From: a virus
Strand: one strand, 5' to 3'
DNA: 64,000 bases
IMG/VR virus record: IMGVR_UViG_3300033996_001022
Location: 1-64,000 of that record
This document shows positions 1 to 64,000 of the stretch, in pieces (position 1 is the stretch's first letter; each line of letters starts with the position of its first letter). Position numbers and translations under genes: made by a program. The notes beneath the pieces were generated by a model that saw only the letters and a list, made by a program, of their open reading frames with translations, did no database searches and was not told the DNA's origin.

Positions 1-2409
1 ATCATTCGCTTCTAAATTACTAAACCAACCTGATATCTTGTCTGAAATCCCTTGACTCTTATATTTTTCGTATGCTTTTTTAGATTTTTCTTCAAACGAT
101 GTTTCAGTAGTAGCTACAATTGCAGCCAATGAAGCCGCATCGCTACTTTCTTTTGGGGTTTCCGCTGGTTTCCCTGTATCTAATGATTTTGGTGTAGAAT
201 CTACTCCTAACATACCACCACTCTTTGATTCGGTTTTAGGTGCTTGGGTTTGTGGTACACCTACACTATTAATTGGTGCCGGAGGTGTTGTTGGTTGAAC
301 TACTTGAGGTGTACTTGCAGTTCCTCCACTATTTGTAGTTGGCGCACCGCCACCTGTTTTTGGTTGTTGACTTACAGCAGTTGTGTTGCCGGATTGTTGA
401 GCCTTTCTCTTATTAATTACTTTAACTGCCTCTTTAGAAATTGGAGTTCCATAAAGTTTAAGTTCTGCACCAATATTTTCAACAAATTTAAATTCCATTT
501 GGACTTCAACTATTTTTGGTAATTGATTACCATTTGCAGTTTCCCATACACCATCATCAGGGAATGTATACGAAAGAGAGTTTATAAATGCAGTTTTCTG
601 TTGATACATATTACCCAATGTAAATTCAATAAATGGTGGATTCACTAAATTATTTTTATCAATAGTTGGATATGCTTTACCAGTTAAAAATTGAATTCGT
701 TGCCACATTGTTGATAATTCAGCTGAATTCATACAATACATTTTTAATTGTAATGATAGGGTTCTTTCTACTCCACCATATGTGTAGTAACTATATGGAT
801 TACCAACAAATTTTGCAGAATCCCAAGTTGGTGAAACTGTTTCGCTTAAACTTGTTATTAGGGTTCTGAAATATACTTTTTGAGAATCACCTACCCCTGC
901 TATTGAAAATGTTACTAAATCTTTATCATCTCCATTACCATTACCTTTTACTCCATAAGAACTATTAATTAAATCACCTTTATTACTTGTTATTCCATAT
1001 TTTGTTTCCAATGTAGGAATTTTTTGACCACCTACTACTCCACTATATGGATTAGTTGGGTCATTGGGCATAACAGCACCAGTATTATTTTTTATATCTT
1101 TAAATGCGTTTGGTGATGTACCAAACACACCTTTTGTGTTTCTTCTATCAATTCCATACACAGGAGATACTAAGGATAAGTCAATTCCATTTAAGGTATT
1201 AACATCCATTTTTTCACTATATGTTTTTTCGGTAGCAGTAGTTGTTTTAGTTTTTGATTCAACTGCTTTATCTATTTCAGATTTAGATTCCGTACCTTTT
1301 AGTTTATCTTTTACTGAGGTAGTAGTTGACCCTAATTTTTCTTTAGCCTTACCAATCTCTGCCGAATCTTTTTTTGCAGTATCGGTAGATTCAGCAGTTG
1401 GTATTCCTAAATTAGTTTCTTTACTATTCGATGTTATATATGAACTATATTTTTCATTATATGGTCTAGCATTATCAGCTTTTTCTTTAGCTTTTTCTTC
1501 TAAAAGTTTATCAAGTGCAGTTGGTGATGCAGAACCTTTTAGTTTTTGTTTTAGAGATGCAGTTGCGTTTGTAGATGCCTCTCCTAATTTTTTCTTAGCA
1601 TCAAGTTGTAATTGAGTTACTTTTTTAGTAATATCAGTTGCACCTTTATCTACTTTACTTACTGATTTTGAATTAAATTTAACATTATCAATTTGTTTTG
1701 AATATGGTAGTTTTGAACTATATTCGTACTTATCAGTTGCACCTGCGGTATTAGCACCTAATGTATTTGGATTACCAAATAGAGCAGTTCTTAATTTATC
1801 CTTTACTAATGAGATACCCTGACCTATTATTTGTTTGCCAATTGTTTTTGGATTACCACCACCGGTATTTTTTAGGAATGTGCCAACGATTGTACCCTTT
1901 GCATCATTTCTAATTTTTGCAAGAGTAATCATTGTATCTGGTTCTAATCCTGATTGTAATCCATTTGTATTATATACATAAGTTGGGATAGCATTTCCTG
2001 GAATACCTATACGTGAATTTACACCATCTCTTGCTTGAGATAATGATGTAACTTTACCACCAAAAACAAATTTACCAAATTTACCACCGGTAATAGCACC
2101 TAATCCTTTACCAATCAATCCACCATCTCCTGCACTTCCACCAGTTGCCTGTTTCATTTTCTCAACCGATGATGTTGAACGAGTTGCTATACGAATTGCT
2201 TCGTTACCATAAATTAATGGATTATTTAATTCTACCTTAGTTTTTATACGAATACCACTAAGTTCTTGTTCTATTAAATTTATTTGGTCTGATTTTACAC
2301 TTTTTTCTTGAGTAGAACCTACAAATAATTCTTGCACGGGAGTTAAGTCCAATATGGTTGGAGTTATATCTTTATTCGAACCTCTAAATAATTCTAATAT
2401 TGTTGGCAT
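1..2409 (-). CDS. Large baseplate / tail-tube-initiator-like structural protein (C-terminus cut by window edge)
   Basis: The frame is open from an ATG at 2407-2409 to base 1, giving 803 residues with no stop, so the C-terminus lies outside the window. The start reads MPTILELFRGSNKDITPTI and is preceded by GGGAG about 8 nt upstream, a good SD. The N-terminal 230 residues are glycine-rich. Residues about 230-390 are Ala/Lys/Ser-rich and probably helical. A compact domain at about 470-620 contains YGGVERTLSLQLKMY and later SLSYTFPDDGVWE. That pattern recalls the T4-type tube-initiator/baseplate proteins gp48 and gp54, by memory only. A Pro/Ser/Gly-rich linker follows. It sits just downstream of the tape measure gene (2-nt gap), as expected for baseplate genes. 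That it is a virion structural protein is likely; the exact baseplate role is inferred. Confidence 0.72.
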   Translation of the reverse strand, partial: MPTILELFRGSNKDITPTILDLTPVQELFVGSTQEKSVKSDQINLIEQELSGIRIKTKVELNNPLIYGNEAIRIATRSTSSVEKMKQATGGSAGDGGLIGKGLGAITGGKFGKFVFGGKVTSLSQARDGVNSRIGIPGNAIPTYVYNTNGLQSGLEPDTMITLAKIRNDAKGTIVGTFLKNTGGGNPKTIGKQIIGQGISLVKDKLRTALFGNPNTLGANTAGATDKYEYSSKLPYSKQIDNVKFNSKSVSKVDKGATDITKKVTQLQLDAKKKLGEASTNATASLKQKLKGSASPTALDKLLEEKAKEKADNARPYNEKYSSYITSNSKETNLGIPTAESTDTAKKDSAEIGKAKEKLGSTTTSVKDKLKGTESKSEIDKAVESKTKTTTATEKTYSEKMDVNTLNGIDLSLVSPVYGIDRRNTKGVFGTSPNAFKDIKNNTGAVMPNDPTNPYSGVVGGQKIPTLETKYGITSNKGDLINSSYGVKGNGNGDDKDLVTFSIAGVGDSQKVYFRTLITSLSETVSPTWDSAKFVGNPYSYYTYGGVERTLSLQLKMYCMNSAELSTMWQRIQFLTGKAYPTIDKNNLVNPPFIEFTLGNMYQQKTAFINSLSYTFPDDGVWETANGNQLPKIVEVQMEFKFVENIGAELKLYGTPISKEAVKVINKRKAQQSGNTTAVSQQPKTGGGAPTTNSGGTASTPQVVQPTTPPAPINSVGVPQTQAPKTESKSGGMLGVDSTPKSLDTGKPAETPKESSDAASLAAIVATTETSFEEKSKKAYEKYKSQGISDKISGWFSNLEAND

Positions 2410-2411
2410 AA

Positions 2412-5006
2412 TTAAGCTCCCATTAATCCAAATCGGTTTTCACCACTTTTTTCGTTTGTTGTTGCGACTGCTGATGAAACTTTTTCTCTATCCATATAGA
2501 TATTTTTACCGCCGCGTGTAGCAAGTATTAATTCATCTAATTTTTCTATAATTCTATTGCTACCATTGAATGAACCTGCAACTTTACCCATATAATCACC
2601 TACACCATTTAATAACCCACCTATACCACCTTCAGCTGGAGCTACTGGAGTTGATAATCCATCTGGTGGTTTTACTGAGTTTACTAATTCGTTAGGTTTT
2701 TTTGTTGCTATTAAAGTATCTGCTGGATTTGTACTTATTATTTTACCATTTTGAACAATACCGTCATTTATTGCAGGTGGAGGTGTTGTTGCTGCTTCCG
2801 ATTGTACTTTTGATGCATCACTTTTAGAACCTCCTAACCAAGAGGGTAGTATACCTGAAAAAAATCCTTTCATTTTACTACCAATACTACTAAAGAAATC
2901 TACAATTTTTGCACCCAAATCAGGGAACATATCTAAAAACGCGTTAAATAATGCAATAGGTAAACGTAAAATATATCCAAAAATACCTTTTAATCCTTGT
3001 CCTAGTCCTTCCATTACCATTCCAAAATCCAAAGTAAATATACCTTTTATGATTTTAAATACCCCACCAATTACATCTGCTATTGAACCAACTACACCTG
3101 CTATATATTCAAATGCAAATGTAAGTGAACCACCTACTATATTACCAATAAATTCAAATACTTTCATCATCATACCACCCCCAGATGTTCCAAATAAATC
3201 TTGAAATGGTTTAAATATCTTACTAACTGCATCTACAACATGACCAACTGCTTTTGCAATAGGACCCCATACCCCTTGTAGGTATGATATACCAACCATC
3301 AATACATCCATTAAAAATTTACCGATTGGTAATAATGACATCATAAATTCACTGCCTATTGCACTTAATGCATTAGCAGATTTATCAAATTCTGTTTGCA
3401 TTTCTTGTTGTAAGGCTAATTTTTTAGTTTGTTCTGTCAAATCTGCTTTAGTCATTTTACTTATATCACCACCCGTTTTTTGAAATTGTAGTGCAGCAGC
3501 TAGTTGTTCTTCATCTAAATCACTAAATCGTTCTTTAATTCTTCTTTGATTTTCTAAATCAGATATTGACATACCAGTTGCTTTTGTAAGGGCCTCTTGT
3601 TCAAATGTATTTAATTTTGTCAAATCTCCTAATTGTCCTACTTGGTCAACAACCGATTGTTGTGCTTCTAATATTTTTCCATTTGCTGCTAGATATCTTG
3701 CTTGACCTAAATTTAGATTAGTACCTAATATTGCACTTGCTTCTAATTCTGAGGTAATACTATTTTCAAAATCTAATAAATTATCTGCTACTTTTCCTGC
3801 CTCACCAATAGATGTTCCTAATTTGGCTGCTTGAACTGCTGCTTTAGCTAGTTCTTGCGGAGAACCCTGAAAATACTTATAAGCATATTCAGAATTTTCA
3901 GCCATATCTTTAATAACTTGACTTGGAGCAACATTGGCTAACTGAGCCATAGATACAGTTTGACCTATTAGTGCTTGTGATTGTTCTGCACTTAATCCAC
4001 CTATATTTTGAATTACTTTATTTAATTTAGATGCTTCTTCTACTCCAACTCCAAAATTTTTGTTCATTACTACCATTGAAGTTAGTACTTCATCGGATGC
4101 CAATTCGATACCACTAAATTCGCGTGTGAACGCAGTTGCGGCTTTAGAAGCATCTTCCATTGAACCACCCAATGGGGCCGTTGCACTATATACTCTACCA
4201 ATTTGAGCTTCTAAACCTTTTGTTTGAGAGTTTAATAACCCAGTCTCTTCTCTAAATTGTTTAGCTGCTGCACTCATTTTATAAAATGCTAATACACCTG
4301 CTAGTGCTACAGCCAATACTGCTGCTGCTACTAAAACGTATGGATTTGCAAGAAATGATAATGATTTACCTAACCCTCCTGCTGCACCAGATAATGCTTG
4401 CATAGTTCCCTTACCATCTGCCAAACCTTTAGAAAAATCGGTGGTAAATTTCATTGCGGCGTTGGATAATTTTTCTTTTAACATTTTTGTACCAATATCA
4501 CCCAACCCACCTAATAACTTACCAATTACAGGTATCTCTTTTACACTTGCTACCAATCCATCAAACGCACCCCCCATTGTTTCCGATAGTTTTGTTGCTG
4601 CTTGATTTACTTTTTCAGTTATTAATACCCGTTGTTCTTCTATATTTAGAGCCCTTTTAGCAATATCTAATTGTTCTAATAATGCAGTGTTTTCGGCTTC
4701 AGTTAAATTAAATGCATTATTTTGTATTTTTAATTTATCTTGTTCAATAGTGACTAATTGTTTACTAATATCTTTTGATGAAGATAATCCACTTATTGAA
4801 GATTTTAAACTACCCAAATACTCCTTAGCCTTTTCACCTAATTCTGCATTTGTTTTTACTGTATACTCTATATCATCCTGTAATTTACTACTTAGAGATG
4901 AAGACATTTTTATAGCTTCGTTGTATTCTTCTTGAATACGAACTTGCTCCCGTTGTTTGTCTGCCATCTCTTTGGCATATTTTAAATTTTGTTGCTGGTC
5001 TGCCAT
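2412..5006 (-). CDS. Tail tape measure protein
   Basis: This 864-residue protein has a long helical N-terminal half rich in Lys, Glu, Gln and Ala. A strongly hydrophobic segment lies near residues 220-245 (VLVAAAVLAVALAGVLAFY). A central region alternates amphipathic helices, and a run of hydrophobic stretches fills about 550-710. A low-complexity Pro/Ala/Ser linker follows, with a short conserved C-terminus. This is the usual make-up of tape measure proteins, which fill the tail tube, set its length and enter or cross the host membrane on injection. It lies after tube and chaperone-like genes, in the classical order tube, chaperone, tape measure. I see no SD before its ATG. The length would predict a tail of roughly T4 scale, but no measurement can be made here. 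Confidence 0.85.
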   Translation of the reverse strand: MADQQQNLKYAKEMADKQREQVRIQEEYNEAIKMSSSLSSKLQDDIEYTVKTNAELGEKAKEYLGSLKSSISGLSSSKDISKQLVTIEQDKLKIQNNAFNLTEAENTALLEQLDIAKRALNIEEQRVLITEKVNQAATKLSETMGGAFDGLVASVKEIPVIGKLLGGLGDIGTKMLKEKLSNAAMKFTTDFSKGLADGKGTMQALSGAAGGLGKSLSFLANPYVLVAAAVLAVALAGVLAFYKMSAAAKQFREETGLLNSQTKGLEAQIGRVYSATAPLGGSMEDASKAATAFTREFSGIELASDEVLTSMVVMNKNFGVGVEEASKLNKVIQNIGGLSAEQSQALIGQTVSMAQLANVAPSQVIKDMAENSEYAYKYFQGSPQELAKAAVQAAKLGTSIGEAGKVADNLLDFENSITSELEASAILGTNLNLGQARYLAANGKILEAQQSVVDQVGQLGDLTKLNTFEQEALTKATGMSISDLENQRRIKERFSDLDEEQLAAALQFQKTGGDISKMTKADLTEQTKKLALQQEMQTEFDKSANALSAIGSEFMMSLLPIGKFLMDVLMVGISYLQGVWGPIAKAVGHVVDAVSKIFKPFQDLFGTSGGGMMMKVFEFIGNIVGGSLTFAFEYIAGVVGSIADVIGGVFKIIKGIFTLDFGMVMEGLGQGLKGIFGYILRLPIALFNAFLDMFPDLGAKIVDFFSSIGSKMKGFFSGILPSWLGGSKSDASKVQSEAATTPPPAINDGIVQNGKIISTNPADTLIATKKPNELVNSVKPPDGLSTPVAPAEGGIGGLLNGVGDYMGKVAGSFNGSNRIIEKLDELILATRGGKNIYMDREKVSSAVATTNEKSGENRFGLMGA

Positions 5007-5023
5007 TATATTAATATTCTAAA

Positions 5024-5287
5024 TTAATCTATGTTTAAGATATGTTTATATGAGTTAGGAATTCGTTTCCCTTGAGCTTTTAATCTTTCTACCTCATCTC
5101 TAAGCTCTTGCATATCTCTATCTAATTTATTAGCCATAGCAACAAAATCTTTATCGTTTTTTAGTTTATTTACTAAAATTTTTCCAAAGATATATTCTAT
5201 TACACCTTCTCGTATAGAATGTTTTTTGGTTATAAATTCTTTTATGCTTTTTTTCTTTGTTTCAGTTAATTTCATAGTATTTTCCAT
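5024..5287 (-). CDS. Small charged protein between tail chaperone and tape measure
   Basis: This 87-residue protein is rich in Lys, Glu and Asp. A helical C-terminal half at about 45-75 contains DRDMQELRDEVERLKAQGK, a probable coiled coil. I do not recognise the family. It lies 17 nt upstream of the tape measure gene and follows a hairpin terminator at 5313-5341. The late-motif copy at 5297-5305 ends only 9 nt before its ATG, so its transcript would be nearly leaderless. The position suggests a tail assembly role, perhaps with the tape measure, but nothing in the sequence proves it. Confidence 0.7.
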   Translation of the reverse strand: MENTMKLTETKKKSIKEFITKKHSIREGVIEYIFGKILVNKLKNDKDFVAMANKLDRDMQELRDEVERLKAQGKRIPNSYKHILNID

Positions 5288-5296
5288 TTATACTAC

Positions 5297-5305
5297 TATA
5301 AATAT
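5297..5305 (-). promoter_or_regulatory. Late-promoter-like motif
   Basis: ATATTTATA in gene direction, 9 nt before the small gene ahead of the tape measure and directly downstream of a terminator. Confidence 0.5.
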
Positions 5306-5312
5306 AAGACAT

Positions 5313-5341
5313 AAAAAAAGTGAGGAATTTATTTCCTCACT
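5313..5341 (-). terminator. Rho-independent terminator
   Basis: A 9-bp stem (AGTGAGGAA / TTCCTCACT) with a 5-nt loop is followed on the minus strand by seven T. It ends the tube/chaperone unit, and its stem overlaps the stop codon of the +1 frame extension at 5329-5331. Confidence 0.85.
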
Positions 5342-5544
5342 CTTACACCAGGTCCTTTTGATGGTTGGCTAGTTTTTTGTGCTTTATTTGTGGCATCATT
5401 TTCCTTTTTCTTAGCATCAACCAATTCTTTATAATAAAAATTTCTTAAATGAATTGGTAATCTATAAACATCGGATTGAATGAATCCATGTCCATGATAA
5501 CATAATTCAAAAATTTGTTTATGTAATAGGACAGAATAATTACT
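5329..5544 (-). CDS. +1 frame extension of the chaperone/hub protein (71 residues, no start codon of its own)
   Basis: In the +1 frame relative to the gene ending at 5540, an open frame runs from about 5562 to a TAA at 5329-5331. From the overlap it encodes 71 residues beginning SNYSVLLHKQIFELCYHGHG, continuing FIQSDVYRLPIHLRNFYYKE, and ending in a Lys/Gln/Pro tail. It has no ATG, GTG or TTG in a position that would keep its conserved-looking core. It is therefore probably translated by ribosomes shifting +1 at the end of the upstream frame (CCT TCC GAG TAA), giving a fusion of about 321 residues. It sits between tube and tape measure genes, where many tailed phages make a frameshifted tail assembly chaperone pair. 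A homopolymer sequencing error in the run of seven T just upstream is the main alternative. Confidence 0.65.
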   Translation of the reverse strand, partial: SNYSVLLHKQIFELCYHGHGFIQSDVYRLPIHLRNFYYKELVDAKKKENDATNKAQKTSQPSKGPGVRVRK

Positions 5545-6295
5545 CGGAAGGCCAAAAAAAGTTTACGCCCATTGGTATAGAGCGTACCTCCGTTTCTCCC
5601 GTCTCTGGGTCAGTATAATCAAACTCCATTTTAATATCCGGTTGGATTGATTTTAAATGCTCTCTAAAAGATTTAGTGTCTTTTGATAAAAATTTATTAT
5701 TAATAAAATCAGTAATTGATTTAGTATCTTCATTCCCATCAACGGAAACTATCATATAACGATAACGAGTAGTTAATTCTCCACCCATTGAATCTTTACT
5801 TAATCGTTTCATTGCAGTAACATCGGCATCAATTCTCTTTTCATCACCATGAGTTAATAATTTAAAAACTAATACATTACCAGTAGATGTTTTAAATGTA
5901 TAACGATTATCAGAAGTCAATTTACTAAAATCGATATCCTTTGTTTGAACTTTACCCAAATCAACACTAATTGTATCCGTTTCTCCGGTTGAGGTTTGTA
6001 TTTGAATTTTATAATCAGGTCCGTATCCTAAAATACGAGTTGCCAACATAATAGCATTCTTATCACCCAGAATTATATCATCTGGATTTACTGCTTTATC
6101 TACTATAATTGCTTCGAATAATTTATCTAATACTACACCTTTTTTAATTAGACTTTGAGATGAAAGAATTTCCTCCTCTCTTGCGGTCATGTATTTTAAT
6201 TCAATGTTACCACTTGATAATGGATTTGTTACTGGATAGCATTTACCTTGTGATGGTAACGATACTATCTCGGTTGCGAATTCGTATTGTGACAT
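5540..6295 (-). CDS. T4-type baseplate hub-assembly / tail assembly chaperone-like protein
   Basis: This 251-residue protein starts MSQYEFATEIVSLPSQGKCY and contains IELKYMTAREEEILSS at about 32-47, then ILGYGPDYKIQIQTSTGET at about 90-108. It ends in FFWPSE. The 'LPS.G..Y' start, the 'MTA.EE' motif and the terminal FFWP resemble the T4 gp26-type baseplate protein family (PF12322 type), from memory. It lies between the tube gene and the tape measure, the position of tail assembly chaperones. A weak SD (AAAGG) precedes the ATG. The stop is reached four codons after FFW, and the +1 frame continues with a protein-like sequence, so a longer frameshift product is likely. Whether it acts in hub assembly or as a tape-measure chaperone cannot be decided from sequence. 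Confidence 0.78.
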   Translation of the reverse strand: MSQYEFATEIVSLPSQGKCYPVTNPLSSGNIELKYMTAREEEILSSQSLIKKGVVLDKLFEAIIVDKAVNPDDIILGDKNAIMLATRILGYGPDYKIQIQTSTGETDTISVDLGKVQTKDIDFSKLTSDNRYTFKTSTGNVLVFKLLTHGDEKRIDADVTAMKRLSKDSMGGELTTRYRYMIVSVDGNEDTKSITDFINNKFLSKDTKSFREHLKSIQPDIKMEFDYTDPETGETEVRSIPMGVNFFWPSE

Positions 6296-6321
6296 ATTTT
6301 ACCTTTATTTTGTTTATTGTA

Positions 6322-6330
6322 TATAAATAT
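6322..6330 (-). promoter_or_regulatory. Late-promoter-like motif
   Basis: ATATTTATA in gene direction, 26 nt before the hub/chaperone gene and just after the tube-gene terminator. Confidence 0.5.
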
Positions 6331-6350
6331 ATAAATAAAAAAAAATTGAA

Positions 6351-6377
6351 AAAAAAGGAGATATTTCTATCTCCTTT
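6351..6377 (-). terminator. Rho-independent terminator after tail tube gene
   Basis: A perfect 10-bp stem (6354-6363 with 6368-6377) and 4-nt loop are followed on the minus strand by a T-rich tract. It lies 24 nt past the tube stop codon. A strong stop here fits the high expression expected of the tube gene. Confidence 0.88.
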
Positions 6378-6400
6378 CTTAATTTTATATTTTAATTCTA

Positions 6401-6889
6401 TTAGAATTCAAGTATTGCGTAATCATAAGATAACGTTAATGTGATTTCTGCAGGGTCATTTGATGTCCAATCTAAATCACCAAATTGTGCGTTTGAAATA
6501 AATGCACCTTTTAGTTTCCATTGTTCGATTTTATCACCAACTGGTCCTAACATATAGATATCAATATCTTTTTTGTAGAAATCTGCATATCCATCACGTC
6601 CTGTTAGGGATTCATGTGAAGTTCTAACCCACTCCATTACTGCCTGTGCACCTGATGGTACAATTGGGTCATATAATGTGATTTCTAAATCTTGCCATTC
6701 ACCTTTACCTTTCAACTTTCTTTTTAAGTTGATGTGTTCAAGTGTTACAACTTCAAACTGAATGTTTGGTCTGTTTCCAGCTTTGATAAGATATGAAGGG
6801 ATACCACCGATTTCCATGATGAAACGATTTTTCATCTTTGGTTCAAAGTTGGTATAGAACATTTCGTTAAACTCTAATATTTCTGCCAT
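6401..6889 (-). CDS. gp19: Tail tube protein (gp19-like)
   Basis: This 162-residue protein matches the size of T4 gp19 (163). It contains NRFIMEIGGIPSYLIKAGNR near the N-terminus, then the charged strand HINLKRKLKGKGEWQDLEIT, and later YMLGPVGDKIEQWKLKGAFI. It ends in an Asp/Ser/Thr-rich beta segment (DPAEITLTLSYDYAILEF). This is the usual pattern of contractile-phage tube subunits. A clear AGGAG lies 9-10 nt before the ATG. The gene follows the sheath gene and ends at a strong terminator. The product stacks as hexamers to form the inner tail tube through which DNA passes. Confidence 0.92.
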   Translation of the reverse strand: MAEILEFNEMFYTNFEPKMKNRFIMEIGGIPSYLIKAGNRPNIQFEVVTLEHINLKRKLKGKGEWQDLEITLYDPIVPSGAQAVMEWVRTSHESLTGRDGYADFYKKDIDIYMLGPVGDKIEQWKLKGAFISNAQFGDLDWTSNDPAEITLTLSYDYAILEF

Positions 6890-6911
6890 TTTATTTTTCT
6901 CCTATTATATT

Positions 6912-6920
6912 AATAAATAT
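6912..6920 (-). promoter_or_regulatory. Late-promoter-like motif (one mismatch)
   Basis: ATATTTATT in gene direction, 22 nt before the tube gene; AGGAG lies between it and the start. Confidence 0.45.
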
Positions 6921-6943
6921 AAGGTTTCTCTTTTTTTTAAAAT

Positions 6944-9319
6944 TTATGCTGAGAACGATGCTCCAGTCGGTAAGATATTGAAATCTAATACGATGAATTC
7001 AGCTGTTTTTGTTGGTTGTAAGAAAATCTGTCCAGCCAATATATTTCTATCAATTACATCAGGAGTGTTATTAGTCTCATCCATTACTACTCTAAATGCA
7101 TATAAACCTTGTCTTTGTTGAATTGCTTCTAAATAAGGATTAACTGTATTTAAGAATCTTGAACGAGTGGTAGAAGTATTTTGTTCGAATACTAAGTATC
7201 TTGATGTAGAAGCGATATACTTCTTAACTTTGATAAGTAATCTTCTAACATTGATTCTATCTAACGCTGATGATTTTTCTTGTAATGTTTTCTGTCCAAA
7301 TGCCACGATACCCTCACCAGGGAAAGATGCGATAGGATTTATTTTTCCTTCGTATAATGTATCTCTCTCTGCGTGTGTTAATCTATTCAATACTGAAACT
7401 GCTCCTACGATTCCACCACGATTTAAACCAGCTGGTGCGAACCATTCTGCTGCAACCGCGTCATTTGCTGCGTAAATACCTGGCATCAATACTGATGGTG
7501 GTACTGCAGTTAATTTGTTGGTGTTTCTATCGATTGTCTTAACCCACGGGTAGTAAGTACCTACATAGTTAGAATCTACTGATGCACCTTCTGTTACTGC
7601 TGCATCAATCGTATCAGTACTATCACATCCAACTACATCACCAATGAAGAATACATCTTCACGATTCTCACACATTTCACTTATGTAATCAAATGCATAT
7701 GAATGATGTCTACGAATTATACCTGGTACTGCGATTAAGTTAATATCAAAATCATCAGGGTTGGATACCGCGTTGATTGCTTTTACATATGCAACTGAAC
7801 CACTTGCAATTGATGTTGCTAAGTTAAATCCTTGTGAATTACCAGATGATATATCTACACCTTTATTTATTACTCTTGTTGGAGTTACACCATCAAATCC
7901 ACCTTGAAATCCTAATGTAAATTGTCTTTTAGCAATTGTTTCAGCAGTATCATCAGTTGATAATGAAGCAGATAATCCTAAACTTACGTTATCAAATGCA
8001 AATAGTTGGTTTGAACCGGTTGTTATACCTGCGATTTCATCCGCTACACTATAATCAGGTAGTGGTTTTAAATATTGTGTGTTGTTTATTCTTACTACAC
8101 TAGTTTCTAAATCAATACCAGAATATCTATATGCAGATGATGCTGTATTACTAAATGAGCCTGATGTGTAAATAACTTTAGGTACATATACAGCTGTTGC
8201 ACCAGATGCTAATCTTATAGGATTATAATACGCCTCGTGTCCAAAAGGTGCTGCTATAATAGGGAATGTACCTTCAGGTGACACTTCTATTCTAACTAAT
8301 TTAGAACGATTTGCGTAATCACCATTTTCACTTTGTTTACCATTTGCATCAATTGTCAAATTTCTATCACCAATTACTTTAGCAATATAGTTTGGAGATG
8401 CTGGGTCTAAGTTAACGTTATTATATGTTTCTTTTACTGATTTTTTTCTATCGGTATCATTGAATCCACGAATTACTACTGAGAATGTTGCGTAATCAGT
8501 TGCACCAGATACTCCTGCTGCTTTAACATTAAAAATACTTACTTTATATTCAGTATTATATGGGTTACCATCACCTAATGTATGGAAACGGAAAAGGTCA
8601 CTTCTTTCACCACTAATCAATTGAGATTTAACCCACGGAGTAGATGCGTGTGTTGGACCATCTGTAGCACTATATATTTGAGTTGGTAACTCAAGTAATT
8701 CAACATCTGCTGCACTTGTTGCAAATGATTGTGAAAAATCAGTTGCTGTTTTTTCAAAATAAGTGTATGTGTATGCTTTTTTAGTTCCAAATGGAGATTC
8801 ACCAAATACATCACCTATATCGTTTCCAGCTGATGGTAATATTGATGCACTAAATGAACCACTTAATTGACCGCCTGTAATTAAAAATTCAGAACTTCCA
8901 ATTGGTGATGTAATTGTTGCATTTGTAGAACCACTAAATAATCCAACACTTTCAATCGATTCAATCGTTGAATGTAAAGTTGCTACTATTTTTTTTCCAC
9001 CTTGTGCGGCTGAGCCACTAACTACTATTGCAAGTGGTGCTGCGTGTTCATATCCACCTATGTGTCCGACACGAACAATCGTAACTGTTCCTGCTTCTCT
9101 TAGATAGTTTTGAACTGCGTACCCTGTATAGTATGTTCCATCAGGTGTACCGAATATTTCTTCAAATTCTGATTGTGTATTTACGATAGTTGGTAAGAAT
9201 GCTGGTCCTTTACTAAAAGGTCCTACTATTGCTGCTCCAATTTCTCCGATACCCTGTGATAAAAATGATAAATCATTCTCTCTTGTGAATACACCAGGTG
9301 ATACAATTTTTTCTGCCAT
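6944..9319 (-). CDS. gp18: Tail sheath protein (gp18-like)
   Basis: An upstream ATG at 9353-9355 is possible. I prefer 9319 (MAEKIVSPGVFTRENDLSFL) because AATAGGAG lies 8 nt before it and 'SPGV...E.D' is the conserved sheath N-terminus. That gives 791 residues, longer than T4 gp18 (659). The C-terminal third holds the typical sheath signature: WFAPAGLNRGGIVGA, INPIASFPGEGIVAFGQKTL and INVRRLLIKVKKYI. It ends with a strand-rich C-terminus (IFLQPTKTAEFIVLDFNILP). The extra length lies in the middle, probably outer-surface domains rich in Ser, Gly and Thr. The sheath contracts to drive the tube through the host envelope. It is separated from the tube gene by its own leader, and a late motif plus a small hairpin precede it. 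Confidence 0.93.
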   Translation of the reverse strand: MAEKIVSPGVFTRENDLSFLSQGIGEIGAAIVGPFSKGPAFLPTIVNTQSEFEEIFGTPDGTYYTGYAVQNYLREAGTVTIVRVGHIGGYEHAAPLAIVVSGSAAQGGKKIVATLHSTIESIESVGLFSGSTNATITSPIGSSEFLITGGQLSGSFSASILPSAGNDIGDVFGESPFGTKKAYTYTYFEKTATDFSQSFATSAADVELLELPTQIYSATDGPTHASTPWVKSQLISGERSDLFRFHTLGDGNPYNTEYKVSIFNVKAAGVSGATDYATFSVVIRGFNDTDRKKSVKETYNNVNLDPASPNYIAKVIGDRNLTIDANGKQSENGDYANRSKLVRIEVSPEGTFPIIAAPFGHEAYYNPIRLASGATAVYVPKVIYTSGSFSNTASSAYRYSGIDLETSVVRINNTQYLKPLPDYSVADEIAGITTGSNQLFAFDNVSLGLSASLSTDDTAETIAKRQFTLGFQGGFDGVTPTRVINKGVDISSGNSQGFNLATSIASGSVAYVKAINAVSNPDDFDINLIAVPGIIRRHHSYAFDYISEMCENREDVFFIGDVVGCDSTDTIDAAVTEGASVDSNYVGTYYPWVKTIDRNTNKLTAVPPSVLMPGIYAANDAVAAEWFAPAGLNRGGIVGAVSVLNRLTHAERDTLYEGKINPIASFPGEGIVAFGQKTLQEKSSALDRINVRRLLIKVKKYIASTSRYLVFEQNTSTTRSRFLNTVNPYLEAIQQRQGLYAFRVVMDETNNTPDVIDRNILAGQIFLQPTKTAEFIVLDFNILPTGASFSA

Positions 9320-9340
9320 TTTATTTACTCCTATTAAGTT

Positions 9341-9356
9341 TGTGTAATGATACACA
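9341..9356 (-). promoter_or_regulatory. Small leader hairpin upstream of sheath gene
   Basis: GTGTA / TACAC form a short stem with a 4-nt loop, placed immediately downstream of the late motif. It would fall at or near the 5' end of the sheath mRNA and could stabilise it. Confidence 0.4.
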
Positions 9357-9365
9357 TATAAGTAT
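9357..9365 (-). promoter_or_regulatory. Late-promoter-like motif
   Basis: ATACTTATA in gene direction, 37 nt before the preferred sheath start. Confidence 0.5.
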
Positions 9366-9411
9366 TAGATACTTTTTCTAAAATATTATTTTATATATGC
9401 GTAACGTAGTA

Positions 9412-9681
9412 TTATTCTGCTATTGGTGTGAATTCTCCCGTTGTAGGGTTATAATCACCATCGCCGTATTTTTCGTTTAATCCTTTAAATAAGGTTTCTT
9501 CTTTGATAACCAACTCCGAATGTTGTTTAATTAATTCTGCTTCTCTTTCTTCTAATTCTGACAATCTTCTCTTTTTTTCAATATGAATTTGTCCTAATTC
9601 AGTAAAAACCGACCCAACTTCAATTCGTAATTCGTTAATTTGATTAACCTCGTCTTCCGTAAACTTAATTTTTTCTGCCAT
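9412..9681 (-). CDS. Small coiled-coil protein upstream of the sheath gene
   Basis: This 89-residue acidic protein begins MAEKIKFTEDEVNQINELR. Heptad-like Leu/Ile spacing runs through about 10-65 (LSELEEREAELIKQHSELVI), predicting one long coiled coil. A short conserved-looking tail (KYGDGDYNPTTGEFTPIAE) follows. I recall similar short proteins beside structural genes in other T4-like phages, without a known role. A late motif lies 33 nt upstream and no SD is seen. A tail assembly or accessory virion role is only suggested by its place between a virion protein gene and the sheath. Confidence 0.75.
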   Translation of the reverse strand: MAEKIKFTEDEVNQINELRIEVGSVFTELGQIHIEKKRRLSELEEREAELIKQHSELVIKEETLFKGLNEKYGDGDYNPTTGEFTPIAE

Positions 9682-9714
9682 TTTGATATATTTTGTTTAT
9701 TAATTAGTTATATA

Positions 9715-9723
9715 TATAAATAT
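9715..9723 (-). promoter_or_regulatory. Late-promoter-like motif
   Basis: ATATTTATA in gene direction, 33 nt before the coiled-coil gene, in a run of alternating A and T. Confidence 0.45.
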
Positions 9724-9750
9724 ATAGATTTTCCCCAAACGATAAAAAAA

Positions 9751-11022
9751 TTATCTAACAAATGAAACTGCACTACTCCAAGTCCCTTTAAGACCTTGGT
9801 CAATCGCTCTAACTCTAACATACCAAGTCCCTGCAGTTAATAGAGTATTAACTTCTATATTAGCTTCACTCCATTCAGTATTATCTACTGTGTTAGAAAC
9901 AAATGTATTTCCTGTTGATATTTGTACATCATATGCAGTAATACCACCTGTTCCTACTGATGCCGGTGCAACCCACGATACAAACGGAGATGCATATGCT
10001 ACTGATGTTGGTGCACCAGGTGCTGCTAAATCTGCAAATGTGTTTCCACCTTTATTGTGGGTTACATATCCATTTACCAAATAAGTATCTACATCTTCAA
10101 CGTCAATTGAAACGATTTCAGATGTTCTATTTATTAATTCAATTGATGTAATATCTTTTTCTACTAAAACTCCACCTTCTTCTTTTACTAATTTATCGTC
10201 AGTTGTAATTCTAAATATTTCTTTGAATCTATATTTACCATCTTCAGAATCTTTTACTAATAATGGATGTTCTGATGTTGCAGTTACTCCACCATTGTTT
10301 ATATCATAATATTTTGATGAGAATGAGTATACAATACCCTTAACTTCTACTTCTTTTAATTCTTGACCTAATTCAGATGATGACCAATTAAAGAAATTAT
10401 TATCAGAATCTAATGTTAAACCAGATAATGAATAACCTTTTAACTTATCACCTTCTACTAAATCTCCTGCTTCTACTATTGAACCATCTGATAACACTAT
10501 TGGTGAATCAATTGTTAAACATAAAGCGGTTGAGTTACCATCATATGAATCTACGGAATAAACCGTCTTATCTTTATTTGAATTATATCCAGTTGCATGA
10601 GTATTATAACCATCTGCAAATACTGCTCTAATTGTATTAGATTGTGCAGTTAAAAGTGAAGTTTGTGCTGATGGTGATTGTGGATTCATATTAGAAATTG
10701 TAAAAGTAGCGGTTGTACCACTATTTGTTCCCAATGTTATATATGAACCTGCTGCTACACTCCATGTAAAGTTTGCTGCTCTACCACTAATTCTACTAAA
10801 ATTTGAACCAGCACCAGTAAAACCTAATGTATATGTTTCAGTTGTAGATTCCACTGCGTATGTATAACCAGTTACCGAATCTACCGAATCAATTGCAAAT
10901 GATGACATTGCAATAGGACCTGTTGAATTTCCTTTTGCTGCTGACATTGATTTTGTAGCTTGACCGGTAGCTGAAGCTAAATTATTTAAACTTTTGGTCT
11001 GTCCTGATGTTAATGTTGCCAT
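9751..11022 (-). CDS. Virion-type protein with an internal Hint (intein-like) domain and C-terminal fibronectin III-like domain
   Basis: This 423-residue protein has three parts. Residues 1-165 are Ser/Thr/Gly-rich and beta-like. Residues 168-323 form a Hint domain. It starts with Cys168 (CLTIDSPIVLSDGS), has the block B Thr and His in TATSEHPLL (His252), and ends with YLVNGYVTHNK (His322-Asn323). Residues about 335-423 look like a fibronectin type III fold (PTSVAYASPFVSWVAP, then WYVRVRAID). The residue after Asn323 is Lys, not Cys, Ser or Thr. By family knowledge this favours bacterial-intein-like cleavage over clean splicing. AGGA lies upstream of the ATG. The gene sits between a glycosyltransferase and the sheath region, so a neck, whisker or fibre protein is likely. 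No homing endonuclease is inserted in the Hint domain. Confidence 0.82.
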   Translation of the reverse strand: MATLTSGQTKSLNNLASATGQATKSMSAAKGNSTGPIAMSSFAIDSVDSVTGYTYAVESTTETYTLGFTGAGSNFSRISGRAANFTWSVAAGSYITLGTNSGTTATFTISNMNPQSPSAQTSLLTAQSNTIRAVFADGYNTHATGYNSNKDKTVYSVDSYDGNSTALCLTIDSPIVLSDGSIVEAGDLVEGDKLKGYSLSGLTLDSDNNFFNWSSSELGQELKEVEVKGIVYSFSSKYYDINNGGVTATSEHPLLVKDSEDGKYRFKEIFRITTDDKLVKEEGGVLVEKDITSIELINRTSEIVSIDVEDVDTYLVNGYVTHNKGGNTFADLAAPGAPTSVAYASPFVSWVAPASVGTGGITAYDVQISTGNTFVSNTVDNTEWSEANIEVNTLLTAGTWYVRVRAIDQGLKGTWSSAVSFVR

Positions 11023-11033
11023 TTATGTTGTTC

Positions 11034-12032
11034 CTATTTGTTATAAATATCTAATAATGAATCAATCCACTTATTCTTATCCGTATATTTTTCAATCATA
11101 TAAGTTTTTATAATATTAAACCAATATAATTTTTCAGAATAAGGTAATGTAGTAATCTTTGTATAAATATCGAAAAATTCAGTTTTAGACGATGCTCGGT
11201 ATGGATATTCTAAATCTTTACACCAACTAGAATGTAGTATTGGTAATTTACCCTTATCAACCGCTTCGAATATTGAATATCCAAATGGTTCTGATATAAA
11301 AGATGAATGTGATATACCCCAATCCATATTGTAAAAAGTATCTTTAAAATCTGGGTTGTAATGATATAATTTTGATTTTGAAATATCTATCTTTACTCCA
11401 TTTTTCCAAAGTAAATTAAATTCTTCGGAATTTGTGAAAATAAGACTTGGAATTTTATCTAAATAGTGTGGGTTTTTTCTACCTTCACTTCTTGCAGCAA
11501 ATCCCAATTTATTAGATTCGGATAGAGGTAAATTCCATTTAAATTCGTAAAAATTTGGTATATTTGTATTGTTATAAAGTATATCGTATAATCCTACCCA
11601 TATATTATTTTCACACCAATCAGTAACCTCTTGTTCCCATTCCGTACTCATATAAGGATGATGTCCTATTGGTAAATCACTTCCAAATTGAGATTTTAGG
11701 ATATGGTCTACTGAATTGTGTAATATATTTGAATGAATTTTATCTTTATTATCTACAATCGGTTTCATTGGAGTATAATGCCCATGTAGAATATTAATTC
11801 TTCGTGCACCTTTACATAGTTCTTCAAATTTTTGAATATCTTCACCATGCCAGTAAGTTTCTATTGGGAATTCGTAATCTTCGTGTCCTTTGGGTTTGTT
11901 TCTATGAATTAGTAGAATTGGTTTAACATCTAATTTAGGTGCTATTAATTCCATCCAAAGATTTACCCAAATATCAGAACCTGCATTGACCCACGGTCCA
12001 CCACCTGTGGTATAATAAACATCATAAACCAT
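11034..12032 (-). CDS. Predicted GT-B glycosyltransferase encoded among tail genes
   Basis: The product is 332 residues. The N-terminus has a GGGPWVNAGSDIW loop, plausible for the GT-B first-domain glycine loop. The C-terminal half holds SEPFGYSIFEAVDKGKLPIL. It has the E-P-F-G..(x)..E-A pattern that binds the nucleotide sugar in GT4-like enzymes. No membrane segment or signal peptide is seen. It is flanked by a fibre gene (6-nt gap) and the Hint protein gene, not by other sugar genes. It may glycosylate the neighbouring virion proteins, or act on host surface sugars. There is no SD. The acceptor and sugar donor are unknown. Confidence 0.75.
   Translation of the reverse strand: MVYDVYYTTGGGPWVNAGSDIWVNLWMELIAPKLDVKPILLIHRNKPKGHEDYEFPIETYWHGEDIQKFEELCKGARRINILHGHYTPMKPIVDNKDKIHSNILHNSVDHILKSQFGSDLPIGHHPYMSTEWEQEVTDWCENNIWVGLYDILYNNTNIPNFYEFKWNLPLSESNKLGFAARSEGRKNPHYLDKIPSLIFTNSEEFNLLWKNGVKIDISKSKLYHYNPDFKDTFYNMDWGISHSSFISEPFGYSIFEAVDKGKLPILHSSWCKDLEYPYRASSKTEFFDIYTKITTLPYSEKLYWFNIIKTYMIEKYTDKNKWIDSLLDIYNK
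11042..11050 (-). promoter_or_regulatory. Late-promoter-like motif overlapping the end of the glycosyltransferase gene
   Basis: ATATTTATA in gene direction, 19 nt before the Hint-protein gene and inside the last codons of the glycosyltransferase gene. Confidence 0.4.
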
Positions 12033-12037
12033 TTATA

Positions 12038-13912
12038 TTATTTTTTAATTATAATTAGTCCAGAAAATAATCCAGCAAAAGTTATAGTTAACGCGTTAAC
12101 TGAGGTTGATTCTATAATTGAGGGAACTTCTTGTCTTTTATTAGTAGTATTCCATGCTTGAACTATTGGATATTCTTCACCTAACCCATGAGTAATCGAA
12201 TAAGTTGAATTGCCACTAACTGTTTCTTTATATGTTGTTAGTGTGGTTATTTGTGATGAACCAGATACTATTCCACTTGGCATTCCTGCTAAGTTATTCC
12301 AAGAAGTAGAACCACTTACTATGTGGCCACCTTTAGCAACTACCGCATATCCACTTTGAGCAGATGATAACACTATTGTTGCAGTATTATTATTAGTAAG
12401 GGTTATCGATGCCGGTATTATCTGTGAATCATTCGTTCCATATACTGAAACTAATACATTTTTAGTATTAAAATTGTGTGTTACCGCAATAGTTGATTGG
12501 TTATCAAATGATGATGTGATAGTTGCAACTTCTGCTATTTCAGTTACCACATTTGTAATACCACTACCATCACCAACAAAGTATGATGCTGTAATTGCAC
12601 CAGTTCCTAAATTGATTGATTCACTAACTAATGATGAAACGATTTGGGTTGATGATGATACAATATTACTTCCACCTAATATTTGTATTGACCCGGATAT
12701 TAATGTCGGTAATGAACTGATTCCACTAAAAGTAATTTGAGATGAACCTGATACGATGCTATCTCCACCAGCAAGTAATATTTTAGATTCAGACCCACTT
12801 AATCCACTTTTCCAATAATCATTAGTTGAATCCCATAATAAAGAACCACTAATAATAGAAGCACCCGTTGAGTCTTTAACTATCAAACCACCATTTGCTA
12901 CACCACTACCATTTAATTCAATGATATTATCGTTTAACTGAATTGTAGTTGATTCTATCGATGTTGTTGTTCCTCTAACGGTCAAATTACCTAAAACAAT
13001 TACATTCGAACCTGCCAACTCTAAAGCGGTTTTAAGAGAGGATGTATATGTGTTTAAAGATGCAGTTGATTCGTGTATTCTATCTAACTCATTATCAATT
13101 GAAGCAGTATATGTTGCAAGGGTTGAGTTCTTAGTATCTTGTGATTGTGTATACGAATTTAATGAACTCAATATACTAACTATCTGAGATGAACCACTTA
13201 CTAATCCGCTTGGTTTATTTGTATGATTTGTATAATCTAAATAATATGAACCGGATTGACCATTTAATTTATTCGAATCATCCGCAGAACCACTAACGAT
13301 GTGACCACCTTTAGCAACAACTACATAACCACTTTGAGCAGATGTTAATACTATTGTTGAAGTATTTAAATCCGTAAGAGTTACTGATGATGGAATTATT
13401 TGTGCATAATTAGAATCATATACCGAAATAATTACATTTCGTGAATTAAAATTATGACTAACTGATATGTTTGAGGAATTAAAGAAAGCGTAATTAACAG
13501 TTGCTACTTGAGAGATATCGGATGCAGGTAGGTTGATTAATCCACTACCATCTCCTCCAAACGAACCAGTGAAAGAACCACTAATAGTTCCTTCACCTAA
13601 TGTATTTAAATATCTTGAATCTAATGAGGATGTTAATTGAGATGAGCCGGAAACCATTCCAGTCCCACCGAATGTTATTTGAGAACCATTTCCTATGAAA
13701 TTTGAAGCCGTTATAGCACCACCGATATTAATTGAACCAGAAATTAGGGCATCAGTAACAACTATTGATTGTATGGAAGGGACTCCGTTATCTTTTTCAA
13801 AATACAACTTACCATCGTAAGTGTTTATTGCCAACTCTCCTAACTCAAGAGTGTCGGTTGTAGGTGATTTTCCCTGAACTGCCGTTCTTTTTAGCTTTAA
13901 TACTTGTGCCAT
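12038..13912 (-). CDS. Tail fibre / virion-surface protein A
   Basis: This 624-residue protein starts MAQVLKLKRTAVQGKSPTTD and continues ELGELAINTYDGKLYFEKDN. That N-terminal adaptor module is shared with three other fibre genes here. Two copies of a beta module of the form 'HNFNxxNV..SVY' to 'SGYVVVAKGGHIVSG' lie near residues 145-210 and 465-540. A third, diverged copy forms the C-terminus. A 'NIIELNGSGVANGGLIVKD' module sits near 335-355, and SGSSQ motifs recur between modules. The composition is rich in Ser, Thr, Gly and Asn with almost no Cys, as for secreted beta-structured fibres. It probably takes part in host recognition. It has no S74 chaperone tail and no SD. Confidence 0.8.
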   Translation of the reverse strand: MAQVLKLKRTAVQGKSPTTDTLELGELAINTYDGKLYFEKDNGVPSIQSIVVTDALISGSINIGGAITASNFIGNGSQITFGGTGMVSGSSQLTSSLDSRYLNTLGEGTISGSFTGSFGGDGSGLINLPASDISQVATVNYAFFNSSNISVSHNFNSRNVIISVYDSNYAQIIPSSVTLTDLNTSTIVLTSAQSGYVVVAKGGHIVSGSADDSNKLNGQSGSYYLDYTNHTNKPSGLVSGSSQIVSILSSLNSYTQSQDTKNSTLATYTASIDNELDRIHESTASLNTYTSSLKTALELAGSNVIVLGNLTVRGTTTSIESTTIQLNDNIIELNGSGVANGGLIVKDSTGASIISGSLLWDSTNDYWKSGLSGSESKILLAGGDSIVSGSSQITFSGISSLPTLISGSIQILGGSNIVSSSTQIVSSLVSESINLGTGAITASYFVGDGSGITNVVTEIAEVATITSSFDNQSTIAVTHNFNTKNVLVSVYGTNDSQIIPASITLTNNNTATIVLSSAQSGYAVVAKGGHIVSGSTSWNNLAGMPSGIVSGSSQITTLTTYKETVSGNSTYSITHGLGEEYPIVQAWNTTNKRQEVPSIIESTSVNALTITFAGLFSGLIIIKK

Positions 13913-13979
13913 ATGTATGACTTAATAATTTCATTATATAATTACTTAATTAGAAACTCCTTATATAAGAAGTTTGTGA

Positions 13980-14003
13980 ACTATAACCCGTGTAGGTTAT
14001 AGT
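13980..14003 (-). repeat. Inverted repeat at the end of fibre gene B
   Basis: A 9-bp stem (ACTATAACC / GGTTATAGT) with a short loop overlaps the stop codon of the gene ending at 13997. No T-run follows on the minus strand, so it may be an mRNA-stabilising hairpin or a weak terminator. Confidence 0.5.
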
Positions 14004-15547
14004 CCAGTTTCTAATTTATTAATTTTGTTTGATAAATCTTCAATTTGTTTTTGTTGTTCTTTTATACCTTCGATTAATAGAGCAACTAATTTGTCATATT
14101 TAACCGCTTTGTATCCATTATCACGAGTTACAACTAATTGTGGAAGAACTACTTCAATTTCTTGTGCGATTACACCGACATCGTTTCCTTCAAATCCATG
14201 TATATCTTTATTTTCTGCTTTCCAATCGTATGTGTTACCACTAATCATTTTGATTTTTTCGATTGGAGATTCGATTGCTGTAATATTTTCTTTGAAACGA
14301 ATATCTGAAGCAGAGAATGCTGTAATATCACCCGTTGCAGTTATTGCTCCGTTAATTGTTAAACCTGCGAAAGTTGGGGATGATGAAGTTAAAACTGCTT
14401 GGTTTAATACTGAACCATATCCTGTTGTTGATGATAGAGTTATTTGAGATGAACCCGAAACTACTCCGGTTGGTAATGTTGCGGTAAGTTGTGAAGAGCC
14501 AGATATTACACCATTAGTTGCATTTATCACTCCATTAAATGAAGTTGCGGTAATTACATCTGCTTTAAAATCTGCTAATGTAAATCCATTACCGGTCGTA
14601 TCAAGTGTACCAGATGGTTCTGATGTGTATCCTTCGAATACTTTCCAAGTACCACCATCACTTGCATCTCTAAAAATACCAGCGTGTCGATACACTCCAT
14701 CATTATAATTACCAACAATACCTAAGTCAGGATTAGTTATAGTAGAACCTTCGTTTAAGTAAATGAGATTATCTTGTATTGCTAAATTTGTTGAATTAAT
14801 TATAGATTGTGTTCCATATACAACTATATCTCCCAAAAATGAAACAGTTGAACCCGTAAGTTGAATTGCTCCATTAAGAGATGATGTATATGTATTTAAA
14901 CTTGTTTGTGATGATAATAAAGAGCCTGTTACATTTGCAAGAGTTGTATTCTTAGTATCTAAACTTGCAGTGTAAGTAGCAAGAGTTGAGTTTTTTGATT
15001 CTTCAGACCCACTAAAAGTATTTAAATCTGATAATATACCAACTACTTGTGAACTACCACTAACAACGCCAGTTGGTAATGTTGAAGTAAGTTGTGCAGA
15101 ACCAGAGATTACACCGGTTGGTAACAATTCAGTTACTTGAGTAGAACCACTTACAATTCCAGCTGGGATTGAAGAGATACTAGCATAAGTTATTTGAGAT
15201 GACCCACTAACCAATCCTCTACCCTTTGTTTCATAAGATGAAGTTGCAGAGTTTAAGTTTGAAAGTTGTGTATCAACTGATGCAGTATAAATAGCAAGAG
15301 TTGAATTCTTAGTTTCTAACGATGATGTATACGATTCAATTAAATCCAATCTAGCATCTTGAGAGCCAGTATCAATATTTAATTGTTGAATTTTAGTTTG
15401 TAATGATGCAGAAAAACTTGACGGGTCTCCTAAACCTGCAACCGAACCACTAAATGAACCACTATATATACCATTATCCGGTAAGGTGAATGTTGCACCA
15501 TTTGCAAAGGTTAGTGAACCTGAAATTATGGGACTATGTATTATCAT
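13997..15547 (-). CDS. Tail fibre protein B with C-terminal S74 (intramolecular chaperone) domain
   Basis: The product is 516 residues. Repeating SGSSQ and 'TKNSTLATYTASLDTKN'-type segments fill about 50-240. A diverged copy of the shared ~90-residue fibre module lies at 250-330. The last ~110 residues form a peptidase S74 / endosialidase-type chaperone: SDIRFKENITAIESPIEKIK, then DVGVIAQEIEVVLPQLV and NGYKAVKYDKLVALLIEGIK, with a coiled-coil end. In this family the domain trimerises the fibre and is then self-cleaved at a Ser. The Ser of 'SASDIRFKEN' is the likely site. Unlike its relatives it lacks the MAQ..K.KR adaptor start and begins MIIHSPIISGSLTFANGATF. Confidence 0.85.
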   Translation of the reverse strand: MIIHSPIISGSLTFANGATFTLPDNGIYSGSFSGSVAGLGDPSSFSASLQTKIQQLNIDTGSQDARLDLIESYTSSLETKNSTLAIYTASVDTQLSNLNSATSSYETKGRGLVSGSSQITYASISSIPAGIVSGSTQVTELLPTGVISGSAQLTSTLPTGVVSGSSQVVGILSDLNTFSGSEESKNSTLATYTASLDTKNTTLANVTGSLLSSQTSLNTYTSSLNGAIQLTGSTVSFLGDIVVYGTQSIINSTNLAIQDNLIYLNEGSTITNPDLGIVGNYNDGVYRHAGIFRDASDGGTWKVFEGYTSEPSGTLDTTGNGFTLADFKADVITATSFNGVINATNGVISGSSQLTATLPTGVVSGSSQITLSSTTGYGSVLNQAVLTSSSPTFAGLTINGAITATGDITAFSASDIRFKENITAIESPIEKIKMISGNTYDWKAENKDIHGFEGNDVGVIAQEIEVVLPQLVVTRDNGYKAVKYDKLVALLIEGIKEQQKQIEDLSNKINKLETGL

Positions 15548-15577
15548 CGCTTTTGATTTTTTTTTATTTTATTTACT

Positions 15578-15586
15578 AATAAATAT
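15578..15586 (-). promoter_or_regulatory. Late-promoter-like motif (one mismatch)
   Basis: ATATTTATT in gene direction, 30 nt before fibre gene B. It is in the 46-nt gap after the stop of fibre gene C. Confidence 0.4.
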
Positions 15587-15593
15587 ATTTTTT

Positions 15594-16238
15594 TTAAATT
15601 GAACCACCATCTATACTAGATATTGTTGTTGCATTTGCTGTTCCTGTCACATCTCCGCTCAATGTTATTTGAGCCGAACCACTAAATAAACCAAGTACAT
15701 TTACTTGATTTGTTACTGAAGCATCAAAACCTATAATTTTACTTGAATCAATCGAACCACTAAGAATATGACCACCTTTTGCTACAACTACATAACCACT
15801 TCTAGCGGATTCGAATGTAATTGTTATAGTATTATCGTCAGTATGTCTTAATGTTGATGGGATTATTTGATATCCTTCTGCATCAAACACTTGTGCTATT
15901 GCATTGGGAGTATTCAAATTATGGTTAACTACCCAACTTGATGAAGCAGTAAAAGAACGTTGAACTGTTGCTGCTTGTGCAACTGTTATATTTTCTAACC
16001 CACTACCATCACCTTTAAAAAATGATGCGGTAATTGAACCTGTTATATTAAGGTTACCAGCAATGGCAGTTGAAGTATTAGTTGTTACTAATGATTCTAC
16101 CGAGTCTACTGAACCTGATTTTCTAAAAAATACCTTACCATCGGTAACGTTCATTGCTATTTCACCATATTGTAGTGAACCAGTTTCGGGTATTGCTCCA
16201 GCGGTCGTTGACCTTTTGAATTTAATAATTTGTGCCAT
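15594..16238 (-). CDS. Short tail fibre / adaptor protein C
   Basis: This 214-residue protein starts MAQIIKFKRSTTAGAIPETG and continues QYGEIAMNVTDGKVFFRKSG, the fibre adaptor module. It then carries 'SFFKGDGSGL', one beta module (VNHNLNTPNAIAQVFD to SGYVVVAKGGHILSG) and a short tail. It has no C-terminal chaperone. It overlaps the next fibre gene upstream by one base (TAATG), so the two are probably translationally coupled. It looks like the N-terminal half of fibre A (12038-13912) and may be a partner subunit or a truncated copy. Confidence 0.75.
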   Translation of the reverse strand: MAQIIKFKRSTTAGAIPETGSLQYGEIAMNVTDGKVFFRKSGSVDSVESLVTTNTSTAIAGNLNITGSITASFFKGDGSGLENITVAQAATVQRSFTASSSWVVNHNLNTPNAIAQVFDAEGYQIIPSTLRHTDDNTITITFESARSGYVVVAKGGHILSGSIDSSKIIGFDASVTNQVNVLGLFSGSAQITLSGDVTGTANATTISSIDGGSI

Positions 16239-19200
16239 TAATTTTCTATTTTGGTTTTTAAATATTCCACTTGTTTGGTTAATTCCTTAATACCTTCAAT
16301 TAAAACGGATACTAATTTATCATATTTAACTGCTTTGTAACCATTTTCTCTTGTTTGTACTAATTCAGGGAATACTTCTTCGATTTCTTGAGCGATTACT
16401 CCGTAATCTTTACCACTATAAATAGATTGTAACTCATCATTCCATTCAAACTCACAGCCATTAATTTTAGAAATCTTTTCTAATGGGGATTCGATTGGTT
16501 TGATATTATTTTTTAATCTAATATCTGATGATGCAAAAGCAACAATATCACCTCCTGCATTGATATCACCACTTACCCCTATACCACCTGTTACGATAAA
16601 TGCACCAGTTGTTTTATCAGTCGATGCGGTAGCATTTGTAATTGTGATTGCAGTTGATGTTGATGCACCGGTATCAGTTATTTGTTGTAATGTTCTGGTT
16701 ATTTGTGATGAACCCGAAATAACTCCTTCTGCATTTAATCTTGTTTTAATACCAGTACTATAATTTGTAGTTGATGTCAAATCTACTTGAGATGACCCAC
16801 TTACAACTCCGGATGGCAATGTAGCGGTAAGCTGTGAAGACCCTGAGATAACACCATTTGTAGCATTTATTACTCCATTAAATGAAGTTGCAGTTACATC
16901 ACCTATTGTTGTAAGTGAACCTGTTATTTGAACTGAACCTGTAAATTCATGTGTATCATTTCCAAAATCGCCAAACCTATTAGAGCCACTACTGAATATA
17001 ACTGATGCCGTTTCATTAATTGTTGTTAAATTAACAATAGTTAAATCTGTAATAGTTGTTCCACTTAATTGAGATGACCCCGAAATTATTCCATTTGGTA
17101 ATTGACCTGAACCACTCCAAACTCCACTTCCTCCTAATATTTGTGATGACCCACTAACTACGCCGGTTGGTAATAATTCTATTATTTGAGATGACCCACT
17201 AACAATTCCTGTTGGAATTGAAGAGATACCCGTATATGTTATTTGAGAACTTCCACTAACTAGTCCACTTCCACCGAATATTTGTGATGAACCAGATACA
17301 ATACCTCTTCCGTTTGTTTCGTAAGATGACGTTGCAGTATTTAGATTTGAAATATGTGAATCAATCGAAGCTGTATAAATAGCAAGAGTTGAATTCTTCG
17401 TATCTTGTGAAGATGTATAAGAATTTAATGATGTCAATGGAATTAGTCTAGCATCAACACCATTTGTAAAATGTGTAGAACCGGTATTTAATGTAAGAGT
17501 TACATCACCTGATAATCCCCCTCCGCCTAATCCATCTCCCGCAGCTACCGATAAAATATCTGCAACAGCTGCGGCCGCTAAAAGTTCTTCGGTTCTCCAA
17601 TCTATATATTTTTTAGTAGCACCTGCAGTAAGTAAATGATTATTTATATAATTAATACTTCCACTTACAAGTACAACGTCTACTGATGATGTTACATTGT
17701 AAAACGCTGCCGAACCTAATGATGCTAATGTATTTGCACCTAATAAGGTAGCAAATGATGCGGATGGTGCATATCTTAAATCTAATGAACCTGTTACTTG
17801 CTGAGAACCACTAACTACACCAGTTGGTAATAATGATGGTATCTGTGAAGAACCACTAACTATGCCCGCAGGGATTGATGTTAATGATGTATATACTACT
17901 TGAGATGAACCACTAACTACACCATTTGTTGCATTGATTACACCGATGATTGAACCAGTAAATCCTGCTGATGCACTTACTGCACCTGTTACATTTAATG
18001 AAGAACTAACAAATACACCATTAGCACTGGTAATAGTTATAGTTTGTGCAGTATCATCTATTTTTAAGTAATTGATATCGTCACCAAAGTAGTTGAAATC
18101 TGCATTACCTTTAAAGTGAATATCATTACCCGAAGGTGCCGCAGTATTATAAATTTGAAAATATCTTGCATCATTAACATCAGGTTGTAAAAATATATTT
18201 CCAATACCTTTAATTTCATTAGTTACTATTAAAGAAGAACTTATTATTTGCTCACCTTTAAATGTATTTGAACCAGTTGTTGCAAATGAACCAGTTAAAT
18301 TTTGTAATGTTATATTCTTAGTATCTAAACTTGATGTATAATTTCCTAAAGTTGTATTCTTAGTATCTTGTGAAGATGTGTAAGAATTTAAATCACTTAA
18401 TATACTTACGATTTGTGCAGATGATGAAACTACTGAATCACCATCAATCATTAAATATCTATTATCTAATGAGCTTGTTACTTGTTGAGAACCACTAACT
18501 ACACCGGATGGTAATAATGAAGTCACTTGTGCGGATGATGAAACTATCCCATCTCCTCCAGCTAAAAGTATCTTTGATTCTAAATCTTTTTTACCACCTA
18601 TCCAATAATCATTACTTGAATCCCATAATAGAGAACCACTAATTTCGGAAGCACCAGTCGGGTCTTTAACCAATAAACCACCATTCGCTACACCTGTACC
18701 ATTTAATTCGATGATATTATCACCCAATACAATTGCAGTTGAATTAATTGATGTTTGTGTTCCTTGAACTACTAAATTTCCTTTAATCGTAGTAATCGAT
18801 GAACCATCTTGACCAGTAACTGTTATTGCATCTTTTAAAGATTGAGTATATAATAAAACTGATGAGGTTACATTTAATAATGTTTCCCATTTAGTATCTA
18901 TTGAAGCAGTATAAATTGCTAAAGTTGAATTTTTTGATTCTTCAGATGCAGTAAATAGTAACAAAGAACTCGTTAATAAAGCTAATGTTGAATTCTTAGT
19001 ATCTAAACTTGAAGTATAATTTGCAAGAGTACTATTCTTAGTATCTTGTGAAGATGTGTAAGAATTTAATGATGCTGTTGCTGATAAAACTGATGAGGTT
19101 ACATTTAATAATGTTTCCCATTTAGTATCTATTGAAGCAGTATAAATTGCAAGAGTACTATTTTTAGTATCTTGCGATTGTGTATAAGAATTTAATGATG

Positions 19201-19951
19201 AAGTTGCTGATAAAATTGATTGGGTTACATTTGATAACGTACTCCATTTTGTATCAATTGAAGCAGTATAATTTCCTAAAGTAGAATTCTTAGTATCTAA
19301 ACTTGCAGTGTAATCTCTTAAAGTAGAATTCTTAGTATCTAAACTAGCAGTGTAATTTCCTAATGTTGAATTTTTTGTATCTTGTGAAGATGTATATAAA
19401 TTTAAATTAGTTTGGGATGATAATAAAGAACTTGTTACATTTGCTAAAGTTATATTTTTAGTATCAACACTTCCGGTATATAAATCAAAAGAAATACCAG
19501 ATGATGATAAAATACCACTTCCTGGTACTAATATACTATCTATTGATGCAGAAACTGCATATAATTTTTTCCATTTACGAATATCACTACCTAAATCGTA
19601 TTCATTTGATGCAGAAGGTATCAATGAACCACTCACTTGTGCAGTGACGATTATATTATCACTACCACTATCACCTAAATAAATATTTCCACTTAATCTT
19701 ACATCTCTAGCGGTTAAATCACCACTTAAAAGGATATTAGAAGCAGTAATATCACCAACTAACTTTATGTTACCATTTACAGGTGCGTTTAATGGTAATA
19801 ATGTATATGTTTTTGTTAATCCATCACCTATGGTAAGTGAGCCACTTCCAAATTGAATTGAACCCGAACCTTGATGTAAATATAATTCACCCTCATCTAA
19901 TGATGGAGATGCATTAGATGTACCTCTTCGTAATTGTAATATTGCAGCCAT
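16238..19951 (-). CDS. Long tail fibre protein D with C-terminal S74 chaperone domain
   Basis: This 1237-residue protein is the largest of the fibre set. It starts MAAILQLRRGTSNASPSLDE, then GELYLHQGSGSIQFGSGSLT, a variant of the adaptor module. Residues about 150-380 are an array of 'TKNSTL..YTASLDTKN' repeats that predict a triple coiled or helical shaft, including a 66-bp perfect DNA repeat. The shared 'NIIELNGTGVANGGLLVKD' module follows near 405-470, then many SGSSQ-spaced segments. The C-terminus (about 1125-1237) is an S74 chaperone: SSDIRLKNNIKPIESPLEKI, DYGVIAQEIEEVFPELV and NGYKAVKYDKLVSVLIEGIK. It is a host-recognition fibre candidate. Two late motifs lie upstream. Confidence 0.87.
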   Translation of the reverse strand: MAAILQLRRGTSNASPSLDEGELYLHQGSGSIQFGSGSLTIGDGLTKTYTLLPLNAPVNGNIKLVGDITASNILLSGDLTARDVRLSGNIYLGDSGSDNIIVTAQVSGSLIPSASNEYDLGSDIRKWKKLYAVSASIDSILVPGSGILSSSGISFDLYTGSVDTKNITLANVTSSLLSSQTNLNLYTSSQDTKNSTLGNYTASLDTKNSTLRDYTASLDTKNSTLGNYTASIDTKWSTLSNVTQSILSATSSLNSYTQSQDTKNSTLAIYTASIDTKWETLLNVTSSVLSATASLNSYTSSQDTKNSTLANYTSSLDTKNSTLALLTSSLLLFTASEESKNSTLAIYTASIDTKWETLLNVTSSVLLYTQSLKDAITVTGQDGSSITTIKGNLVVQGTQTSINSTAIVLGDNIIELNGTGVANGGLLVKDPTGASEISGSLLWDSSNDYWIGGKKDLESKILLAGGDGIVSSSAQVTSLLPSGVVSGSQQVTSSLDNRYLMIDGDSVVSSSAQIVSILSDLNSYTSSQDTKNTTLGNYTSSLDTKNITLQNLTGSFATTGSNTFKGEQIISSSLIVTNEIKGIGNIFLQPDVNDARYFQIYNTAAPSGNDIHFKGNADFNYFGDDINYLKIDDTAQTITITSANGVFVSSSLNVTGAVSASAGFTGSIIGVINATNGVVSGSSQVVYTSLTSIPAGIVSGSSQIPSLLPTGVVSGSQQVTGSLDLRYAPSASFATLLGANTLASLGSAAFYNVTSSVDVVLVSGSINYINNHLLTAGATKKYIDWRTEELLAAAAVADILSVAAGDGLGGGGLSGDVTLTLNTGSTHFTNGVDARLIPLTSLNSYTSSQDTKNSTLAIYTASIDSHISNLNTATSSYETNGRGIVSGSSQIFGGSGLVSGSSQITYTGISSIPTGIVSGSSQIIELLPTGVVSGSSQILGGSGVWSGSGQLPNGIISGSSQLSGTTITDLTIVNLTTINETASVIFSSGSNRFGDFGNDTHEFTGSVQITGSLTTIGDVTATSFNGVINATNGVISGSSQLTATLPSGVVSGSSQVDLTSTTNYSTGIKTRLNAEGVISGSSQITRTLQQITDTGASTSTAITITNATASTDKTTGAFIVTGGIGVSGDINAGGDIVAFASSDIRLKNNIKPIESPLEKISKINGCEFEWNDELQSIYSGKDYGVIAQEIEEVFPELVQTRENGYKAVKYDKLVSVLIEGIKELTKQVEYLKTKIEN
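18854..18919 (-). repeat. 66-bp perfect direct repeat, copy 1
   Basis: Identical over 66 bp to 19085-19150 within fibre gene D. It encodes 'LAIYTASIDTKWETLLNVTS' and flanking residues. Slippage or recombination between copies would delete 231 bp (77 codons) in frame and shorten the shaft. Confidence 0.9.
19085..19150 (-). repeat. 66-bp perfect direct repeat, copy 2
   Basis: Second copy of the repeat at 18854-18919, in the same reading frame of fibre gene D. Confidence 0.9.
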
Positions 19952-19977
19952 TAATTGAAATTTCCTATTTTATTTCC

Positions 19978-19986
19978 TATAAATAT
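19978..19986 (-). promoter_or_regulatory. Late-promoter-like motif
   Basis: ATATTTATA in gene direction, 26 nt before fibre gene D. Confidence 0.5.
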
Positions 19987-20032
19987 AGACATTTAATAAA
20001 ATGTAAGTGAGATATAATAGTTATATCACCTA

Positions 20033-20041
20033 TATAAGTAT
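20033..20041 (-). promoter_or_regulatory. Late-promoter-like motif (second copy for fibre D)
   Basis: ATACTTATA in gene direction, 81 nt before fibre gene D and just past the terminator of the preceding gene. Confidence 0.5.
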
Positions 20042-20060
20042 TGAAAAATAAAAAGTTAAA

Positions 20061-20090
20061 AAAAATCCCCCACTATTGTGAGGGATTTTG
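20061..20090 (-). terminator. Rho-independent terminator after fibre gene E
   Basis: A stem of about 11 bp with one mismatch (AATCCCTCAC / GTGGGGGATT) and a 4-nt loop is followed on the minus strand by a T-run. Confidence 0.85.
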
Positions 20091-20109
20091 ATTTTTTATT
20101 TATTCCGTA

Positions 20110-23100
20110 TTAGAATGTTCCGCCATCTAATTCGTTTGAAGCAATGAATGATGAACCATTCCATTGAATCAAATCACCAGCGTTTGATGGAGTTACTGAA
20201 ATTAACTTCTTAGAACCATTCGATACTACGAATGAGTTAGCAGTTAATCCGGTAATTATCAAATCAGTTCCGATAGTTACTTTAACCGCATCATCAGAAA
20301 TTTGAGAATTTACAAATAATCCACTTGCTCCTACTACTTGAACTGAACCTGATGTTGGAGTTGCACTGAATCTAGCAAGTTCTTTTTCAGAACCTAACGC
20401 TCCAGCTTTCCAATAATCAGATGTAGAATCCCAAAGTAAAGAACCAGATGCAGTGTTTGGATTAGTAGCATCTTTTACTAATAAACCACCATTTGCTGCT
20501 CCACTTCCGTTTAATTCAAGAACGTTATCACCGATTTGTACGGTCGTAGAATCAACTGTTGTAGTTGTACCTTGAACATATAAGTTACCAGCGATTGTTA
20601 CTGAATCTGCAGTTGAATTACCTAAGAAAACATTACCATTTGCAGTAAATGAACCAGAAACCGTTACGTTATCAGGTAAACCGATAGTTACTGTCCCGCC
20701 TGAACCTAAAGTTACTGAACCACCTGTGATTTCGATTTCATTAGCTGTTCCTTGAACTGTCAATGAAGTGTTACCTTCTACTGCAGTACCAGAGGTTGAA
20801 CCATAATCCACTTTTAATGAATTATCACCACCATCTAAAGAAAGACCAGTTCCTGCGACATCAGCGTTTAAAGTTGCAGCGTTTACACCACCTGCTTTAA
20901 TTGCGACATTACCAGAAGTTACACCGAAATTAGTAGCATCAAATGAAGCAACACCCTTTGCAGATGTACTTGCATTATCAGCTGTAATTGTAATTGTATT
21001 AGCTGATACTGCTGCAGATATTGAATTTGAACCCGTTACTAATAAAGCTTCAGTTTTCAAATTAAGTGTATCATTACCAGTAGAACCACTAAATGCTAAT
21101 GTACTTGCAATACCTGTTAATGCAGAACCATCTCCTGAGAATGTTCCAAAATGTGAACCACTAAATGAACCACTTGCAGATACATTTGTTAATGTTGCAA
21201 GATTGATTGTAGTTGAATCCAATTGAGAAGAACCAGAAACGATTCCTGCAGGGATTGAAGATATATTTGCGTAAGTAATTTGAGATGAACCCGAAACTAC
21301 TGTATCCGCGTTTAATTTAGCTTTAACATTTTCATCAAAGTTAGTAATTGAATCTGCGTTTACCTGTGCAGAACTACTAAATAATCCACTTCCACCTAAT
21401 ATTTGAGATGAACCCGAAACTACACCATTTGTAGCGTTAATTGCTCCATATACGTTAGTTGCGTAAACATTAGCAAATAATCTAGTATCAGAACCTAAAC
21501 TACGAACATTAGAACCAGAAGGTATAATGTCTGAAGTTAAATCTGCTGCGAATGATACTGTATCAGTTGTAGCATCACCAATTGTGATATTACCACCTAA
21601 AGTTAAGTTACCATCAATTTTAGCGTTTCCTGTAATGTTCAAAGATGAACCAGAAATACCTGCAAGATTCACATTTGAACCTGATAAGTATCCAACTACT
21701 TGAGATGAACCACTAACAATTCCACCTGGTTTACCATTAAGGTTTTCCCATGTAGCTGCTGCGGTTGATGCACTGATTGCTGTTGCTACTGAACCACTAT
21801 ATGTATCGTATCCGTCTACTTGTGTTAAAAGTATTTGTTGAGATGAGGTAACAACATTATCACCACCCATCAATGCTATTTTAATTTCAGAATCTTTAAC
21901 TCCAGCTTTCCATTGGTCATTTGTAGTATCCCAAATTAATGAACCAGTTGCAGTGTTTGGTGCGGTTGCATCTTTTACATATAAACCACCATTTGCTGCT
22001 GCCGAACCATTTAATTCGATGATATTATCACCGATTTGAACCGTTGTAGAATCTACAATAGTTTGTGTTCCTGCTACTGTAAAGTTACCAGGAATAGTTA
22101 CATTACCACTAAATGTTACATTTGCACCACTTGCAGTAAATGCTGCTCTTAATGATGAAGTGTATGAATTGATAGCAGAAAGACTAGTATCAACTGATGC
22201 AGTATAAGTTGCTAAAGTTGAATTTTTACTATCTTGTGATTGTGTAAATGAATTTAAACCACTTAATATACCAATTAGTTGAGATGAACCAGAAACTACT
22301 CCATCAGCATCTAATTTAGCTTTAACATTTTCATCAAAATTAGTAATTGAATCCGCATTTACTTGTGAAGAACCAGAAACAGTCCCCGTTGGTAATAATG
22401 GAATGATACCTGCTGAACCTGAAATTACTCCATCAGCATCTAATTTAGATTTAACGTTTGAATCAAAGTTAGTAATCGAATCTGCGTCAATTTGAGATGA
22501 ACCCGATACTAATGTTGGTAATGAACTAATTCCACTAAAAGTTACTTGAGAAGAACCACTAACAATTCCTGCTGGAATTGAAGAGATACTTGCATAAGAT
22601 ATTTGTGAAGAACCCGATACTGTACCGGTTGGTAATAATGGGATGATACCAGCTGAACCTGAAATTACACCGTCAGCATCTAATTTAGATTTAACGTTTG
22701 AATCAAAGTTAGTGATTGAATCCGCATCTACTTGTGCAGAACTTGAAATAGTTCCAGTCGGTAATAAAGCAGCAACTTGACCAGAACCTGAAACGATTCC
22801 TGTTCCACCAGTATTTGCTGTTGCTTTTACCTCAACATTACCACCTTTATTAACGATGAATAATTTTTCAGTTGATGTGTTATAAAATGGAATACCATCT
22901 ATTGAGGTATCATATGTTGCTCCTGTTAAATCAGGCGTTGCAGTTCCTTGTAAAATTTTATTTGCGGGAGTTACTGTTGAACCATCAATACCTACGAATA
23001 AGATTGAGTTACCATTAGTTGCTGTGATTCCTGCTGAACCCGTTACAACTAATAATTCACCTGCTCTTTTTGTAGCACTTGATACGGATTCTAACGAACC

Positions 23101-23127
23101 CCTCCTATGTTTAATTATTTGTGCCAT
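20110..23127 (-). CDS. Tail fibre protein E
   Basis: This 1005-residue protein starts MAQIIKHRRGSLESVSSATK, the adaptor type. It carries at least four copies of a unit containing ADSITNFD and KLDADGVISGS or close variants, two of them in an exact 240-bp (80-codon) period. It also has two copies of the ~90-residue module marked by 'IGDNIIELNGSAAANGGLYV' and 'IGDNVLELNGSGAANGGLLV'. The C-terminus (NDGGTF-like, Ser/Asn/Gly-rich) has no S74 domain, so folding help would have to come from elsewhere. AAGGA precedes the ATG. The long 5' leader of about 90 nt includes a perfect small palindrome next to a late motif, unlike the neighbouring fibre genes. Confidence 0.85.
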   Translation of the reverse strand: MAQIIKHRRGSLESVSSATKRAGELLVVTGSAGITATNGNSILFVGIDGSTVTPANKILQGTATPDLTGATYDTSIDGIPFYNTSTEKLFIVNKGGNVEVKATANTGGTGIVSGSGQVAALLPTGTISSSAQVDADSITNFDSNVKSKLDADGVISGSAGIIPLLPTGTVSGSSQISYASISSIPAGIVSGSSQVTFSGISSLPTLVSGSSQIDADSITNFDSNVKSKLDADGVISGSAGIIPLLPTGTVSGSSQVNADSITNFDENVKAKLDADGVVSGSSQLIGILSGLNSFTQSQDSKNSTLATYTASVDTSLSAINSYTSSLRAAFTASGANVTFSGNVTIPGNFTVAGTQTIVDSTTVQIGDNIIELNGSAAANGGLYVKDATAPNTATGSLIWDTTNDQWKAGVKDSEIKIALMGGDNVVTSSQQILLTQVDGYDTYSGSVATAISASTAAATWENLNGKPGGIVSGSSQVVGYLSGSNVNLAGISGSSLNITGNAKIDGNLTLGGNITIGDATTDTVSFAADLTSDIIPSGSNVRSLGSDTRLFANVYATNVYGAINATNGVVSGSSQILGGSGLFSSSAQVNADSITNFDENVKAKLNADTVVSGSSQITYANISSIPAGIVSGSSQLDSTTINLATLTNVSASGSFSGSHFGTFSGDGSALTGIASTLAFSGSTGNDTLNLKTEALLVTGSNSISAAVSANTITITADNASTSAKGVASFDATNFGVTSGNVAIKAGGVNAATLNADVAGTGLSLDGGDNSLKVDYGSTSGTAVEGNTSLTVQGTANEIEITGGSVTLGSGGTVTIGLPDNVTVSGSFTANGNVFLGNSTADSVTIAGNLYVQGTTTTVDSTTVQIGDNVLELNGSGAANGGLLVKDATNPNTASGSLLWDSTSDYWKAGALGSEKELARFSATPTSGSVQVVGASGLFVNSQISDDAVKVTIGTDLIITGLTANSFVVSNGSKKLISVTPSNAGDLIQWNGSSFIASNELDGGTF
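22433..22473 (-). repeat. 41-bp direct repeat, copy 1 (240-bp period)
   Basis: Identical to 22673-22713. Part of a longer, slightly diverged 80-codon repeat unit in fibre gene E. Confidence 0.85.
22673..22713 (-). repeat. 41-bp direct repeat, copy 2 (240-bp period)
   Basis: Second copy of 22433-22473, offset by exactly 240 bp, so deletion or duplication keeps the frame. Confidence 0.85.
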
Positions 23128-23205
23128 TGTTTTCCTTCTTTGTTTTTTTAATTTAAATGATAACCTTTATTTTTTTGGTTGTAAGGACATATGCCTAAAT
23201 AATAA

Positions 23206-23221
23206 AACACTATGTAGTGTT
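23206..23221 (-). promoter_or_regulatory. Palindrome in the leader of fibre gene E
   Basis: AACACTA and TAGTGTT are separated by two bases and lie 5 nt downstream of the late motif at 23227-23235. It could be a 5' mRNA stem or a protein-binding site. Confidence 0.45.
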
Positions 23222-23226
23222 ATGAA

Positions 23227-23235
23227 TATAAGTAT
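23227..23235 (-). promoter_or_regulatory. Late-promoter-like motif
   Basis: ATACTTATA in gene direction, 99 nt before fibre gene E and just past the stop of the 185-residue gene's region. Confidence 0.5.
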
Positions 23236-23253
23236 GAAGATATTTTAGATTTA

Positions 23254-23811
23254 TTATATTTTACCGCAGTCAATTGTAAAAGAACCTGAAGAAATTACAG
23301 ATTCTACTCCACTTTGAAAATGTAAAGAGCCAGTATCTAATGAAAATGATATTGTAGTGCCAGATACTGAACCGGTTAATCCATTAGATGCTTCGTATGT
23401 GTTACCACCACCAAAAGTGTAAGTGTTCCAAGTAATAGAATCACTAAACGTATTCGAGAAATCTGCGTATGTTACATCAGCCTGATATAATGTGTTGGTA
23501 TCTACAACATAAACGATTTGACCATCTGTAAAATAATTTGCATAAACAGCGGTTAAATCTGCATAAGTTGGGTAGATTTGAAATGCCCCTCTATTACTTA
23601 ATAGGACTTCCTCCCAACCATTAACATTCGCTACATTTGAGGTATCTTTTAATACCCATATAGTGTTTGTATCGCGTTGATAGACAAGTAAACCTTCATA
23701 TATGTTTGCGGCGGATAATGCATAACGTGCCGTTTGGTCTGCTAAACTAAATCTAGCATCGACCGGTTCACTATTCGTTATATTAAATCCACCAGGTAAT
23801 ATGATTGCCAT
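23254..23811 (-). CDS. Small tail-fibre-associated protein F
   Basis: The product is 185 residues. The N-terminal module is FNITNSEPVDARFSLADQTA, then ANIYEGLLVYQRDTNTIWVL. I recall this 'EPVDARF...Y.G..VY..DT...YVL' pattern as a common N-terminal part of phage tail and baseplate-associated proteins. It repeats once in weaker form (about 92-115, FTDGQIVYVVDTNTLYQAD). The C-terminus is Gly/Ser/Thr-rich (GLTGSVSGTTISFSLDTGSL) like the fibre proteins. It probably connects or decorates a fibre. It ends with a Cys-containing tail (IDCGKI), unusual among these nearly Cys-free proteins. Confidence 0.72.
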   Translation of the reverse strand: MAIILPGGFNITNSEPVDARFSLADQTARYALSAANIYEGLLVYQRDTNTIWVLKDTSNVANVNGWEEVLLSNRGAFQIYPTYADLTAVYANYFTDGQIVYVVDTNTLYQADVTYADFSNTFSDSITWNTYTFGGGNTYEASNGLTGSVSGTTISFSLDTGSLHFQSGVESVISSGSFTIDCGKI

Positions 23812-23831
23812 TTTGTATCTTTTCTATTTTA

Positions 23832-26441
23832 TTATGTTAATATATATGTTATACTACTTCCTGCACCACCTGCATTTAAAAGAGTTGTTCTATAAACTTT
23901 ATATTGTCCAACTGTTGTTAATGTAAATTGTCCTAATACTGCGAAACCACTTGTTGAGATACCTGTTAAGTTTGCTCTAGCTGAATCAAATACTATATAA
24001 AGATATTTATCACCACTCCAACTAATTGTTAGGGTTTGCCCACTCGCAGTTGTTGTTCCTTTTACAATCGTTCCTATTGCACCACCCAATGTAGTATCCC
24101 AAGCACCAATGTTTTCCAATTCTCCTGCAGTAAATGATGTTGCCGTACTTGCACCATATCTTAAACTTCTAATCTTACTATAAGTATTAGTAGTAGTCGA
24201 TGTTGTTGTTAAATCAGAACTATTATCACCTGACGGAGATGCATAGTTTGCAGTTGCGGTTATACTAATTGAAGTAGAACCGGTTGCAGAACCCGTTACA
24301 TAATAAGGTGAAGCCACATTTGTTGTTACACTTGTCAAATTCCAACTATTAGAAGGATTTGCAGATGATGATGTAAATGTAATACTACCTGTTGCACCTT
24401 GTTCAATTTGATTTGAACTATATCCTAACTGAACCGATGGAGTTGAACTCAATGTCGGATTAGCAGGATTTGATTTAGATAAAGTTCCCGTTGTTGTAGT
24501 CGATGTTTTATATAATGAACCATCCAATGGAGAACTTGCAGTATATTGTAAAGTATAGGTATGTGAACCTGATGTTGTTGTACTATATGTTAATGATGTT
24601 CCACTACCAACTTGTGTTAATAGAGTTGCCCCTTCAAATAAAGAGGCACTTACTATTGTATATCCTTGATTATTCCAAGCCCCATTAACTGAATACGCAT
24701 CAGTTACTCTATTGAACCTATCACTTTCGAATCCACTTAAAGATGCAGCTACTGATGTTGGTGCGGTTGGTGTTCCAAAAATAAATTTAAGAACTCCGTT
24801 TGTAAATGTTACCGCAGTATTATTATCAAAATCTGCAACTTCTATTCCTGTCAATTGCTCAACACTATTAGTTACATAGTTAATGTAACCACTACTTTGA
24901 GATAATGATTCTAATGTAGTTGCTATTGATGAACTAAATGTGGTTAAATCAGCATCAGTTGCAAATACGCCATCTAATGATGATGTTATTTGGTCAGAAC
25001 TACTTACAATACCATTTGGAAGATTACTTAAATCAGTAAATGAAATTTGAGATGAACCAGATACTATTCCATCACTTCCAGCCAATAATATATTTTGTTC
25101 ACTATCTTTAGGGCCGGCAATCCATCTATCATTAATGGAATCCCAAAGTAAAGAACCAGATATTTCATTTGGACTATCTGCATCTTTAACTAATAAACCA
25201 CCATGTTGTAAACCCCTACCATTTAGTTCGATAATATTATCACCTAACTGAATTGTTGTTGAGTTAATTGTGGTGGTTGTTCCTTTAACTGTTAAATTAC
25301 CATTAATTGTTACATTCGTACCACTTGCAGTAATTGCTGTAGCAAGTGATTGTGTAAATGAATTAAATGAACTTGATAAAAGGAATCCTGCTCTTTGAAT
25401 TTGGGTAGACCCACTTATTGTACCAGCAGGAACACCCGCGGATGCTAATGAATCTACATCTGCTCTAAGTCCTACAATTGATGCAGTCATTAAAGATGAT
25501 GATATCGTTAATTCAGCTACTGATTGACTTGTAGCGTAACTTCCACTTACAAATCCTAATGCAGTTATTTGTGCTGATGAACTTATTAAATCTGATGGTA
25601 GTATTATGTTTTGAACACTACCGCTTAGAGTATATCGTGTATCAAATGAACCTGTTAATTGAGATGACCCACTAATTGTTCCGGTAGGTACTGAATCCGA
25701 TGAACTAACAAATCCTAACGCTGTAATTTGTGCAGAAGAACTGATTGTTCCAGCCGGTATGGTTGTTCCGCCTCCAAAACTACCTGATTGAGTAGCAAGA
25801 GTATCAAATTTTTGATTTATTGATGAAGTAAACGCATTTAATGCAGATATATCAGTTGAAGAACTGACAAATCCCAATGAAGTTATTTGTGCAGAACCAC
25901 TAATAGTTCCGGTAGGTACTGAAGCAGATGAACTAACAAATCCTAATGCGGTAATTTGTGAACTACCACTTATAATACCATTCGGTACGTTTATAAGTTG
26001 AGTATAATCATCCGTACCACCTCCTCCACCCCCTACTACATATCCTAACGCACTGATTTGTGCAGATGAACTAATAATTCCTCTACCCTTTGTTTCGTAA
26101 GATGAAGTTGCTTGGGTTAAGTTTGAAAGTTGTGAAGTAACCGATGCAGTATAAGTAGCAAGAGTTAAATCCTTAGTATTTTGTGAACCACTAAAAGTAT
26201 TTAAATCCGTTAAGATGCCAATTATTTGAGATGACCCACTAACTAATGTTGGTGCGTTAACAATACTACCAAAATTGATATTAGTTAATCCTGCACCATT
26301 ACCCGTAAAGGTATTGGCCCTTATATTACCAGATGCGGTTATATCCGTAGCAACTAAAGACCCACTTACTGTGAATATTCCTTCAACTACTGAAGCGGTT
26401 ACAACCCCCTGTATTTGTTTACTTTTAATAAGTGTAGCCAT
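23832..26441 (-). CDS. Tail fibre protein G with C-terminal Ig-like/carbohydrate-binding-like region
   Basis: This 869-residue protein starts MATLIKSKQIQGVVTASVVE. Repeated SGSAQITSLGFVSSS and ISSSAQI units fill about 60-330. The shared module 'LGDNIIELNGRGLQHGGLLV' lies near 385-450. The last ~300 residues differ from the other fibres: a Ser/Thr-rich, probably Ig-like stretch, then SLRYGASTATSFTAGELENI and SGDKYLYIVFDSARANLTGI. The latter suggests a beta-sandwich tip that could bind host glycans. There is no S74 domain and no SD. The gap to the small gene upstream is 5 nt, so the gene is probably read from the gp15 unit. Confidence 0.83.
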   Translation of the reverse strand: MATLIKSKQIQGVVTASVVEGIFTVSGSLVATDITASGNIRANTFTGNGAGLTNINFGSIVNAPTLVSGSSQIIGILTDLNTFSGSQNTKDLTLATYTASVTSQLSNLTQATSSYETKGRGIISSSAQISALGYVVGGGGGGTDDYTQLINVPNGIISGSSQITALGFVSSSASVPTGTISGSAQITSLGFVSSSTDISALNAFTSSINQKFDTLATQSGSFGGGTTIPAGTISSSAQITALGFVSSSDSVPTGTISGSSQLTGSFDTRYTLSGSVQNIILPSDLISSSAQITALGFVSGSYATSQSVAELTISSSLMTASIVGLRADVDSLASAGVPAGTISGSTQIQRAGFLLSSSFNSFTQSLATAITASGTNVTINGNLTVKGTTTTINSTTIQLGDNIIELNGRGLQHGGLLVKDADSPNEISGSLLWDSINDRWIAGPKDSEQNILLAGSDGIVSGSSQISFTDLSNLPNGIVSSSDQITSSLDGVFATDADLTTFSSSIATTLESLSQSSGYINYVTNSVEQLTGIEVADFDNNTAVTFTNGVLKFIFGTPTAPTSVAASLSGFESDRFNRVTDAYSVNGAWNNQGYTIVSASLFEGATLLTQVGSGTSLTYSTTTSGSHTYTLQYTASSPLDGSLYKTSTTTTGTLSKSNPANPTLSSTPSVQLGYSSNQIEQGATGSITFTSSSANPSNSWNLTSVTTNVASPYYVTGSATGSTSISITATANYASPSGDNSSDLTTTSTTTNTYSKIRSLRYGASTATSFTAGELENIGAWDTTLGGAIGTIVKGTTTASGQTLTISWSGDKYLYIVFDSARANLTGISTSGFAVLGQFTLTTVGQYKVYRTTLLNAGGAGSSITYILT

Positions 26442-26446
26442 AATTC

Positions 26447-26833
26447 TTAAATATTCACTAGTTTTCCTTTAACCATAAATTCACTTATAAGAATCTCACT
26501 TGGAGTATAAGCTATTGCTTGATTAAATGTTATTATTATATTATTACCACTGGTTGTAACATCATATGAAGTTGGTTCTTGTAATATACCTTGTAGATAT
26601 ACATCTACATAATCTTTGGTATTATTAAATTTTAATTCTTCAAATTCAAATTTTTTATTAGTTAAAGTTAATGTAAATAGTGTATCAGTAAGTTCATCTA
26701 ACTCCATATCATCAGTACCACCTATTAATTGGTATGAACGTCTAAATGTATCATCAAATACCTCATATATTAATTCCTTTATACGACTTCTATCATTGAA
26801 GGGAACTTTTTTTATTTTTGGTGCTACTTTCAT
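26447..26833 (-). CDS. Small neck/tail protein sharing its C-terminal domain with gp15-like protein
   Basis: This 128-residue protein starts MKVAPKIKKVPFNDRSRIKE. From about residue 70 it has the pattern DYVDVYLQGILQEPTSYDVT, NNIIITFNQAI, ILISEFMVKGKLVNI. The same order (V/I-Y/F-L/I-x-G, a Tyr, a hydrophobic strand, then V-x-G-K-L/F at the end) closes the next two genes upstream. The start overlaps the upstream gene by 4 nt (ATGA), so translation is coupled. It is likely a virion protein of the neck, sheath terminus or fibre-attachment region. Confidence 0.7.
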   Translation of the reverse strand: MKVAPKIKKVPFNDRSRIKELIYEVFDDTFRRSYQLIGGTDDMELDELTDTLFTLTLTNKKFEFEELKFNNTKDYVDVYLQGILQEPTSYDVTTSGNNIIITFNQAIAYTPSEILISEFMVKGKLVNI

Positions 26834-27162
26834 AGTATTTCAAAATCTCCCTTCATTACAATATTATCGTTTGTAGTAATATCATATGCGTTTACAAAAT
26901 TAGCTTTTTTAAATTTAACTAAAATATCTGCATTATACCCTTCCATTACATAATCTTTTTCAGATATGTATTGTCCGTTAATAAATATATCAAAACGTGC
27001 GTGTTCGCGACGTAATGGCCTAAGAAATGATTCTAAATCTTTAAGTTTAGTATTTGTTGCAACCCATATCCAATATAATGGGTGATTCATATCCTTTGGG
27101 GTCAATGTATACTCATTTTGTTCTTCAATTTGTTTCAATATTTTATTTAAATCATATATCAT
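26830..27162 (-). CDS. Small neck/tail protein, second member of the shared C-terminal-domain set
   Basis: This 110-residue protein has a helical, charged N-terminal half (MIYDLNKILKQIEEQNEYTL). It then has RFDIFINGQYISEKDYVMEG, DILVKFKKANFVN and NDNIVMKGDFEIL, the same C-terminal pattern as its neighbours at 26447-26833 and 27159-28289. It overlaps both neighbours by 4 nt. I do not recognise a named family. Context argues for an accessory tail-terminator or fibre-linking protein. Confidence 0.7.
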   Translation of the reverse strand: MIYDLNKILKQIEEQNEYTLTPKDMNHPLYWIWVATNTKLKDLESFLRPLRREHARFDIFINGQYISEKDYVMEGYNADILVKFKKANFVNAYDITTNDNIVMKGDFEIL

Positions 27163-28289
27163 AATTCAATAAATTTTCCGGTTACTGCTATTTCATCAGT
27201 AGTTTCAATACCAATACAATTATTTGTCCATTCACATAGTTCAATAAATGAAAATACTATTTCATTTGTTCCTGAATTATATGAATAACTATAATATATA
27301 AATGGTATTAATACTCCACTTAAATAAACCTTAAACCATTCACCACCAGCAACATAAGTATTTCTTAATTCTGGCGGGCATATAGGTAGTTTTACATTAG
27401 TTAACTTAATAGTAGATGAGTTTACAAAGACAGGTGAACCTGAACTTCCTAATACCCCACCTTGTGCTCCTCTAATAGTAATAAAATCAATTAGGTCTGA
27501 ATACTCATTATACATTTGTTGTTTTGTATAATTTACATTACCTCCAGATAAATCAGTTTCTATTCCCCATACTACTTTTTTAGGAGATAATGATTTTTTA
27601 GTAGTTGGTTGATTATCAAATTTTTCAGGTAATAAGTACGCATTGACTGTCATTGTAAATGTAGTTCTTACAATTCTTTGTGCACCATCCCCCACTTCTT
27701 GTTGATTCTCAAATGAATCTATTTTTGTACGAAATTTAAACCCAGATTTATCTCCCCAATATTCATCCGTTGCATATTGAAATGCTTCAACGATTTTATT
27801 CATATGCTCAGTAAAATCTGTCCATATAATAACATCATATGTTACACTAACATAATCCGGCATTGTTATATTGTATTGTTCGACTGGTCTTTTAGTATCG
27901 GTCATCAAACTAAACTTATCATATTTATGTTTTTTAGAATACATAGATATGGTAGGGTATGATACATGACGATTCATCGTACTAGCCAATGATTCATCTC
28001 TAGCAATTGAATTTCGTTTAAATACAACTATTGGAGTTTGAACTTGTCCGTTTTTATCTCTTAAAAAGCCATCCCTTCTTATAGCTTTCCATCTTTCTGG
28101 ATTACCATATATTACAGGTACTTTTATCGATTCACCTAAAAGTTCTAAATTAGGAACAACAGTATCTACCATATGTTCAGCAATTGCCAAATCAACATCG
28201 TATAACTTTACTCCTTTAAACTGATTTTTAGGTTCAGTTTTAAGTTGTTCTGCTCTATTTAGTGGGTTTTTTAGTGGGTCTACGGCCAT
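27159..28289 (-). CDS. gp15: Tail sheath terminator / stabiliser (gp15-like) with extra C-terminal beta domain
   Basis: The product is 376 residues, longer than T4 gp15 (272). The core resembles gp15: ESIKVPVIYGNPERWKAIRR near 52-71, then SVTYDVIIWTDFTEHMNKIV and EAFQYATDEYWG near 144-180, and VRTTFTMTVNAYLLPEKFDN. The last ~60 residues add a beta domain (FKVYLSGVLIPFIYYSYSYN to DEIAVTGKFIEL) that is repeated in the next two genes. In T4, gp15 caps the finished tail and joins it to the head. The gene order gp13, gp14, gp15 is as in T4. It shares one base with gp14. A GAGGAG lies about 12 nt upstream. Confidence 0.82.
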   Translation of the reverse strand: MAVDPLKNPLNRAEQLKTEPKNQFKGVKLYDVDLAIAEHMVDTVVPNLELLGESIKVPVIYGNPERWKAIRRDGFLRDKNGQVQTPIVVFKRNSIARDESLASTMNRHVSYPTISMYSKKHKYDKFSLMTDTKRPVEQYNITMPDYVSVTYDVIIWTDFTEHMNKIVEAFQYATDEYWGDKSGFKFRTKIDSFENQQEVGDGAQRIVRTTFTMTVNAYLLPEKFDNQPTTKKSLSPKKVVWGIETDLSGGNVNYTKQQMYNEYSDLIDFITIRGAQGGVLGSSGSPVFVNSSTIKLTNVKLPICPPELRNTYVAGGEWFKVYLSGVLIPFIYYSYSYNSGTNEIVFSFIELCEWTNNCIGIETTDEIAVTGKFIEL

Positions 28290-28843
28290 TAGTATGTTCT
28301 CTCCTCAATTTGTACTTGCGAACGTTTTACCATCATACCAGTAGCAACAAGTTGCATACTTGCATCTGCGAATGTGTTGGTAGTTTGGTCATATATTTTT
28401 GATGAACCACCTATTAACATAGTATCCATAACATTATTTATTTCATAATAAAATTCATCAAATAAAATAATATCTCCGATTTCAGGATATCCGTATTGTG
28501 TATTTTGTATTGCATCCGCAGGAATTTCGTTACCATTGATATCTCGTACCTTTGGTATCTCATGTGTTCTTAATCTTTCTTTATTAAAACGGAATTCTAC
28601 ATTTTGTTGTGTATCCGGTCCAAATTCATCATAATTTGAAGTAGTATTCTCCCTATCAACAATACACATTAAATTAGCAGGTGCATGGTATATTTTACCC
28701 AATGATTCACCATATAAATTAGTTTTTGATTCACCAACTGATATTTTGAATAGAGTAATAGTCGTTTCCACTACATAATCTACCACTTCTTCAGCGATAG
28801 TTTTTATGAATTCCAAATCTCTACTATGAAAAAACTTTGGCAT
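28289..28843 (-). CDS. gp14: Neck protein (gp14-like)
   Basis: The product is 184 residues, shorter than T4 gp14 (256). It starts MPKFFHSRDLEFIKTIAEEV. The most telling segment is YPEIGDIILFDEFYYEINNV near 125-144, which matches the '.EGD.IYF......EI..VE' segment of gp14, by memory. It overlaps gp15 by one base and follows gp13 with a 6-nt gap. In T4, gp13 and gp14 form the neck that closes the filled head before tail joining. Confidence 0.78.
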   Translation of the reverse strand: MPKFFHSRDLEFIKTIAEEVVDYVVETTITLFKISVGESKTNLYGESLGKIYHAPANLMCIVDRENTTSNYDEFGPDTQQNVEFRFNKERLRTHEIPKVRDINGNEIPADAIQNTQYGYPEIGDIILFDEFYYEINNVMDTMLIGGSSKIYDQTTNTFADASMQLVATGMMVKRSQVQIEERTY

Positions 28844-28849
28844 ATATTA

Positions 28850-30001
28850 TTATCCTATGTATATTGCTAATGGAACTGATTTAATTATTTTTTGTTGTTG
28901 TTCAACCATATTGGATTCATTTTCCATTCTGGTCTTTTTACTAACCTCTTCTAAGTTTTCTCTCAATTGAGTTACTAATGATTCCTTTTCAGTTTGTGCT
29001 TCTGCTCTTAGTGCTGCACCATCTAATGAAACATCCGAACCAGGAATTGGTATAGTAGAATATTTTTCTCTAATTGCACCTAATAATTCTTTAGCAAGTG
29101 CAAGTGTGTATTTTCTAATCCATTGTTTACCAACATCATTAATTTTTGAGTAATCTTGAAACTGATATCCAACATTTGAATAATCACTTACAACATTTGG
29201 TGTTATTATAGTATTTCCTTCTCTGAAATCCTTTTTTACCATATACTCAAACCATAATCTTTCAGTTGCAGTTGGTATTGGGAATATTTGTATTTTATTA
29301 TTGACAATATTAAAACTAAATGCAGATTTACGGAATTGGTCGTTGAATTCAATCGCTTGAATTCTTAACATATCCTCATACATTGGCATTAGAATAAATT
29401 GTGCGGCTGGGGAGAATGAACCAAACCCGAATTCATCGATTAAGTTCAATGTACCTTGTCCAGAAACTGAATAAGGGTCAAAGAAACGAGATATTGCCGG
29501 AGTGGCTTCGTAAAATACTTTAGTTATATCAAGTCTTTCGCCACTTTCACTTACATCACCCCATAATTCTTGTAAATCATAACTTTGAGTACCCGCCGAT
29601 GCAAGGATACTTCCCCTTTTAATATCAATTCTACCACCAACATTTGCTTGAGTACCATAACCTTCGGCAATAGTAATTACATTGTTCAATTCACTTCCTA
29701 ATACTGATTTATTGGTGAAATTTGAACTTGTGGGTTGACCTTCAAGGGCACCCATATTGTTTCGTATGTTAAATTGATTGACTTGTGCAGAATATTCACT
29801 CACTGCCTCTTCAAACACCGCAAAGAAACTACTTGATATCAATTCTACATCTACAATTGGATAACCCAACCTCTGTGCACACCACGATGCAACTTTAGGG
29901 GCATCTAATTGAAAGTTTGAATCATTATCATATAATCCGAATGGGGTAGATGAACCGGTAACGAAAGTTGCCGTACCTGTCCATACTCTTGATTGCGACA
30001 T
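28850..30001 (-). CDS. gp13: Neck protein (gp13-like)
   Basis: An upstream ATG at 30049 exists. AAGGAG lies 8 nt before the ATG at 30001 (MSQSRVWTGTATFVTGSSTP), so I take 30001 as the start, giving 383 residues. Segments FQLDAPKVASWCAQRLGYPI, FAVFEEAVSEYSAQVNQFNI and NKIQIFPIPTATERLWFEYM are typical of gp13-like neck proteins of T4-like phages. The C-terminus is helical and charged. The gene starts a neck unit preceded by a strong terminator and a late motif. Confidence 0.85.
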   Translation of the reverse strand: MSQSRVWTGTATFVTGSSTPFGLYDNDSNFQLDAPKVASWCAQRLGYPIVDVELISSSFFAVFEEAVSEYSAQVNQFNIRNNMGALEGQPTSSNFTNKSVLGSELNNVITIAEGYGTQANVGGRIDIKRGSILASAGTQSYDLQELWGDVSESGERLDITKVFYEATPAISRFFDPYSVSGQGTLNLIDEFGFGSFSPAAQFILMPMYEDMLRIQAIEFNDQFRKSAFSFNIVNNKIQIFPIPTATERLWFEYMVKKDFREGNTIITPNVVSDYSNVGYQFQDYSKINDVGKQWIRKYTLALAKELLGAIREKYSTIPIPGSDVSLDGAALRAEAQTEKESLVTQLRENLEEVSKKTRMENESNMVEQQQKIIKSVPLAIYIG

Positions 30002-30030
30002 ATTTATTCTCCTTAATACATTTATTCTTA

Positions 30031-30039
30031 TATAAATAT
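30031..30039 (-). promoter_or_regulatory. Late-promoter-like motif
   Basis: ATATTTATA in gene direction, 29 nt before the gp13 start, between a terminator and AAGGAG. Confidence 0.55.
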
Positions 30040-30044
30040 AAAAT

Positions 30045-30078
30045 AACAAAAAAGGGAGTGAATAAATCCACTCCCTTT
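30045..30078 (-). terminator. Rho-independent terminator
   Basis: A perfect 10-bp stem (30051-30060 with 30069-30078) and 8-nt loop are followed by a T-rich tract on the minus strand. It separates the Dps-like gene from gp13. Confidence 0.88.
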
Positions 30079-30100
30079 CAAATCTTATGTTTTATATCTA

Positions 30101-30472
30101 TTATCCTAAGTTTACTAATTTATATTTTGTAGTATATAGCAGTTTAGCAATATTATCTAATTCATTTTGAATCCAACTATCTTTTAATTGTTCAGTTTGT
30201 CTTTCGGTTTCTAAAAATTTAATTAATTTATCAAAATATGCGATTATGTTTTCCTTTGATGCATCAGTATCAAGTCCGTTTACTGGTTTAAATGTTATAA
30301 TTCCGTATTTACCCTGATAAGCTTCTAATAATTCATCCATTAAATCTAGTATACCATCATAGTATTTATTTAACGCCTTATGCATTGAATATGAACCAGG
30401 ACCAGTTACTCCTAAATGGAATATGTGGGTTTGTGTTCTACTATGAAAGAATATTGATGCTAATTTTTCCAT
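30101..30472 (-). CDS. Dps/ferritin-like small phage protein (DUF5856-type)
   Basis: The product is 123 residues and predicted almost all helical. MEKLASIFFHSRTQTHIFHL is followed by HKALNKYYDGILDLMDELLE and AYQGKYGI. The spacing of His, 'YY..I..L.D.L.E.YQG' recalls Dps-like four-helix proteins and a family I remember as DUF5856, common in phages. Whether it binds iron or DNA is unknown, since a full ferroxidase set is not obvious. It forms its own unit, with a late motif 21 nt upstream and a terminator downstream. A role in protecting or packaging DNA is possible but unproven. Confidence 0.72.
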   Translation of the reverse strand: MEKLASIFFHSRTQTHIFHLGVTGPGSYSMHKALNKYYDGILDLMDELLEAYQGKYGIITFKPVNGLDTDASKENIIAYFDKLIKFLETERQTEQLKDSWIQNELDNIAKLLYTTKYKLVNLG

Positions 30473-30493
30473 TTACTTTTGTTCCTTTATAGT

Positions 30494-30502
30494 AATAAGT
30501 AT
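30494..30502 (-). promoter_or_regulatory. Late-promoter-like motif (one mismatch)
   Basis: ATACTTATT in gene direction, 21 nt before the Dps-like gene. Confidence 0.45.
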
Positions 30503-30516
30503 ATAAAAAGGTTAAT

Positions 30517-31281
30517 TTAAATAATTTTTGAATTTATTTTTTGTTTTGAAAACGGATAACGTATACATAATTCGCTGGTATCTGGTAATTCGGATTCCCA
30601 TATTTTTGCTATACTTAGCATATTATCATCATAATATTCTGATAAATGTTCTTTTACAAAATTGTGATGACACATTATGGTTGGGTGACCATCTAATTCA
30701 TATGGAATTGGAGTATCTTTAAAACCATATGATTGTGGGCTAGTTTTTGAAGAATATGATTGTAAACTTTCATTAATGTAGACATTCTTTTTGTAATCAC
30801 TAATAAGTAAATTTACATTATCATCAGTTTTTAGTGTGGTGCCCATATCAGTTTCTAATAAATCAAATGCTTGAAGTATTTTATACTTGCATCCAATCCC
30901 ATCTAATAATGTCGTCATAGTTTTAACCATAAACCAAGTGTTGTATATTGAATGTTCATCATTCCACACCTCTCTTACAAATTTTTCACCAAAAATATGT
31001 TCTGAGTTGTAAATATTTCCATTTAATATAAAAGCTTTATACTTTGGGTTATATATATCCAATCTATTAAAACTACTTAACATTATTAACACCACGTCGT
31101 TTTTAGTTATGTTTACTTTTAAATGCATTTCGTATAATTTTTCAGCAGCATAATAATTACCTGCCCCTTGTTGTGCACAATTATAATGTTGTTCAAAATT
31201 TGTTGCTATTATGTTAGCCCAGGTGGGCCATTTATATTTTGTGTAACTACATCCAAATGTAAATAATCTATTATTTGTCAT
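30517..31281 (-). CDS. SGNH/GDSL-like hydrolase domain protein
   Basis: I choose the ATG at 31281 (MTNNRLFTFGCSYTKYKWPT), giving 254 residues. The upstream extension is hydrophobic and crosses the terminator. The N-terminus has the block I nucleophile pattern GCSYT. NCAQQGAGNYYA supplies the Gly/Asn block, DVVLIMLSSFNR a block III-like strand, and ELDGHPTIMCHH the Asp-x-x-His end block. These are the marks of SGNH hydrolases, which deacetylate or de-esterify polysaccharides or lipids. No signal peptide remains with this start. The late motif ends only 3 nt before the ATG, an odd layout. A virion or host-envelope substrate is possible. Confidence 0.72.
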   Translation of the reverse strand: MTNNRLFTFGCSYTKYKWPTWANIIATNFEQHYNCAQQGAGNYYAAEKLYEMHLKVNITKNDVVLIMLSSFNRLDIYNPKYKAFILNGNIYNSEHIFGEKFVREVWNDEHSIYNTWFMVKTMTTLLDGIGCKYKILQAFDLLETDMGTTLKTDDNVNLLISDYKKNVYINESLQSYSSKTSPQSYGFKDTPIPYELDGHPTIMCHHNFVKEHLSEYYDDNMLSIAKIWESELPDTSELCIRYPFSKQKINSKII

Positions 31282-31284
31282 TAT

Positions 31285-31293
31285 TATAAATAT
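31285..31293 (-). promoter_or_regulatory. Late-promoter-like motif, unusually close to its gene
   Basis: ATATTTATA in gene direction ends 3 nt before the SGNH gene start. If it is a -10 element the mRNA would begin inside the gene, so this copy tests the promoter idea. Confidence 0.4.
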
Positions 31294-31300
31294 TATATAC

Positions 31301-31324
31301 AAAAAAAGGGAGAAATCTCCCTTT
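31301..31324 (-). terminator. Rho-independent terminator ending the host-promoter island
   Basis: An 8-bp stem (AAAGGGAG / CTCCCTTT) with a 4-nt loop is followed by T7 on the minus strand. Confidence 0.88.
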
Positions 31325-31355
31325 AACAAATGAACAAACAAACAAAACTAATATC

Positions 31356-31622
31356 TTAATACTCAATCATTGAGACCGGTACGTTGTATGAAGCAAATCC
31401 ACCTTTTACTCTCAAATTAGCTTTAGTTCGGTTGATTTTAACGACCTCTAACTCTCTACCCATTAATTTGGGGTGATTTACTTTAACCGTCATACCTACT
31501 TGCAATGACAATTTCTTTTCTAACGATTCTATGGTACGTTTTTGTTTAATCAGTTCAATAACCATTTGGTTAACATTACGCAATTCTGCTACTGATAATT
31601 TTGATAATTCTGAATAATTCAT
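31356..31622 (-). CDS. Small protein with a possible KOW/SH3-like barrel
   Basis: The product is 88 residues. Residues 1-38 are helical and charged. The rest, LQVGMTVKVNHPKLMGRELE then VVKINRTKANLRVKGGFASY, looks like a small beta-barrel of KOW or SH3 type, often nucleic-acid or ribosome binding. The family is not recognised. It is the last gene of the unit started by the host-type promoter at 32168-32199 and ends before a terminator. No SD is present. It has no late motif. Confidence 0.7.
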   Translation of the reverse strand: MNYSELSKLSVAELRNVNQMVIELIKQKRTIESLEKKLSLQVGMTVKVNHPKLMGRELEVVKINRTKANLRVKGGFASYNVPVSMIEY

Positions 31623-31645
31623 GTCTTTTATGTTTTAAGTTTTAA

Positions 31646-31858
31646 TTAATCTATTTCGCCAAATACTCTAATCCATTCCTCATTGGTAATCCCCGTCATA
31701 AGGAACTCCCTTTCGTCCATTGTTAAGTTTGGAACGATGTTTTGTATCAATTCTTTTGAATTGTAACGATTCTCTACTCTTAATAACTCATCTTGAGTAA
31801 CATTGATATTCAATGTGTGTTCAATACCGGTTAAACTGCTAATTTTTGTAATATTCAT
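31646..31858 (-). CDS. Small protein of unknown function
   Basis: This 70-residue acidic protein (MNITKISSLTGIEHTLNINV) has a helical second half (LTMDEREFLMTGITNEEW). I do not recognise it. It sits in the middle of three co-oriented genes in the host-promoter island. The leader is A/T-rich with no SD, as in all genes of this island. Confidence 0.65.
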   Translation of the reverse strand: MNITKISSLTGIEHTLNINVTQDELLRVENRYNSKELIQNIVPNLTMDEREFLMTGITNEEWIRVFGEID

Positions 31859-31875
31859 ATTTTATATTTTAAGGG

Positions 31876-32118
31876 TTACCAACACAACATATCTCCTGCC
31901 TTATCCCAACTTCTAGCACCACTTTCGGTTGCTTTGTGAAGTGTATTGTAATCCACATCTAAGTTGGAATTACCGAACTGGCGTTTAAGTTCTGATTTGA
32001 ACTCTTTAAGGTTTTTAGCCCAAACATCGTTGAACCCACCACTTACCCAATTGAATTGGTATCGGTACTCACCTTTTGAATTTTTTAACAACCTTTCATA
32101 CTTTGCTCTATGTTTCAT
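31876..32118 (-). CDS. Small basic protein of unknown function
   Basis: This 80-residue protein reads MKHRAKYERLLKNSKGEYRY, then QFNWVSGGFNDVWAKNLKEF. The 'YQFNWVSGG.NDV.AK...EF...' segment recalls a short conserved phage protein family of unknown role (memory only). It is the first gene after the host-type promoter at 32168-32199, with a leader of roughly 40 nt and no SD. Confidence 0.68.
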   Translation of the reverse strand: MKHRAKYERLLKNSKGEYRYQFNWVSGGFNDVWAKNLKEFKSELKRQFGNSNLDVDYNTLHKATESGARSWDKAGDMLCW

Positions 32119-32167
32119 AATTTTATATTTTATATTTTATAGTTTATTATCTCTCAATCTTATAAAG

Positions 32168-32199
32168 CTAATCTACAACTTTTTTTCCACATTTCCAAA
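32168..32199 (-). promoter_or_regulatory. Bacteroidota-type promoter A
   Basis: TTTG (32196-32199), exactly 20 bp, then TAGATTAG (32168-32175) in gene direction. This fits the TTTG / TAnnTTTG consensus with one mismatch. The flanking sequence, including GGAAAT after the TTTG and CTTTATAAGATT after the second box, is shared with promoters B and C. Confidence 0.75.
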
Positions 32200-32215
32200 T
32201 ATTTTAGGACTTATT

Positions 32216-32524
32216 TTACAAATAAGTTGGGCCATAATGTGACCATTTAGCAGTTCCCTCAAATATGTTTCCTCTACTATGTTTAGCCGGGGCTCTCCAA
32301 CTGGCAGGTTTCATTAAATCACCTTTCTTAACCGGAACTCCCATATGGTAACCATCAAACATTGAAACGAACGCCCATACGTGGGTTGAATCCATAATTT
32401 TCATAAACTTAGAACCCTTTTTAACCTTTAAAGGGGTATAATCACTATAATAATCACCGGATTCGTGTCTTTTTTTACGGTCTGCATCAACCTTTCCTAA
32501 CCAAATTTCAAATTGCGTTTTCAT
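32216..32524 (-). CDS. Conserved hypothetical phage protein
   Basis: The product is 102 residues. The C-terminal half reads GDLMKPASWRAPAKHSRGNI then FEGTAKWSHYGPTYL. I remember this 'ASW.APAKH.RGNIF....YGP.YL' pattern as a family of unknown function frequent in diverse phages. Upstream, FMKIMDSTHVWAFVSMFDG suggests a small beta fold. It is the second gene of the unit begun at promoter B. No SD. Confidence 0.75.
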   Translation of the reverse strand: MKTQFEIWLGKVDADRKKRHESGDYYSDYTPLKVKKGSKFMKIMDSTHVWAFVSMFDGYHMGVPVKKGDLMKPASWRAPAKHSRGNIFEGTAKWSHYGPTYL

Positions 32525-32536
32525 ATATCTTATATT

Positions 32537-32767
32537 TTATTTTAACCATAAATTGTAAACATAATCATAACTCACATTTAAGGTCTCTGCAAGTTTCTCA
32601 AACAATCTCTCTCTGATTACACTATCGGTAACACCAATGTATCGGTAAACATCCTCACCAACAATCAGTTTATTTAATAGACCGGGAAATGTGGGGGTTT
32701 CATTCAATTCTAATCCCAAATCATCGGTTGGGAAGTTCTCTACATAATACTCTTTAATTGTGCTCAT
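32537..32767 (-). CDS. Small protein of unknown function
   Basis: This 76-residue acidic protein starts MSTIKEYYVENFPTDDLGLE. It has a helical end (RERLFEKLAETLNVSYDYVY) that could be a short helix-turn-helix-like segment, though I cannot support DNA binding. It is the first gene after promoter B (32809-32840). No SD is present. Confidence 0.65.
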   Translation of the reverse strand: MSTIKEYYVENFPTDDLGLELNETPTFPGLLNKLIVGEDVYRYIGVTDSVIRERLFEKLAETLNVSYDYVYNLWLK

Positions 32768-32808
32768 ATCTTTTATATTTTAATTGTTTATCTCTTAATC
32801 TTACATAG

Positions 32809-32840
32809 CTAAACTACACATTATTTACCATATTTCCAAA
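32809..32840 (-). promoter_or_regulatory. Bacteroidota-type promoter B
   Basis: TTTG (32837-32840), exactly 20 bp, then TAGTTTAG (32809-32816) in gene direction, with the same flanks as promoters A and C. It drives the 76- and 102-residue genes. Confidence 0.75.
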
Positions 32841-32930
32841 CATTTTCCCATTTATTTTCACTTTTTTTGTAAAATTTTTTATTGATTATCAACGAGTTAT
32901 AACGGGTTGAGTATCAATAAGTTATGGGCA

Positions 32931-32959
32931 TAAAAAAAGGGAAACCGAAGTTTCCCTTT
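32931..32959 (-). terminator. Rho-independent terminator with UUCG tetraloop
   Basis: A perfect 10-bp stem (32936-32945 with 32950-32959) has a UUCG loop on the minus-strand RNA, followed by seven T. It ends the helicase unit. Confidence 0.92.
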
Positions 32960-32977
32960 TCTATTATTGAATCGTTA

Positions 32978-33313
32978 TTAACTACCGAAAAATACTTCTA
33001 AATACGGCTTACCATCTTCTTCCTTTAATTCATAACTTTCTATAAATCGGTGTGATATCATAAAATCATCCAATTTACTGACTTCTTCATACAACTTATC
33101 TGCTGCTTTCCAAAGGTCTAACCAAGTCAATGGTATATTTGGTAATTGAATTATTACATCGTTATGAATACCATCGGTAAGGTATTCTGGTTGGATTCCA
33201 ATAGGTGTGTATACATCTTCTATTTCATTAACACTCCATGTTGTTTGTAAATTGTTTTCATAGCCGATTTCACTTAATTTATCCATTAAGGTTTCAAATT
33301 GTTCTTCTGTCAT
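32978..33313 (-). CDS. Small acidic protein downstream of the helicase
   Basis: This 111-residue protein is rich in Glu, Asp, Leu and Trp. It starts MTEEQFETLMDKLSEIGYEN, with IQLPNIPLTWLDLWKAADKL in the middle. The family is not recognised. It is read from promoter C with the helicase gene (11-nt gap) and ends at a strong terminator, so it may work with the helicase. Confidence 0.68.
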   Translation of the reverse strand: MTEEQFETLMDKLSEIGYENNLQTTWSVNEIEDVYTPIGIQPEYLTDGIHNDVIIQLPNIPLTWLDLWKAADKLYEEVSKLDDFMISHRFIESYELKEEDGKPYLEVFFGS

Positions 33314-33324
33314 ATTATTTTATT

Positions 33325-35556
33325 TTAATTTTTATAGTTGTAGGGTCTCATATGAGAACATATATCATTTAAGATATTCATTCTTTTAGCTGCTTGAAAT
33401 CCAGCACCACCCTTTCGTTTCCATTCAGCTCTTGTATTATATTTTAGGGCATCTTCTTTAAGTTCAGAAGGTGTCCATTTTCTTCTTTTAACTTGCATAT
33501 GTGAACAAATTTCATCTAAGATGCCTAAACGATGTGCAGTTACATAACCACCTCCGTTATTTTTTCTAAAATCAGTCTTTGTATTGTATTTTAAGGCATC
33601 TTCTTTAAGTTCATCAATTGTCCATTTTTTATTTTTGGGTAAATCCATATGAGAAAAAATATCATCAGAAATACCTAATTGTAAAATATGTCCATATGCA
33701 CTTCCATTATTTTTTCTAAATTGAGCCCTACTATTATATTTTAAAGCCTCTTCTCTAATTATATTTATTGAATAGGGTTTTCTTTTAAGTTCCATATGAG
33801 TACAAATTTCATTCATAATACCGAATCTTTTAGCATATGAATATGCATTAACACTATTTTTTCTAAATTCAACCCTACTATTATATTTTAATGCTTCTTC
33901 TCTAACTTCTTCTTCAGTCCAATATTTTAATTTTGCTTCCATATGAGAACAAACTTCATCTAAAATATTTAAGTTACGAGCAGCATTATATGCAGATGGA
34001 TTTGAACTAATAAACTCTGCTTTAGTGTTATATTTTAATGCTTCTTCTCTAATTTTATCAGGTGTCCAATGATTTATATTATTAAATTTATAAACAATAT
34101 CTTTTAATGATGTTGTAGCTACAGTACTTAATTGGTCATCTAACTTAAACCAAGCATTCTTATTCATAAATGATAATGAGTTTGGCAATAGTTCTTCCAA
34201 ATTTTTAGGTTTAAAATTACCTTTTTTAGTTTTGGATGTAGTTGATTGCTGATTAAGATTTTTATTCCTAGCCAATAATGCATTTGGTATCCTAATATTA
34301 TATGCGTTTTTACCATTAAAATTTTGATACCAATAATCATCAAATAACATAAACATACAATCCATCCAATCTACAAAATACCCAGCAGTATTTTTTGGTG
34401 CTATTTTGTAGAATACTTTTTTATTATTATTTTTTGATTTTCTCATTAATCTACCAACAATTTGCATTACAACCTCAAAATTTTGAGTAAAAGTCATATC
34501 AATAACATTGTATAAATCTGGAAAATCAAATCCTTCTTTACCTCTATTAACTGCAATTAATACTTTAATATTAGGATTATTTTCAAATTCAGTAAATGTT
34601 TCTTCTGGTATTTCATCCAAATTTTTACTATGTGAGGTTAATACACCTACCCCCAATTCTTTAAAATATTTATCTAAACATTTAGCTTCAGGAATTCCGT
34701 GAGCAAATATAATACTTTTTTCTAAAGTACCAAATACACTAATTGCATTTTTACTAACATTATTAAGTGTACTCATTGATTTATTTGGAAGTTTTAATTT
34801 TTTAATCAATTGAGATAGTACATCTCTAAATAATTTCCTATATTTTTTACTATCAATACGAGTATCTTCTTTTAATGAACCTAATAAAGAGTTATAATCT
34901 AATTTAGTGAGTTCTAATGATGAGTGTAACACTTGAAGGTCTACATCAGAAAGTAATCCTTTACCATACATTTCTTTTACCGATGTATAATCAATAATAA
35001 ACTTATCTTTCTTTTCATTAAACTTAAATGGAGTACCGGTAAGTAATGATTGATATTTTGGTTTAAGTGTATCTATAATTCTCTGTATAGTTTTTGCAAA
35101 GTACCATTTATGCGCTTCATCCAAAACCATCCATTTAATTTTACAACCTTTTAGTATCTGAATATTAGTATCATTAAGTAATTGAGGAAGTACGATAATA
35201 ACTTGTATTTTGTTATTAACAGCTTCTTGTAATTCTTTACGATTTTTTACAGCTATCCAAGTGAATGATGCGGGGATATCTTTAAAAAAGAATTGAAATT
35301 GCTTTACAAAATTACCTCTTAATATAGTTTTATCAGAAGGCAATATTAATGTAATATCATTTCTCGTTAAGATACCATTGGAGTAGTACAATTCGTATCT
35401 AGCTGCTGTCATTAATGTTTTACCACCCGATGTACCCATAGCCGATACGTGTGGTTTTTTTGGGTTTACATACTCTAAAATATTTCTAGCAGAATAGTCT
35501 CTCATTTCAAGACCTCTACTTTCAAAAATATCTTTTAATTGTTTTTCTAAATTCAT
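33325..35556 (-). CDS. SF2 DEAH helicase fused to five homing-endonuclease-type C-terminal repeats
   Basis: The product is 743 residues. Helicase motifs are a Walker A loop in SAMGTSGGKT (about 38-47), DEAH at 146-149, LLTGTP at 171-176 and QIVGRLMR at 365-372. They form a complete two-domain SF2 core, as in T4 UvsW-type branch-migration helicases. Residues about 496-740 are five tandem repeats of ~49 residues with the pattern W(S/T)...(I/L)(R/K)E(E/D)ALKYN(T/S)(R/K)..F, then Y..A...GI..(E/D)ICSHM. I recall this repeat from the DNA-binding tails of phage GIY-YIG and related homing endonucleases, and the gene upstream is such an enzyme. The fusion probably targets the helicase to particular DNA. 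Transcription starts at promoter C; no SD. Confidence 0.87.
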   Translation of the reverse strand: MNLEKQLKDIFESRGLEMRDYSARNILEYVNPKKPHVSAMGTSGGKTLMTAARYELYYSNGILTRNDITLILPSDKTILRGNFVKQFQFFFKDIPASFTWIAVKNRKELQEAVNNKIQVIIVLPQLLNDTNIQILKGCKIKWMVLDEAHKWYFAKTIQRIIDTLKPKYQSLLTGTPFKFNEKKDKFIIDYTSVKEMYGKGLLSDVDLQVLHSSLELTKLDYNSLLGSLKEDTRIDSKKYRKLFRDVLSQLIKKLKLPNKSMSTLNNVSKNAISVFGTLEKSIIFAHGIPEAKCLDKYFKELGVGVLTSHSKNLDEIPEETFTEFENNPNIKVLIAVNRGKEGFDFPDLYNVIDMTFTQNFEVVMQIVGRLMRKSKNNNKKVFYKIAPKNTAGYFVDWMDCMFMLFDDYWYQNFNGKNAYNIRIPNALLARNKNLNQQSTTSKTKKGNFKPKNLEELLPNSLSFMNKNAWFKLDDQLSTVATTSLKDIVYKFNNINHWTPDKIREEALKYNTKAEFISSNPSAYNAARNLNILDEVCSHMEAKLKYWTEEEVREEALKYNSRVEFRKNSVNAYSYAKRFGIMNEICTHMELKRKPYSINIIREEALKYNSRAQFRKNNGSAYGHILQLGISDDIFSHMDLPKNKKWTIDELKEDALKYNTKTDFRKNNGGGYVTAHRLGILDEICSHMQVKRRKWTPSELKEDALKYNTRAEWKRKGGAGFQAAKRMNILNDICSHMRPYNYKN

Positions 35557-35581
35557 TTATTTATGTTTAAATTTTATAAAG

Positions 35582-35613
35582 CTAATATACAACCTTTTTT
35601 TGGTATTTCCAAA
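35582..35613 (-). promoter_or_regulatory. Bacteroidota-type promoter C
   Basis: TTTG (35610-35613), exactly 20 bp, then TATATTAG (35582-35589) in gene direction. It shares TTTGGAAAT and TTAGCTTTATAA with promoter A. It drives the helicase gene. Confidence 0.75.
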
Positions 35614-35615
35614 TA

Positions 35616-36182
35616 TTAATCCTCTTTTTTCACAAAATTTCCCTTTTCATCCCTCCTCATATTCCTACTACTCAAAAAGACCCTTCTTTCATCATACATC
35701 CTTTGACCGGCTTCCTGTCCGTTCCTCTCAATAAACCATTCTAAGGAGAATCTACCCTTAGCCTTCTCCTTTTGTTTGGATTTAGTATCCTCTGAATGGG
35801 TTTTACCGAACATACCATTCTTATCGCCCTTTGTAAGTTCTTTCATCTTACTAATAAACTCTATATATTCATCAGTATCCCTCCTACCATACCATACATC
35901 CCCACCTTCACCTTTATATATTGCATTTAATCCCTTTTTAACTGAATTATAGGCAACTATCAGTTCTTCCTCTACCTTTACTGATTCAATTGGGTCAACC
36001 TCACATATAATCTCTTTCTGAAAATTATCCCATCCATATTTACGAACTGCTTTATACAAAGGAAAATCTAATTTCTTATGATATGCTGCTCTATAATGGC
36101 CATACATCCTATCATCGAAATCAAAAGTACGTCCAATATAAACTTTTCCATTAGGTGCAGTTAATTTATAAATTTTATCCAT
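35616..36182 (-). CDS. GIY-YIG homing endonuclease with NUMOD3-type motif
   Basis: The product is 188 residues. The catalytic N-terminal module reads KIYKLTAPNGKVYIGRTFDF: the 'YKL' and 'YIG' pair is spaced by 8 residues and followed by Arg. Then YGHYRAAYHKK and a Glu in VEEELI follow. The C-terminal half has GDKNGMFGKTHSEDTKSKQK, a NUMOD3-type DNA-binding motif. It is a free-standing endonuclease inserted directly downstream of the capsid gene and upstream of the helicase, a typical spot for phage homing genes. A late motif lies 15 nt upstream. Confidence 0.88.
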   Translation of the reverse strand: MDKIYKLTAPNGKVYIGRTFDFDDRMYGHYRAAYHKKLDFPLYKAVRKYGWDNFQKEIICEVDPIESVKVEEELIVAYNSVKKGLNAIYKGEGGDVWYGRRDTDEYIEFISKMKELTKGDKNGMFGKTHSEDTKSKQKEKAKGRFSLEWFIERNGQEAGQRMYDERRVFLSSRNMRRDEKGNFVKKED

Positions 36183-36197
36183 AGAATTGTGTTTTAT

Positions 36198-36206
36198 TAT
36201 AAATAT
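36198..36206 (-). promoter_or_regulatory. Late-promoter-like motif
   Basis: ATATTTATA in gene direction, 15 nt before the GIY-YIG gene. Confidence 0.5.
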
Positions 36207-36229
36207 AGTTCTATGTGAGTAAACCGCAT

Positions 36230-36260
36230 AAAAAAAGGGAAGAATTTCTTCTCCCCTTTT
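36230..36260 (-). terminator. Rho-independent terminator after the capsid gene
   Basis: A stem of about 10 bp (AGGGGAGAAG-type with its partner) is followed by a T-run on the minus strand. It isolates gp23 from the endonuclease gene. Confidence 0.82.
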
Positions 36261-36311
36261 TTATTATTGAATCGTTAGTTTGATTCAGTTATCGATTGTT
36301 CTTTATCTAAA

Positions 36312-37937
36312 TTAGATAGAAGCCAAATCTTTAACATAAATCTTGCCATAAAATTCTGGACGCACCATCTTCTTAGCGTAACGAGTCATAACACCACGGC
36401 GAGGCGTGAAGTTAGATGGGTCGTACACTAATGGAGTCATAATCAATGGTACATATGGAGCATAAACCGCACCAGTCTCAAGGAAGTTACTTCCTTTGAA
36501 TCCTAATAAGATTTCGTTAGAAGTCATATAAGGGTTCTTGTAAACTGTGTAACGAGATGCCAAAGAACCTACTTGAGATACACCAGCTGCGAAAGATGTA
36601 GCATCTTTATCCGCGTTTACTGAGAAACCAGGAATTGATTCTAAGATAGTACAAACATCTGGAGATGCAACGATAAAGTTAGCACCACCACGAAGAGTTA
36701 ATTGATGAATCTTGTTAGAAACTTTGTTCAATTTAACACCTAATGTTTGGAACCATGTATTTTTTTGGTATGCCAAAGATGAGCTACCACCAGTCCAAAC
36801 ACCATTTATTAATTCTTCACCAACTGTTGCTGACCAATATTCGGTTGTCAACGCGTTAGACTTTAACATATCTAAGATTTCTAAATCAATCTCTAAAGAG
36901 ATGTATTCAGATAACATAGAAGTTAATTCAGCTTCAGCATCGATTGAATGGTATGCATTCAAATCTTGTGCCAATTCTGGTGTCCACACTGCTTTCAACT
37001 TACGAGTCTTAGCAACGATTGCCTCAGAACGTAATTCTAAGTCAACTTCAGGAATACCTAAATCAGTTGCTGGTTCAGTAATAGCATTGTTTGAAACGCC
37101 ATCTTCAAAATCACCACGAGTTATAGAAGTTGGAGCTAATGAATATTTAACTACTGCTGCATTAGTACCACCATTTGGCATCAAATTAGCGTAGAATACT
37201 ACGTTTGAACCAACTACTTCAGTATGTGCAGGGTAGAATGTATCTGAACCTGTCATAGCCGAAGATGAGATATGGAATGAACGTACTGCATCAAAATCTG
37301 CTGCAGTTGAAATGTTTGATTTTGCAATAGTTACTTTTTTCAAAGAACCATAAGCTACTGATGCAGATAATGATGAATCATAATTTACATCTGCCCATGT
37401 TGCTGATGAAGTTACAGCATTACCTGCTGTTACATCAATTGATTTGTCGTTAATTGTGTAAGAATATCTTCCTTCACCATAAAGACCATTTACAGCTGAT
37501 TTAGTTCTACCGAAATCACCATCGAATGTAGAAGTACCAGAACCACCAAATAATGATTGACCATTAAATTTAGTAGCACCTGCTACTTCAGTTCCGTATT
37601 TGAAATCTAGATAGAATATAAGACCTGAAGGTAAGTTCATTGGTTGAACTGAAACGAATTCTTTCGCTGCAATTTCACCAAAGATTCTTCTTACTAATGG
37701 TAAAGCTACGCCAGACCATTCTTCAGAACCTGCTGAAGTACCAGTTGCGGTAGCTTCATCCAATAATTGTTTCGCTTGGTTCTCTAATAGAACTGCGATT
37801 TGAGATTGCTCTCTTTCTTTTAAACCTTCTAAAAGACCAGTTGCTTCCCATTTGCTTTTCAATTGACGTGTTTCAGCCAACATTACCGCTTGTGGGTTCT
37901 TGCCTTCCATAAGTTTAGATAAATTAAAATTTGCCAT
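36312..37937 (-). CDS. gp23: Major capsid protein (gp23-like)
   Basis: The product is 541 residues (T4 gp23: 521). It starts MANFNLSKLMEGKNPQAVML. A helical propeptide ends at QLLDE|ATATG (after Glu61), which fits the T4 prohead-protease rule (hydrophobic-x-Glu) and lies close to the T4 site at residue 65. Then VALPLVRRIFGEIAAKEFVS, a conserved 'MNLPSGLIFYLDFKYG', and C-terminal YVPLIMTPLVYDPSNFTPRR and TRYAKKMVRPEFYGKIYVKD are classic gp23 signatures. AAAGGAG lies 10 nt before the ATG. It forms the hexamers of the head shell after maturation cleavage. It is preceded by gp22 as in T4. Confidence 0.96.
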   Translation of the reverse strand: MANFNLSKLMEGKNPQAVMLAETRQLKSKWEATGLLEGLKEREQSQIAVLLENQAKQLLDEATATGTSAGSEEWSGVALPLVRRIFGEIAAKEFVSVQPMNLPSGLIFYLDFKYGTEVAGATKFNGQSLFGGSGTSTFDGDFGRTKSAVNGLYGEGRYSYTINDKSIDVTAGNAVTSSATWADVNYDSSLSASVAYGSLKKVTIAKSNISTAADFDAVRSFHISSSAMTGSDTFYPAHTEVVGSNVVFYANLMPNGGTNAAVVKYSLAPTSITRGDFEDGVSNNAITEPATDLGIPEVDLELRSEAIVAKTRKLKAVWTPELAQDLNAYHSIDAEAELTSMLSEYISLEIDLEILDMLKSNALTTEYWSATVGEELINGVWTGGSSSLAYQKNTWFQTLGVKLNKVSNKIHQLTLRGGANFIVASPDVCTILESIPGFSVNADKDATSFAAGVSQVGSLASRYTVYKNPYMTSNEILLGFKGSNFLETGAVYAPYVPLIMTPLVYDPSNFTPRRGVMTRYAKKMVRPEFYGKIYVKDLASI

Positions 37938-37971
37938 TTTATTTTTTCTCCTTTGGGGTTGTTTTTTTTGT

Positions 37972-39087
37972 TTATTTAATATTTGCTAATTTCTTGAAAC
38001 GTTCTGCCATAGAATTGCTTTCTGCTATAATTGTTTTTGGAGCAGTTGAAGCAACTTTTTTCGATGCGAATGATTCATTCATTTTAGTTTGTTGTTTTAC
38101 CTTCTTAGCAGTTCCACCAATTTTCATTGATTCAGCTAATGTAGAGAAAACTAACTTTACTTCTCTAACGTTTTGAGTTCTATCTAAAGTTTCAACAACT
38201 TTATGTTTTTGCTCATTAGTTAAATCGTAAGAACGGAATAATTTGTTAGTATACAATAATTTTGCATTTAACAAGTTTACTTCGTTGATTGTAGATTTCA
38301 AAGATTTGATAACTTTGTATGCTTCTTCTAAATCAGCTTGTAATTCAGCTTTTTCTTCATCAGCACCTTCTTCCATCTTCTCTTCTTCACCTTCCATTTT
38401 TTCGTCATCACCATAACCCATTTCACGTAAGATTTCGTCTAAGTCGATTTCTTCGTCTTCTTCGGATACTGGTTCTGCTTTTTCGTCACCTTCTGCAAAA
38501 GCTTCTGGTTTTTCTTCCTCTTCAACATACTCAGGTTTTTCAGTTTCGAATTTTACTTCGCCTTTTTCGTCACCTTCTTCTGTCATTGGGTCGTTTTTAC
38601 CATCTAACTCTTGTTCTAGTTCTCTGATAATTTCTTCTAAATCGAAATCATCTTCATCCATAGGTTCAGGTTTTTCTTCTTCAGAAATTGCTCCAGTTGG
38701 GTCGTCGTTAACACCATCACCATTTTCATCTTCATCAGATTCTGCGATTGTGTTGTTTTCGTCTTCTTTACCTGGTGTTGCTGTTTCTTTGTCAGTATCA
38801 CCTAATTCTGTGTGTGCATCAGTTGAGATACCCTGTGGGTCTTTGTTCTCAACATCGCCAAATTTTGTGCTGTCTGCATCCGATGTGTCATCTGCACCAT
38901 ACTCTTCAGTTACATCTGCTGTCTCATCTTCTTCACCTTCCATTTCGGCTGTGATTTTCTTAGATAAGATAGATTGTAAACGTGGAGTAAAAGCTTCCTC
39001 TAATGCGATTTTAGCATTAGCGATTGCAGTTTCACGTACGGCTTTAGCATCAGCAATTGCATCTTTCAACAATTTTGAATTTGCCAT
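37972..39087 (-). CDS. gp22: Prohead core scaffold protein (gp22-like)
   Basis: This 371-residue protein is strongly acidic in the middle (about 45-235, mostly Glu, Asp, Lys and Gly). It is flanked by a helical N-terminus (LLKDAIADAKAVRETAIANA) and a helical C-terminus (ELQADLEEAYKVIKSLKSTI, then NEQKHKVVETLDRTQNVREV). The gene lies directly before gp23 and after gp21 and core genes, the T4 order. T4 gp22 is 269 residues. It forms the internal core that shapes the prohead and is destroyed by gp21. AAGGAAG precedes the ATG and the leader is about 150 nt. Confidence 0.85.
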   Translation of the reverse strand: MANSKLLKDAIADAKAVRETAIANAKIALEEAFTPRLQSILSKKITAEMEGEEDETADVTEEYGADDTSDADSTKFGDVENKDPQGISTDAHTELGDTDKETATPGKEDENNTIAESDEDENGDGVNDDPTGAISEEEKPEPMDEDDFDLEEIIRELEQELDGKNDPMTEEGDEKGEVKFETEKPEYVEEEEKPEAFAEGDEKAEPVSEEDEEIDLDEILREMGYGDDEKMEGEEEKMEEGADEEKAELQADLEEAYKVIKSLKSTINEVNLLNAKLLYTNKLFRSYDLTNEQKHKVVETLDRTQNVREVKLVFSTLAESMKIGGTAKKVKQQTKMNESFASKKVASTAPKTIIAESNSMAERFKKLANIK

Positions 39088-39208
39088 TTGTTTTCTTCCT
39101 TTACTTTTTTTTCTGAAAATATTGAGTGATTTTCAATCGAATTGATTAAGTTAGTTGTTCGGTGACCTCACATAAGGGTGGGTATTCATTAACCAACGGG
39201 ATAAAATT

Positions 39209-39228
39209 AAACCTACATTAAGTAGGTT
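39209..39228 (-). terminator. Possible weak terminator between bS21 and gp22 genes
   Basis: A 7-bp stem (AACCTAC / GTAGGTT) with a 5-nt loop is followed by TAATTTT on the minus strand. The tail is poor, so termination is likely partial. Confidence 0.45.
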
Positions 39229-39236
39229 ATTATAGA

Positions 39237-39245
39237 AATAAATAT
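39237..39245 (-). promoter_or_regulatory. Late-promoter-like motif (one mismatch)
   Basis: ATATTTATT in gene direction, 149 nt before gp22, just past the bS21 gene. Confidence 0.4.
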
Positions 39246-39285
39246 ATAAATGTTTACGAAACCGCAAAATTTATGTAAAATATTT

Positions 39286-39588
39286 TTAATCTCTTGAGGT
39301 GTCTTTATCTGATTGAGGTGTTTTTTTACTAACTTTCTTTTTCTTTTTAGTAAAAAACCTAATCGTTCTATCACCATCTGCAATCTTACTGAGAGCAACT
39401 CTTTTTTGCTCTTCTCTGATTGCCTTTTGTTTTTGTAATCGTCTTTTTGTAGTAGGTTTAACGTATTCCTTTCTTTCTCTTAGTTCTAAGAGGTGGCCAG
39501 ATTCCATAACCTTTTTTTTGAATTTCTTTAAAGCCTTTGCAATGTCTCCATTACGAACTTCGACTGTAACTCTTGATAATCCGCTCAT
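39286..39588 (-). CDS. rpsU: Ribosomal protein bS21 homologue
   Basis: This 100-residue, very basic protein starts SRVTVEVRNGDIAKALKKFK and continues KKVMESGHLLELRERKEYVK, PTTKRRLQKQK. This is the full bS21 pattern (V.V..GDI..ALK.FK.K....G.L.ELR.R..Y.KP). Bacterial bS21 is usually 60-71 residues. Here a Lys/Ser/Thr-rich tail of about 30 residues is added. bS21 sits near the anti-Shine-Dalgarno end of 16S rRNA. In Bacteroidota it is known to help hide that sequence. The gene lies inside the head cluster between core genes and gp22, with a late motif 36 nt upstream and no SD of its own. Replacement of the host bS21 to favour phage mRNAs is the likely role. Confidence 0.92.
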   Translation of the reverse strand: MSGLSRVTVEVRNGDIAKALKKFKKKVMESGHLLELRERKEYVKPTTKRRLQKQKAIREEQKRVALSKIADGDRTIRFFTKKKKKVSKKTPQSDKDTSRD

Positions 39589-39624
39589 TAATTGTATTTA
39601 AATTGTGTTTGTAACTTATTTGGT

Positions 39625-39633
39625 AATAAATAT
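39625..39633 (-). promoter_or_regulatory. Late-promoter-like motif (one mismatch)
   Basis: ATATTTATT in gene direction, 36 nt before the bS21 gene. Confidence 0.45.
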
Positions 39634-39645
39634 GTCTTTTATAGA

Positions 39646-41262
39646 TTATTTGCTTAAAAGGAACAATGCTTCTTCAGCTTCTTGTTGATTTTTAATCTTT
39701 GGGTCTTTATACATATCTACTTTATATCCTCTTAATGCATTTGATAAGAATATCATATACTTAGGATGTCCTAATTTTTCTTCTAACGTAGAAAGTGAAT
39801 CATAGAACGATTGCTCGTTTCCTTTATTCATTTTTTCTGCTGCTTTGAATTCTTCTTTGTGTTTATCGATGTATGATGCAGTTGAATCTTTATATCCATG
39901 TGCTGCTTCTTTTACTGATTCTGTTTCTAATTCATACGCAGGTACTTCAATTGAATAGTATTGACCAATATCTACGATATAAAATGGAGAACCGGGTGTT
40001 TTACCATCAAAACGAACAATTTTACCAGATTTACCGCCGCGAAGTTTTACTTTTGTTCCTGGTTTTAAAATTGGTTTTGCTTCTTCATTTAATTTTCCTT
40101 CTTTTATAGATTCTTTGAATAGATTTGTAATTATTCCACCTGAAACGTAATCAGGTAACATTTTTTCTAAATCTTTATGGGATACTTTACCCATTTTTTC
40201 AACTTTATCTGCGAAAGCCTTAGTTGATTGATTTTTTCTCATTTTATTTGCAATGAGTTTTGCATCAACTTTTTTATCAGAAACTTCTTCGTTTACGGAT
40301 TCTACTAAATGTAGAACAAAATCACCATTACCATTTGATTTTACTACTTTATATTCTTTTTTCTTACCACCAGAATTAATAGTAATTTTTTCACCCACTT
40401 TAAGTGCGTTTTTATCACCAGTTTTTAATACAGCAGGTCCATCGTAATCTTCGTTTACTTTACCACAATCAACACAATTAGTTTTAGATTCTTCTAATGG
40501 CCATTGTTTCAACCACTTTAACCACTCTTTAGTATTCCAATCGTTTCTTTGTCTTGCATCTACTTTATAGTATTTTGCAAATACATCTTTTAATTCTGAT
40601 TTGTAATTAGCAAAACCGGGTATTTTAGATGTAATATTTACAAATTCATTTGCACTAGCGTAATGTTCCATTGAGTTAGATAACATATCTACTAATGCCA
40701 ACATTGCTTTATCATTACCTAACGCTTCGTTTACTGATTCATTCTTTGGAACACAATTAGGAACTTGAGCACCACCTTTACCTGGTTTCATTCCTATCAT
40801 CTCATATCCTTTCCAACATGGGTCTTTCTCCCCACCTTGTAATTTACCATCTTCTCTCAATCCCAAACGTTCTCTCATTTGTTCTTCAGAAATTTCACCA
40901 ATTTTATAGTAACGAGATAGGATATGACCCATATCTTCGTATAATCCATGTAATCTTTGGTCTAAGTTCTTTGCTTCTATTGCAACTTGGTCAAATGATT
41001 TACCTAATTTGGTTAATTCATTCATATTACGTTTAACAGTATGTGCATCAAACCAATCATCTGCTTCGTTTACCGCCAATTCTCTAGCTGCATCGGTAAT
41101 ACCACCCAAAGTTTCTGCTATCTCAGTAATATCTGATTTTCTATCCATCATTTCTTGATACTTGTTGTATGTAGAAACGATTTCTAAGAAATGTTTTTTT
41201 ACTTCGTTAGAAAATCTTTTTGGTTCTTCACCCTCTTTAACTATCTTTGATAAACGTATCAT
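39646..41262 (-). CDS. Modular head-associated protein with ESVNE-type boundaries (538 aa)
   Basis: The product is 538 residues. The N-terminus (about 1-135) is helical. It is followed by DPCWKGYEMIGMKPGKGGAQ then VPNCVPK, a short Cys-containing module I recall from many T4-like phage proteins. Modules are separated by NESVNEAL, LVESVNEEV, KESIKEGKLNEEA and ETESVKEAAHGY. Two of the modules look like small beta-barrels (KVGEKITINSGGKKKEYKVV; LKPGTKVKLRGGKSGKIVRF). A CVDCGK pair may bind metal. AGGAG precedes the ATG. I do not know a named family. Its place among core genes suggests an internal head protein that gp21 cuts into pieces. Confidence 0.75.
   Translation of the reverse strand: MIRLSKIVKEGEEPKRFSNEVKKHFLEIVSTYNKYQEMMDRKSDITEIAETLGGITDAARELAVNEADDWFDAHTVKRNMNELTKLGKSFDQVAIEAKNLDQRLHGLYEDMGHILSRYYKIGEISEEQMRERLGLREDGKLQGGEKDPCWKGYEMIGMKPGKGGAQVPNCVPKNESVNEALGNDKAMLALVDMLSNSMEHYASANEFVNITSKIPGFANYKSELKDVFAKYYKVDARQRNDWNTKEWLKWLKQWPLEESKTNCVDCGKVNEDYDGPAVLKTGDKNALKVGEKITINSGGKKKEYKVVKSNGNGDFVLHLVESVNEEVSDKKVDAKLIANKMRKNQSTKAFADKVEKMGKVSHKDLEKMLPDYVSGGIITNLFKESIKEGKLNEEAKPILKPGTKVKLRGGKSGKIVRFDGKTPGSPFYIVDIGQYYSIEVPAYELETESVKEAAHGYKDSTASYIDKHKEEFKAAEKMNKGNEQSFYDSLSTLEEKLGHPKYMIFLSNALRGYKVDMYKDPKIKNQQEAEEALFLLSK
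40725..40740 (-). repeat. Dispersed 16-mer encoding ESVNE, copy 1
   Basis: CTTCGTTTACTGATTC on the plus strand is identical at 44053-44068 and 45360-45375 in other genes. One-base variants occur at 40287-40302; close variants at 45510-45525. Confidence 0.85.
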
Positions 41263-41272
41263 TTAATATCTC

Positions 41273-42631
41273 CTATTTTACTAATTTTACTAATTTTATT
41301 GATTCTGATTTAAATGGATTAAATAATCCTCTACTATTCACTTCCTTTTCAGTAGATGGTGCAACTTTTGCATTTTGTTGATGTTTGCTCTTTATTGGAT
41401 TATATTTTTCCAATTCGTCAACATTAACATTACCATCTGCATCGGTTTTAACCTCACCATATTTATCATCACCCATTCTTACAATACCAACTGTCTTTGT
41501 TCTTGTATTATATACTAAATCATCTTTTTTGAATTTACCTTCATTTGTAGTATCTTTTGTTTTAAGTACGTCTGCAAATGTATTTTCAATTTCATCCATC
41601 ATATTGAATTCATTTAATTCATCCCAATCAAATGATGTTTTTAATTTAGTCCAATTTATTTTTTCGTTTTTAGGTGCGCCTGATACAATTGTCCAAATCA
41701 AGTCATTACATGCTTTTATTTTAGCATCTTTATCTTGTGAATATTTAGGATTATCTAATTCTTTTATAGTAGTATCATATACTGCTTTAACATTGTTGTA
41801 TGCTAACTCTTTTCTAGTATAATGTATATCAGCTAATTTTTTAGCTGCAGCTTCTCTTTTTTTCTTAAAGTATGGAATTATATCTAATAGGTCTTCATTT
41901 ACCATTTTTGATAACGAAAGTCTACCTTCATTCTTCATATATGGTTTATTATCAAATACTGATTGAATTAAATCCGCTTCTTTATGAAATCCATTCATCC
42001 TTAATGTAAATGCTATACCATCTGCTGCATCGACTCCATCCCATCCTGATGCTTGTGATACATCCGTACCATAATCATCAATCTCACCAGTTCCGTTCAT
42101 ATAAACCGAACCATCTGCCGAATTCTTACGAATATCAGCCATTTTCTCTTTATACTTAGGGTCTTTGATTGACGGATATTCAGGTTTCTTTGCAAATTCA
42201 GGTTTTCCCTCAATCGCTGCTACTAATTCTCTTGCCTCACTATGGAAGTTTGAATCAGTTAGTGCAGAAACTGCTGCTTGAAACATTGCTTCTTTATATT
42301 TTTCATTACCCAACTTTTGTGGAGTAATTCCTGATTTCTCAGCTAATTTCTTAGCATCTTTATTTACCGATGGATTACCTGGTCTTTTCTTTTTAGGTTC
42401 TGACGTTGGTGTATCCGCTTTAGGTTCTGCTGCAGGAGTATTAAATATATTTGCGGTTGGAGTAGATGCCTTTTTAGAAGTATCTCCCCCTTTACTATCT
42501 GCTTTTGAGTGAGTTCCTGCTTTGATTGCAGAATCTCTACTATCCTTTGATTTGAACACCGATGTTTTACCGGTCTTCTTATTAGTAGCAGTAAACGTTT
42601 CTTCGTTAAGTAAATTATTTAATTTAATCAT
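41273..42631 (-). CDS. Modular head-associated protein of unknown fold (452 aa)
   Basis: The product is 452 residues. It starts MIKLNNLLNEETFTATNKKT (an early L-x-E type site), then a Lys/Pro/Thr-rich linker to about 85. A helical domain follows at about 90-215 with FHSEARELVAAIEGKPEF and a repeat-like FHKEADLIQSVFDNKPYM. MVNEDLLDIIPYF then opens a second helical domain at about 230-340. TTNEGKFKKDDLVYNTRTKT starts a small barrel, and the protein ends FKSESIKLVKLVK. The two '.FH.EA..(I/L)....' stretches suggest an internal duplication. The family is not recognised. AGGA is upstream. Confidence 0.72.
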   Translation of the reverse strand: MIKLNNLLNEETFTATNKKTGKTSVFKSKDSRDSAIKAGTHSKADSKGGDTSKKASTPTANIFNTPAAEPKADTPTSEPKKKRPGNPSVNKDAKKLAEKSGITPQKLGNEKYKEAMFQAAVSALTDSNFHSEARELVAAIEGKPEFAKKPEYPSIKDPKYKEKMADIRKNSADGSVYMNGTGEIDDYGTDVSQASGWDGVDAADGIAFTLRMNGFHKEADLIQSVFDNKPYMKNEGRLSLSKMVNEDLLDIIPYFKKKREAAAKKLADIHYTRKELAYNNVKAVYDTTIKELDNPKYSQDKDAKIKACNDLIWTIVSGAPKNEKINWTKLKTSFDWDELNEFNMMDEIENTFADVLKTKDTTNEGKFKKDDLVYNTRTKTVGIVRMGDDKYGEVKTDADGNVNVDELEKYNPIKSKHQQNAKVAPSTEKEVNSRGLFNPFKSESIKLVKLVK

Positions 42632-42650
42632 TAGTTGATGTTCCTATATT

Positions 42651-43091
42651 TTAAAATCCTATTGAGACTGTTTTATTATCAAATTCTATCCAACGTATTT
42701 TTAGTGAAATTAATAATTTCAAATCACTAACATCCATTCTCCAATTTTTTTCTGCCATTTCAATATCAGCGATATTACCATGAATACCATCCCAAATTGT
42801 AATAACTTTACCATTAAAGAATTTTAAGAATTGTTGTACTTGTTTTTGTTTGTTAGAATCTAATTCTTTTAATTCAATTTCTGATGCCTCTTTAATTACC
42901 CTTTTAGTTTCAGTTAATACAGTTTTATGTGTATAAAGGTCTAACTTACCATCGGCTTTAATCTTAACCTCATAGTTAGTCTTACGAATATCGTTATGAC
43001 CACCCTTAAAAGGTGTATCACCAACTTCTTTCTTAATACTACCCATTTCTATTTTGTTATCTCTTAGATAATCTTGTATTGAAAATGCCAT
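42651..43091 (-). CDS. Head-module protein of unknown function (146 aa)
   Basis: The product starts MAFSIQDYLRDNKIEMGSIK. It combines a beta-rich first half (NYEVKIKADGKLDLYTHKTV) and a helical, then beta second half (ISLKIRWIEFDNKTVSIGF). It lies between gp21 and the modular proteins, in the region where T4-like phages keep prohead core genes. I do not recognise a family. AAAGGA lies 7 nt upstream of the ATG. Confidence 0.7.
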   Translation of the reverse strand: MAFSIQDYLRDNKIEMGSIKKEVGDTPFKGGHNDIRKTNYEVKIKADGKLDLYTHKTVLTETKRVIKEASEIELKELDSNKQKQVQQFLKFFNGKVITIWDGIHGNIADIEMAEKNWRMDVSDLKLLISLKIRWIEFDNKTVSIGF

Positions 43092-43101
43092 ATTGTATCC
43101 T

Positions 43102-43701
43102 TTATGCTAATTCAGTAATGATTTCTCTCATAAGGTCTTGTGCCTTACAATACTCACCACAAACTATAGCTTGTTCTTTTAATTGTCTATTTACTGATTC
43201 ATTCATCGTAACCGGTGTCATAAATGCACCATGTGTAGATGGGTTAGAAACAAAATCCCAACCAATCAGTTCAAAATCATCACCCACTTTTACTTTACCT
43301 TCGCCAATGTTAACTACCGAACCCATACCACGAGAGGAAATACCCAAAAGGATACCTGCTCTTAATAATTCTTTTAAGATGTTACCTGATGGGGTTGGTA
43401 GAATTTCTACTGTCCCACAAAGGTCATCACCTTCCCAATGAATTTCTTTTACGTTATGTGAAACATTCTTTAAGTTGATAATACCAGAATCTGGGTGGTC
43501 TAATTCCCCTAATGCACGTCTTTCTTTAATAAGAACTTCGTATTTCTTTGCTTCACGCATTAGAATTTCTTTAGGGTATATACGACCATTTTGGTTTTCT
43601 GCAACCGCTCTTTGAAGAATACCTTTAACTAAGGTTCTACCACTTGAATCTTCATTCAATTTTCCTTCAAATAATGTTGTTTCTATTAATAAATTTTTCA
43701 T
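43102..43701 (-). CDS. gp21: Prohead core protease (gp21-like)
   Basis: I take the ATG at 43701 (MKNLLIETTLFEGKLNEDSS) because GGGGAG lies 6 nt before it. A GTG four codons upstream is less likely. The product is 199 residues (T4 gp21: 212). The catalytic signatures of the herpes-assemblin-like prohead proteases are visible: LGELDHPDSG with His69 and GILLGISSRGMGSV with Ser122/Ser123. The N-terminus (LFE|G, LNE|D) and the C-terminal MNESVNRQLKEQ have hydrophobic-x-Glu sites that allow self-cleavage. It cuts scaffold, capsid and internal proteins during head maturation. The stop codon of the 58-residue gene upstream overlaps the start. Confidence 0.92.
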   Translation of the reverse strand: MKNLLIETTLFEGKLNEDSSGRTLVKGILQRAVAENQNGRIYPKEILMREAKKYEVLIKERRALGELDHPDSGIINLKNVSHNVKEIHWEGDDLCGTVEILPTPSGNILKELLRAGILLGISSRGMGSVVNIGEGKVKVGDDFELIGWDFVSNPSTHGAFMTPVTMNESVNRQLKEQAIVCGEYCKAQDLMREIITELA

Positions 43702-43877
43702 TATGCTCCCCACGTTTTTCTCTTTTTAAAGAGGTCAAAAAATATTGCAGATACTTCTCTACGAATAATATCACGAATAAGTTTTTCATCCTCAGTTGTG
43801 ATTTCTTCTTTGACGATACCCCATTTTACTTTGGTTATCTCTTCGTTAATAATATCTAACAATCGTTTTTTTGTCAT
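43701..43877 (-). CDS. 58-residue protein upstream of gp21 (position of T4 gp67/gp68 core genes)
   Basis: A short open frame starts at 43877 (MTKKRLLDIINEEITKVKWG) and ends with the TAA at 43701-43703, which shares a base with the gp21 ATG. The sequence is helical and charged: IVKEEITTEDEKLIRDIIRR, then EVSAIFFDLFKKRK. It is too regular and too well placed to be chance. In T4 small core genes 67 and 68 lie between the portal and gp21. I cannot confirm homology. No SD is seen. Confidence 0.65.
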   Translation of the reverse strand: MTKKRLLDIINEEITKVKWGIVKEEITTEDEKLIRDIIRREVSAIFFDLFKKRKTWGA

Positions 43878-43882
43878 TGTTA

Positions 43883-44356
43883 TTATTTCAATTTTAAACT
43901 GCGTTGTGCGTTTGTTAAACCACTAATAATAGATTCAATAGCTTTTTTAGTTGCATCTTCATCCTTAGAAAGAACTCTTTTCTCTAATTCCTTAGTGTTC
44001 ATTTTTAAAAATTTAACAAATACGTTATGAACAGTATCCCAATCTTTAACTTCTTCGTTTACTGATTCGTTTGCTTTTTTACCAGCTCTTAAATCTGCTA
44101 AATCATCACTACCGATATCACCGTCTTTATCAACATCTAATTTCTTTTGACCACCAACTAATTCTTCATTCTTTTCACCCTTACCATTCCATGCTGCATC
44201 AATTTTATCAAAGAATGCTTTCTTTTCATCATCTGACATAGATGGAATTGATTTTCCAGCCTTATCTAATGCGGTTTGAAAGAATGCTTGATATTCACTT
44301 TCTTCCGTCATTACTCCTTTGATGATTTCTTTTAATCGTGTACGTGATATTTTCAT
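43883..44356 (-). CDS. Small modular head protein with EF-hand-like loop and ESVNE boundary
   Basis: The product is 157 residues. It starts MKISRTRLKEIIKGVMTEES, an N-terminal helix with LKE and MTE sites like capsid-targeting peptides. Then KKAFFDKIDAAWNGKGEK, a module I remember from other T4-like phage proteins, precedes DVDKDGDIGSDDLADL. That segment is a D-x-D-x-D-G loop of EF-hand or dockerin type that may bind calcium. ANESVNEEV separates it from a helical C-terminus. AGGAG precedes the ATG, and it shares one base with the next gene upstream. It is probably a packaged or core protein. Confidence 0.75.
   Translation of the reverse strand: MKISRTRLKEIIKGVMTEESEYQAFFQTALDKAGKSIPSMSDDEKKAFFDKIDAAWNGKGEKNEELVGGQKKLDVDKDGDIGSDDLADLRAGKKANESVNEEVKDWDTVHNVFVKFLKMNTKELEKRVLSKDEDATKKAIESIISGLTNAQRSLKLK
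44053..44068 (-). repeat. Dispersed 16-mer encoding ESVNE, copy 2
   Basis: Identical to 40725-40740 and 45360-45375. The match with 45360 extends two bases further (18 nt). Confidence 0.85.
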
Positions 44357-45729
44357 TATTTTTCTATCTCCTGTATTGTTTTCGCTATGTTGATTAATCG
44401 TTCCTTTATCTTATAAATATGTCCGTGCGTTCTTTTCCAAAATGTATCGGAACTCAATTCATTCATAGTCTTAATTTGATTATACCAACGGAAAAAAGTT
44501 TCAACTTCTTTTAATTGATATTTTAATTCTCTCAAACCAGTTGCTAACTTCTTATTAGCATGCATTGATTCATCATTTTTCAATTCTAACCAACGATTTA
44601 CCGGTCTTTGAATTTTCTTTCCCTCTGATAAACTCTCATCCATATGTTCCAAACCATATTTCATAATAGTTTTATCATCTAACATCTTACCATTAAGAGT
44701 AAACATACGTTTACCTTTATAATAAACTGACCAATTACCTTGTGGGGTTGCATCGACCGTAATATTCTTTAAATCTTTTATACTTCTATCATTAACTTGA
44801 ATAGCATCTAAGAATTTTTCTGCTTTTGGGTCTAATGCTTCATTAACACCCTCTCTTGTATCTAAATCAAAATATATTTTATTTTTAACTTTTTGAAATG
44901 CGTCAACTGCTGCTTTATTATTACCTATAAATCCCATATTCAGTCCAATCTCATATGAACGAACACCTTTTTTAGCTAATGCCGTAATTTGTTTTACAAC
45001 ATCTTTTGATACTATTTCTTTAGGAGTTTCTACGTGGATAAGATGTTTTAATGCTTCCGTTATAGATTCGTTTGTTGATACAAATAATCTTACTGAAAGA
45101 ATTACATCTTTATCTATATTTAAACTTCTTACTTTATTTTTTTCTAAATCGTAAGCCGGATTGATTGTATTTGCTTTAGCAATTACACCATCTTTAATAA
45201 AATGTGGCTGTAATCCAGAGTAGTTATCATCTCTAAACATAAAAACATCTTTAGGAGAATCCTTAGATATTTTAATTATTTTCTTTAAACCTTCTTTACC
45301 GATAAAACATCCACCTTCACATTTACTCCCACCATAAGTTTTACCTTTTTGTAATGATACTTCGTTTACTGATTCGTATTTAATCATATCGGGGTCAAAC
45401 TTGTCAAAATTCTTCTTTGCCCATTTAACGGCATCTTCGTATGAATTAAATTTAATCCTATCTTGCTTGAATCCCTTTTTCTTATTAAGAAAATCAATAT
45501 AAACTTTGTCTTCGTTTATGGATTCATCAATATTGTTAATATCATTATTTACTAATGTATAACCGAATTGTGTTGCAGTTTTTTTTCTTTTTTTATCAGA
45601 ATTTTTACCAGAAAAGGCATGAGGAGTATCGTAGCCATCAACATTACCTGTCACATTGGCTTCATCTAATTCATCTTCGACTTCCTTAATAAGTTCGTCT
45701 ATAAAAGATTTAATATTTTTTTCTGACAT
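44356..45729 (-). CDS. Modular head-associated protein with six ESVNE-type boundaries (457 aa)
   Basis: The product is 457 residues. It starts MSEKNIKSFIDELIKEVEDE. Boundary-like motifs are DESINED (69-73), YESVNEV (119-124), NESITEAL, EGVNEALD, DESLSEGKK and an early LDEANV. Between them lie small modules: a Cys-pair segment GGSKCEGGCFIGKEGLKKII and a basic helical module. A C-terminal helical domain (MHANKKLATGLRELKYQLKE, then TFWKRTHGHIYKIKERLI) resembles a conserved T4-like phage head-region protein, from memory. AAAGGA precedes the ATG. It overlaps the upstream gene by 20 nt. Confidence 0.75.
   Translation of the reverse strand: MSEKNIKSFIDELIKEVEDELDEANVTGNVDGYDTPHAFSGKNSDKKRKKTATQFGYTLVNNDINNIDESINEDKVYIDFLNKKKGFKQDRIKFNSYEDAVKWAKKNFDKFDPDMIKYESVNEVSLQKGKTYGGSKCEGGCFIGKEGLKKIIKISKDSPKDVFMFRDDNYSGLQPHFIKDGVIAKANTINPAYDLEKNKVRSLNIDKDVILSVRLFVSTNESITEALKHLIHVETPKEIVSKDVVKQITALAKKGVRSYEIGLNMGFIGNNKAAVDAFQKVKNKIYFDLDTREGVNEALDPKAEKFLDAIQVNDRSIKDLKNITVDATPQGNWSVYYKGKRMFTLNGKMLDDKTIMKYGLEHMDESLSEGKKIQRPVNRWLELKNDESMHANKKLATGLRELKYQLKEVETFFRWYNQIKTMNELSSDTFWKRTHGHIYKIKERLINIAKTIQEIEK
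45360..45375 (-). repeat. Dispersed 16-mer encoding ESVNE, copy 3
   Basis: Identical to 40725-40740 and 44053-44068. Confidence 0.85.
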
Positions 45730-46579
45730 TGGTTATTTCCTTTATTAATTCGTATGATATCATCAACGCTGAAACTTGTTCATCCGTAATTTTCTTTCCT
45801 ATCTTTTGTGTTTTTAAAACATTGATAGTTTCTTTTAATTTAATTTTTGTGATTTTATCATTAACTTCGGAATGTAATTTGTGAAGTTCGGTTACTACTT
45901 TCTTTAATTGTGAATCATAGTATTCACCAAATTTAGATGTATTATTAACATTATTAATAAATTCTCTTAAAAGACCTTTTTGGTCGTCGTTTAAGTTAGT
46001 GTATTTACTATTAAATGTTTCAACTAATATTTTATATGTCAACAATCTCAAATCCTTTTCTTGATTCTTATATGTTTCCATTAATTTATCTTCAATCTTT
46101 TTAATAGATACTGTGGTTGTAGATACGTGTTCTACTAATGTAATCTTAGCATCAAATACATCCTTAACATTAGTTACATCTTGTATCTTTGCTTCAAAAA
46201 TCTTATGAACCGATGCCAATACTCTATAATTAGAAACAGGAGAGGCAACAAATTCTTCAATATCGAAATTTTCTTTAATAGCTTTTACTAAATTATACTT
46301 TTCTCTTAATAATTTAGTTTCATCTAATTTAGTACGAGTTTCGATGATAGCATCAATAAATTTTTCTGCTTTACTTTCTGAATTATATTTTTCAGTTGTA
46401 AGTAAATTGAATAAACGCAATTCCTTTGCTAATTCGGTTTTACCACCAAAAAATTCTTGTACTATTTTTTTAGCCTTCTCAACTGGAGCATTATTTAAAA
46501 TCTCCAATGTGATTTGACGAGTTAAGAGTTCAAATAAAAACCCTGTATTTTTAAATTTCGAATGTTTAATTTTTTTCAT
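45710..46579 (-). CDS. Conserved T4-like head/core-region protein (289 aa, helical)
   Basis: This all-helical protein starts MKKIKHSKFKNTGFLFELLT and continues RQITLEILNN. I recall this start from proteins encoded next to the portal gene in marine T4-like phages, without a firm function. The rest is Lys/Glu/Leu-rich helices (LLREFINNVNNTSKFGEYYD). It contains no ESVNE motif. It lies directly downstream of the portal gene, the site of T4 prohead core genes 67 and 68. AAGGA and a late motif at 46621-46629 precede it. Confidence 0.75.
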   Translation of the reverse strand: MKKIKHSKFKNTGFLFELLTRQITLEILNNAPVEKAKKIVQEFFGGKTELAKELRLFNLLTTEKYNSESKAEKFIDAIIETRTKLDETKLLREKYNLVKAIKENFDIEEFVASPVSNYRVLASVHKIFEAKIQDVTNVKDVFDAKITLVEHVSTTTVSIKKIEDKLMETYKNQEKDLRLLTYKILVETFNSKYTNLNDDQKGLLREFINNVNNTSKFGEYYDSQLKKVVTELHKLHSEVNDKITKIKLKETINVLKTQKIGKKITDEQVSALMISYELIKEITNVRKKY

Positions 46580-46620
46580 TGTATTTTAAATCCTTATTTT
46601 GATAGACTCAAATTTCTATA

Positions 46621-46629
46621 TATAAATAT
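46621..46629 (-). promoter_or_regulatory. Late-promoter-like motif
   Basis: ATATTTATA in gene direction, 41 nt before the 289-residue gene and just after the portal stop codon. Confidence 0.5.
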
Positions 46630-46647
46630 AAAAAATTCTAAGTTAGA

Positions 46648-48378
46648 TTAATTTTCCGTATCATCGATAATATTAGTTTCATCTAACATATCTTTAGTTT
46701 CGTGTAAATATTTCTTTTTTGATGAAATCCCATTGATGTAATTCATTGCTTTTGTTTCAGATGTTCTACTTCTCTTTGAAGTTCTCTCATCATCACCTAA
46801 TGGGTCTCTTCCATAAGGATGTTTGTCTTTACCATAAGTATTACCTTCGCGGGGTCTACCACCTTTATCCTTCAATTCTGTTTTAAGATTTTCCAAACTT
46901 TCTTCAACATCGGTTGGTTTTGGAGGATTTGCAGGGTCATTACCATCATTTTCTATTGAGTTGTAACGGAATACATCCTTTAAATCCTCAACCACTTTAC
47001 CTCTTTGTTCGGTTTGTTCGGTTTCTGATAATTTAAATATATTTTCATATATCCAATCTTTAGATAACATCTTTAATGCAGCCATATCAGTTGCTAAACG
47101 AATTTTCTCACTCCATAGGTTTACTTTCTCTTGTTCGTAGATTGTAGATGGGTTAACTAATCCAATTTCAAAGTTAGTCATTTCAGAATCTTGTATACCA
47201 TTACCATATAAATGGATAACTGCTATTTTAGATAATTCTGAGGTAACTGTTCTTTGGATTCTTTCAATTGTTCTTGCAAAACGAACATCTTCTGCTGCTA
47301 GGGTTGCTTTACCATTTACATTTTCATCATATCCCAAATATGCTTTAGGAATTTTTAATGCAGCAAATAATTTAGCTTTTAGGTAATCAATATCTTCAAT
47401 TGAAGCATATTCTAATCCTGCTAAGTTTTCAATAGCAGTTCCACTATCACCACCTCTTACCGGTAGATAAAAATCTTCCGTAAGGTTTTGCATATTATAC
47501 TTTAAATTGTAATCACCACTTGTCTTATCTAAGAATGGAACTTTTTTCATCTTATTGATAATCTTTTGCATGTAGTTATCAACTTCGGTTGGTGGAATAT
47601 TACCAATATCAATTTTAAACACTCTTTTTTCAGGTGCTCTCATAATACGATGGATTAACATCGCATCTTCCATTAGAGATAATTGTTTCCATAACCTTCT
47701 ACCATTCTCAATCATTGATTTACCATAAGGTAACCAGTTGGTATCCGATAATAAACGGAAATGTGCCATTTCAAAGTTATCATACTCTACTTTACCGATT
47801 GGGTCTTCTTGTACTTTAAATTTAACAAGTGATATATTTTCAGGGTCGTGTCCTTCTATTCTTTCAGTATTATATTGTGAGTGTGGAGTAACGTTTACTA
47901 TACCTTTACCTTCAGCAATTTCAAGTCCTAAAAAGAAATCACCATATTTACACATATTACGAACCCACGGCCATAAAGTAAATTCAATATTAAGAATATC
48001 ATAAAAAAGGTTTTCTAATAATTCTTGAACACGAGGGTTATCTGAACGTATTGTTATAATATCACCAAATTCGTTTTTAAGGGTAGATTCATCAGCGTAA
48101 ATATCTAATGCAGATGCTATAATTGGGTCTTGGTCCATTGCATCGAAATCTCTAAATACTTCTCTACGAACTTGAGCGTATGCCATTGATTGTGCACCAC
48201 CCGCTTGTTCATAAAAAGATTTTTGTATTTTTGTGTATCTATCTTTTAGTGAAGATAGATTTGTTTGTTGTCTTTCCTCCGCATCAAAAACTTTTCTTTT
48301 TCCACTAGCATCGACAGTAACAATTGCCTTTGTTGAGAAAAGTTTTTTTAACCGATTGAAAAATGTAGTATCTGCCAT
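46648..48378 (-). CDS. gp20: Portal vertex protein (gp20-like)
   Basis: The product is 576 residues (T4 gp20: 524). Signatures are AYAQVRREVFRDFDAMDQDP then IIASALDIYADESTLKNEFG, PYGKSMIENGRRLWKQLSLM and EDAMLIHRIMRAPEKRVFKI, and later LKIPKAYLGYDE. These are classic gp20 segments. The C-terminal 100 residues are charged and Gly/Pro-rich and end in MLDETNIIDDTEN. The portal ring nucleates prohead assembly, is the DNA entry channel, and docks terminase and later the neck. It lies directly after gp17 as expected. No SD, but a late motif lies 54 nt upstream. Confidence 0.95.
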   Translation of the reverse strand: MADTTFFNRLKKLFSTKAIVTVDASGKRKVFDAEERQQTNLSSLKDRYTKIQKSFYEQAGGAQSMAYAQVRREVFRDFDAMDQDPIIASALDIYADESTLKNEFGDIITIRSDNPRVQELLENLFYDILNIEFTLWPWVRNMCKYGDFFLGLEIAEGKGIVNVTPHSQYNTERIEGHDPENISLVKFKVQEDPIGKVEYDNFEMAHFRLLSDTNWLPYGKSMIENGRRLWKQLSLMEDAMLIHRIMRAPEKRVFKIDIGNIPPTEVDNYMQKIINKMKKVPFLDKTSGDYNLKYNMQNLTEDFYLPVRGGDSGTAIENLAGLEYASIEDIDYLKAKLFAALKIPKAYLGYDENVNGKATLAAEDVRFARTIERIQRTVTSELSKIAVIHLYGNGIQDSEMTNFEIGLVNPSTIYEQEKVNLWSEKIRLATDMAALKMLSKDWIYENIFKLSETEQTEQRGKVVEDLKDVFRYNSIENDGNDPANPPKPTDVEESLENLKTELKDKGGRPREGNTYGKDKHPYGRDPLGDDERTSKRSRTSETKAMNYINGISSKKKYLHETKDMLDETNIIDDTEN

Positions 48379-48432
48379 ATTTTATTTTTTATATTAAAAT
48401 TATATTATTTAATAGTGCATCTTATTATACAC

Positions 48433-48441
48433 TATAAATAT
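48433..48441 (-). promoter_or_regulatory. Late-promoter-like motif
   Basis: ATATTTATA in gene direction, 54 nt before the portal gene. It partly overlaps a short hairpin (ATAGTG / CACTAT, 48412-48435). Confidence 0.5.
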
Positions 48442-48451
48442 GTTGAATTTT

Positions 48452-50035
48452 TTATTTAATCAACCAAGTCAAATCTTCGTCTTGATTACCCACTCTCATT
48501 GACCACGGATTGTCATCCATTGAACTACCACCATAGAACCCAGATTCTTGTACTTGTTGTTGAATTCCACCTAATGATTTGATAGTTAAATCAATTCCTT
48601 CTTGTCTTAATCTCAATGCGGTATCTCTCACCCATAAAGCAATCGATAACGCCATTACTAAGTCATCATTGTATCCCCTCATTGCTTCCGCACGATTGTT
48701 GTTCCATATAAAGGTAAAAAGCTCCTCTATCAACCTATTAGAACGTATGGTGATAGATTTCTCTCTGAAGTAATCATCTAATTTTGAAATAATTAGAGGT
48801 CTTGTCTTAGATGTGGTTGAAAATCCTGCAACCATACCTCTTTCTTCCGCCCTAAACTTATTATGCATCTGATGTTCTACATCTACATACTTTAAATCCT
48901 TACTCATATAGAATAAGTTTTTATATCCTCTATCAATTACCTGCTGGATAACTGCCCAACCAATGTTTGCGTTCTCTATTACTAAAAGTGCTTCGTTATA
49001 ATCAGTTGCTAAGGAAACTAAGAAATTTCCAAAATCCTTTGTATCTAATTTTCCTTTATATTCTGCTACTTGTACGGAATTAACAATATCAATTACTTGT
49101 GCGGCGGAGTAATCCGTAGAATCTCCACGTGCAACGTCCGCAACAACCATATATGATTTTTGATAATCGGGATATTCCCATTTCCAAAGATTCCCATCAA
49201 AGCCAGTTTTTTCCAATGGTTCTTGTACAAAAGATTCTTTATAAAACATTAGAAGTTGTGGGTCTATGACACTATCACCGGATGATACGAAATCGCAATC
49301 ACATTCCTGTGCTGCACCCTTTGCTCCCAAAAGTACTTGTTGTTCATCTCTCCATTCTTGATTTCTTTCAGGGTGAACCGTCCAATGTAAACGGACTGTA
49401 TTGAATCCATTAGTTCCATCCTCTGCCCCAACCCAAGTCCTATGAAAGAAATTACCCACACCATTGGGAGTAGAAAGAATAATTGCATTACCACCCGTTG
49501 ATAGAGTAGATTGTGCAGATATCCAAATTTCTTCAATATTATCAATGAATGCTGCCTCGTCAAATACTAATAGGGATAGTGCTTCAGAACGACCAGCATC
49601 ACCTGCTGCAGAAGTTGCTTTTGCCTGTGAACCATTTGAGTATCGTAACGAAAGTTTATTATCTTCAACTGTTGTTTGTTTTAACCAACTAGGTAAATAT
49701 TGATTCATTACCCTAATTTTAGTAATAAGGTTTTTAGCAACTTCTTGTTTAGTTGCAATTACCAATACGTTAAAATCTTGATTAAATAACATCTTCCACA
49801 ATGCAAATCCCGCAGTTAAGGTAGATATACCAGTTTGACGAGATTTTAGAATGATGTTATATCGATGGTCTTTGAATTGTGTTAGTGTATTTTCTTGAAA
49901 TGGATATAAATGAAATGGTATTTTACCGCGGACAGGGTGTTGAATCATACAATACTTTTTCATAAAGTATATAGGGTCACCAGCACATCGTTGGTATTCT
50001 AATTTTATTATATCTTTTAAAGAAGTTCCTGCCAT
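48452..50035 (-). CDS. gp17: Large terminase subunit (gp17-like)
   Basis: The product is 527 residues (T4 gp17: 610). The ATPase domain has Walker A SRQTGIST (65-72), Walker B LLVFDEAA (155-162) and the coupling motif ILSTPNG (about 186-192). The nuclease domain has VADVARGDSTDYSAAQV (Asp300 and neighbouring acidic residues), then LLVIENANIGWAV, and a late DD in GYNDDLVMAL. The enzyme cuts concatemeric DNA and pumps it through the portal. No SD; 12-nt gap from the zinc-ribbon gene upstream. The N-terminus is shorter than T4's. Confidence 0.95.
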   Translation of the reverse strand: MAGTSLKDIIKLEYQRCAGDPIYFMKKYCMIQHPVRGKIPFHLYPFQENTLTQFKDHRYNIILKSRQTGISTLTAGFALWKMLFNQDFNVLVIATKQEVAKNLITKIRVMNQYLPSWLKQTTVEDNKLSLRYSNGSQAKATSAAGDAGRSEALSLLVFDEAAFIDNIEEIWISAQSTLSTGGNAIILSTPNGVGNFFHRTWVGAEDGTNGFNTVRLHWTVHPERNQEWRDEQQVLLGAKGAAQECDCDFVSSGDSVIDPQLLMFYKESFVQEPLEKTGFDGNLWKWEYPDYQKSYMVVADVARGDSTDYSAAQVIDIVNSVQVAEYKGKLDTKDFGNFLVSLATDYNEALLVIENANIGWAVIQQVIDRGYKNLFYMSKDLKYVDVEHQMHNKFRAEERGMVAGFSTTSKTRPLIISKLDDYFREKSITIRSNRLIEELFTFIWNNNRAEAMRGYNDDLVMALSIALWVRDTALRLRQEGIDLTIKSLGGIQQQVQESGFYGGSSMDDNPWSMRVGNQDEDLTWLIK

Positions 50036-50047
50036 TATTGTTTTGTA

Positions 50048-50707
50048 TTAAACGTAATGTTCACAATTATGTTCTTTTAAAATTTCAAATGCTTTATTAC
50101 GGAACTCTTCTACTTTTTGTAACTCTGCTTTACCATTTGTAATAATTTCCATTATTTCAGCACGAGTATTTTCTACTGAATTTGGTAATTCCCATTTTTC
50201 CGTAGTTCCATCCTCATTAATATATTCATAATAAGGTTTCACATCATCGTGTGCCTGTTGGAGTTCTTCTAATTTTATTTTACCATCAATTATCATACGA
50301 GTGTATATTTTATAATCCTCATATTGTTCCCATACTCCGGCAACTCGTACTTTATGTTCTCTTTCCGCTAAACAATTGATACAATATCCAGTTTTTTTAA
50401 TAACCTTCTTGTGATTACTATTAATCTTTATTGTAGTGCAATCTGGATTAGAGCATCTTTCCAATTCTGCTATATATTTTCTGATTTCATCAAATGCTTC
50501 AGAGTTTTTAGAAGTTTTCATTGTGAATCCTTCTTTTTTCTCATATCTATGATGTTCATCTTCCCAAACATCACCAACCTTTCGTTCTACGTTAGCGGTT
50601 TCCCATCCAACTGTGGTGTTTTTAGCATATTCACCACCGGTCATAACCATATCCACCAACTTCCTACGAGTTGGATGCATAAACTTTTTATTAAATTCCT
50701 TTGCCAT
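50048..50707 (-). CDS. Zinc-ribbon protein in the small-terminase position
   Basis: The product is 219 residues. It starts MAKEFNKKFMHPTRRKLVDM and VMTGGEYAKNTTVGWE. A four-Cys ribbon is formed by CSNPDC and CINCL (about 85-115). A helical C-terminus ends in EILKEHNCEHYV. It directly precedes gp17, where T4 encodes the small terminase gp16. I see no gp16-like coiled coil ring signature, so DNA recognition by the ribbon is only an inference. The late motif is 32 nt upstream and no SD is present. Confidence 0.75.
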   Translation of the reverse strand: MAKEFNKKFMHPTRRKLVDMVMTGGEYAKNTTVGWETANVERKVGDVWEDEHHRYEKKEGFTMKTSKNSEAFDEIRKYIAELERCSNPDCTTIKINSNHKKVIKKTGYCINCLAEREHKVRVAGVWEQYEDYKIYTRMIIDGKIKLEELQQAHDDVKPYYEYINEDGTTEKWELPNSVENTRAEIMEIITNGKAELQKVEEFRNKAFEILKEHNCEHYV

Positions 50708-50739
50708 TATTATATATTAGGTTTTTATTTTAATATATA

Positions 50740-50748
50740 TATAAGTAT
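50740..50748 (-). promoter_or_regulatory. Late-promoter-like motif
   Basis: ATACTTATA in gene direction, 32 nt before the zinc-ribbon / terminase unit. Confidence 0.5.
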
Positions 50749-50760
50749 ATATAAAATAAA

Positions 50761-53700
50761 TTATGCGTAAAAAATACCCAATAATTGATTCAGAGAGGCG
50801 AATGCTCCTGTTAATTTGAATGTCTGTCCGTTATATACAAATACAATTCCTTCGATTGGTACGATTCTTTTAGCACCACCAATTGCATTTAATCTTTTAA
50901 GTTCTAATTTTAGTTTATCTATCTTCTTAGGGTCTCCACTTGCTTGAACATCCTTTATAGTTTGTTCCAATCGTTTCTTCATATCCCTTAAAGCGGAATC
51001 TGGATTAACTGTTAGTACCGATGCAGTAAATTCCAATACATCTGCACCAACTCCTAAGAAAATATCTTCAAATTTCATTAAGTTATCTTTTGAAATACCC
51101 TTATGGTCTTCCTTATCTATTTTAATAGCCCATGCAAGAGTTTTTTCATCCTTAATTGAGTTCTTATCTATACGGAATCCTTTTTCATTAAACGCCCATC
51201 TCTTAACTAACCCCATTTTAGTGGCGTTATCTAATGTAGTTGGTGTTTTCTTATCTACGAAGTTCTCCCACCATGCTTGATGGTAATCGGCAACACCTGC
51301 AGTATCTCCTAATCCAAATTCTTTTTGTAATTTAGATATCATAGTAAGGTACTTACCTTTCTTAGATGATAGGTCTTGTGATTTTGGTAACTTTAATACT
51401 GGTGGTCCTTGTAGTGTATACTTTGATTGAACATCGGCGTTTACTTGTTTAAGCATTCCACCCAATACTCTACCTGCTTCTGCTGATTCCCCTATTGCAT
51501 CACCATTCTCATCGTACTCCATTGTTCCGTGAAATACTAATAGTGGTTGACCATATGGAATGACGTTGACTGAGGTAGGATATATCACCTCTATGTTCAT
51601 AAAACATGAACCATTCTTAAATACTTTATCTTTTTGTGCTTGGGATAATGATTTTATAGCATTAGATAGGTCTTTCATAGCGAAATTATAGGCATCAGTT
51701 AATTCACCTCTACCCGCAAACTTATCTGCCACTCCGTTAATATCTAACGCACCAGCACCTTTGTTTTTCAAATGTGATTTGTTTCTTGCTGCTACTAATC
51801 TACCATCTATCCAACTTATAGCCAAGGCTTGACCATCAGTTTTCTCTCTAGCAAATTCTAAATTACCATCCAATGCACGATTTACAATATCTTTAAGTTG
51901 TCCAAAGGTTAAATTGATTTCAGTATCAAACGGATGGTTCATATGTCCATATGCACCACCTTCCATTATTAGGGATTCATTTATTGATTCCGTATTTAAA
52001 GATAATAAATCCCAATCTAATTCTTTACTATCAAAATCAATGCCATTACTATAAACATCTTTTACTATTACACCCGCTTCTTTCATTTGGTTTGCTAAAT
52101 CCTTAACAACATTTGGTTTCATATTAATAAGACTTACCGAACCTGCACCATTGTATTCATACCCACTTCCCTCATATTTACGGAAACCTCTTACACTAGT
52201 ACTATATGATTCTACTTTTTTTATACGATTCTTTTTAAAGATAGCATTTATTTCTTTTTTTACAATATTTCTTTCCGCTTCATTTATAGATTCGGTTGTA
52301 AATACAGGAGTAGATGATTTGAAATCAGCTTTTCTCATTACCGTCTTAGCAATCAATCTATCAGCAACTTTAATAAATGCTATATTGATATTTGATACTT
52401 TATCTTTAACTACAAACTCTCTATATTGTTTTAGGAACTCTAAAAATTTCTTTTTGTTTCTAGCCAATCTTTTGAATAATCCTGTTAATTCTGCAGGAGA
52501 TATTTCTTTACCATTTCGCGGGTCGTTTAACCTTTGAAAGAAATGGTCAGTTTCTTTTCCTAAATCAACATCAGTTGGATTCATTTGTGAATCGGCATAT
52601 TTTTCAACCGCATCCATATCGGTTTTTGCCATTTCAACTTTAACTTTTTCTCTTAATACTGCACTTTGAGATGAATAAAAGTATCTATCAATTAATTTAT
52701 TTTCTAATTTTTTAAATCCAATATTTTTATGACAATTATGGAATGGATTTTGTTGTTTCACCAAAAGTATTTGATGTGTTATCTCGTGTAATATTGCCCT
52801 TTCTATATCAGTAACCTTACTCAAATCAAAAGTAATATATTCTGGTATAAATGTTTTAGTATCAAATGTAGTTGCAGCACCTGCACGACCAACTGAACCA
52901 AATTTAATTGCGATGGGTTTTATCTTTAAATCTTTACAAATTTCTTTGTAGTAATTTACAACACTTTCTTTTTTAACTTCGGTTAATGGTTCGTTAGGTA
53001 TATCATCAACTTGTACCGCTATTTCCTCTAAATCATCTTGACCTGAATCTTTTACTTTAAAATTAGCTTTTTTATTATCGTATTTTCTCGGATGTGTTCT
53101 TGCCCAATCTGCGTAATTATTAACTGTTCCATCATAGTAATAATTTTCTTTAATATCACCCTTTTCATCTTTGTTAGAATTAAATGATTCTATTGCAGAA
53201 GCCATTACTTCATTTGGTATTTTTGCACTTTCTAATTTCTTACTTATAATAGCTATGAATTTTAACATATCTGCATCTGATTCTTCCTCTCCTGCAAATA
53301 GTGCTGCTTTACCTGCACCTATTGCTATAGTTTCAACAACTACATGAGGAATAAATTCCACCATTAAGTGTTTACCAAAAGCAGCAGCTCCATGTGCCAA
53401 ACCACCACCAGCTGCACCAAATGCTGCTGCTAATGCAACTTTTTTAGCTACACTAATTAAAGCCTTTTTTTCAGAATCAGAAACTTTACCACCACTAAAA
53501 AAGTTTTTAACACCACTACCGGCTTCTTTAAACAAATGAACTTCATGTTTAGCACCATGTTTAATTGCTTCTAATGCACCTTTAGCTTTGTCTTTAACTG
53601 CTTCTCCAAAACTTCTTCGTTCTGGTGATTCTCCCTTGTGTACTTTTTGTATGAAAAATTGTTTTTCGTCTATACTCCAATTCTTTACACCATCTTTAAT

Positions 53701-56700
53701 TTTTTGAAGAGCCATTGGAGCATTTTTATTTATATCCACCTTTGGAGTATTTTGTGTATCTTTCTTTTTATTTCGTTGTCTACGCAAATCAACGTGTGAA
53801 TTACCAACGGGTGCAATTACTGTATATCCAGCATCTTCTGCTTCTTTAATTTTTCTATCCAATTCCCTTTGACGGAATCCGTTGTATGCTTCTTGGGCTT
53901 TAAATATTTCAGTTTCACCATATCCATCATCATCTCTATAATTTAATTCATAAAGGTCTTTTTGTTGTGCATCGGTTAGGTTATCCCAATCAACATCGCC
54001 ATCAAATTCCGAACTTCCACCTTTTTTAGCCTGGTCGATTAACCATTCCTTTCCTTCATCATCTAAATAATCTTCAGGTGTCATATTTTCGTCAGGACCA
54101 TCTTGTCCATACATATTTGACCACAATGCAGCTTTAGCTTTAGATTTACTTCCACCTAATACATTTGCTACTTCATCAAATACAGGTGATTTATCATCCA
54201 ATACATCTGCGTTTTCATCCCAACTACTTTCTTCCGCATTATCAAAATGTCCTTTTACTGCATTTCTAAATTCATTTTGTTCTCCACCAAATTCAATATT
54301 ACCATTCTTATCTTTACTCATACCACCCTCACCTACAAACATTACTTTTGTATCTTTAGGTAAAGTTTTTATTTGTTCTATTGTTTCTTTATTACTTTTC
54401 TTTCTTTTTCCATGTTCAACTCCAATAATCAATGAACCATTTGGTGTTACATCAATATCTAATTCTTCACCATTTTTTGTTTTTCTATTCTTTAATTTAT
54501 TTGCTACTTCAGCCGTATCAGATGATGATTTTGTAGGTTCTTGTTTTGGTTCTTCTTTAGGTTGTTTAACACTTTTATCGTGTTTAAACATATCCGCACC
54601 TTGTACTGCTTGACCAGTTGGTTTAGTTTCACCACCCTTATCATCTCCCCCAATAGGACTATATTTTCCACTATCATCTTTTTTAAATAGTGGTGCACCT
54701 TCTACATCTTTTTTACTTTTTTCTTTGTATTTACCATACCCAACGTGCACGTATTTATCATCTTCACCATCACTTTCAAATAGTGAATCTAATAAATCAG
54801 AATAATCAGATATTAATTCTGAAATGGAGTCTTTTTGTTTTGCTTTCTTTTTCAATCTCTTTTCTGCCTTTTCAATTTTTTCAACTTCGTGAGTGACATC
54901 AACATCATCAAACCCAAGTGGATATGTAGTCGGTTTATTCAAATTTCTAGCGTTGTTTTTTGTTTTAATTTTAAAGGTTATTTGGTTTTCATCATCAGAT
55001 GCATATATTGCATCTGCTTTTGGAAAATCAGTTTGGGTATATCCTCCTCTAACAAACCAATCATCACTACTATTAACCCCATCATCACCACCTAATACTC
55101 TTGCTTTACCTTTTGGTAGGTATCCACCATCGGGTTGTGAATCATCACCGCCAGAAACCGTTGCTGCCTCTTTAAAAATATTTTGTTTTGGTAAAATTCT
55201 AAATGTAGCTACTTTTTTACCATTAATAGTTGGCATTCCATGTTCGTCTTTACCAATTGTCTTAACTACTGTTTTTTTATTTTTAAATTTACCCATTAAT
55301 ATAGTATCACCAATATTAACATCTAATGTAATATCTTCACTTACCGATTCTCTGATACTTCCGCCATTCTTTTTAATAAAATTTTGAATGTCATTAGTAT
55401 TTTTTCCAACTTCTACTTTTGGATATTTTTGTTTAAGTTTTTCTAATGTTTTTTGATTTTCAGTTTCATCTTCACTCCAATTAGAAGGAATAGCTAAAAT
55501 TTTTTCAATTTTAATTTGTGTAAGAACTACCTCATTCCAATCTGATTCATAATATAATTGATTTGAGTTTAAGTATTTATCTTGAAATTCTTTTTTCTTA
55601 CTCAACATGAATTTTTGTGCAGCATCATAATAATTTCGTATGAATTCATTCTTTTCTGCTGGTGTAAATTCATTTAAAGGGTCTTCTAACCATCTTTTCT
55701 TAAATGGTTTTAATTCTGGTGCGAAATTAAAAACTACATCTCTTTCTCTTCCTAAATCTGCTATTATAGTTCCGGGATTTACCCATCTTCTACCTTGCTT
55801 ATCAGGTGCAGTCCATAGGTCCATTATACTTTGTGCCAATACTACTCCTGATAATAATACAAACACCCCGCCATCGGTATCTACTCCCTTTCCATTTTGT
55901 ACAATCTTTGAGTATTTATCAATTTTATTAAATGTAGAAATTGATTTTTTAGTTCCTTCTAATGCTGCTACTTTTGGTAAATTTTCAATTGTAGTTACGT
56001 GTAATGAAGTTGTTTTTATTGGGTCAACCAATTGTTTAACAATATTAAGTGAAAGTGGTAATTGGCCTTGCATACAACGACTGAATGTATCGCCTTCCCA
56101 TTTAACTTCATTTAATTGATAATCATCTGGACCATTATTTCCCCTAACTCCTGATATTCCTTCGCTCATAGTTTTAAGTTTAAGAGTAATCAGTTTGAAT
56201 ATTTTTTCATCAAACTTTGGATATGCTTTTAAGAATCCAGCTCTTTGTTGTTCTTCATCACCCTTACTTAACCAATTTCGTACATTAGTACCTGATATTG
56301 GGTTTGATTGTGATGGGGATACATACACATAACCTTTTTCTTTATATCCTTGTTCTATTTTACCTTTATATTTCTCAAAATACTTTCCACCCAATCTCAT
56401 CTCATCTTTTTCACCAACAACACTTATATAACCAGTTGTAGTTTCATCAAAGTTTTTTAAGATTTCAGTAGGTGCATATGGATTCTTAATCTCAACTATT
56501 TTGTTTGATGGAATACCAAACATTTTAGTCATGATTATTTTCTTTTCCTTAAAATTAAATGGAGATTGTCTATTATCGGTTTTATTAGATGTTCCAATAA
56601 ACACTTTATCCTTACCAAACTTTTTACAAAGATTTTGATAAGTTGCATAGTGTCCTTTATGGAAAGGTTGGAATCTGCCTGAATATACTACAACAAAGTT

Positions 56701-56760
56701 GTGTAATTCGGTATCTTCTAATAAAATTTGGTTGACAAGATATTGACTTAGTTCATTCAT
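50761..56760 (-). CDS. 1999-residue multidomain protein: nucleotidylyltransferase + metalloprotease + KxDG ligase-type domain
   Basis: Visible parts, in order. (a) 20-190: an NMNAT/cytidylyltransferase-like domain with YSGRFQPFHKGHY (HxGH-type motif, 34-37) and ISGTNVR (155-161). (b) About 240-470: a mixed domain with LHVTTIENLPKVAALEGT and KKSISTF, weakly like ADP-ribosyltransferases. (c) IRESVSED (469-476), then a small barrel. (d) 620-1000: acidic, charged modules with VMFVGEGGM and IAPVGNSHVDL. (e) 1105-1155: a hydrophobic Ala/Gly-rich segment that could insert in a membrane. (f) 1265-1375: a metalloprotease-like domain with HEITH (1325-1329). (g) TESINEAE (1489-1496) and TESINESL (1590-1597) flank a ~100-residue module. 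(h) 1600-1999: an adenylyltransferase of the DNA/RNA ligase superfamily with KTDG (Lys1640), EGIVF (1970-1974) and FKLTG. No SD; late motif 21 nt upstream. Packaging in the head with processing by gp21 is my inference. Confidence 0.85.
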   Translation of the reverse strand: MNELSQYLVNQILLEDTELHNFVVVYSGRFQPFHKGHYATYQNLCKKFGKDKVFIGTSNKTDNRQSPFNFKEKKIIMTKMFGIPSNKIVEIKNPYAPTEILKNFDETTTGYISVVGEKDEMRLGGKYFEKYKGKIEQGYKEKGYVYVSPSQSNPISGTNVRNWLSKGDEEQQRAGFLKAYPKFDEKIFKLITLKLKTMSEGISGVRGNNGPDDYQLNEVKWEGDTFSRCMQGQLPLSLNIVKQLVDPIKTTSLHVTTIENLPKVAALEGTKKSISTFNKIDKYSKIVQNGKGVDTDGGVFVLLSGVVLAQSIMDLWTAPDKQGRRWVNPGTIIADLGRERDVVFNFAPELKPFKKRWLEDPLNEFTPAEKNEFIRNYYDAAQKFMLSKKKEFQDKYLNSNQLYYESDWNEVVLTQIKIEKILAIPSNWSEDETENQKTLEKLKQKYPKVEVGKNTNDIQNFIKKNGGSIRESVSEDITLDVNIGDTILMGKFKNKKTVVKTIGKDEHGMPTINGKKVATFRILPKQNIFKEAATVSGGDDSQPDGGYLPKGKARVLGGDDGVNSSDDWFVRGGYTQTDFPKADAIYASDDENQITFKIKTKNNARNLNKPTTYPLGFDDVDVTHEVEKIEKAEKRLKKKAKQKDSISELISDYSDLLDSLFESDGEDDKYVHVGYGKYKEKSKKDVEGAPLFKKDDSGKYSPIGGDDKGGETKPTGQAVQGADMFKHDKSVKQPKEEPKQEPTKSSSDTAEVANKLKNRKTKNGEELDIDVTPNGSLIIGVEHGKRKKSNKETIEQIKTLPKDTKVMFVGEGGMSKDKNGNIEFGGEQNEFRNAVKGHFDNAEESSWDENADVLDDKSPVFDEVANVLGGSKSKAKAALWSNMYGQDGPDENMTPEDYLDDEGKEWLIDQAKKGGSSEFDGDVDWDNLTDAQQKDLYELNYRDDDGYGETEIFKAQEAYNGFRQRELDRKIKEAEDAGYTVIAPVGNSHVDLRRQRNKKKDTQNTPKVDINKNAPMALQKIKDGVKNWSIDEKQFFIQKVHKGESPERRSFGEAVKDKAKGALEAIKHGAKHEVHLFKEAGSGVKNFFSGGKVSDSEKKALISVAKKVALAAAFGAAGGGLAHGAAAFGKHLMVEFIPHVVVETIAIGAGKAALFAGEEESDADMLKFIAIISKKLESAKIPNEVMASAIESFNSNKDEKGDIKENYYYDGTVNNYADWARTHPRKYDNKKANFKVKDSGQDDLEEIAVQVDDIPNEPLTEVKKESVVNYYKEICKDLKIKPIAIKFGSVGRAGAATTFDTKTFIPEYITFDLSKVTDIERAILHEITHQILLVKQQNPFHNCHKNIGFKKLENKLIDRYFYSSQSAVLREKVKVEMAKTDMDAVEKYADSQMNPTDVDLGKETDHFFQRLNDPRNGKEISPAELTGLFKRLARNKKKFLEFLKQYREFVVKDKVSNINIAFIKVADRLIAKTVMRKADFKSSTPVFTTESINEAERNIVKKEINAIFKKNRIKKVESYSTSVRGFRKYEGSGYEYNGAGSVSLINMKPNVVKDLANQMKEAGVIVKDVYSNGIDFDSKELDWDLLSLNTESINESLIMEGGAYGHMNHPFDTEINLTFGQLKDIVNRALDGNLEFAREKTDGQALAISWIDGRLVAARNKSHLKNKGAGALDINGVADKFAGRGELTDAYNFAMKDLSNAIKSLSQAQKDKVFKNGSCFMNIEVIYPTSVNVIPYGQPLLVFHGTMEYDENGDAIGESAEAGRVLGGMLKQVNADVQSKYTLQGPPVLKLPKSQDLSSKKGKYLTMISKLQKEFGLGDTAGVADYHQAWWENFVDKKTPTTLDNATKMGLVKRWAFNEKGFRIDKNSIKDEKTLAWAIKIDKEDHKGISKDNLMKFEDIFLGVGADVLEFTASVLTVNPDSALRDMKKRLEQTIKDVQASGDPKKIDKLKLELKRLNAIGGAKRIVPIEGIVFVYNGQTFKLTGAFASLNQLLGIFYA

Positions 56761-56781
56761 TTGTGTAGTACTCTATTAGTG

Positions 56782-56790
56782 TATAAATAT
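56782..56790 (-). promoter_or_regulatory. Late-promoter-like motif
   Basis: ATATTTATA in gene direction, 21 nt before the 1999-residue gene. It is the most upstream copy in the window; none lies in the sugar operon. Confidence 0.5.
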
Positions 56791-56804
56791 GAATGAGTTA
56801 AGAA

Positions 56805-56933
56805 TTAGTGATTTTTATAAACGAATGGGTCTCTTTTACGGAGTTCTTCTAACTTTTTTTTATATAATTCTGCTTGTTTCTTTTTATTTCTTTTTTTGTT
56901 AAAGAAATCTAATATTTTTTTAAATAGTTTCAT
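56805..56933 (-). CDS. Very small basic protein at the end of the sugar operon
   Basis: I take the ATG at 56933 (MKLFKKILDFFNKKRNKKKQ), giving 42 residues. A longer frame from 57056 overlaps the oxygenase gene and is less likely. The peptide is Lys-rich and helical and may bind nucleic acid or membranes. The gap to the oxygenase gene is only 7 nt. Its reality is uncertain. Confidence 0.5.
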   Translation of the reverse strand: MKLFKKILDFFNKKRNKKKQAELYKKKLEELRKRDPFVYKNH

Positions 56934-56940
56934 ATTTTTT

Positions 56941-57651
56941 TTAATTTTGAGTTTTAGTTTCTTTCCAATATGTTCTAAATACATGTCTATTCCAATTTTT
57001 AATTTCAGTAACCGAATGTTGTATACCCATTTTATTAAAATACGAATCAAATACAATTAATTGATTTTTTTTGGGTCTATGTGTATAAATTATATTATTT
57101 TTAATAACTTCTGGACTTTCAAATCCGGTTATATCACCATAAAATACAATTTCACCACCCTCGTCACCATTTTTCATTTCATTTAAATACAATGTAGTTG
57201 TACAAATTCGTAGATTGGGTTCTGAACTAGTATCAGAATGGATATTCATTATATGACCAGGAAGATATGTGAGTACATCCTGATGTTCTGCTTTAAAATT
57301 ATTAATATGTTCGGTATATATACTTTCTAAATAAACACTTATGTGTTTGTTAGTAGTATTTGATAAATTATGGTCACATGGACTTTCAATATCTTTTCTA
57401 TTAATTCTTTTACTACCAATATTTTTAAAATTATTCCATATATATTCTTCATCTTCATTTAAATTGGTAATCAATTTATTAAATGACATATTATTATATG
57501 GATTTTGATTATCAACTAATCCAAATCGTACAACAAAATTTTTTTCTTCAATATGTTTTTGACAATCTTCTAATAATAAATCTACGATTGATTCATCTAA
57601 TGCGTTTTCGAATATAAAAACTTTATTATTTATATTTTTGATAAGTTTCAT
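56941..57651 (-). CDS. 2-oxoglutarate/Fe(II)-dependent oxygenase (prolyl-4-hydroxylase-like)
   Basis: The product is 236 residues. The metal triad is visible: His and Asp in PGHIMNIHSDTSSEPNLRIC (HxD), the distal His in GIQHSV, and Arg in NWNRHVFRTYW for 2-oxoglutarate. GGEIVFYGD and PKKNQLIVFDSY are typical strands of the double-stranded beta-helix fold. Phages carry such enzymes to hydroxylate proteins, sugars or bases. Here the sugar operon suggests a sugar or glycolipid target, but proteins are possible. It follows the first glycosyltransferase with no gap. Confidence 0.85.
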   Translation of the reverse strand: MKLIKNINNKVFIFENALDESIVDLLLEDCQKHIEEKNFVVRFGLVDNQNPYNNMSFNKLITNLNEDEEYIWNNFKNIGSKRINRKDIESPCDHNLSNTTNKHISVYLESIYTEHINNFKAEHQDVLTYLPGHIMNIHSDTSSEPNLRICTTTLYLNEMKNGDEGGEIVFYGDITGFESPEVIKNNIIYTHRPKKNQLIVFDSYFNKMGIQHSVTEIKNWNRHVFRTYWKETKTQN

Positions 57652-59097
57652 TTAAAGTAAATCTACTAATTCTCCATTTATTATTTTATTTAAATTCTTT
57701 ACATATATATCTGGAACCAATTTATCATTAAATTTCATTAAATGTGTTCTATTATGTTCTAATATATATGCCATTTTTGAAATCATAATATCCCATTCTT
57801 CATTTGATACTAAAATTAATTTTTTTATAATTTCGTATACAGCTATAATTCTATCACTATTGTTTTCTATATCATCATAACTTTCATCCCAAAAATCAGA
57901 GAAAGTTTTAAATCCCAGTTTTTTTAATTTTTTTAAAATATGGGGTCTTCCCAACATAACAAATGGATGTAAATGTGCTATTGGTTTTAAAGTTTTTTCG
58001 GATATATAATTTCCTGCTTCATAGAAAAGAGTTTCGGGCACAATACTGAAATAGGTTTCTTCATATGGTTTTTTAGTTTCAAACGCAAATCCCCATACTG
58101 ATTCAATATCATCATAATCAACTATTTGTTTTTTTATTTTAGTTAATCCGTGAAATCCAGTACTCATTTTTACACGAGTTTGGTAATCAGTTAAATATGG
58201 TTTATCATCATACCCACCACCACTTACTAAATCCAATCCAGCATCTTGTGTGTACAATAATTTCATATCAAATGATGATAATGTACTATCTAATAATTTA
58301 TCATTTTGTAATAGGGAAAGAATGATTAATCGGTGTGGTCTAAGTCTCCTATTTAGCATCAAACACTTCTTTTTTCTATTCTTTATTTTAAAATAATCCT
58401 TTGTTTTACTAATTGAATTTTTATTAGTACTACCATTAAATGATAGTTCAGTATTTCCTCTCATTAAATCAACTGTTTCTTTTCCTTTTGCAAAGAATGG
58501 CCAGGGATAGCAAGTCGTTTTTAATTTGAATTTTGGATTTTTATCTTTTACATAATATTCAGTATACAATTCAGTTGTATTAACCGCCGAAGTAATAAAA
58601 ATTACTTTAGATGGACATATATTATGGGTTTCACACGCAGTATGTATGTTGTAAAAAATATCTGGTTTTATATCACCCTCACTACTATAATCAAAAATTA
58701 AATAAAAATTTTTAGCTTTTAAATATTGTTTAGCTCTTTCAGATATAAAATCAAAAACATGCTGATTCTGATGATATGTAAAATCTTGACCCGTAGCAAC
58801 TAATACATTTCCGAATGGAGTAATAGTGTAAAAATAATTATCAGTTGGATTGCCAACTATATTAGTTTCTTCATCATATCTTAAATCAAAAATATGAATA
58901 TCAGTAATATTAAAAGGGCCGATGTTTAGATTACAATCATATACTGCTATTTGTAAATATTTTTTATTAAATTCATCAATAAAAATATTATCAATATAAA
59001 AATTACAATCCCACATATCGGATGTGTATTTATAATTTACACCATTTGGTATAAACCCACTTGGTCCAATAAAATCAAAAACTCTATTAATTTGCAT
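57652..59097 (-). CDS. Glycosyltransferase-like protein 1 (paralogue of 61587-62744)
   Basis: The product is 481 residues. The N-terminal half is unassigned. MLNRRLRPHRLIILSLL near 245-261 resembles the start of an exostosin-like sugar-binding half. The C-terminal signature is NYISEKTLKPIAHLHPFVML then GFKTFSDFWDESYDDIEN. It contains the conserved 'EK..KPI' and 'GF.TF..FWDESYD' of a phage and giant-virus glycosyltransferase group, by memory. The donor and acceptor are unknown. A 50-bp stretch (57863-57912) is identical to one in its paralogue. It overlaps the gene upstream by 11 nt. Confidence 0.78.
   Translation of the reverse strand: MQINRVFDFIGPSGFIPNGVNYKYTSDMWDCNFYIDNIFIDEFNKKYLQIAVYDCNLNIGPFNITDIHIFDLRYDEETNIVGNPTDNYFYTITPFGNVLVATGQDFTYHQNQHVFDFISERAKQYLKAKNFYLIFDYSSEGDIKPDIFYNIHTACETHNICPSKVIFITSAVNTTELYTEYYVKDKNPKFKLKTTCYPWPFFAKGKETVDLMRGNTELSFNGSTNKNSISKTKDYFKIKNRKKKCLMLNRRLRPHRLIILSLLQNDKLLDSTLSSFDMKLLYTQDAGLDLVSGGGYDDKPYLTDYQTRVKMSTGFHGLTKIKKQIVDYDDIESVWGFAFETKKPYEETYFSIVPETLFYEAGNYISEKTLKPIAHLHPFVMLGRPHILKKLKKLGFKTFSDFWDESYDDIENNSDRIIAVYEIIKKLILVSNEEWDIMISKMAYILEHNRTHLMKFNDKLVPDIYVKNLNKIINGELVDLL
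57863..57912 (-). repeat. 50-bp stretch identical between glycosyltransferase paralogues, copy 1
   Basis: Identical to 61771-61820, including silent positions. It encodes FKTFSDFWDESYDDIEN. The flanking sequence diverges at once. Confidence 0.9.
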
Positions 59098-59635
59098 AGT
59101 ATAACTCTGGGTATTCTGCTAACACATGAATACCAATATTTTCAGTTGCGTATTTATAGGATAATTCAACATCTTGCCAAGTCTTTAAATCATGAAATTC
59201 TATATTAGGACACATCGATTTAAATTCGTCTATATAATTTCCTTTATGTTGATGACCAGGGTCTAATGGTTTATCCGAACCTTTACCTACCCTAATTAGG
59301 ATATGTGGATTCCATTGACCGTTTGACATTTTCTTAATTTTATCTAAATGGTTTACCAATTGGTTTCCCGCACATATTACAAAATCCCAACGTGGATAAA
59401 ATGAAACTACTTTGTGTCCTGTCATTGCCAACCCTAAACTCATTCCCATTTGGGTTTCTTCCATAACAGGAACTTCAATCATTCGTTCTTTTGGTAATCC
59501 ATCAATCGTTTTTGACATTGGGTTTCCATAATAAACAATTTGTTGACCAATTAGAATTGTGCTTTCATCATCCATTAATGTTTTCATTGCAGTTGTTAAT
59601 GCATCAACATATGGTGTAAATTGAGGTGTACTCAT
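59087..59635 (-). CDS. TPP enzyme E1-beta-like subunit (transketolase pyrimidine-binding domain only)
   Basis: The product is 182 residues. RMIEVPVMEETQMGMSLGLA holds the E1-beta cofactor-binding Glu pattern. VVSFYPRWDFVICAGNQLVN and HILIRVGKGS then PGHQHKGNY continue the pyrimidine-binding fold. It stops before the transketolase C-terminal domain that E1-beta proteins normally carry (about 320 residues). Its partner is the E1-alpha-like protein at 62729-63367. Together they would make the two-site TPP cavity. The operon suggests two- or three-carbon transfer onto a nucleotide sugar. Confidence 0.8.
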   Translation of the reverse strand: MSTPQFTPYVDALTTAMKTLMDDESTILIGQQIVYYGNPMSKTIDGLPKERMIEVPVMEETQMGMSLGLAMTGHKVVSFYPRWDFVICAGNQLVNHLDKIKKMSNGQWNPHILIRVGKGSDKPLDPGHQHKGNYIDEFKSMCPNIEFHDLKTWQDVELSYKYATENIGIHVLAEYPELYYAN

Positions 59636-60627
59636 TATGGTTTTGAATTTGGATTAAATTGATTTTTATTTTCTTTATACCATTTAAGAGCATCAGTTAA
59701 TCCACTTTTTAAATCATACTTTGGTTTCCAACCTAATGATTTTAATTTAGTGTTATCAAGTAATCTAACGGGTATCATTGGTGCTTTATTATTTACATAC
59801 TCAATTGGGTTAGTATTACCTTCAATCTCTTTAATCGTATCTAAAACTTCATTTACAGTATATCCCTCACCATATGATACATTGTATACATCATGAGTGT
59901 GAACGTTTTCTGCTACACATATAAATCCACTAACCATATCGTCCACATGAATTACATCTCTAACTTCACTACCATCACCCCATACTGGTATTGGGTTTAG
60001 GTTATCCGCCACCTTTCTAATATTTGCAGGGGTAACGTGACATTTTTCATAATCAAATTTATCATTCGGCCCAAATGCATTTGAAGGTCTGATAATAATA
60101 CATTGCATTGGATTGTGAATTTGGTTTGAAAAGAAATCACAAAGAGTTTCACAATAACGTTTCATCCAACCAACTGCTTTGTATACCGGTACAATTGATG
60201 GAGTTTGAATTTCCATGTCTTCCGTACAAGGTACATCTCCCATATCAGGATATGTTGTGTTTGATGATATAAAGATAAATTTCTTTACTGAATTAATCCA
60301 AGCCTGTTCCATCAGATTAACGTTCATTTCAATATTTGGAGTAACGTGTAATAGGGGATTAAATTTAGTGTCTAATGCGTTTGATGTATTTGCTGCACAA
60401 TGGAATATGACATCAACTCCAATTGTAAGAGTTTTACACATACCATCATTTCGTAAATTTGCTTTGACAAATTCTATATTTTTAGAACCTTCGAAATCAT
60501 TTCTTAATGGTCTCGTGTTTGCAGTTGCTCTTAAATTTGTGTAACCTTGTTCATATAAACTTTTTAATAATCTAGAACCAATAAATCCACTTGCGCCAGT
60601 TACTAAAATTTTGTCTGTTTTTTTCAT
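59635..60627 (-). CDS. NAD-dependent epimerase/dehydratase 1
   Basis: This 330-residue extended SDR protein has ILVTGASGFIGSRLLKSLYE (GxxGxxG) at the N-terminus, NLRNDGM and VDVIFHCAANTS. The FISSNTTYPDMG strand supplies the Ser/Thr. The segment expected to carry the Tyr-x-x-x-Lys pair reads YKAVGWMKRYCE, where the canonical position is Val rather than Tyr. The substrate-binding part has IIRPSNAFGPND and WGDGSEVRDVIHVDDM. It probably alters a nucleotide-linked hexose. It overlaps the E1-beta gene by one base. Confidence 0.87.
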   Translation of the reverse strand: MKKTDKILVTGASGFIGSRLLKSLYEQGYTNLRATANTRPLRNDFEGSKNIEFVKANLRNDGMCKTLTIGVDVIFHCAANTSNALDTKFNPLLHVTPNIEMNVNLMEQAWINSVKKFIFISSNTTYPDMGDVPCTEDMEIQTPSIVPVYKAVGWMKRYCETLCDFFSNQIHNPMQCIIIRPSNAFGPNDKFDYEKCHVTPANIRKVADNLNPIPVWGDGSEVRDVIHVDDMVSGFICVAENVHTHDVYNVSYGEGYTVNEVLDTIKEIEGNTNPIEYVNNKAPMIPVRLLDNTKLKSLGWKPKYDLKSGLTDALKWYKENKNQFNPNSKP

Positions 60628-60631
60628 ATTT

Positions 60632-61597
60632 TTATTTTTTGTATTCGTTTAAATAATAATCAATCGTATGTCTTAATCCTGTCTTTAAAGATATTTTTTG
60701 TTTAATTCCAAAAGATTCTGCTCTTTCAGTACTCATCAATCTTTTTTCATCACCATTTGGTTTTGTTGGGTCCCAGTTTATTTCAACTTTTTCACCATAC
60801 ATCTCTTCGTATATTTCTACAAGAGTTTCTGCAAGTTCTTTAATTGTTACACCAGTTCCACTACCTAAATTTATTGGTTGTGTTAGTTTTTGTTCGTATG
60901 CCTGAATAATTCCATCAGCAACATCTCCCGCGTAGATAAAATCTCTAATCGGAGACCCATCTCCCCAACATACTAATGGATGTTCTTTTTCTCCAAATAA
61001 ACGTTTAATTAGGGATGCAATGACAGTAGATTCTGGACTAAAGTTATCATGTCTGCCATAAATGTTTGCAGGTCTTACAATCGATACTTTATTCCAATTG
61101 TACGATACTGAATATACTTCTGCTTGAAGTTCTCCAAGTCTTTTAGCCCATCCGGCGTATTTATCTTTTTCTGATGGAAATGTTTTCCAAACATCATCCT
61201 CATAAAATACTTCCGCCGGCTGATATACTCCAACTGTTGATGTGTAAACATACCATTCTACGTCTTCTAAGCGTGCAGCTTCCATCATATTGGTATTAAA
61301 CTGCAACATTGGTACAAAATAATCTGCGGGTTGTTCTGCTGCTCGTTTTGGAGAACCCTTTACGCCTGCAATATGGAAAATTATATCCTGCCCTTCAACT
61401 ACTCTTTTACAATTTTTGAATTCACGTAAATCAGCTTTAATAAACTGATAGTTATCCACGTTGTATTTTTCTAATTGATTTTCTGGAGTGTGAATATCCA
61501 CTGCAGTTACAAATGCTCCTCTTTGAATACATTTATCAACCATATAATTACCAACTAATCCGTTGGCACCTGTTATCAAAACCTTTTTACCATTCAT
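60632..61597 (-). CDS. NAD-dependent epimerase/dehydratase 2
   Basis: This 321-residue SDR protein has VLITGANGLVGNYMVDKCIQ (GxxGxxG), then ADLREF and DIIFHIAGVKGSP. VYTSTVGVYQP supplies the Ser/Thr. The expected Tyr-x-x-x-Lys reads YAGWAKRLGE, with Tyr one residue too far from Lys. VRPANIYGRHDNFSPES and CWGDGSPIRDFIYAGDVADG complete the nucleotide-sugar site. It resembles GDP-sugar epimerase/reductases of the fucose-synthase type. It overlaps the second glycosyltransferase gene by 11 nt. Confidence 0.87.
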   Translation of the reverse strand: MNGKKVLITGANGLVGNYMVDKCIQRGAFVTAVDIHTPENQLEKYNVDNYQFIKADLREFKNCKRVVEGQDIIFHIAGVKGSPKRAAEQPADYFVPMLQFNTNMMEAARLEDVEWYVYTSTVGVYQPAEVFYEDDVWKTFPSEKDKYAGWAKRLGELQAEVYSVSYNWNKVSIVRPANIYGRHDNFSPESTVIASLIKRLFGEKEHPLVCWGDGSPIRDFIYAGDVADGIIQAYEQKLTQPINLGSGTGVTIKELAETLVEIYEEMYGEKVEINWDPTKPNGDEKRLMSTERAESFGIKQKISLKTGLRHTIDYYLNEYKK

Positions 61598-62744
61598 TTT
61601 CTATGTTTTTTAATATTTTATCTAAACTATTGATTTCTAATTTGTTCCAAATTTCTCTATTATATATACATATATCTTTTAAATTTTTGTATAATTCATT
61701 TAACTCAATAATACTCTTTTCATTCAATTTTCTAACTAATTGTAACAATGTAAAAAATCTTTCTTGTGAATTTTCTATATCATCATAACTTTCATCCCAA
61801 AAATCAGAGAAAGTTTTAAAACCATAGGTTTTTAAATGTTTTAAATACCCATATCCGGCAAAAACTATGAATGGTTGATAATTTAATATTGGTTTTAATA
61901 TTTTTTCGGAAACAAATAATTCATTTTGTTCAAATGATGATTCTGTTACCAAATTTATACATGAATCTAAAAATAATTCTTTTTTAAAGGTATCATTTAC
62001 TCTAAAATTGCATTTATCTAATATTTTATGGGTATCTAACTCTATTGGTAATTTACTATTAAAAAAATCAATATCTATTTGTTCTTTTTTATCATTATCA
62101 TGCTCAGTACCATAAATTCTAGCATAACCTTCAGTTTTTAATAAAAAAGTAAAATATGAATCAGAGTAATTTCCAGTAAGATATTCGTTTAATAAAGATA
62201 TTCTATGTTCTTTGTCTAATGCCCTATTAAAACAAATAAATTTTTTATGTCTATACGTTTCTAATTCATTTAATTGTATTTCTTTACTTATATATCCTAA
62301 ATCATTATTAGTATCTCTAAAATATTGATTCCTATTCCATGTAGACTCTTCTAAAAAGAAATCAAATGATAGGATACCTTCCAATCGTCTATTACTATCA
62401 ATTAAATGGTATTTATTACTTGATAATTTTGTTTTTATGTATTCAAATCCTTCGATAAAGCTACTTATATTGCATGGGTCGGGTATCGAAGTAAATAATA
62501 ATTTTACATCATTGTTTTTTATAAAATCATATACACTATCTGGTATGTTTAATAGGGTTTGAAATTTTTGATTACCCTCAATCAATAGTATATTTCTATA
62601 ACCTATCTTTATTTCAGAATTTATAGTGTAAGAATAATTTTTACTTTGAATATAATTAAAAATTGGGCCTTGCATAGCATAACTTTCATCTCCATTATAC
62701 TCATATGTATTCTTTAAGAATACAAAATTTAAAATACTACCCAT
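61587..62744 (-). CDS. Glycosyltransferase-like protein 2 (paralogue of 57652-59097)
   Basis: The product is 385 residues. The C-terminus has LFVSEKILKPILNYQPFIVF then GFKTFSDFWDESYDDIEN, matching protein 1. The N-terminal half differs and has KKFICFNRALDKEHRISLLN near the middle. No membrane anchor is present. It shares a 50-bp identical stretch with its paralogue but otherwise differs strongly. It overlaps both neighbours. It probably adds a sugar to the same surface glycan. Confidence 0.78.
   Translation of the reverse strand: MGSILNFVFLKNTYEYNGDESYAMQGPIFNYIQSKNYSYTINSEIKIGYRNILLIEGNQKFQTLLNIPDSVYDFIKNNDVKLLFTSIPDPCNISSFIEGFEYIKTKLSSNKYHLIDSNRRLEGILSFDFFLEESTWNRNQYFRDTNNDLGYISKEIQLNELETYRHKKFICFNRALDKEHRISLLNEYLTGNYSDSYFTFLLKTEGYARIYGTEHDNDKKEQIDIDFFNSKLPIELDTHKILDKCNFRVNDTFKKELFLDSCINLVTESSFEQNELFVSEKILKPILNYQPFIVFAGYGYLKHLKTYGFKTFSDFWDESYDDIENSQERFFTLLQLVRKLNEKSIIELNELYKNLKDICIYNREIWNKLEINSLDKILKNIENEW
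61771..61820 (-). repeat. 50-bp stretch identical between glycosyltransferase paralogues, copy 2
   Basis: Identical to 57863-57912. Confidence 0.9.
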
Positions 62745-63367
62745 TTTCCTGTTCCATAATGTGGATATTTTGATTTATATTTATAATAGATAACATCTTC
62801 TGGTATTTCTCTCTGAATTTCTCCCCAAGTGTGTGATGTCGGTGTATTTGTAGAAACTTCATTATCTTCAACTACAAAATAAAGAGGTAAGTTGTGATTT
62901 CTAGCGTATTTATGCACCTCATAAAAAATTCCAGTCTCAAAAGTCATATCACCAATGAAACACCACACCTTTTTATCTTCACCTTTTAGTTTAATTGATT
63001 TAGCAACACCCAAAGCAATAGGTAAAATACCAGTTACAATAGCTGAAGAGTAAAAATTACACTTTTTATTTACAATTGTGATACTTCGGCCATCTAAAAT
63101 TTCATCCTTTAACCAAGATTCATCAATTCCATGTAAAAGTGCATGATAATGAGACCTCCAAGTAGAAAATACCCAATCATCTACCCCCACTTTTTTGAAT
63201 ATTTCTATTAATTCATCCTCATTTCCATTTGATAAATGTATTGGGCCTCTAATATCTCCTGCTTCCCAATGTTTAATAATATCATCTTCAAATTGAATGA
63301 GTTGTTCTTTAGTAAGATTACTATCTACCCATCGGTCTTCATGATAATTTAAATTTTTAATTTCCAT
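62729..63367 (-). CDS. TPP enzyme E1-alpha-like subunit
   Basis: The product is 212 residues. The TPP diphosphate site reads CFIGDMTFETGIFYEVHKYA, with GD-M in place of GDG, and ends 27 residues on at VVEDNEVSTNTP with the metal-ligand Asn. VFSTWRSHYHALLHGIDESW and AIVTGILPIALGVAKSIKLK match the E1-alpha core. It is much shorter than full E1-alpha (about 350-400 residues). It overlaps the second glycosyltransferase gene by 16 nt and the RmlC-like gene by 11 nt. It should pair with the protein at 59087-59635. Confidence 0.82.
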   Translation of the reverse strand: MEIKNLNYHEDRWVDSNLTKEQLIQFEDDIIKHWEAGDIRGPIHLSNGNEDELIEIFKKVGVDDWVFSTWRSHYHALLHGIDESWLKDEILDGRSITIVNKKCNFYSSAIVTGILPIALGVAKSIKLKGEDKKVWCFIGDMTFETGIFYEVHKYARNHNLPLYFVVEDNEVSTNTPTSHTWGEIQREIPEDVIYYKYKSKYPHYGTGKWVVF

Positions 63368-63941
63368 TTTTATCTCTATTTGAAAGTATTGGTTGTGCTA
63401 CAGGCCATTCAACATTAAATCGTTTATCGTTAAACACTATTGTTTTTTGTTTATTCTCATCGTTATATTCACCTTCATATGCCATTTTGTAAAAAAAGAT
63501 AGAATTATCCTCCATCACATAATGGCCATTAGCAAACATTGGTGGAATTAAGACCTGTGTTCCGGTTTCGGGTGAGATTATAAAAGATTCCCATTTACCA
63601 TAGGTTGGTGAGTTTGGTCTAACATCCATTACAACCAAATATATACGACCATGCAGACAACTTACTAATTTCCAAGTCTTTTCATCATAGTGCATTCCTC
63701 TCAATACTCCTACCTTTGATTTTGAGAACCTATCATGCTTAAATTCTAACCCATTGTTGCGTTCAGCGGCGGGCAACAAACGGTCATAATACTCTGAGTG
63801 ATAAGTTGTAGAGATTGAACCTCTATATTCATAATATGTGGATGGTTGTACGATTTTTATCTCTGGTAATACCAATCCATTGTAATAGTGAAAGTCATTC
63901 CACTCTCGTTCTTTGTAAAATATACTACGTCCTATTGCCAT
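63357..63941 (-). CDS. dTDP-4-dehydrorhamnose 3,5-epimerase-like protein (RmlC family)
   Basis: The product is 194 residues, the usual RmlC length. RFSKSKVGVLRGMHYDEKTW contains the catalytic His. LHGRIYLVVMDVRPNSPTYG and KWESFIISPETGTQVLIPPM are the cupin strands. FANGHYVMEDN replaces the more usual F-A-H-G-F. It probably epimerises a nucleotide-linked 4-keto sugar. The substrate may differ from dTDP-rhamnose because no RmlA, RmlB or RmlD lies in the window. No SD. Confidence 0.88.
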   Translation of the reverse strand: MAIGRSIFYKEREWNDFHYYNGLVLPEIKIVQPSTYYEYRGSISTTYHSEYYDRLLPAAERNNGLEFKHDRFSKSKVGVLRGMHYDEKTWKLVSCLHGRIYLVVMDVRPNSPTYGKWESFIISPETGTQVLIPPMFANGHYVMEDNSIFFYKMAYEGEYNDENKQKTIVFNDKRFNVEWPVAQPILSNRDKNGN

Positions 63942-64000
63942 AACTTAAAGGGAATCCATTTCTATACTTTGAAGACAAGTCTTGGATTAAAATTTTATAT
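63925..64000 (-). CDS. Possible C-terminal end of an upstream sugar-operon gene (partial)
   Basis: One frame is open from the window edge to a TAG at 63925-63927 that overlaps the start of the RmlC-like gene by 17 nt. It encodes 24 residues (ending YRNGFPLSYGNRT). The overlap length is like others in this operon. The fragment is too short to identify. Confidence 0.35.
   Translation of the reverse strand, partial: YKILIQDLSSKYRNGFPLSYGNRT

Follow-up and report, generated by a model that had tools for sequence, protein, structure and literature searches.

The window, a 64,000-nucleotide stretch (positions 1 to 64,000) of IMG/VR virus record IMGVR_UViG_3300033996_001022, encodes two small proteins, alpha and beta. 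On sequence grounds alpha is the PP half and beta the PYR half of a single thiamine diphosphate (ThDP) enzyme that has no transketolase C-terminal domain. The putative enzyme is of a stripped-down type, made of two small proteins and carried by many environmental phages including the source virus. We hold, with moderate confidence, that the pair is a minimal ThDP enzyme which attaches an acyl branch at the C4 position of a GDP-4-keto-heptose and thereby replaces C4 reduction; its substrate, donor and reaction, and the destination of the sugar, are what we infer. The genes lie in a cassette that extends beyond the window end:

56941..57651, minus strand: 2OG-Fe(II) oxygenase-like protein at the cassette end (2OG-FeII_Oxy_3, 3.1e-10)
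57652..59097, minus strand: second glycosyltransferase-like protein, in one BLASTP cluster with the protein of 61587-62744
59087..59635, minus strand: beta, 182 aa, the PYR half, with E59 at the position of the catalytic Glu; the transketolase C-terminal domain is absent
59635..60627, minus strand: S3, GDP-fucose-synthase-like SDR without the catalytic Tyr (Epimerase, 2.6e-42)
60632..61597, minus strand: S2, GDP-fucose-synthase-like SDR without the catalytic Tyr (Epimerase, 1.3e-38)
61587..62744, minus strand: glycosyltransferase of predicted GT-B fold, 385 aa, model pLDDT 94.3
62729..63367, minus strand: alpha, 212 aa, the PP half (for ThDP diphosphate and Mg), with motif GDM...EDN
63357..63941, minus strand: RmlC-like cupin, probable GDP-4-keto-heptose 3- or 3,5-epimerase (dTDP_sugar_isom, 3.7e-40)
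63925..64000, continuing to 64896 of the virus record, minus strand: S1, Cj1427-like SDR, probable GDP-heptose C4-dehydrogenase (closest PDB entry 6vo6, 9.6e-105)

An earlier note on this DNA had described two open reading frames with the two halves of a ThDP site, separated by two epimerases and a glycosyltransferase. Both are present at the coordinates listed above, and two NAD-epimerase-type SDRs and one predicted GT-B protein lie between them. Alpha matches Pfam E1_dh above the cut-off (2.8e-13) and TPP_enzyme_C weakly (2.9e-5), and beta matches Transket_pyr below Pfam's cut-off (8.9e-5). The PYR domain is a homologue of E1 beta (family profile against 1ni4_B, 6.8e-15; predicted fold against 1w85_B, Z 23.8). 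As the note had also said, the C-terminal domain of E1 beta is missing: beta covers approximately residues 1-176 of E1-beta chains that are 324-341 residues long, and no Pfam match to Transketolase_C was found in its 182 residues. The second part of E1 alpha is missing as well. Transketolase proper, with its three-domain layout PP-PYR-TKC, is excluded by the absence of TKC, and the YerE family by its single-chain TPP_enzyme_N, _M and _C layout, since the window proteins match E1_dh and Transket_pyr and neither TPP_enzyme_N nor TPP_enzyme_M. Sulfopyruvate decarboxylase is an enzyme of two small ThDP subunits; its curated families are absent among the matches listed for the window pair.

Among curated models the best for the pair are those of pyruvate dehydrogenase (PDH) E1 alpha and beta, as would be expected if it acted as the E1 of a host 2-oxo acid dehydrogenase, passing acyl groups to the host lipoyl-E2 and so altering central metabolism. 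The scores, however, are 82.9 of 393.85 and 48.1 of 321 bits, far under the cut-offs, and these scores together with the absent C-terminal domain exclude PDH/BCKDH E1 proper. The missing second part of E1 alpha and the position of the pair, which lies among sugar genes in every listed locus, also argue against such a role, and we consider it very improbable.

The residues expected to bind ThDP are near-invariant across 92 alpha relatives, 81 beta relatives and 22 further pairs, and this conservation holds in two sets retrieved via different genes. The earlier note had pointed to GDM in place of GDG in alpha, and GDM is indeed found in 83 of the 92 aligned relatives, so that by its distribution in the alignment it is a family trait. 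Loss of the metal-ligand Asp or Asn, which the note had named in advance as evidence against its reading, was looked for in the relatives: Asp is kept in 92/92 and Asn in 91/92. E59 and H130 of beta are each present in all 81 relatives. In full-length E1-like beta proteins the column of E59 holds Asp (10 of 10), which we count against our proposal. The altered motif and the shortening of both halves might suggest two decayed, functionless remnants, but the near-invariance of the ThDP residues speaks against decay, as does JanthE, an active YerE-like enzyme in which CDG replaces GDG (excerpts of PMC12247030), and we regard an inactive pair as exceedingly improbable.

A single phage family of 405 aa, phrog_34187, is matched by alpha over residues 5-198 (1.2e-50) and by beta over residues 238-374 (3.2e-20). 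In cyanophages S-SM2 and P-TIM68 this family is a single chain, and the two halves are also fused into one chain in some bacteria. The cyanophage proteins, annotated as 'transketolase central region-containing protein', thus belong to the same family with its two halves in one chain; they differ from the window pair in being fused, in having the GDG motif and in their neighbours. The structural check for a ThDP site that the note had proposed was run on a naturally fused relative, and the high-confidence prediction is a transketolase PP+PYR core with the two domains placed as in transketolase (in the structure alignment, A3, the two window proteins and two fusions were joined by 48 of the 52 representatives for alpha and 41 of the 43 for beta). 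ThDP and Mg would sit at the interface of the PP domain of alpha and the PYR domain of beta.

At least 572 of the 600 candidate stretches listed from viral contigs encode relatives, a number far beyond chance. A scan of cellular contigs gave at least 8 loci of the family; in whole-genome sampling it was present in 2 of 398 genomes of the phylum of the SAR116 genome on which that sample was centred (itself included) and in 1 of 286 of the phylum of the Parcubacteria genome, the one being the central genome itself. In cells HddA/HddC-like genes adjoin the pair, and cyanophage, Desulfobacterota and archaeal family members have neighbours of other kinds.

The window neighbours point to GDP-heptose: the nearest relatives of the RmlC-like gene are GDP-4-keto-heptose epimerases of C. 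jejuni (best PDB entry 8db5, GDP-D-glycero-4-keto-D-lyxo-heptose-3,5-epimerase, 7.7e-48) and S1 is 55% identical to 6vo6, which we take to be Cj1427, a GDP-heptose C4-dehydrogenase. S1 has YxxxK in 60/60 sequences, and an S1-like gene, whose product would form a 4-keto sugar nucleotide, accompanies the pair in 59 of the 91 loci of the first set. S2 and S3 both have GDP-fucose synthases among their best PDB matches; position K-4 is P, A or G in 61/61 S2 sequences and V in 49/49 S3 sequences (all three counts are restricted to sequences with 40% or more identity to those of the window; alignment A4 comprises 55 of 82 representatives and the window protein). The route proposed below does not account for these two Tyr-less SDRs, which we count against it. 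The 385-aa glycosyltransferase has no convincing Pfam match; its model is closest to GDP-fucosyltransferases (best VIA Z 12.1, 283 residues at 5.0 Å, alpha1,3-fucosyltransferase 2nzx; best Foldseek value 2.7e-4). The second glycosyltransferase-like protein matched none of the PDB sequences. Three families of GDP-heptose supply genes were each found in only 2 of the 27 virus records searched, a part of all loci, so most phages checked are without them.

In other phages the pair adjoins genes for an HddA-like heptose kinase, a ColD/RfbH-like 3-dehydratase and a Cj1427-like dehydrogenase. The DegT protein (a PLP enzyme) of this second operon type has His for the PLP Lys, with an HH motif in 57/57 sequences, which is presumably a sign of a ColD/RfbH-type 3-dehydratase; its best NCBIfam match is RfbH (3.9e-55, below that model's cut-off). 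The slot of the pair is otherwise occupied by a split transketolase (13/48 loci), an E1-like pair or an acetolactate-synthase-like enzyme (3 loci), so that ThDP enzymes of four architectures share one slot in 48/48 loci. The split transketolases, the adjoining heptose kinase-like genes and one locus (L131) in which a transketolase-type pair stands beside GmhA-, HddC- and HddA-like genes would also fit a transketolase-like enzyme that forms sedoheptulose-7-phosphate or another ketose phosphate and feeds the heptose pathway upstream, leaving the nucleotide sugar unmodified. The window pair, however, scores as E1 (1.9e-23) over transketolase (3.7e-6), and the acetolactate-synthase-like and E1-like enzymes that occupy the same slot use 2-oxo acids. 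Nor would a supply enzyme be expected to exclude a C4-reductase (below), and we think this upstream role quite unlikely.

ThDP enzyme and C4-reductase are near-exclusive: the reductase is found in 0/49 loci with a ThDP enzyme and in 9/10 loci without one (59 of 80 loci, those with HddA present and at least 2 genes upstream, in a set found through S1). Outside this set there is one exception, locus L199, where the pair coexists with a Tyr-intact reductase. In a wider table of 207 S1 loci (from 286, after collapse of identical S1 proteins), which leans to ThDP because part of it (L006-L085) was found via alpha itself, any Tyr-intact SDR of the set is present in 11 of 175 ThDP loci, and 22 of the 207 are without a ThDP enzyme as well as a reductase. 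Both enzymes are likewise absent from six loci with S1 and RmlC. We count L199, the 11 ThDP loci with a Tyr-intact SDR and the loci with neither enzyme against our proposal, as we do the scarce supply genes and the differing neighbours elsewhere in the family. The same cassette might instead carry another ThDP reaction, such as sugar cleavage or chain change, or branching at a different carbon or of a different nucleotide sugar. Family branches do differ in neighbourhood and supply genes are mostly absent from the phages, but the tight link to Cj1427-like and heptose-epimerase-like genes and the near-exclusion of the C4-reductase make such a reaction unlikely, if worth serious consideration.

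Branching at C4 would thus be one step of a phage-borne route on GDP-heptose. After C4 oxidation by S1, the carbons flanking the ketone would be altered by the RmlC-like epimerase, or by the PLP 3-dehydratase in other phages, and the ThDP enzyme would put an activated acyl group on the C4 ketone, with pyruvate-derived acetaldehyde as the likeliest unit. The product would be a C4-branched tertiary alcohol, so that C4 reduction would be unnecessary, and one of the cassette's glycosyltransferases would then place the branched sugar. The earlier note had suggested transfer of a two-carbon unit to a keto sugar, with the resulting branched or unusual sugar borne by host envelope or virion. Context backs the addition of a unit to such a keto sugar, through the C4-dehydrogenase-like and keto-heptose-epimerase-like genes, the 3-dehydratase-like gene of other phages and the near-exclusion of the C4-reductase; the two-carbon donor and the envelope or virion destination we likewise infer.

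The pathway of YerE (yersiniose A) includes a 3-deoxygenation step, as the second phage operon type would. It also shares with the phage cassettes the logic of a 4-keto sugar nucleotide and ThDP-dependent branching at C4 (excerpts of PMC12247030). YerE differs in being a single chain of acetolactate-synthase type that acts on a CDP-hexose, although a YerE-type relative occupies the phage slot in the 3 loci mentioned. Among sugar-branching pairs of the alpha-keto acid dehydrogenase 2 type from antibiotic clusters, transfer of a two-carbon unit onto a keto sugar has been proposed for AviB1/AviB2 and Pau11/Pau12 and shown with ketone analogues for KbDH-alpha/beta (accessible parts of PMC4425429, PMC4753412 and PMC12247030). 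These resemble the phage pair as E1-like alpha and beta subunits within a sugar pathway, but Pau11 and Pau12 have 325 and 345 aa according to the same parts, against 212 and 182 aa in the phage pair, which is without the C-terminal domain, and their setting is dTDP-deoxysugar rather than GDP-heptose-like. The split-gene transketolase ChTK, an active alpha2-beta2 enzyme, likewise has PP on one chain and PYR on the other (accessible part of PMC7661550), but it retains the C-terminal domain and uses ketose donors, whereas the phage pair is E1-like in sequence and without that domain. The C. jejuni GDP-heptose pathway (Cj1427, Cj1430, Cj1428) has in common with the phage the C4-dehydrogenase-like and C3/C5-epimerase-like genes, and has a C4-reductase where the phage has the ThDP enzyme.

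Split ThDP sugar-branching enzymes are thus a known kind, and what is new is the neighbours indicating GDP-heptose. In the open-access literature searched, we recognised no account of the gene pair in phages or of a ThDP enzyme acting on GDP-heptose, and C4-branched GDP-heptoses (nine or more carbons) were not met in the literature searched. That such cassettes are unnamed may be partly because a large ocean survey left out auxiliary metabolic genes on contigs with lipopolysaccharide islands (PMC11360552, in the part available).

We put forward tentatively, at slightly less than an even chance, that an aquatic phage cassette makes C4-branched GDP-heptoses, that its branching slot takes any of four ThDP architectures, one of them a new, mainly phage, minimal two-domain type, and that a swap of enzyme alters the branch, and with it the glycan of surface or virion. 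A testable rule follows, that the C4-reductase is usually absent where the ThDP enzyme stands. If the proposal is true, it would explain a widespread phage gene pair whose family is filed as 'unknown function' (phrog_34187), and phages would offer a large and so far untapped supply of branched higher sugars and of compact ThDP carboligases for ketones.

Alpha (212 aa) matches Pfam's E1_dh at 2.8e-13, and beta (182 aa) matches the transketolase pyrimidine-binding domain at 8.9e-5, which is below Pfam's cut-off. A profile built from 93 sequences of the family aligns with human pyruvate dehydrogenase E1 in each of its chains (1ni4_A, 1.4e-19; 1ni4_B, 6.8e-15). The alignment spans the PP region and PYR domain and leaves out the C-terminal domain. 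The same PHROG, of unassigned function, takes in both proteins; they are fused into one chain in the cyanophages S-SM2 and P-TIM68, on a Prochlorococcus contig (L091) and on a Parcubacteria contig (L093). The structure predicted for the fused L093 protein (93 alignment rows; pLDDT 92.6, pTM 0.93) superposes through residues 3-400 on transketolase PP+PYR (Z 19.9-21.1, 339-363 residues, 3.0-4.5 Å; VIA list), and its beta part overlays residues 1-176 of E1 beta (Z 23.8, 1.6 Å; VIA list); alpha and beta thus very probably share a single thiamine diphosphate (ThDP) site, as modelled in this fused relative only. Beta accompanies alpha in 80 of 91 loci, and whole-record reading of the other 11 finds it in 4 more; in the last 7, no more than about 5.5 kb of contig remains downstream of alpha, the side on which most relatives have beta. 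A longer ORF of 585-591 aa ends in the beta half in six loci (L052, L054, L055, L058, L068, L070).

The site residues are strongly conserved: the metal Asp, H44 and H203 in 92/92 alpha sequences, the metal Asn in 91/92, E59 and H130 in 81/81 beta sequences, and all six in 22/22 further pairs found via another gene. GDM occurs in 83 of 92 alpha sequences and all 22 of the further set, with GDG or GDA in the fused forms and several cellular members. In split transketolase, as described in an excerpt of PMC7661550, the metal ligands are Asp, Asn and one further residue, and the Gly following Asp touches the diphosphate; GDM therefore need not disable the site. The pair makes up a ThDP enzyme of minimal build that is conserved, mostly viral and most likely a sugar-branching carboligase.

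The genes form a minus-strand cassette in the 69,549-base virus record, transcribed toward lower coordinates, with overlaps of a few bases between several of them, in the manner of translationally coupled genes:

Two LamG-like proteins (named by eye), minus, first in the gene run, flanking the next gene
67021-68466 of the record (L002:12022-13467, beyond the window), twitch-domain radical SAM protein, NF033640 match 1e-106
Between these genes and S1, minus, glycosyltransferase-like protein
63925-64896, minus, S1 (SDR)
63357-63941, minus, RmlC-like protein
62729-63367, minus, alpha
61587-62744, minus, glycosyltransferase
60632-61597, minus, S2
59635-60627, minus, S3
59087-59635, minus, beta
57652-59097, minus, further glycosyltransferase-like protein
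56941-57651, minus, 2OG-Fe(II) oxygenase-like protein

Major head, portal, terminase and tail-fibre families elsewhere in the window identify a tailed phage. The twitch-domain radical SAM gene belongs to the same run, and its cluster is represented in 52 loci, this record among them. A 1999-aa, likely multidomain ORF (50761-56760), nucleotidyltransferase-like by eye at its N-terminus, adjoins the terminase gene.

Several neighbours point to a GDP-heptose. S1 matches PDB 6vo6, which we take to be Cj1427, at 9.6e-105 (55% identity, 165/299). For the RmlC-like protein the best match is to C. jejuni GDP-4-keto-heptose 3- or 3,5-epimerases (8db5, 7.7e-48); the rhamnose-type epimerase 1dzr matches more weakly (1e-23). 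The glycosyltransferase model is GT-B, its nearest relatives, at a moderate match, being GDP-fucose-using enzymes, and in SAR116 (L086) and Omnitrophota (L087) cellular loci alpha and beta stand beside S1-like, HddA-like (GHMP kinase) and HddC-like (nucleotidyltransferase) genes. Cj1427 catalyses C4 oxidation of GDP-D-glycero-manno-heptose, according to an excerpt of PMC10680097. Against this reading, three families of GDP-heptose supply genes were each found in only 2 of the 27 virus records searched, so that the sugar nucleotide would be host-supplied, or another one used. Next to the cyanophage fusions lie genes for a Zn-dehydrogenase and for a PfkB/HldE-like kinase, whereas radical SAM genes accompany several cellular pairs; the acceptor may thus differ between family branches. 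In L089, L090 and L092 the pair has radical SAM neighbours too, and the 735-kb phage LR756501 (L005:7400-9618) has the order beta-radical SAM-alpha with GDG.

When S1 replaced alpha as the query against virus contigs, 80 loci were recovered. Many of them show a second type of operon, made up of B12-radical-SAM protein, ThDP enzyme, HddA-like kinase, DegT-family PLP enzyme and S1. Because His replaces the PLP lysine of the DegT enzyme in 57/57 and its best curated match is RfbH (score below cut-off), it is probably a 3-dehydratase. A ThDP enzyme lies between the B12-radical-SAM gene and downstream HddA in all 48 loci holding both, as the minimal pair (22), split transketolase (13), a full-length E1-like pair (10) or an acetolactate-synthase-like protein (3). 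The B12-binding radical SAM protein immediately upstream of this slot (L104:5208-6713 and equivalents) may C-methylate the same sugar. The L131:4081-8814 run (HddA-like, transketolase-type PP and PYR-only (165 aa), HddC-like, GmhA-like, S1) holds another two-domain, transketolase-type pair without C-terminal domain.

ThDP enzymes and the GDP-fucose-synthase-like C4-reductase nearly exclude each other. Among 59 S1-found loci where HddA is present with two or more upstream genes, the reductase occurs in 0/49 with a ThDP enzyme versus 9/10 without (Fisher p 8e-10, related loci counted as independent); the tenth (L169) has neither. The 80 loci form 40 clusters at 95% S1 identity, one including both minimal pair and split transketolase. 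Two more scans, overlapping the first set, gave 160 loci, 148 with S1: 126 minimal pair, 4 E1-like, 2 acetolactate-synthase-like and 16 without ThDP enzyme, 8 of which have the reductase. Combined, 207 distinct S1 proteins divide into 174 with ThDP enzyme only, 10 with reductase only, 22 with neither and 1 with both; if every Tyr-intact SDR of the set is counted, a looser measure, 11/175 ThDP loci have one. Weighing against the branching reading, S1 and RmlC occur in six loci with neither enzyme in the stretch examined. The sole locus with both, L199:662-10933, carries the minimal pair, a 3-dehydratase-like gene, Tyr-less SDRs and the Tyr-intact reductase, perhaps two sugar routes within one cluster. 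The SDRs S2 and S3, GDP-fucose-synthase-like and related to the reductase, never have the catalytic Tyr (61 and 49 sequences), in keeping with an unneeded C4 reduction. They are kept in most window-type cassettes despite this loss; position K-4 is P/A/G in 61/61 S2 and V in 49/49 S3 sequences.

The sequences themselves show the pairing, the domains, the conservation, the neighbours and the near-exclusion, from which we infer the substrate, donor and product of the ThDP reaction and the destination of the sugar. C4 oxidation would give a ketone, neighbouring carbons would be altered by epimerisation or 3-dehydration, and the ThDP enzyme would consume the ketone by acyl anion addition, most likely from pyruvate, leaving nothing for a C4-reductase. 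The same logic appears, in excerpts of PMC4425429, PMC4753412 and PMC12247030, in yersiniose (YerE) and in the avilamycin and paulomycin branching pairs of E1 type.
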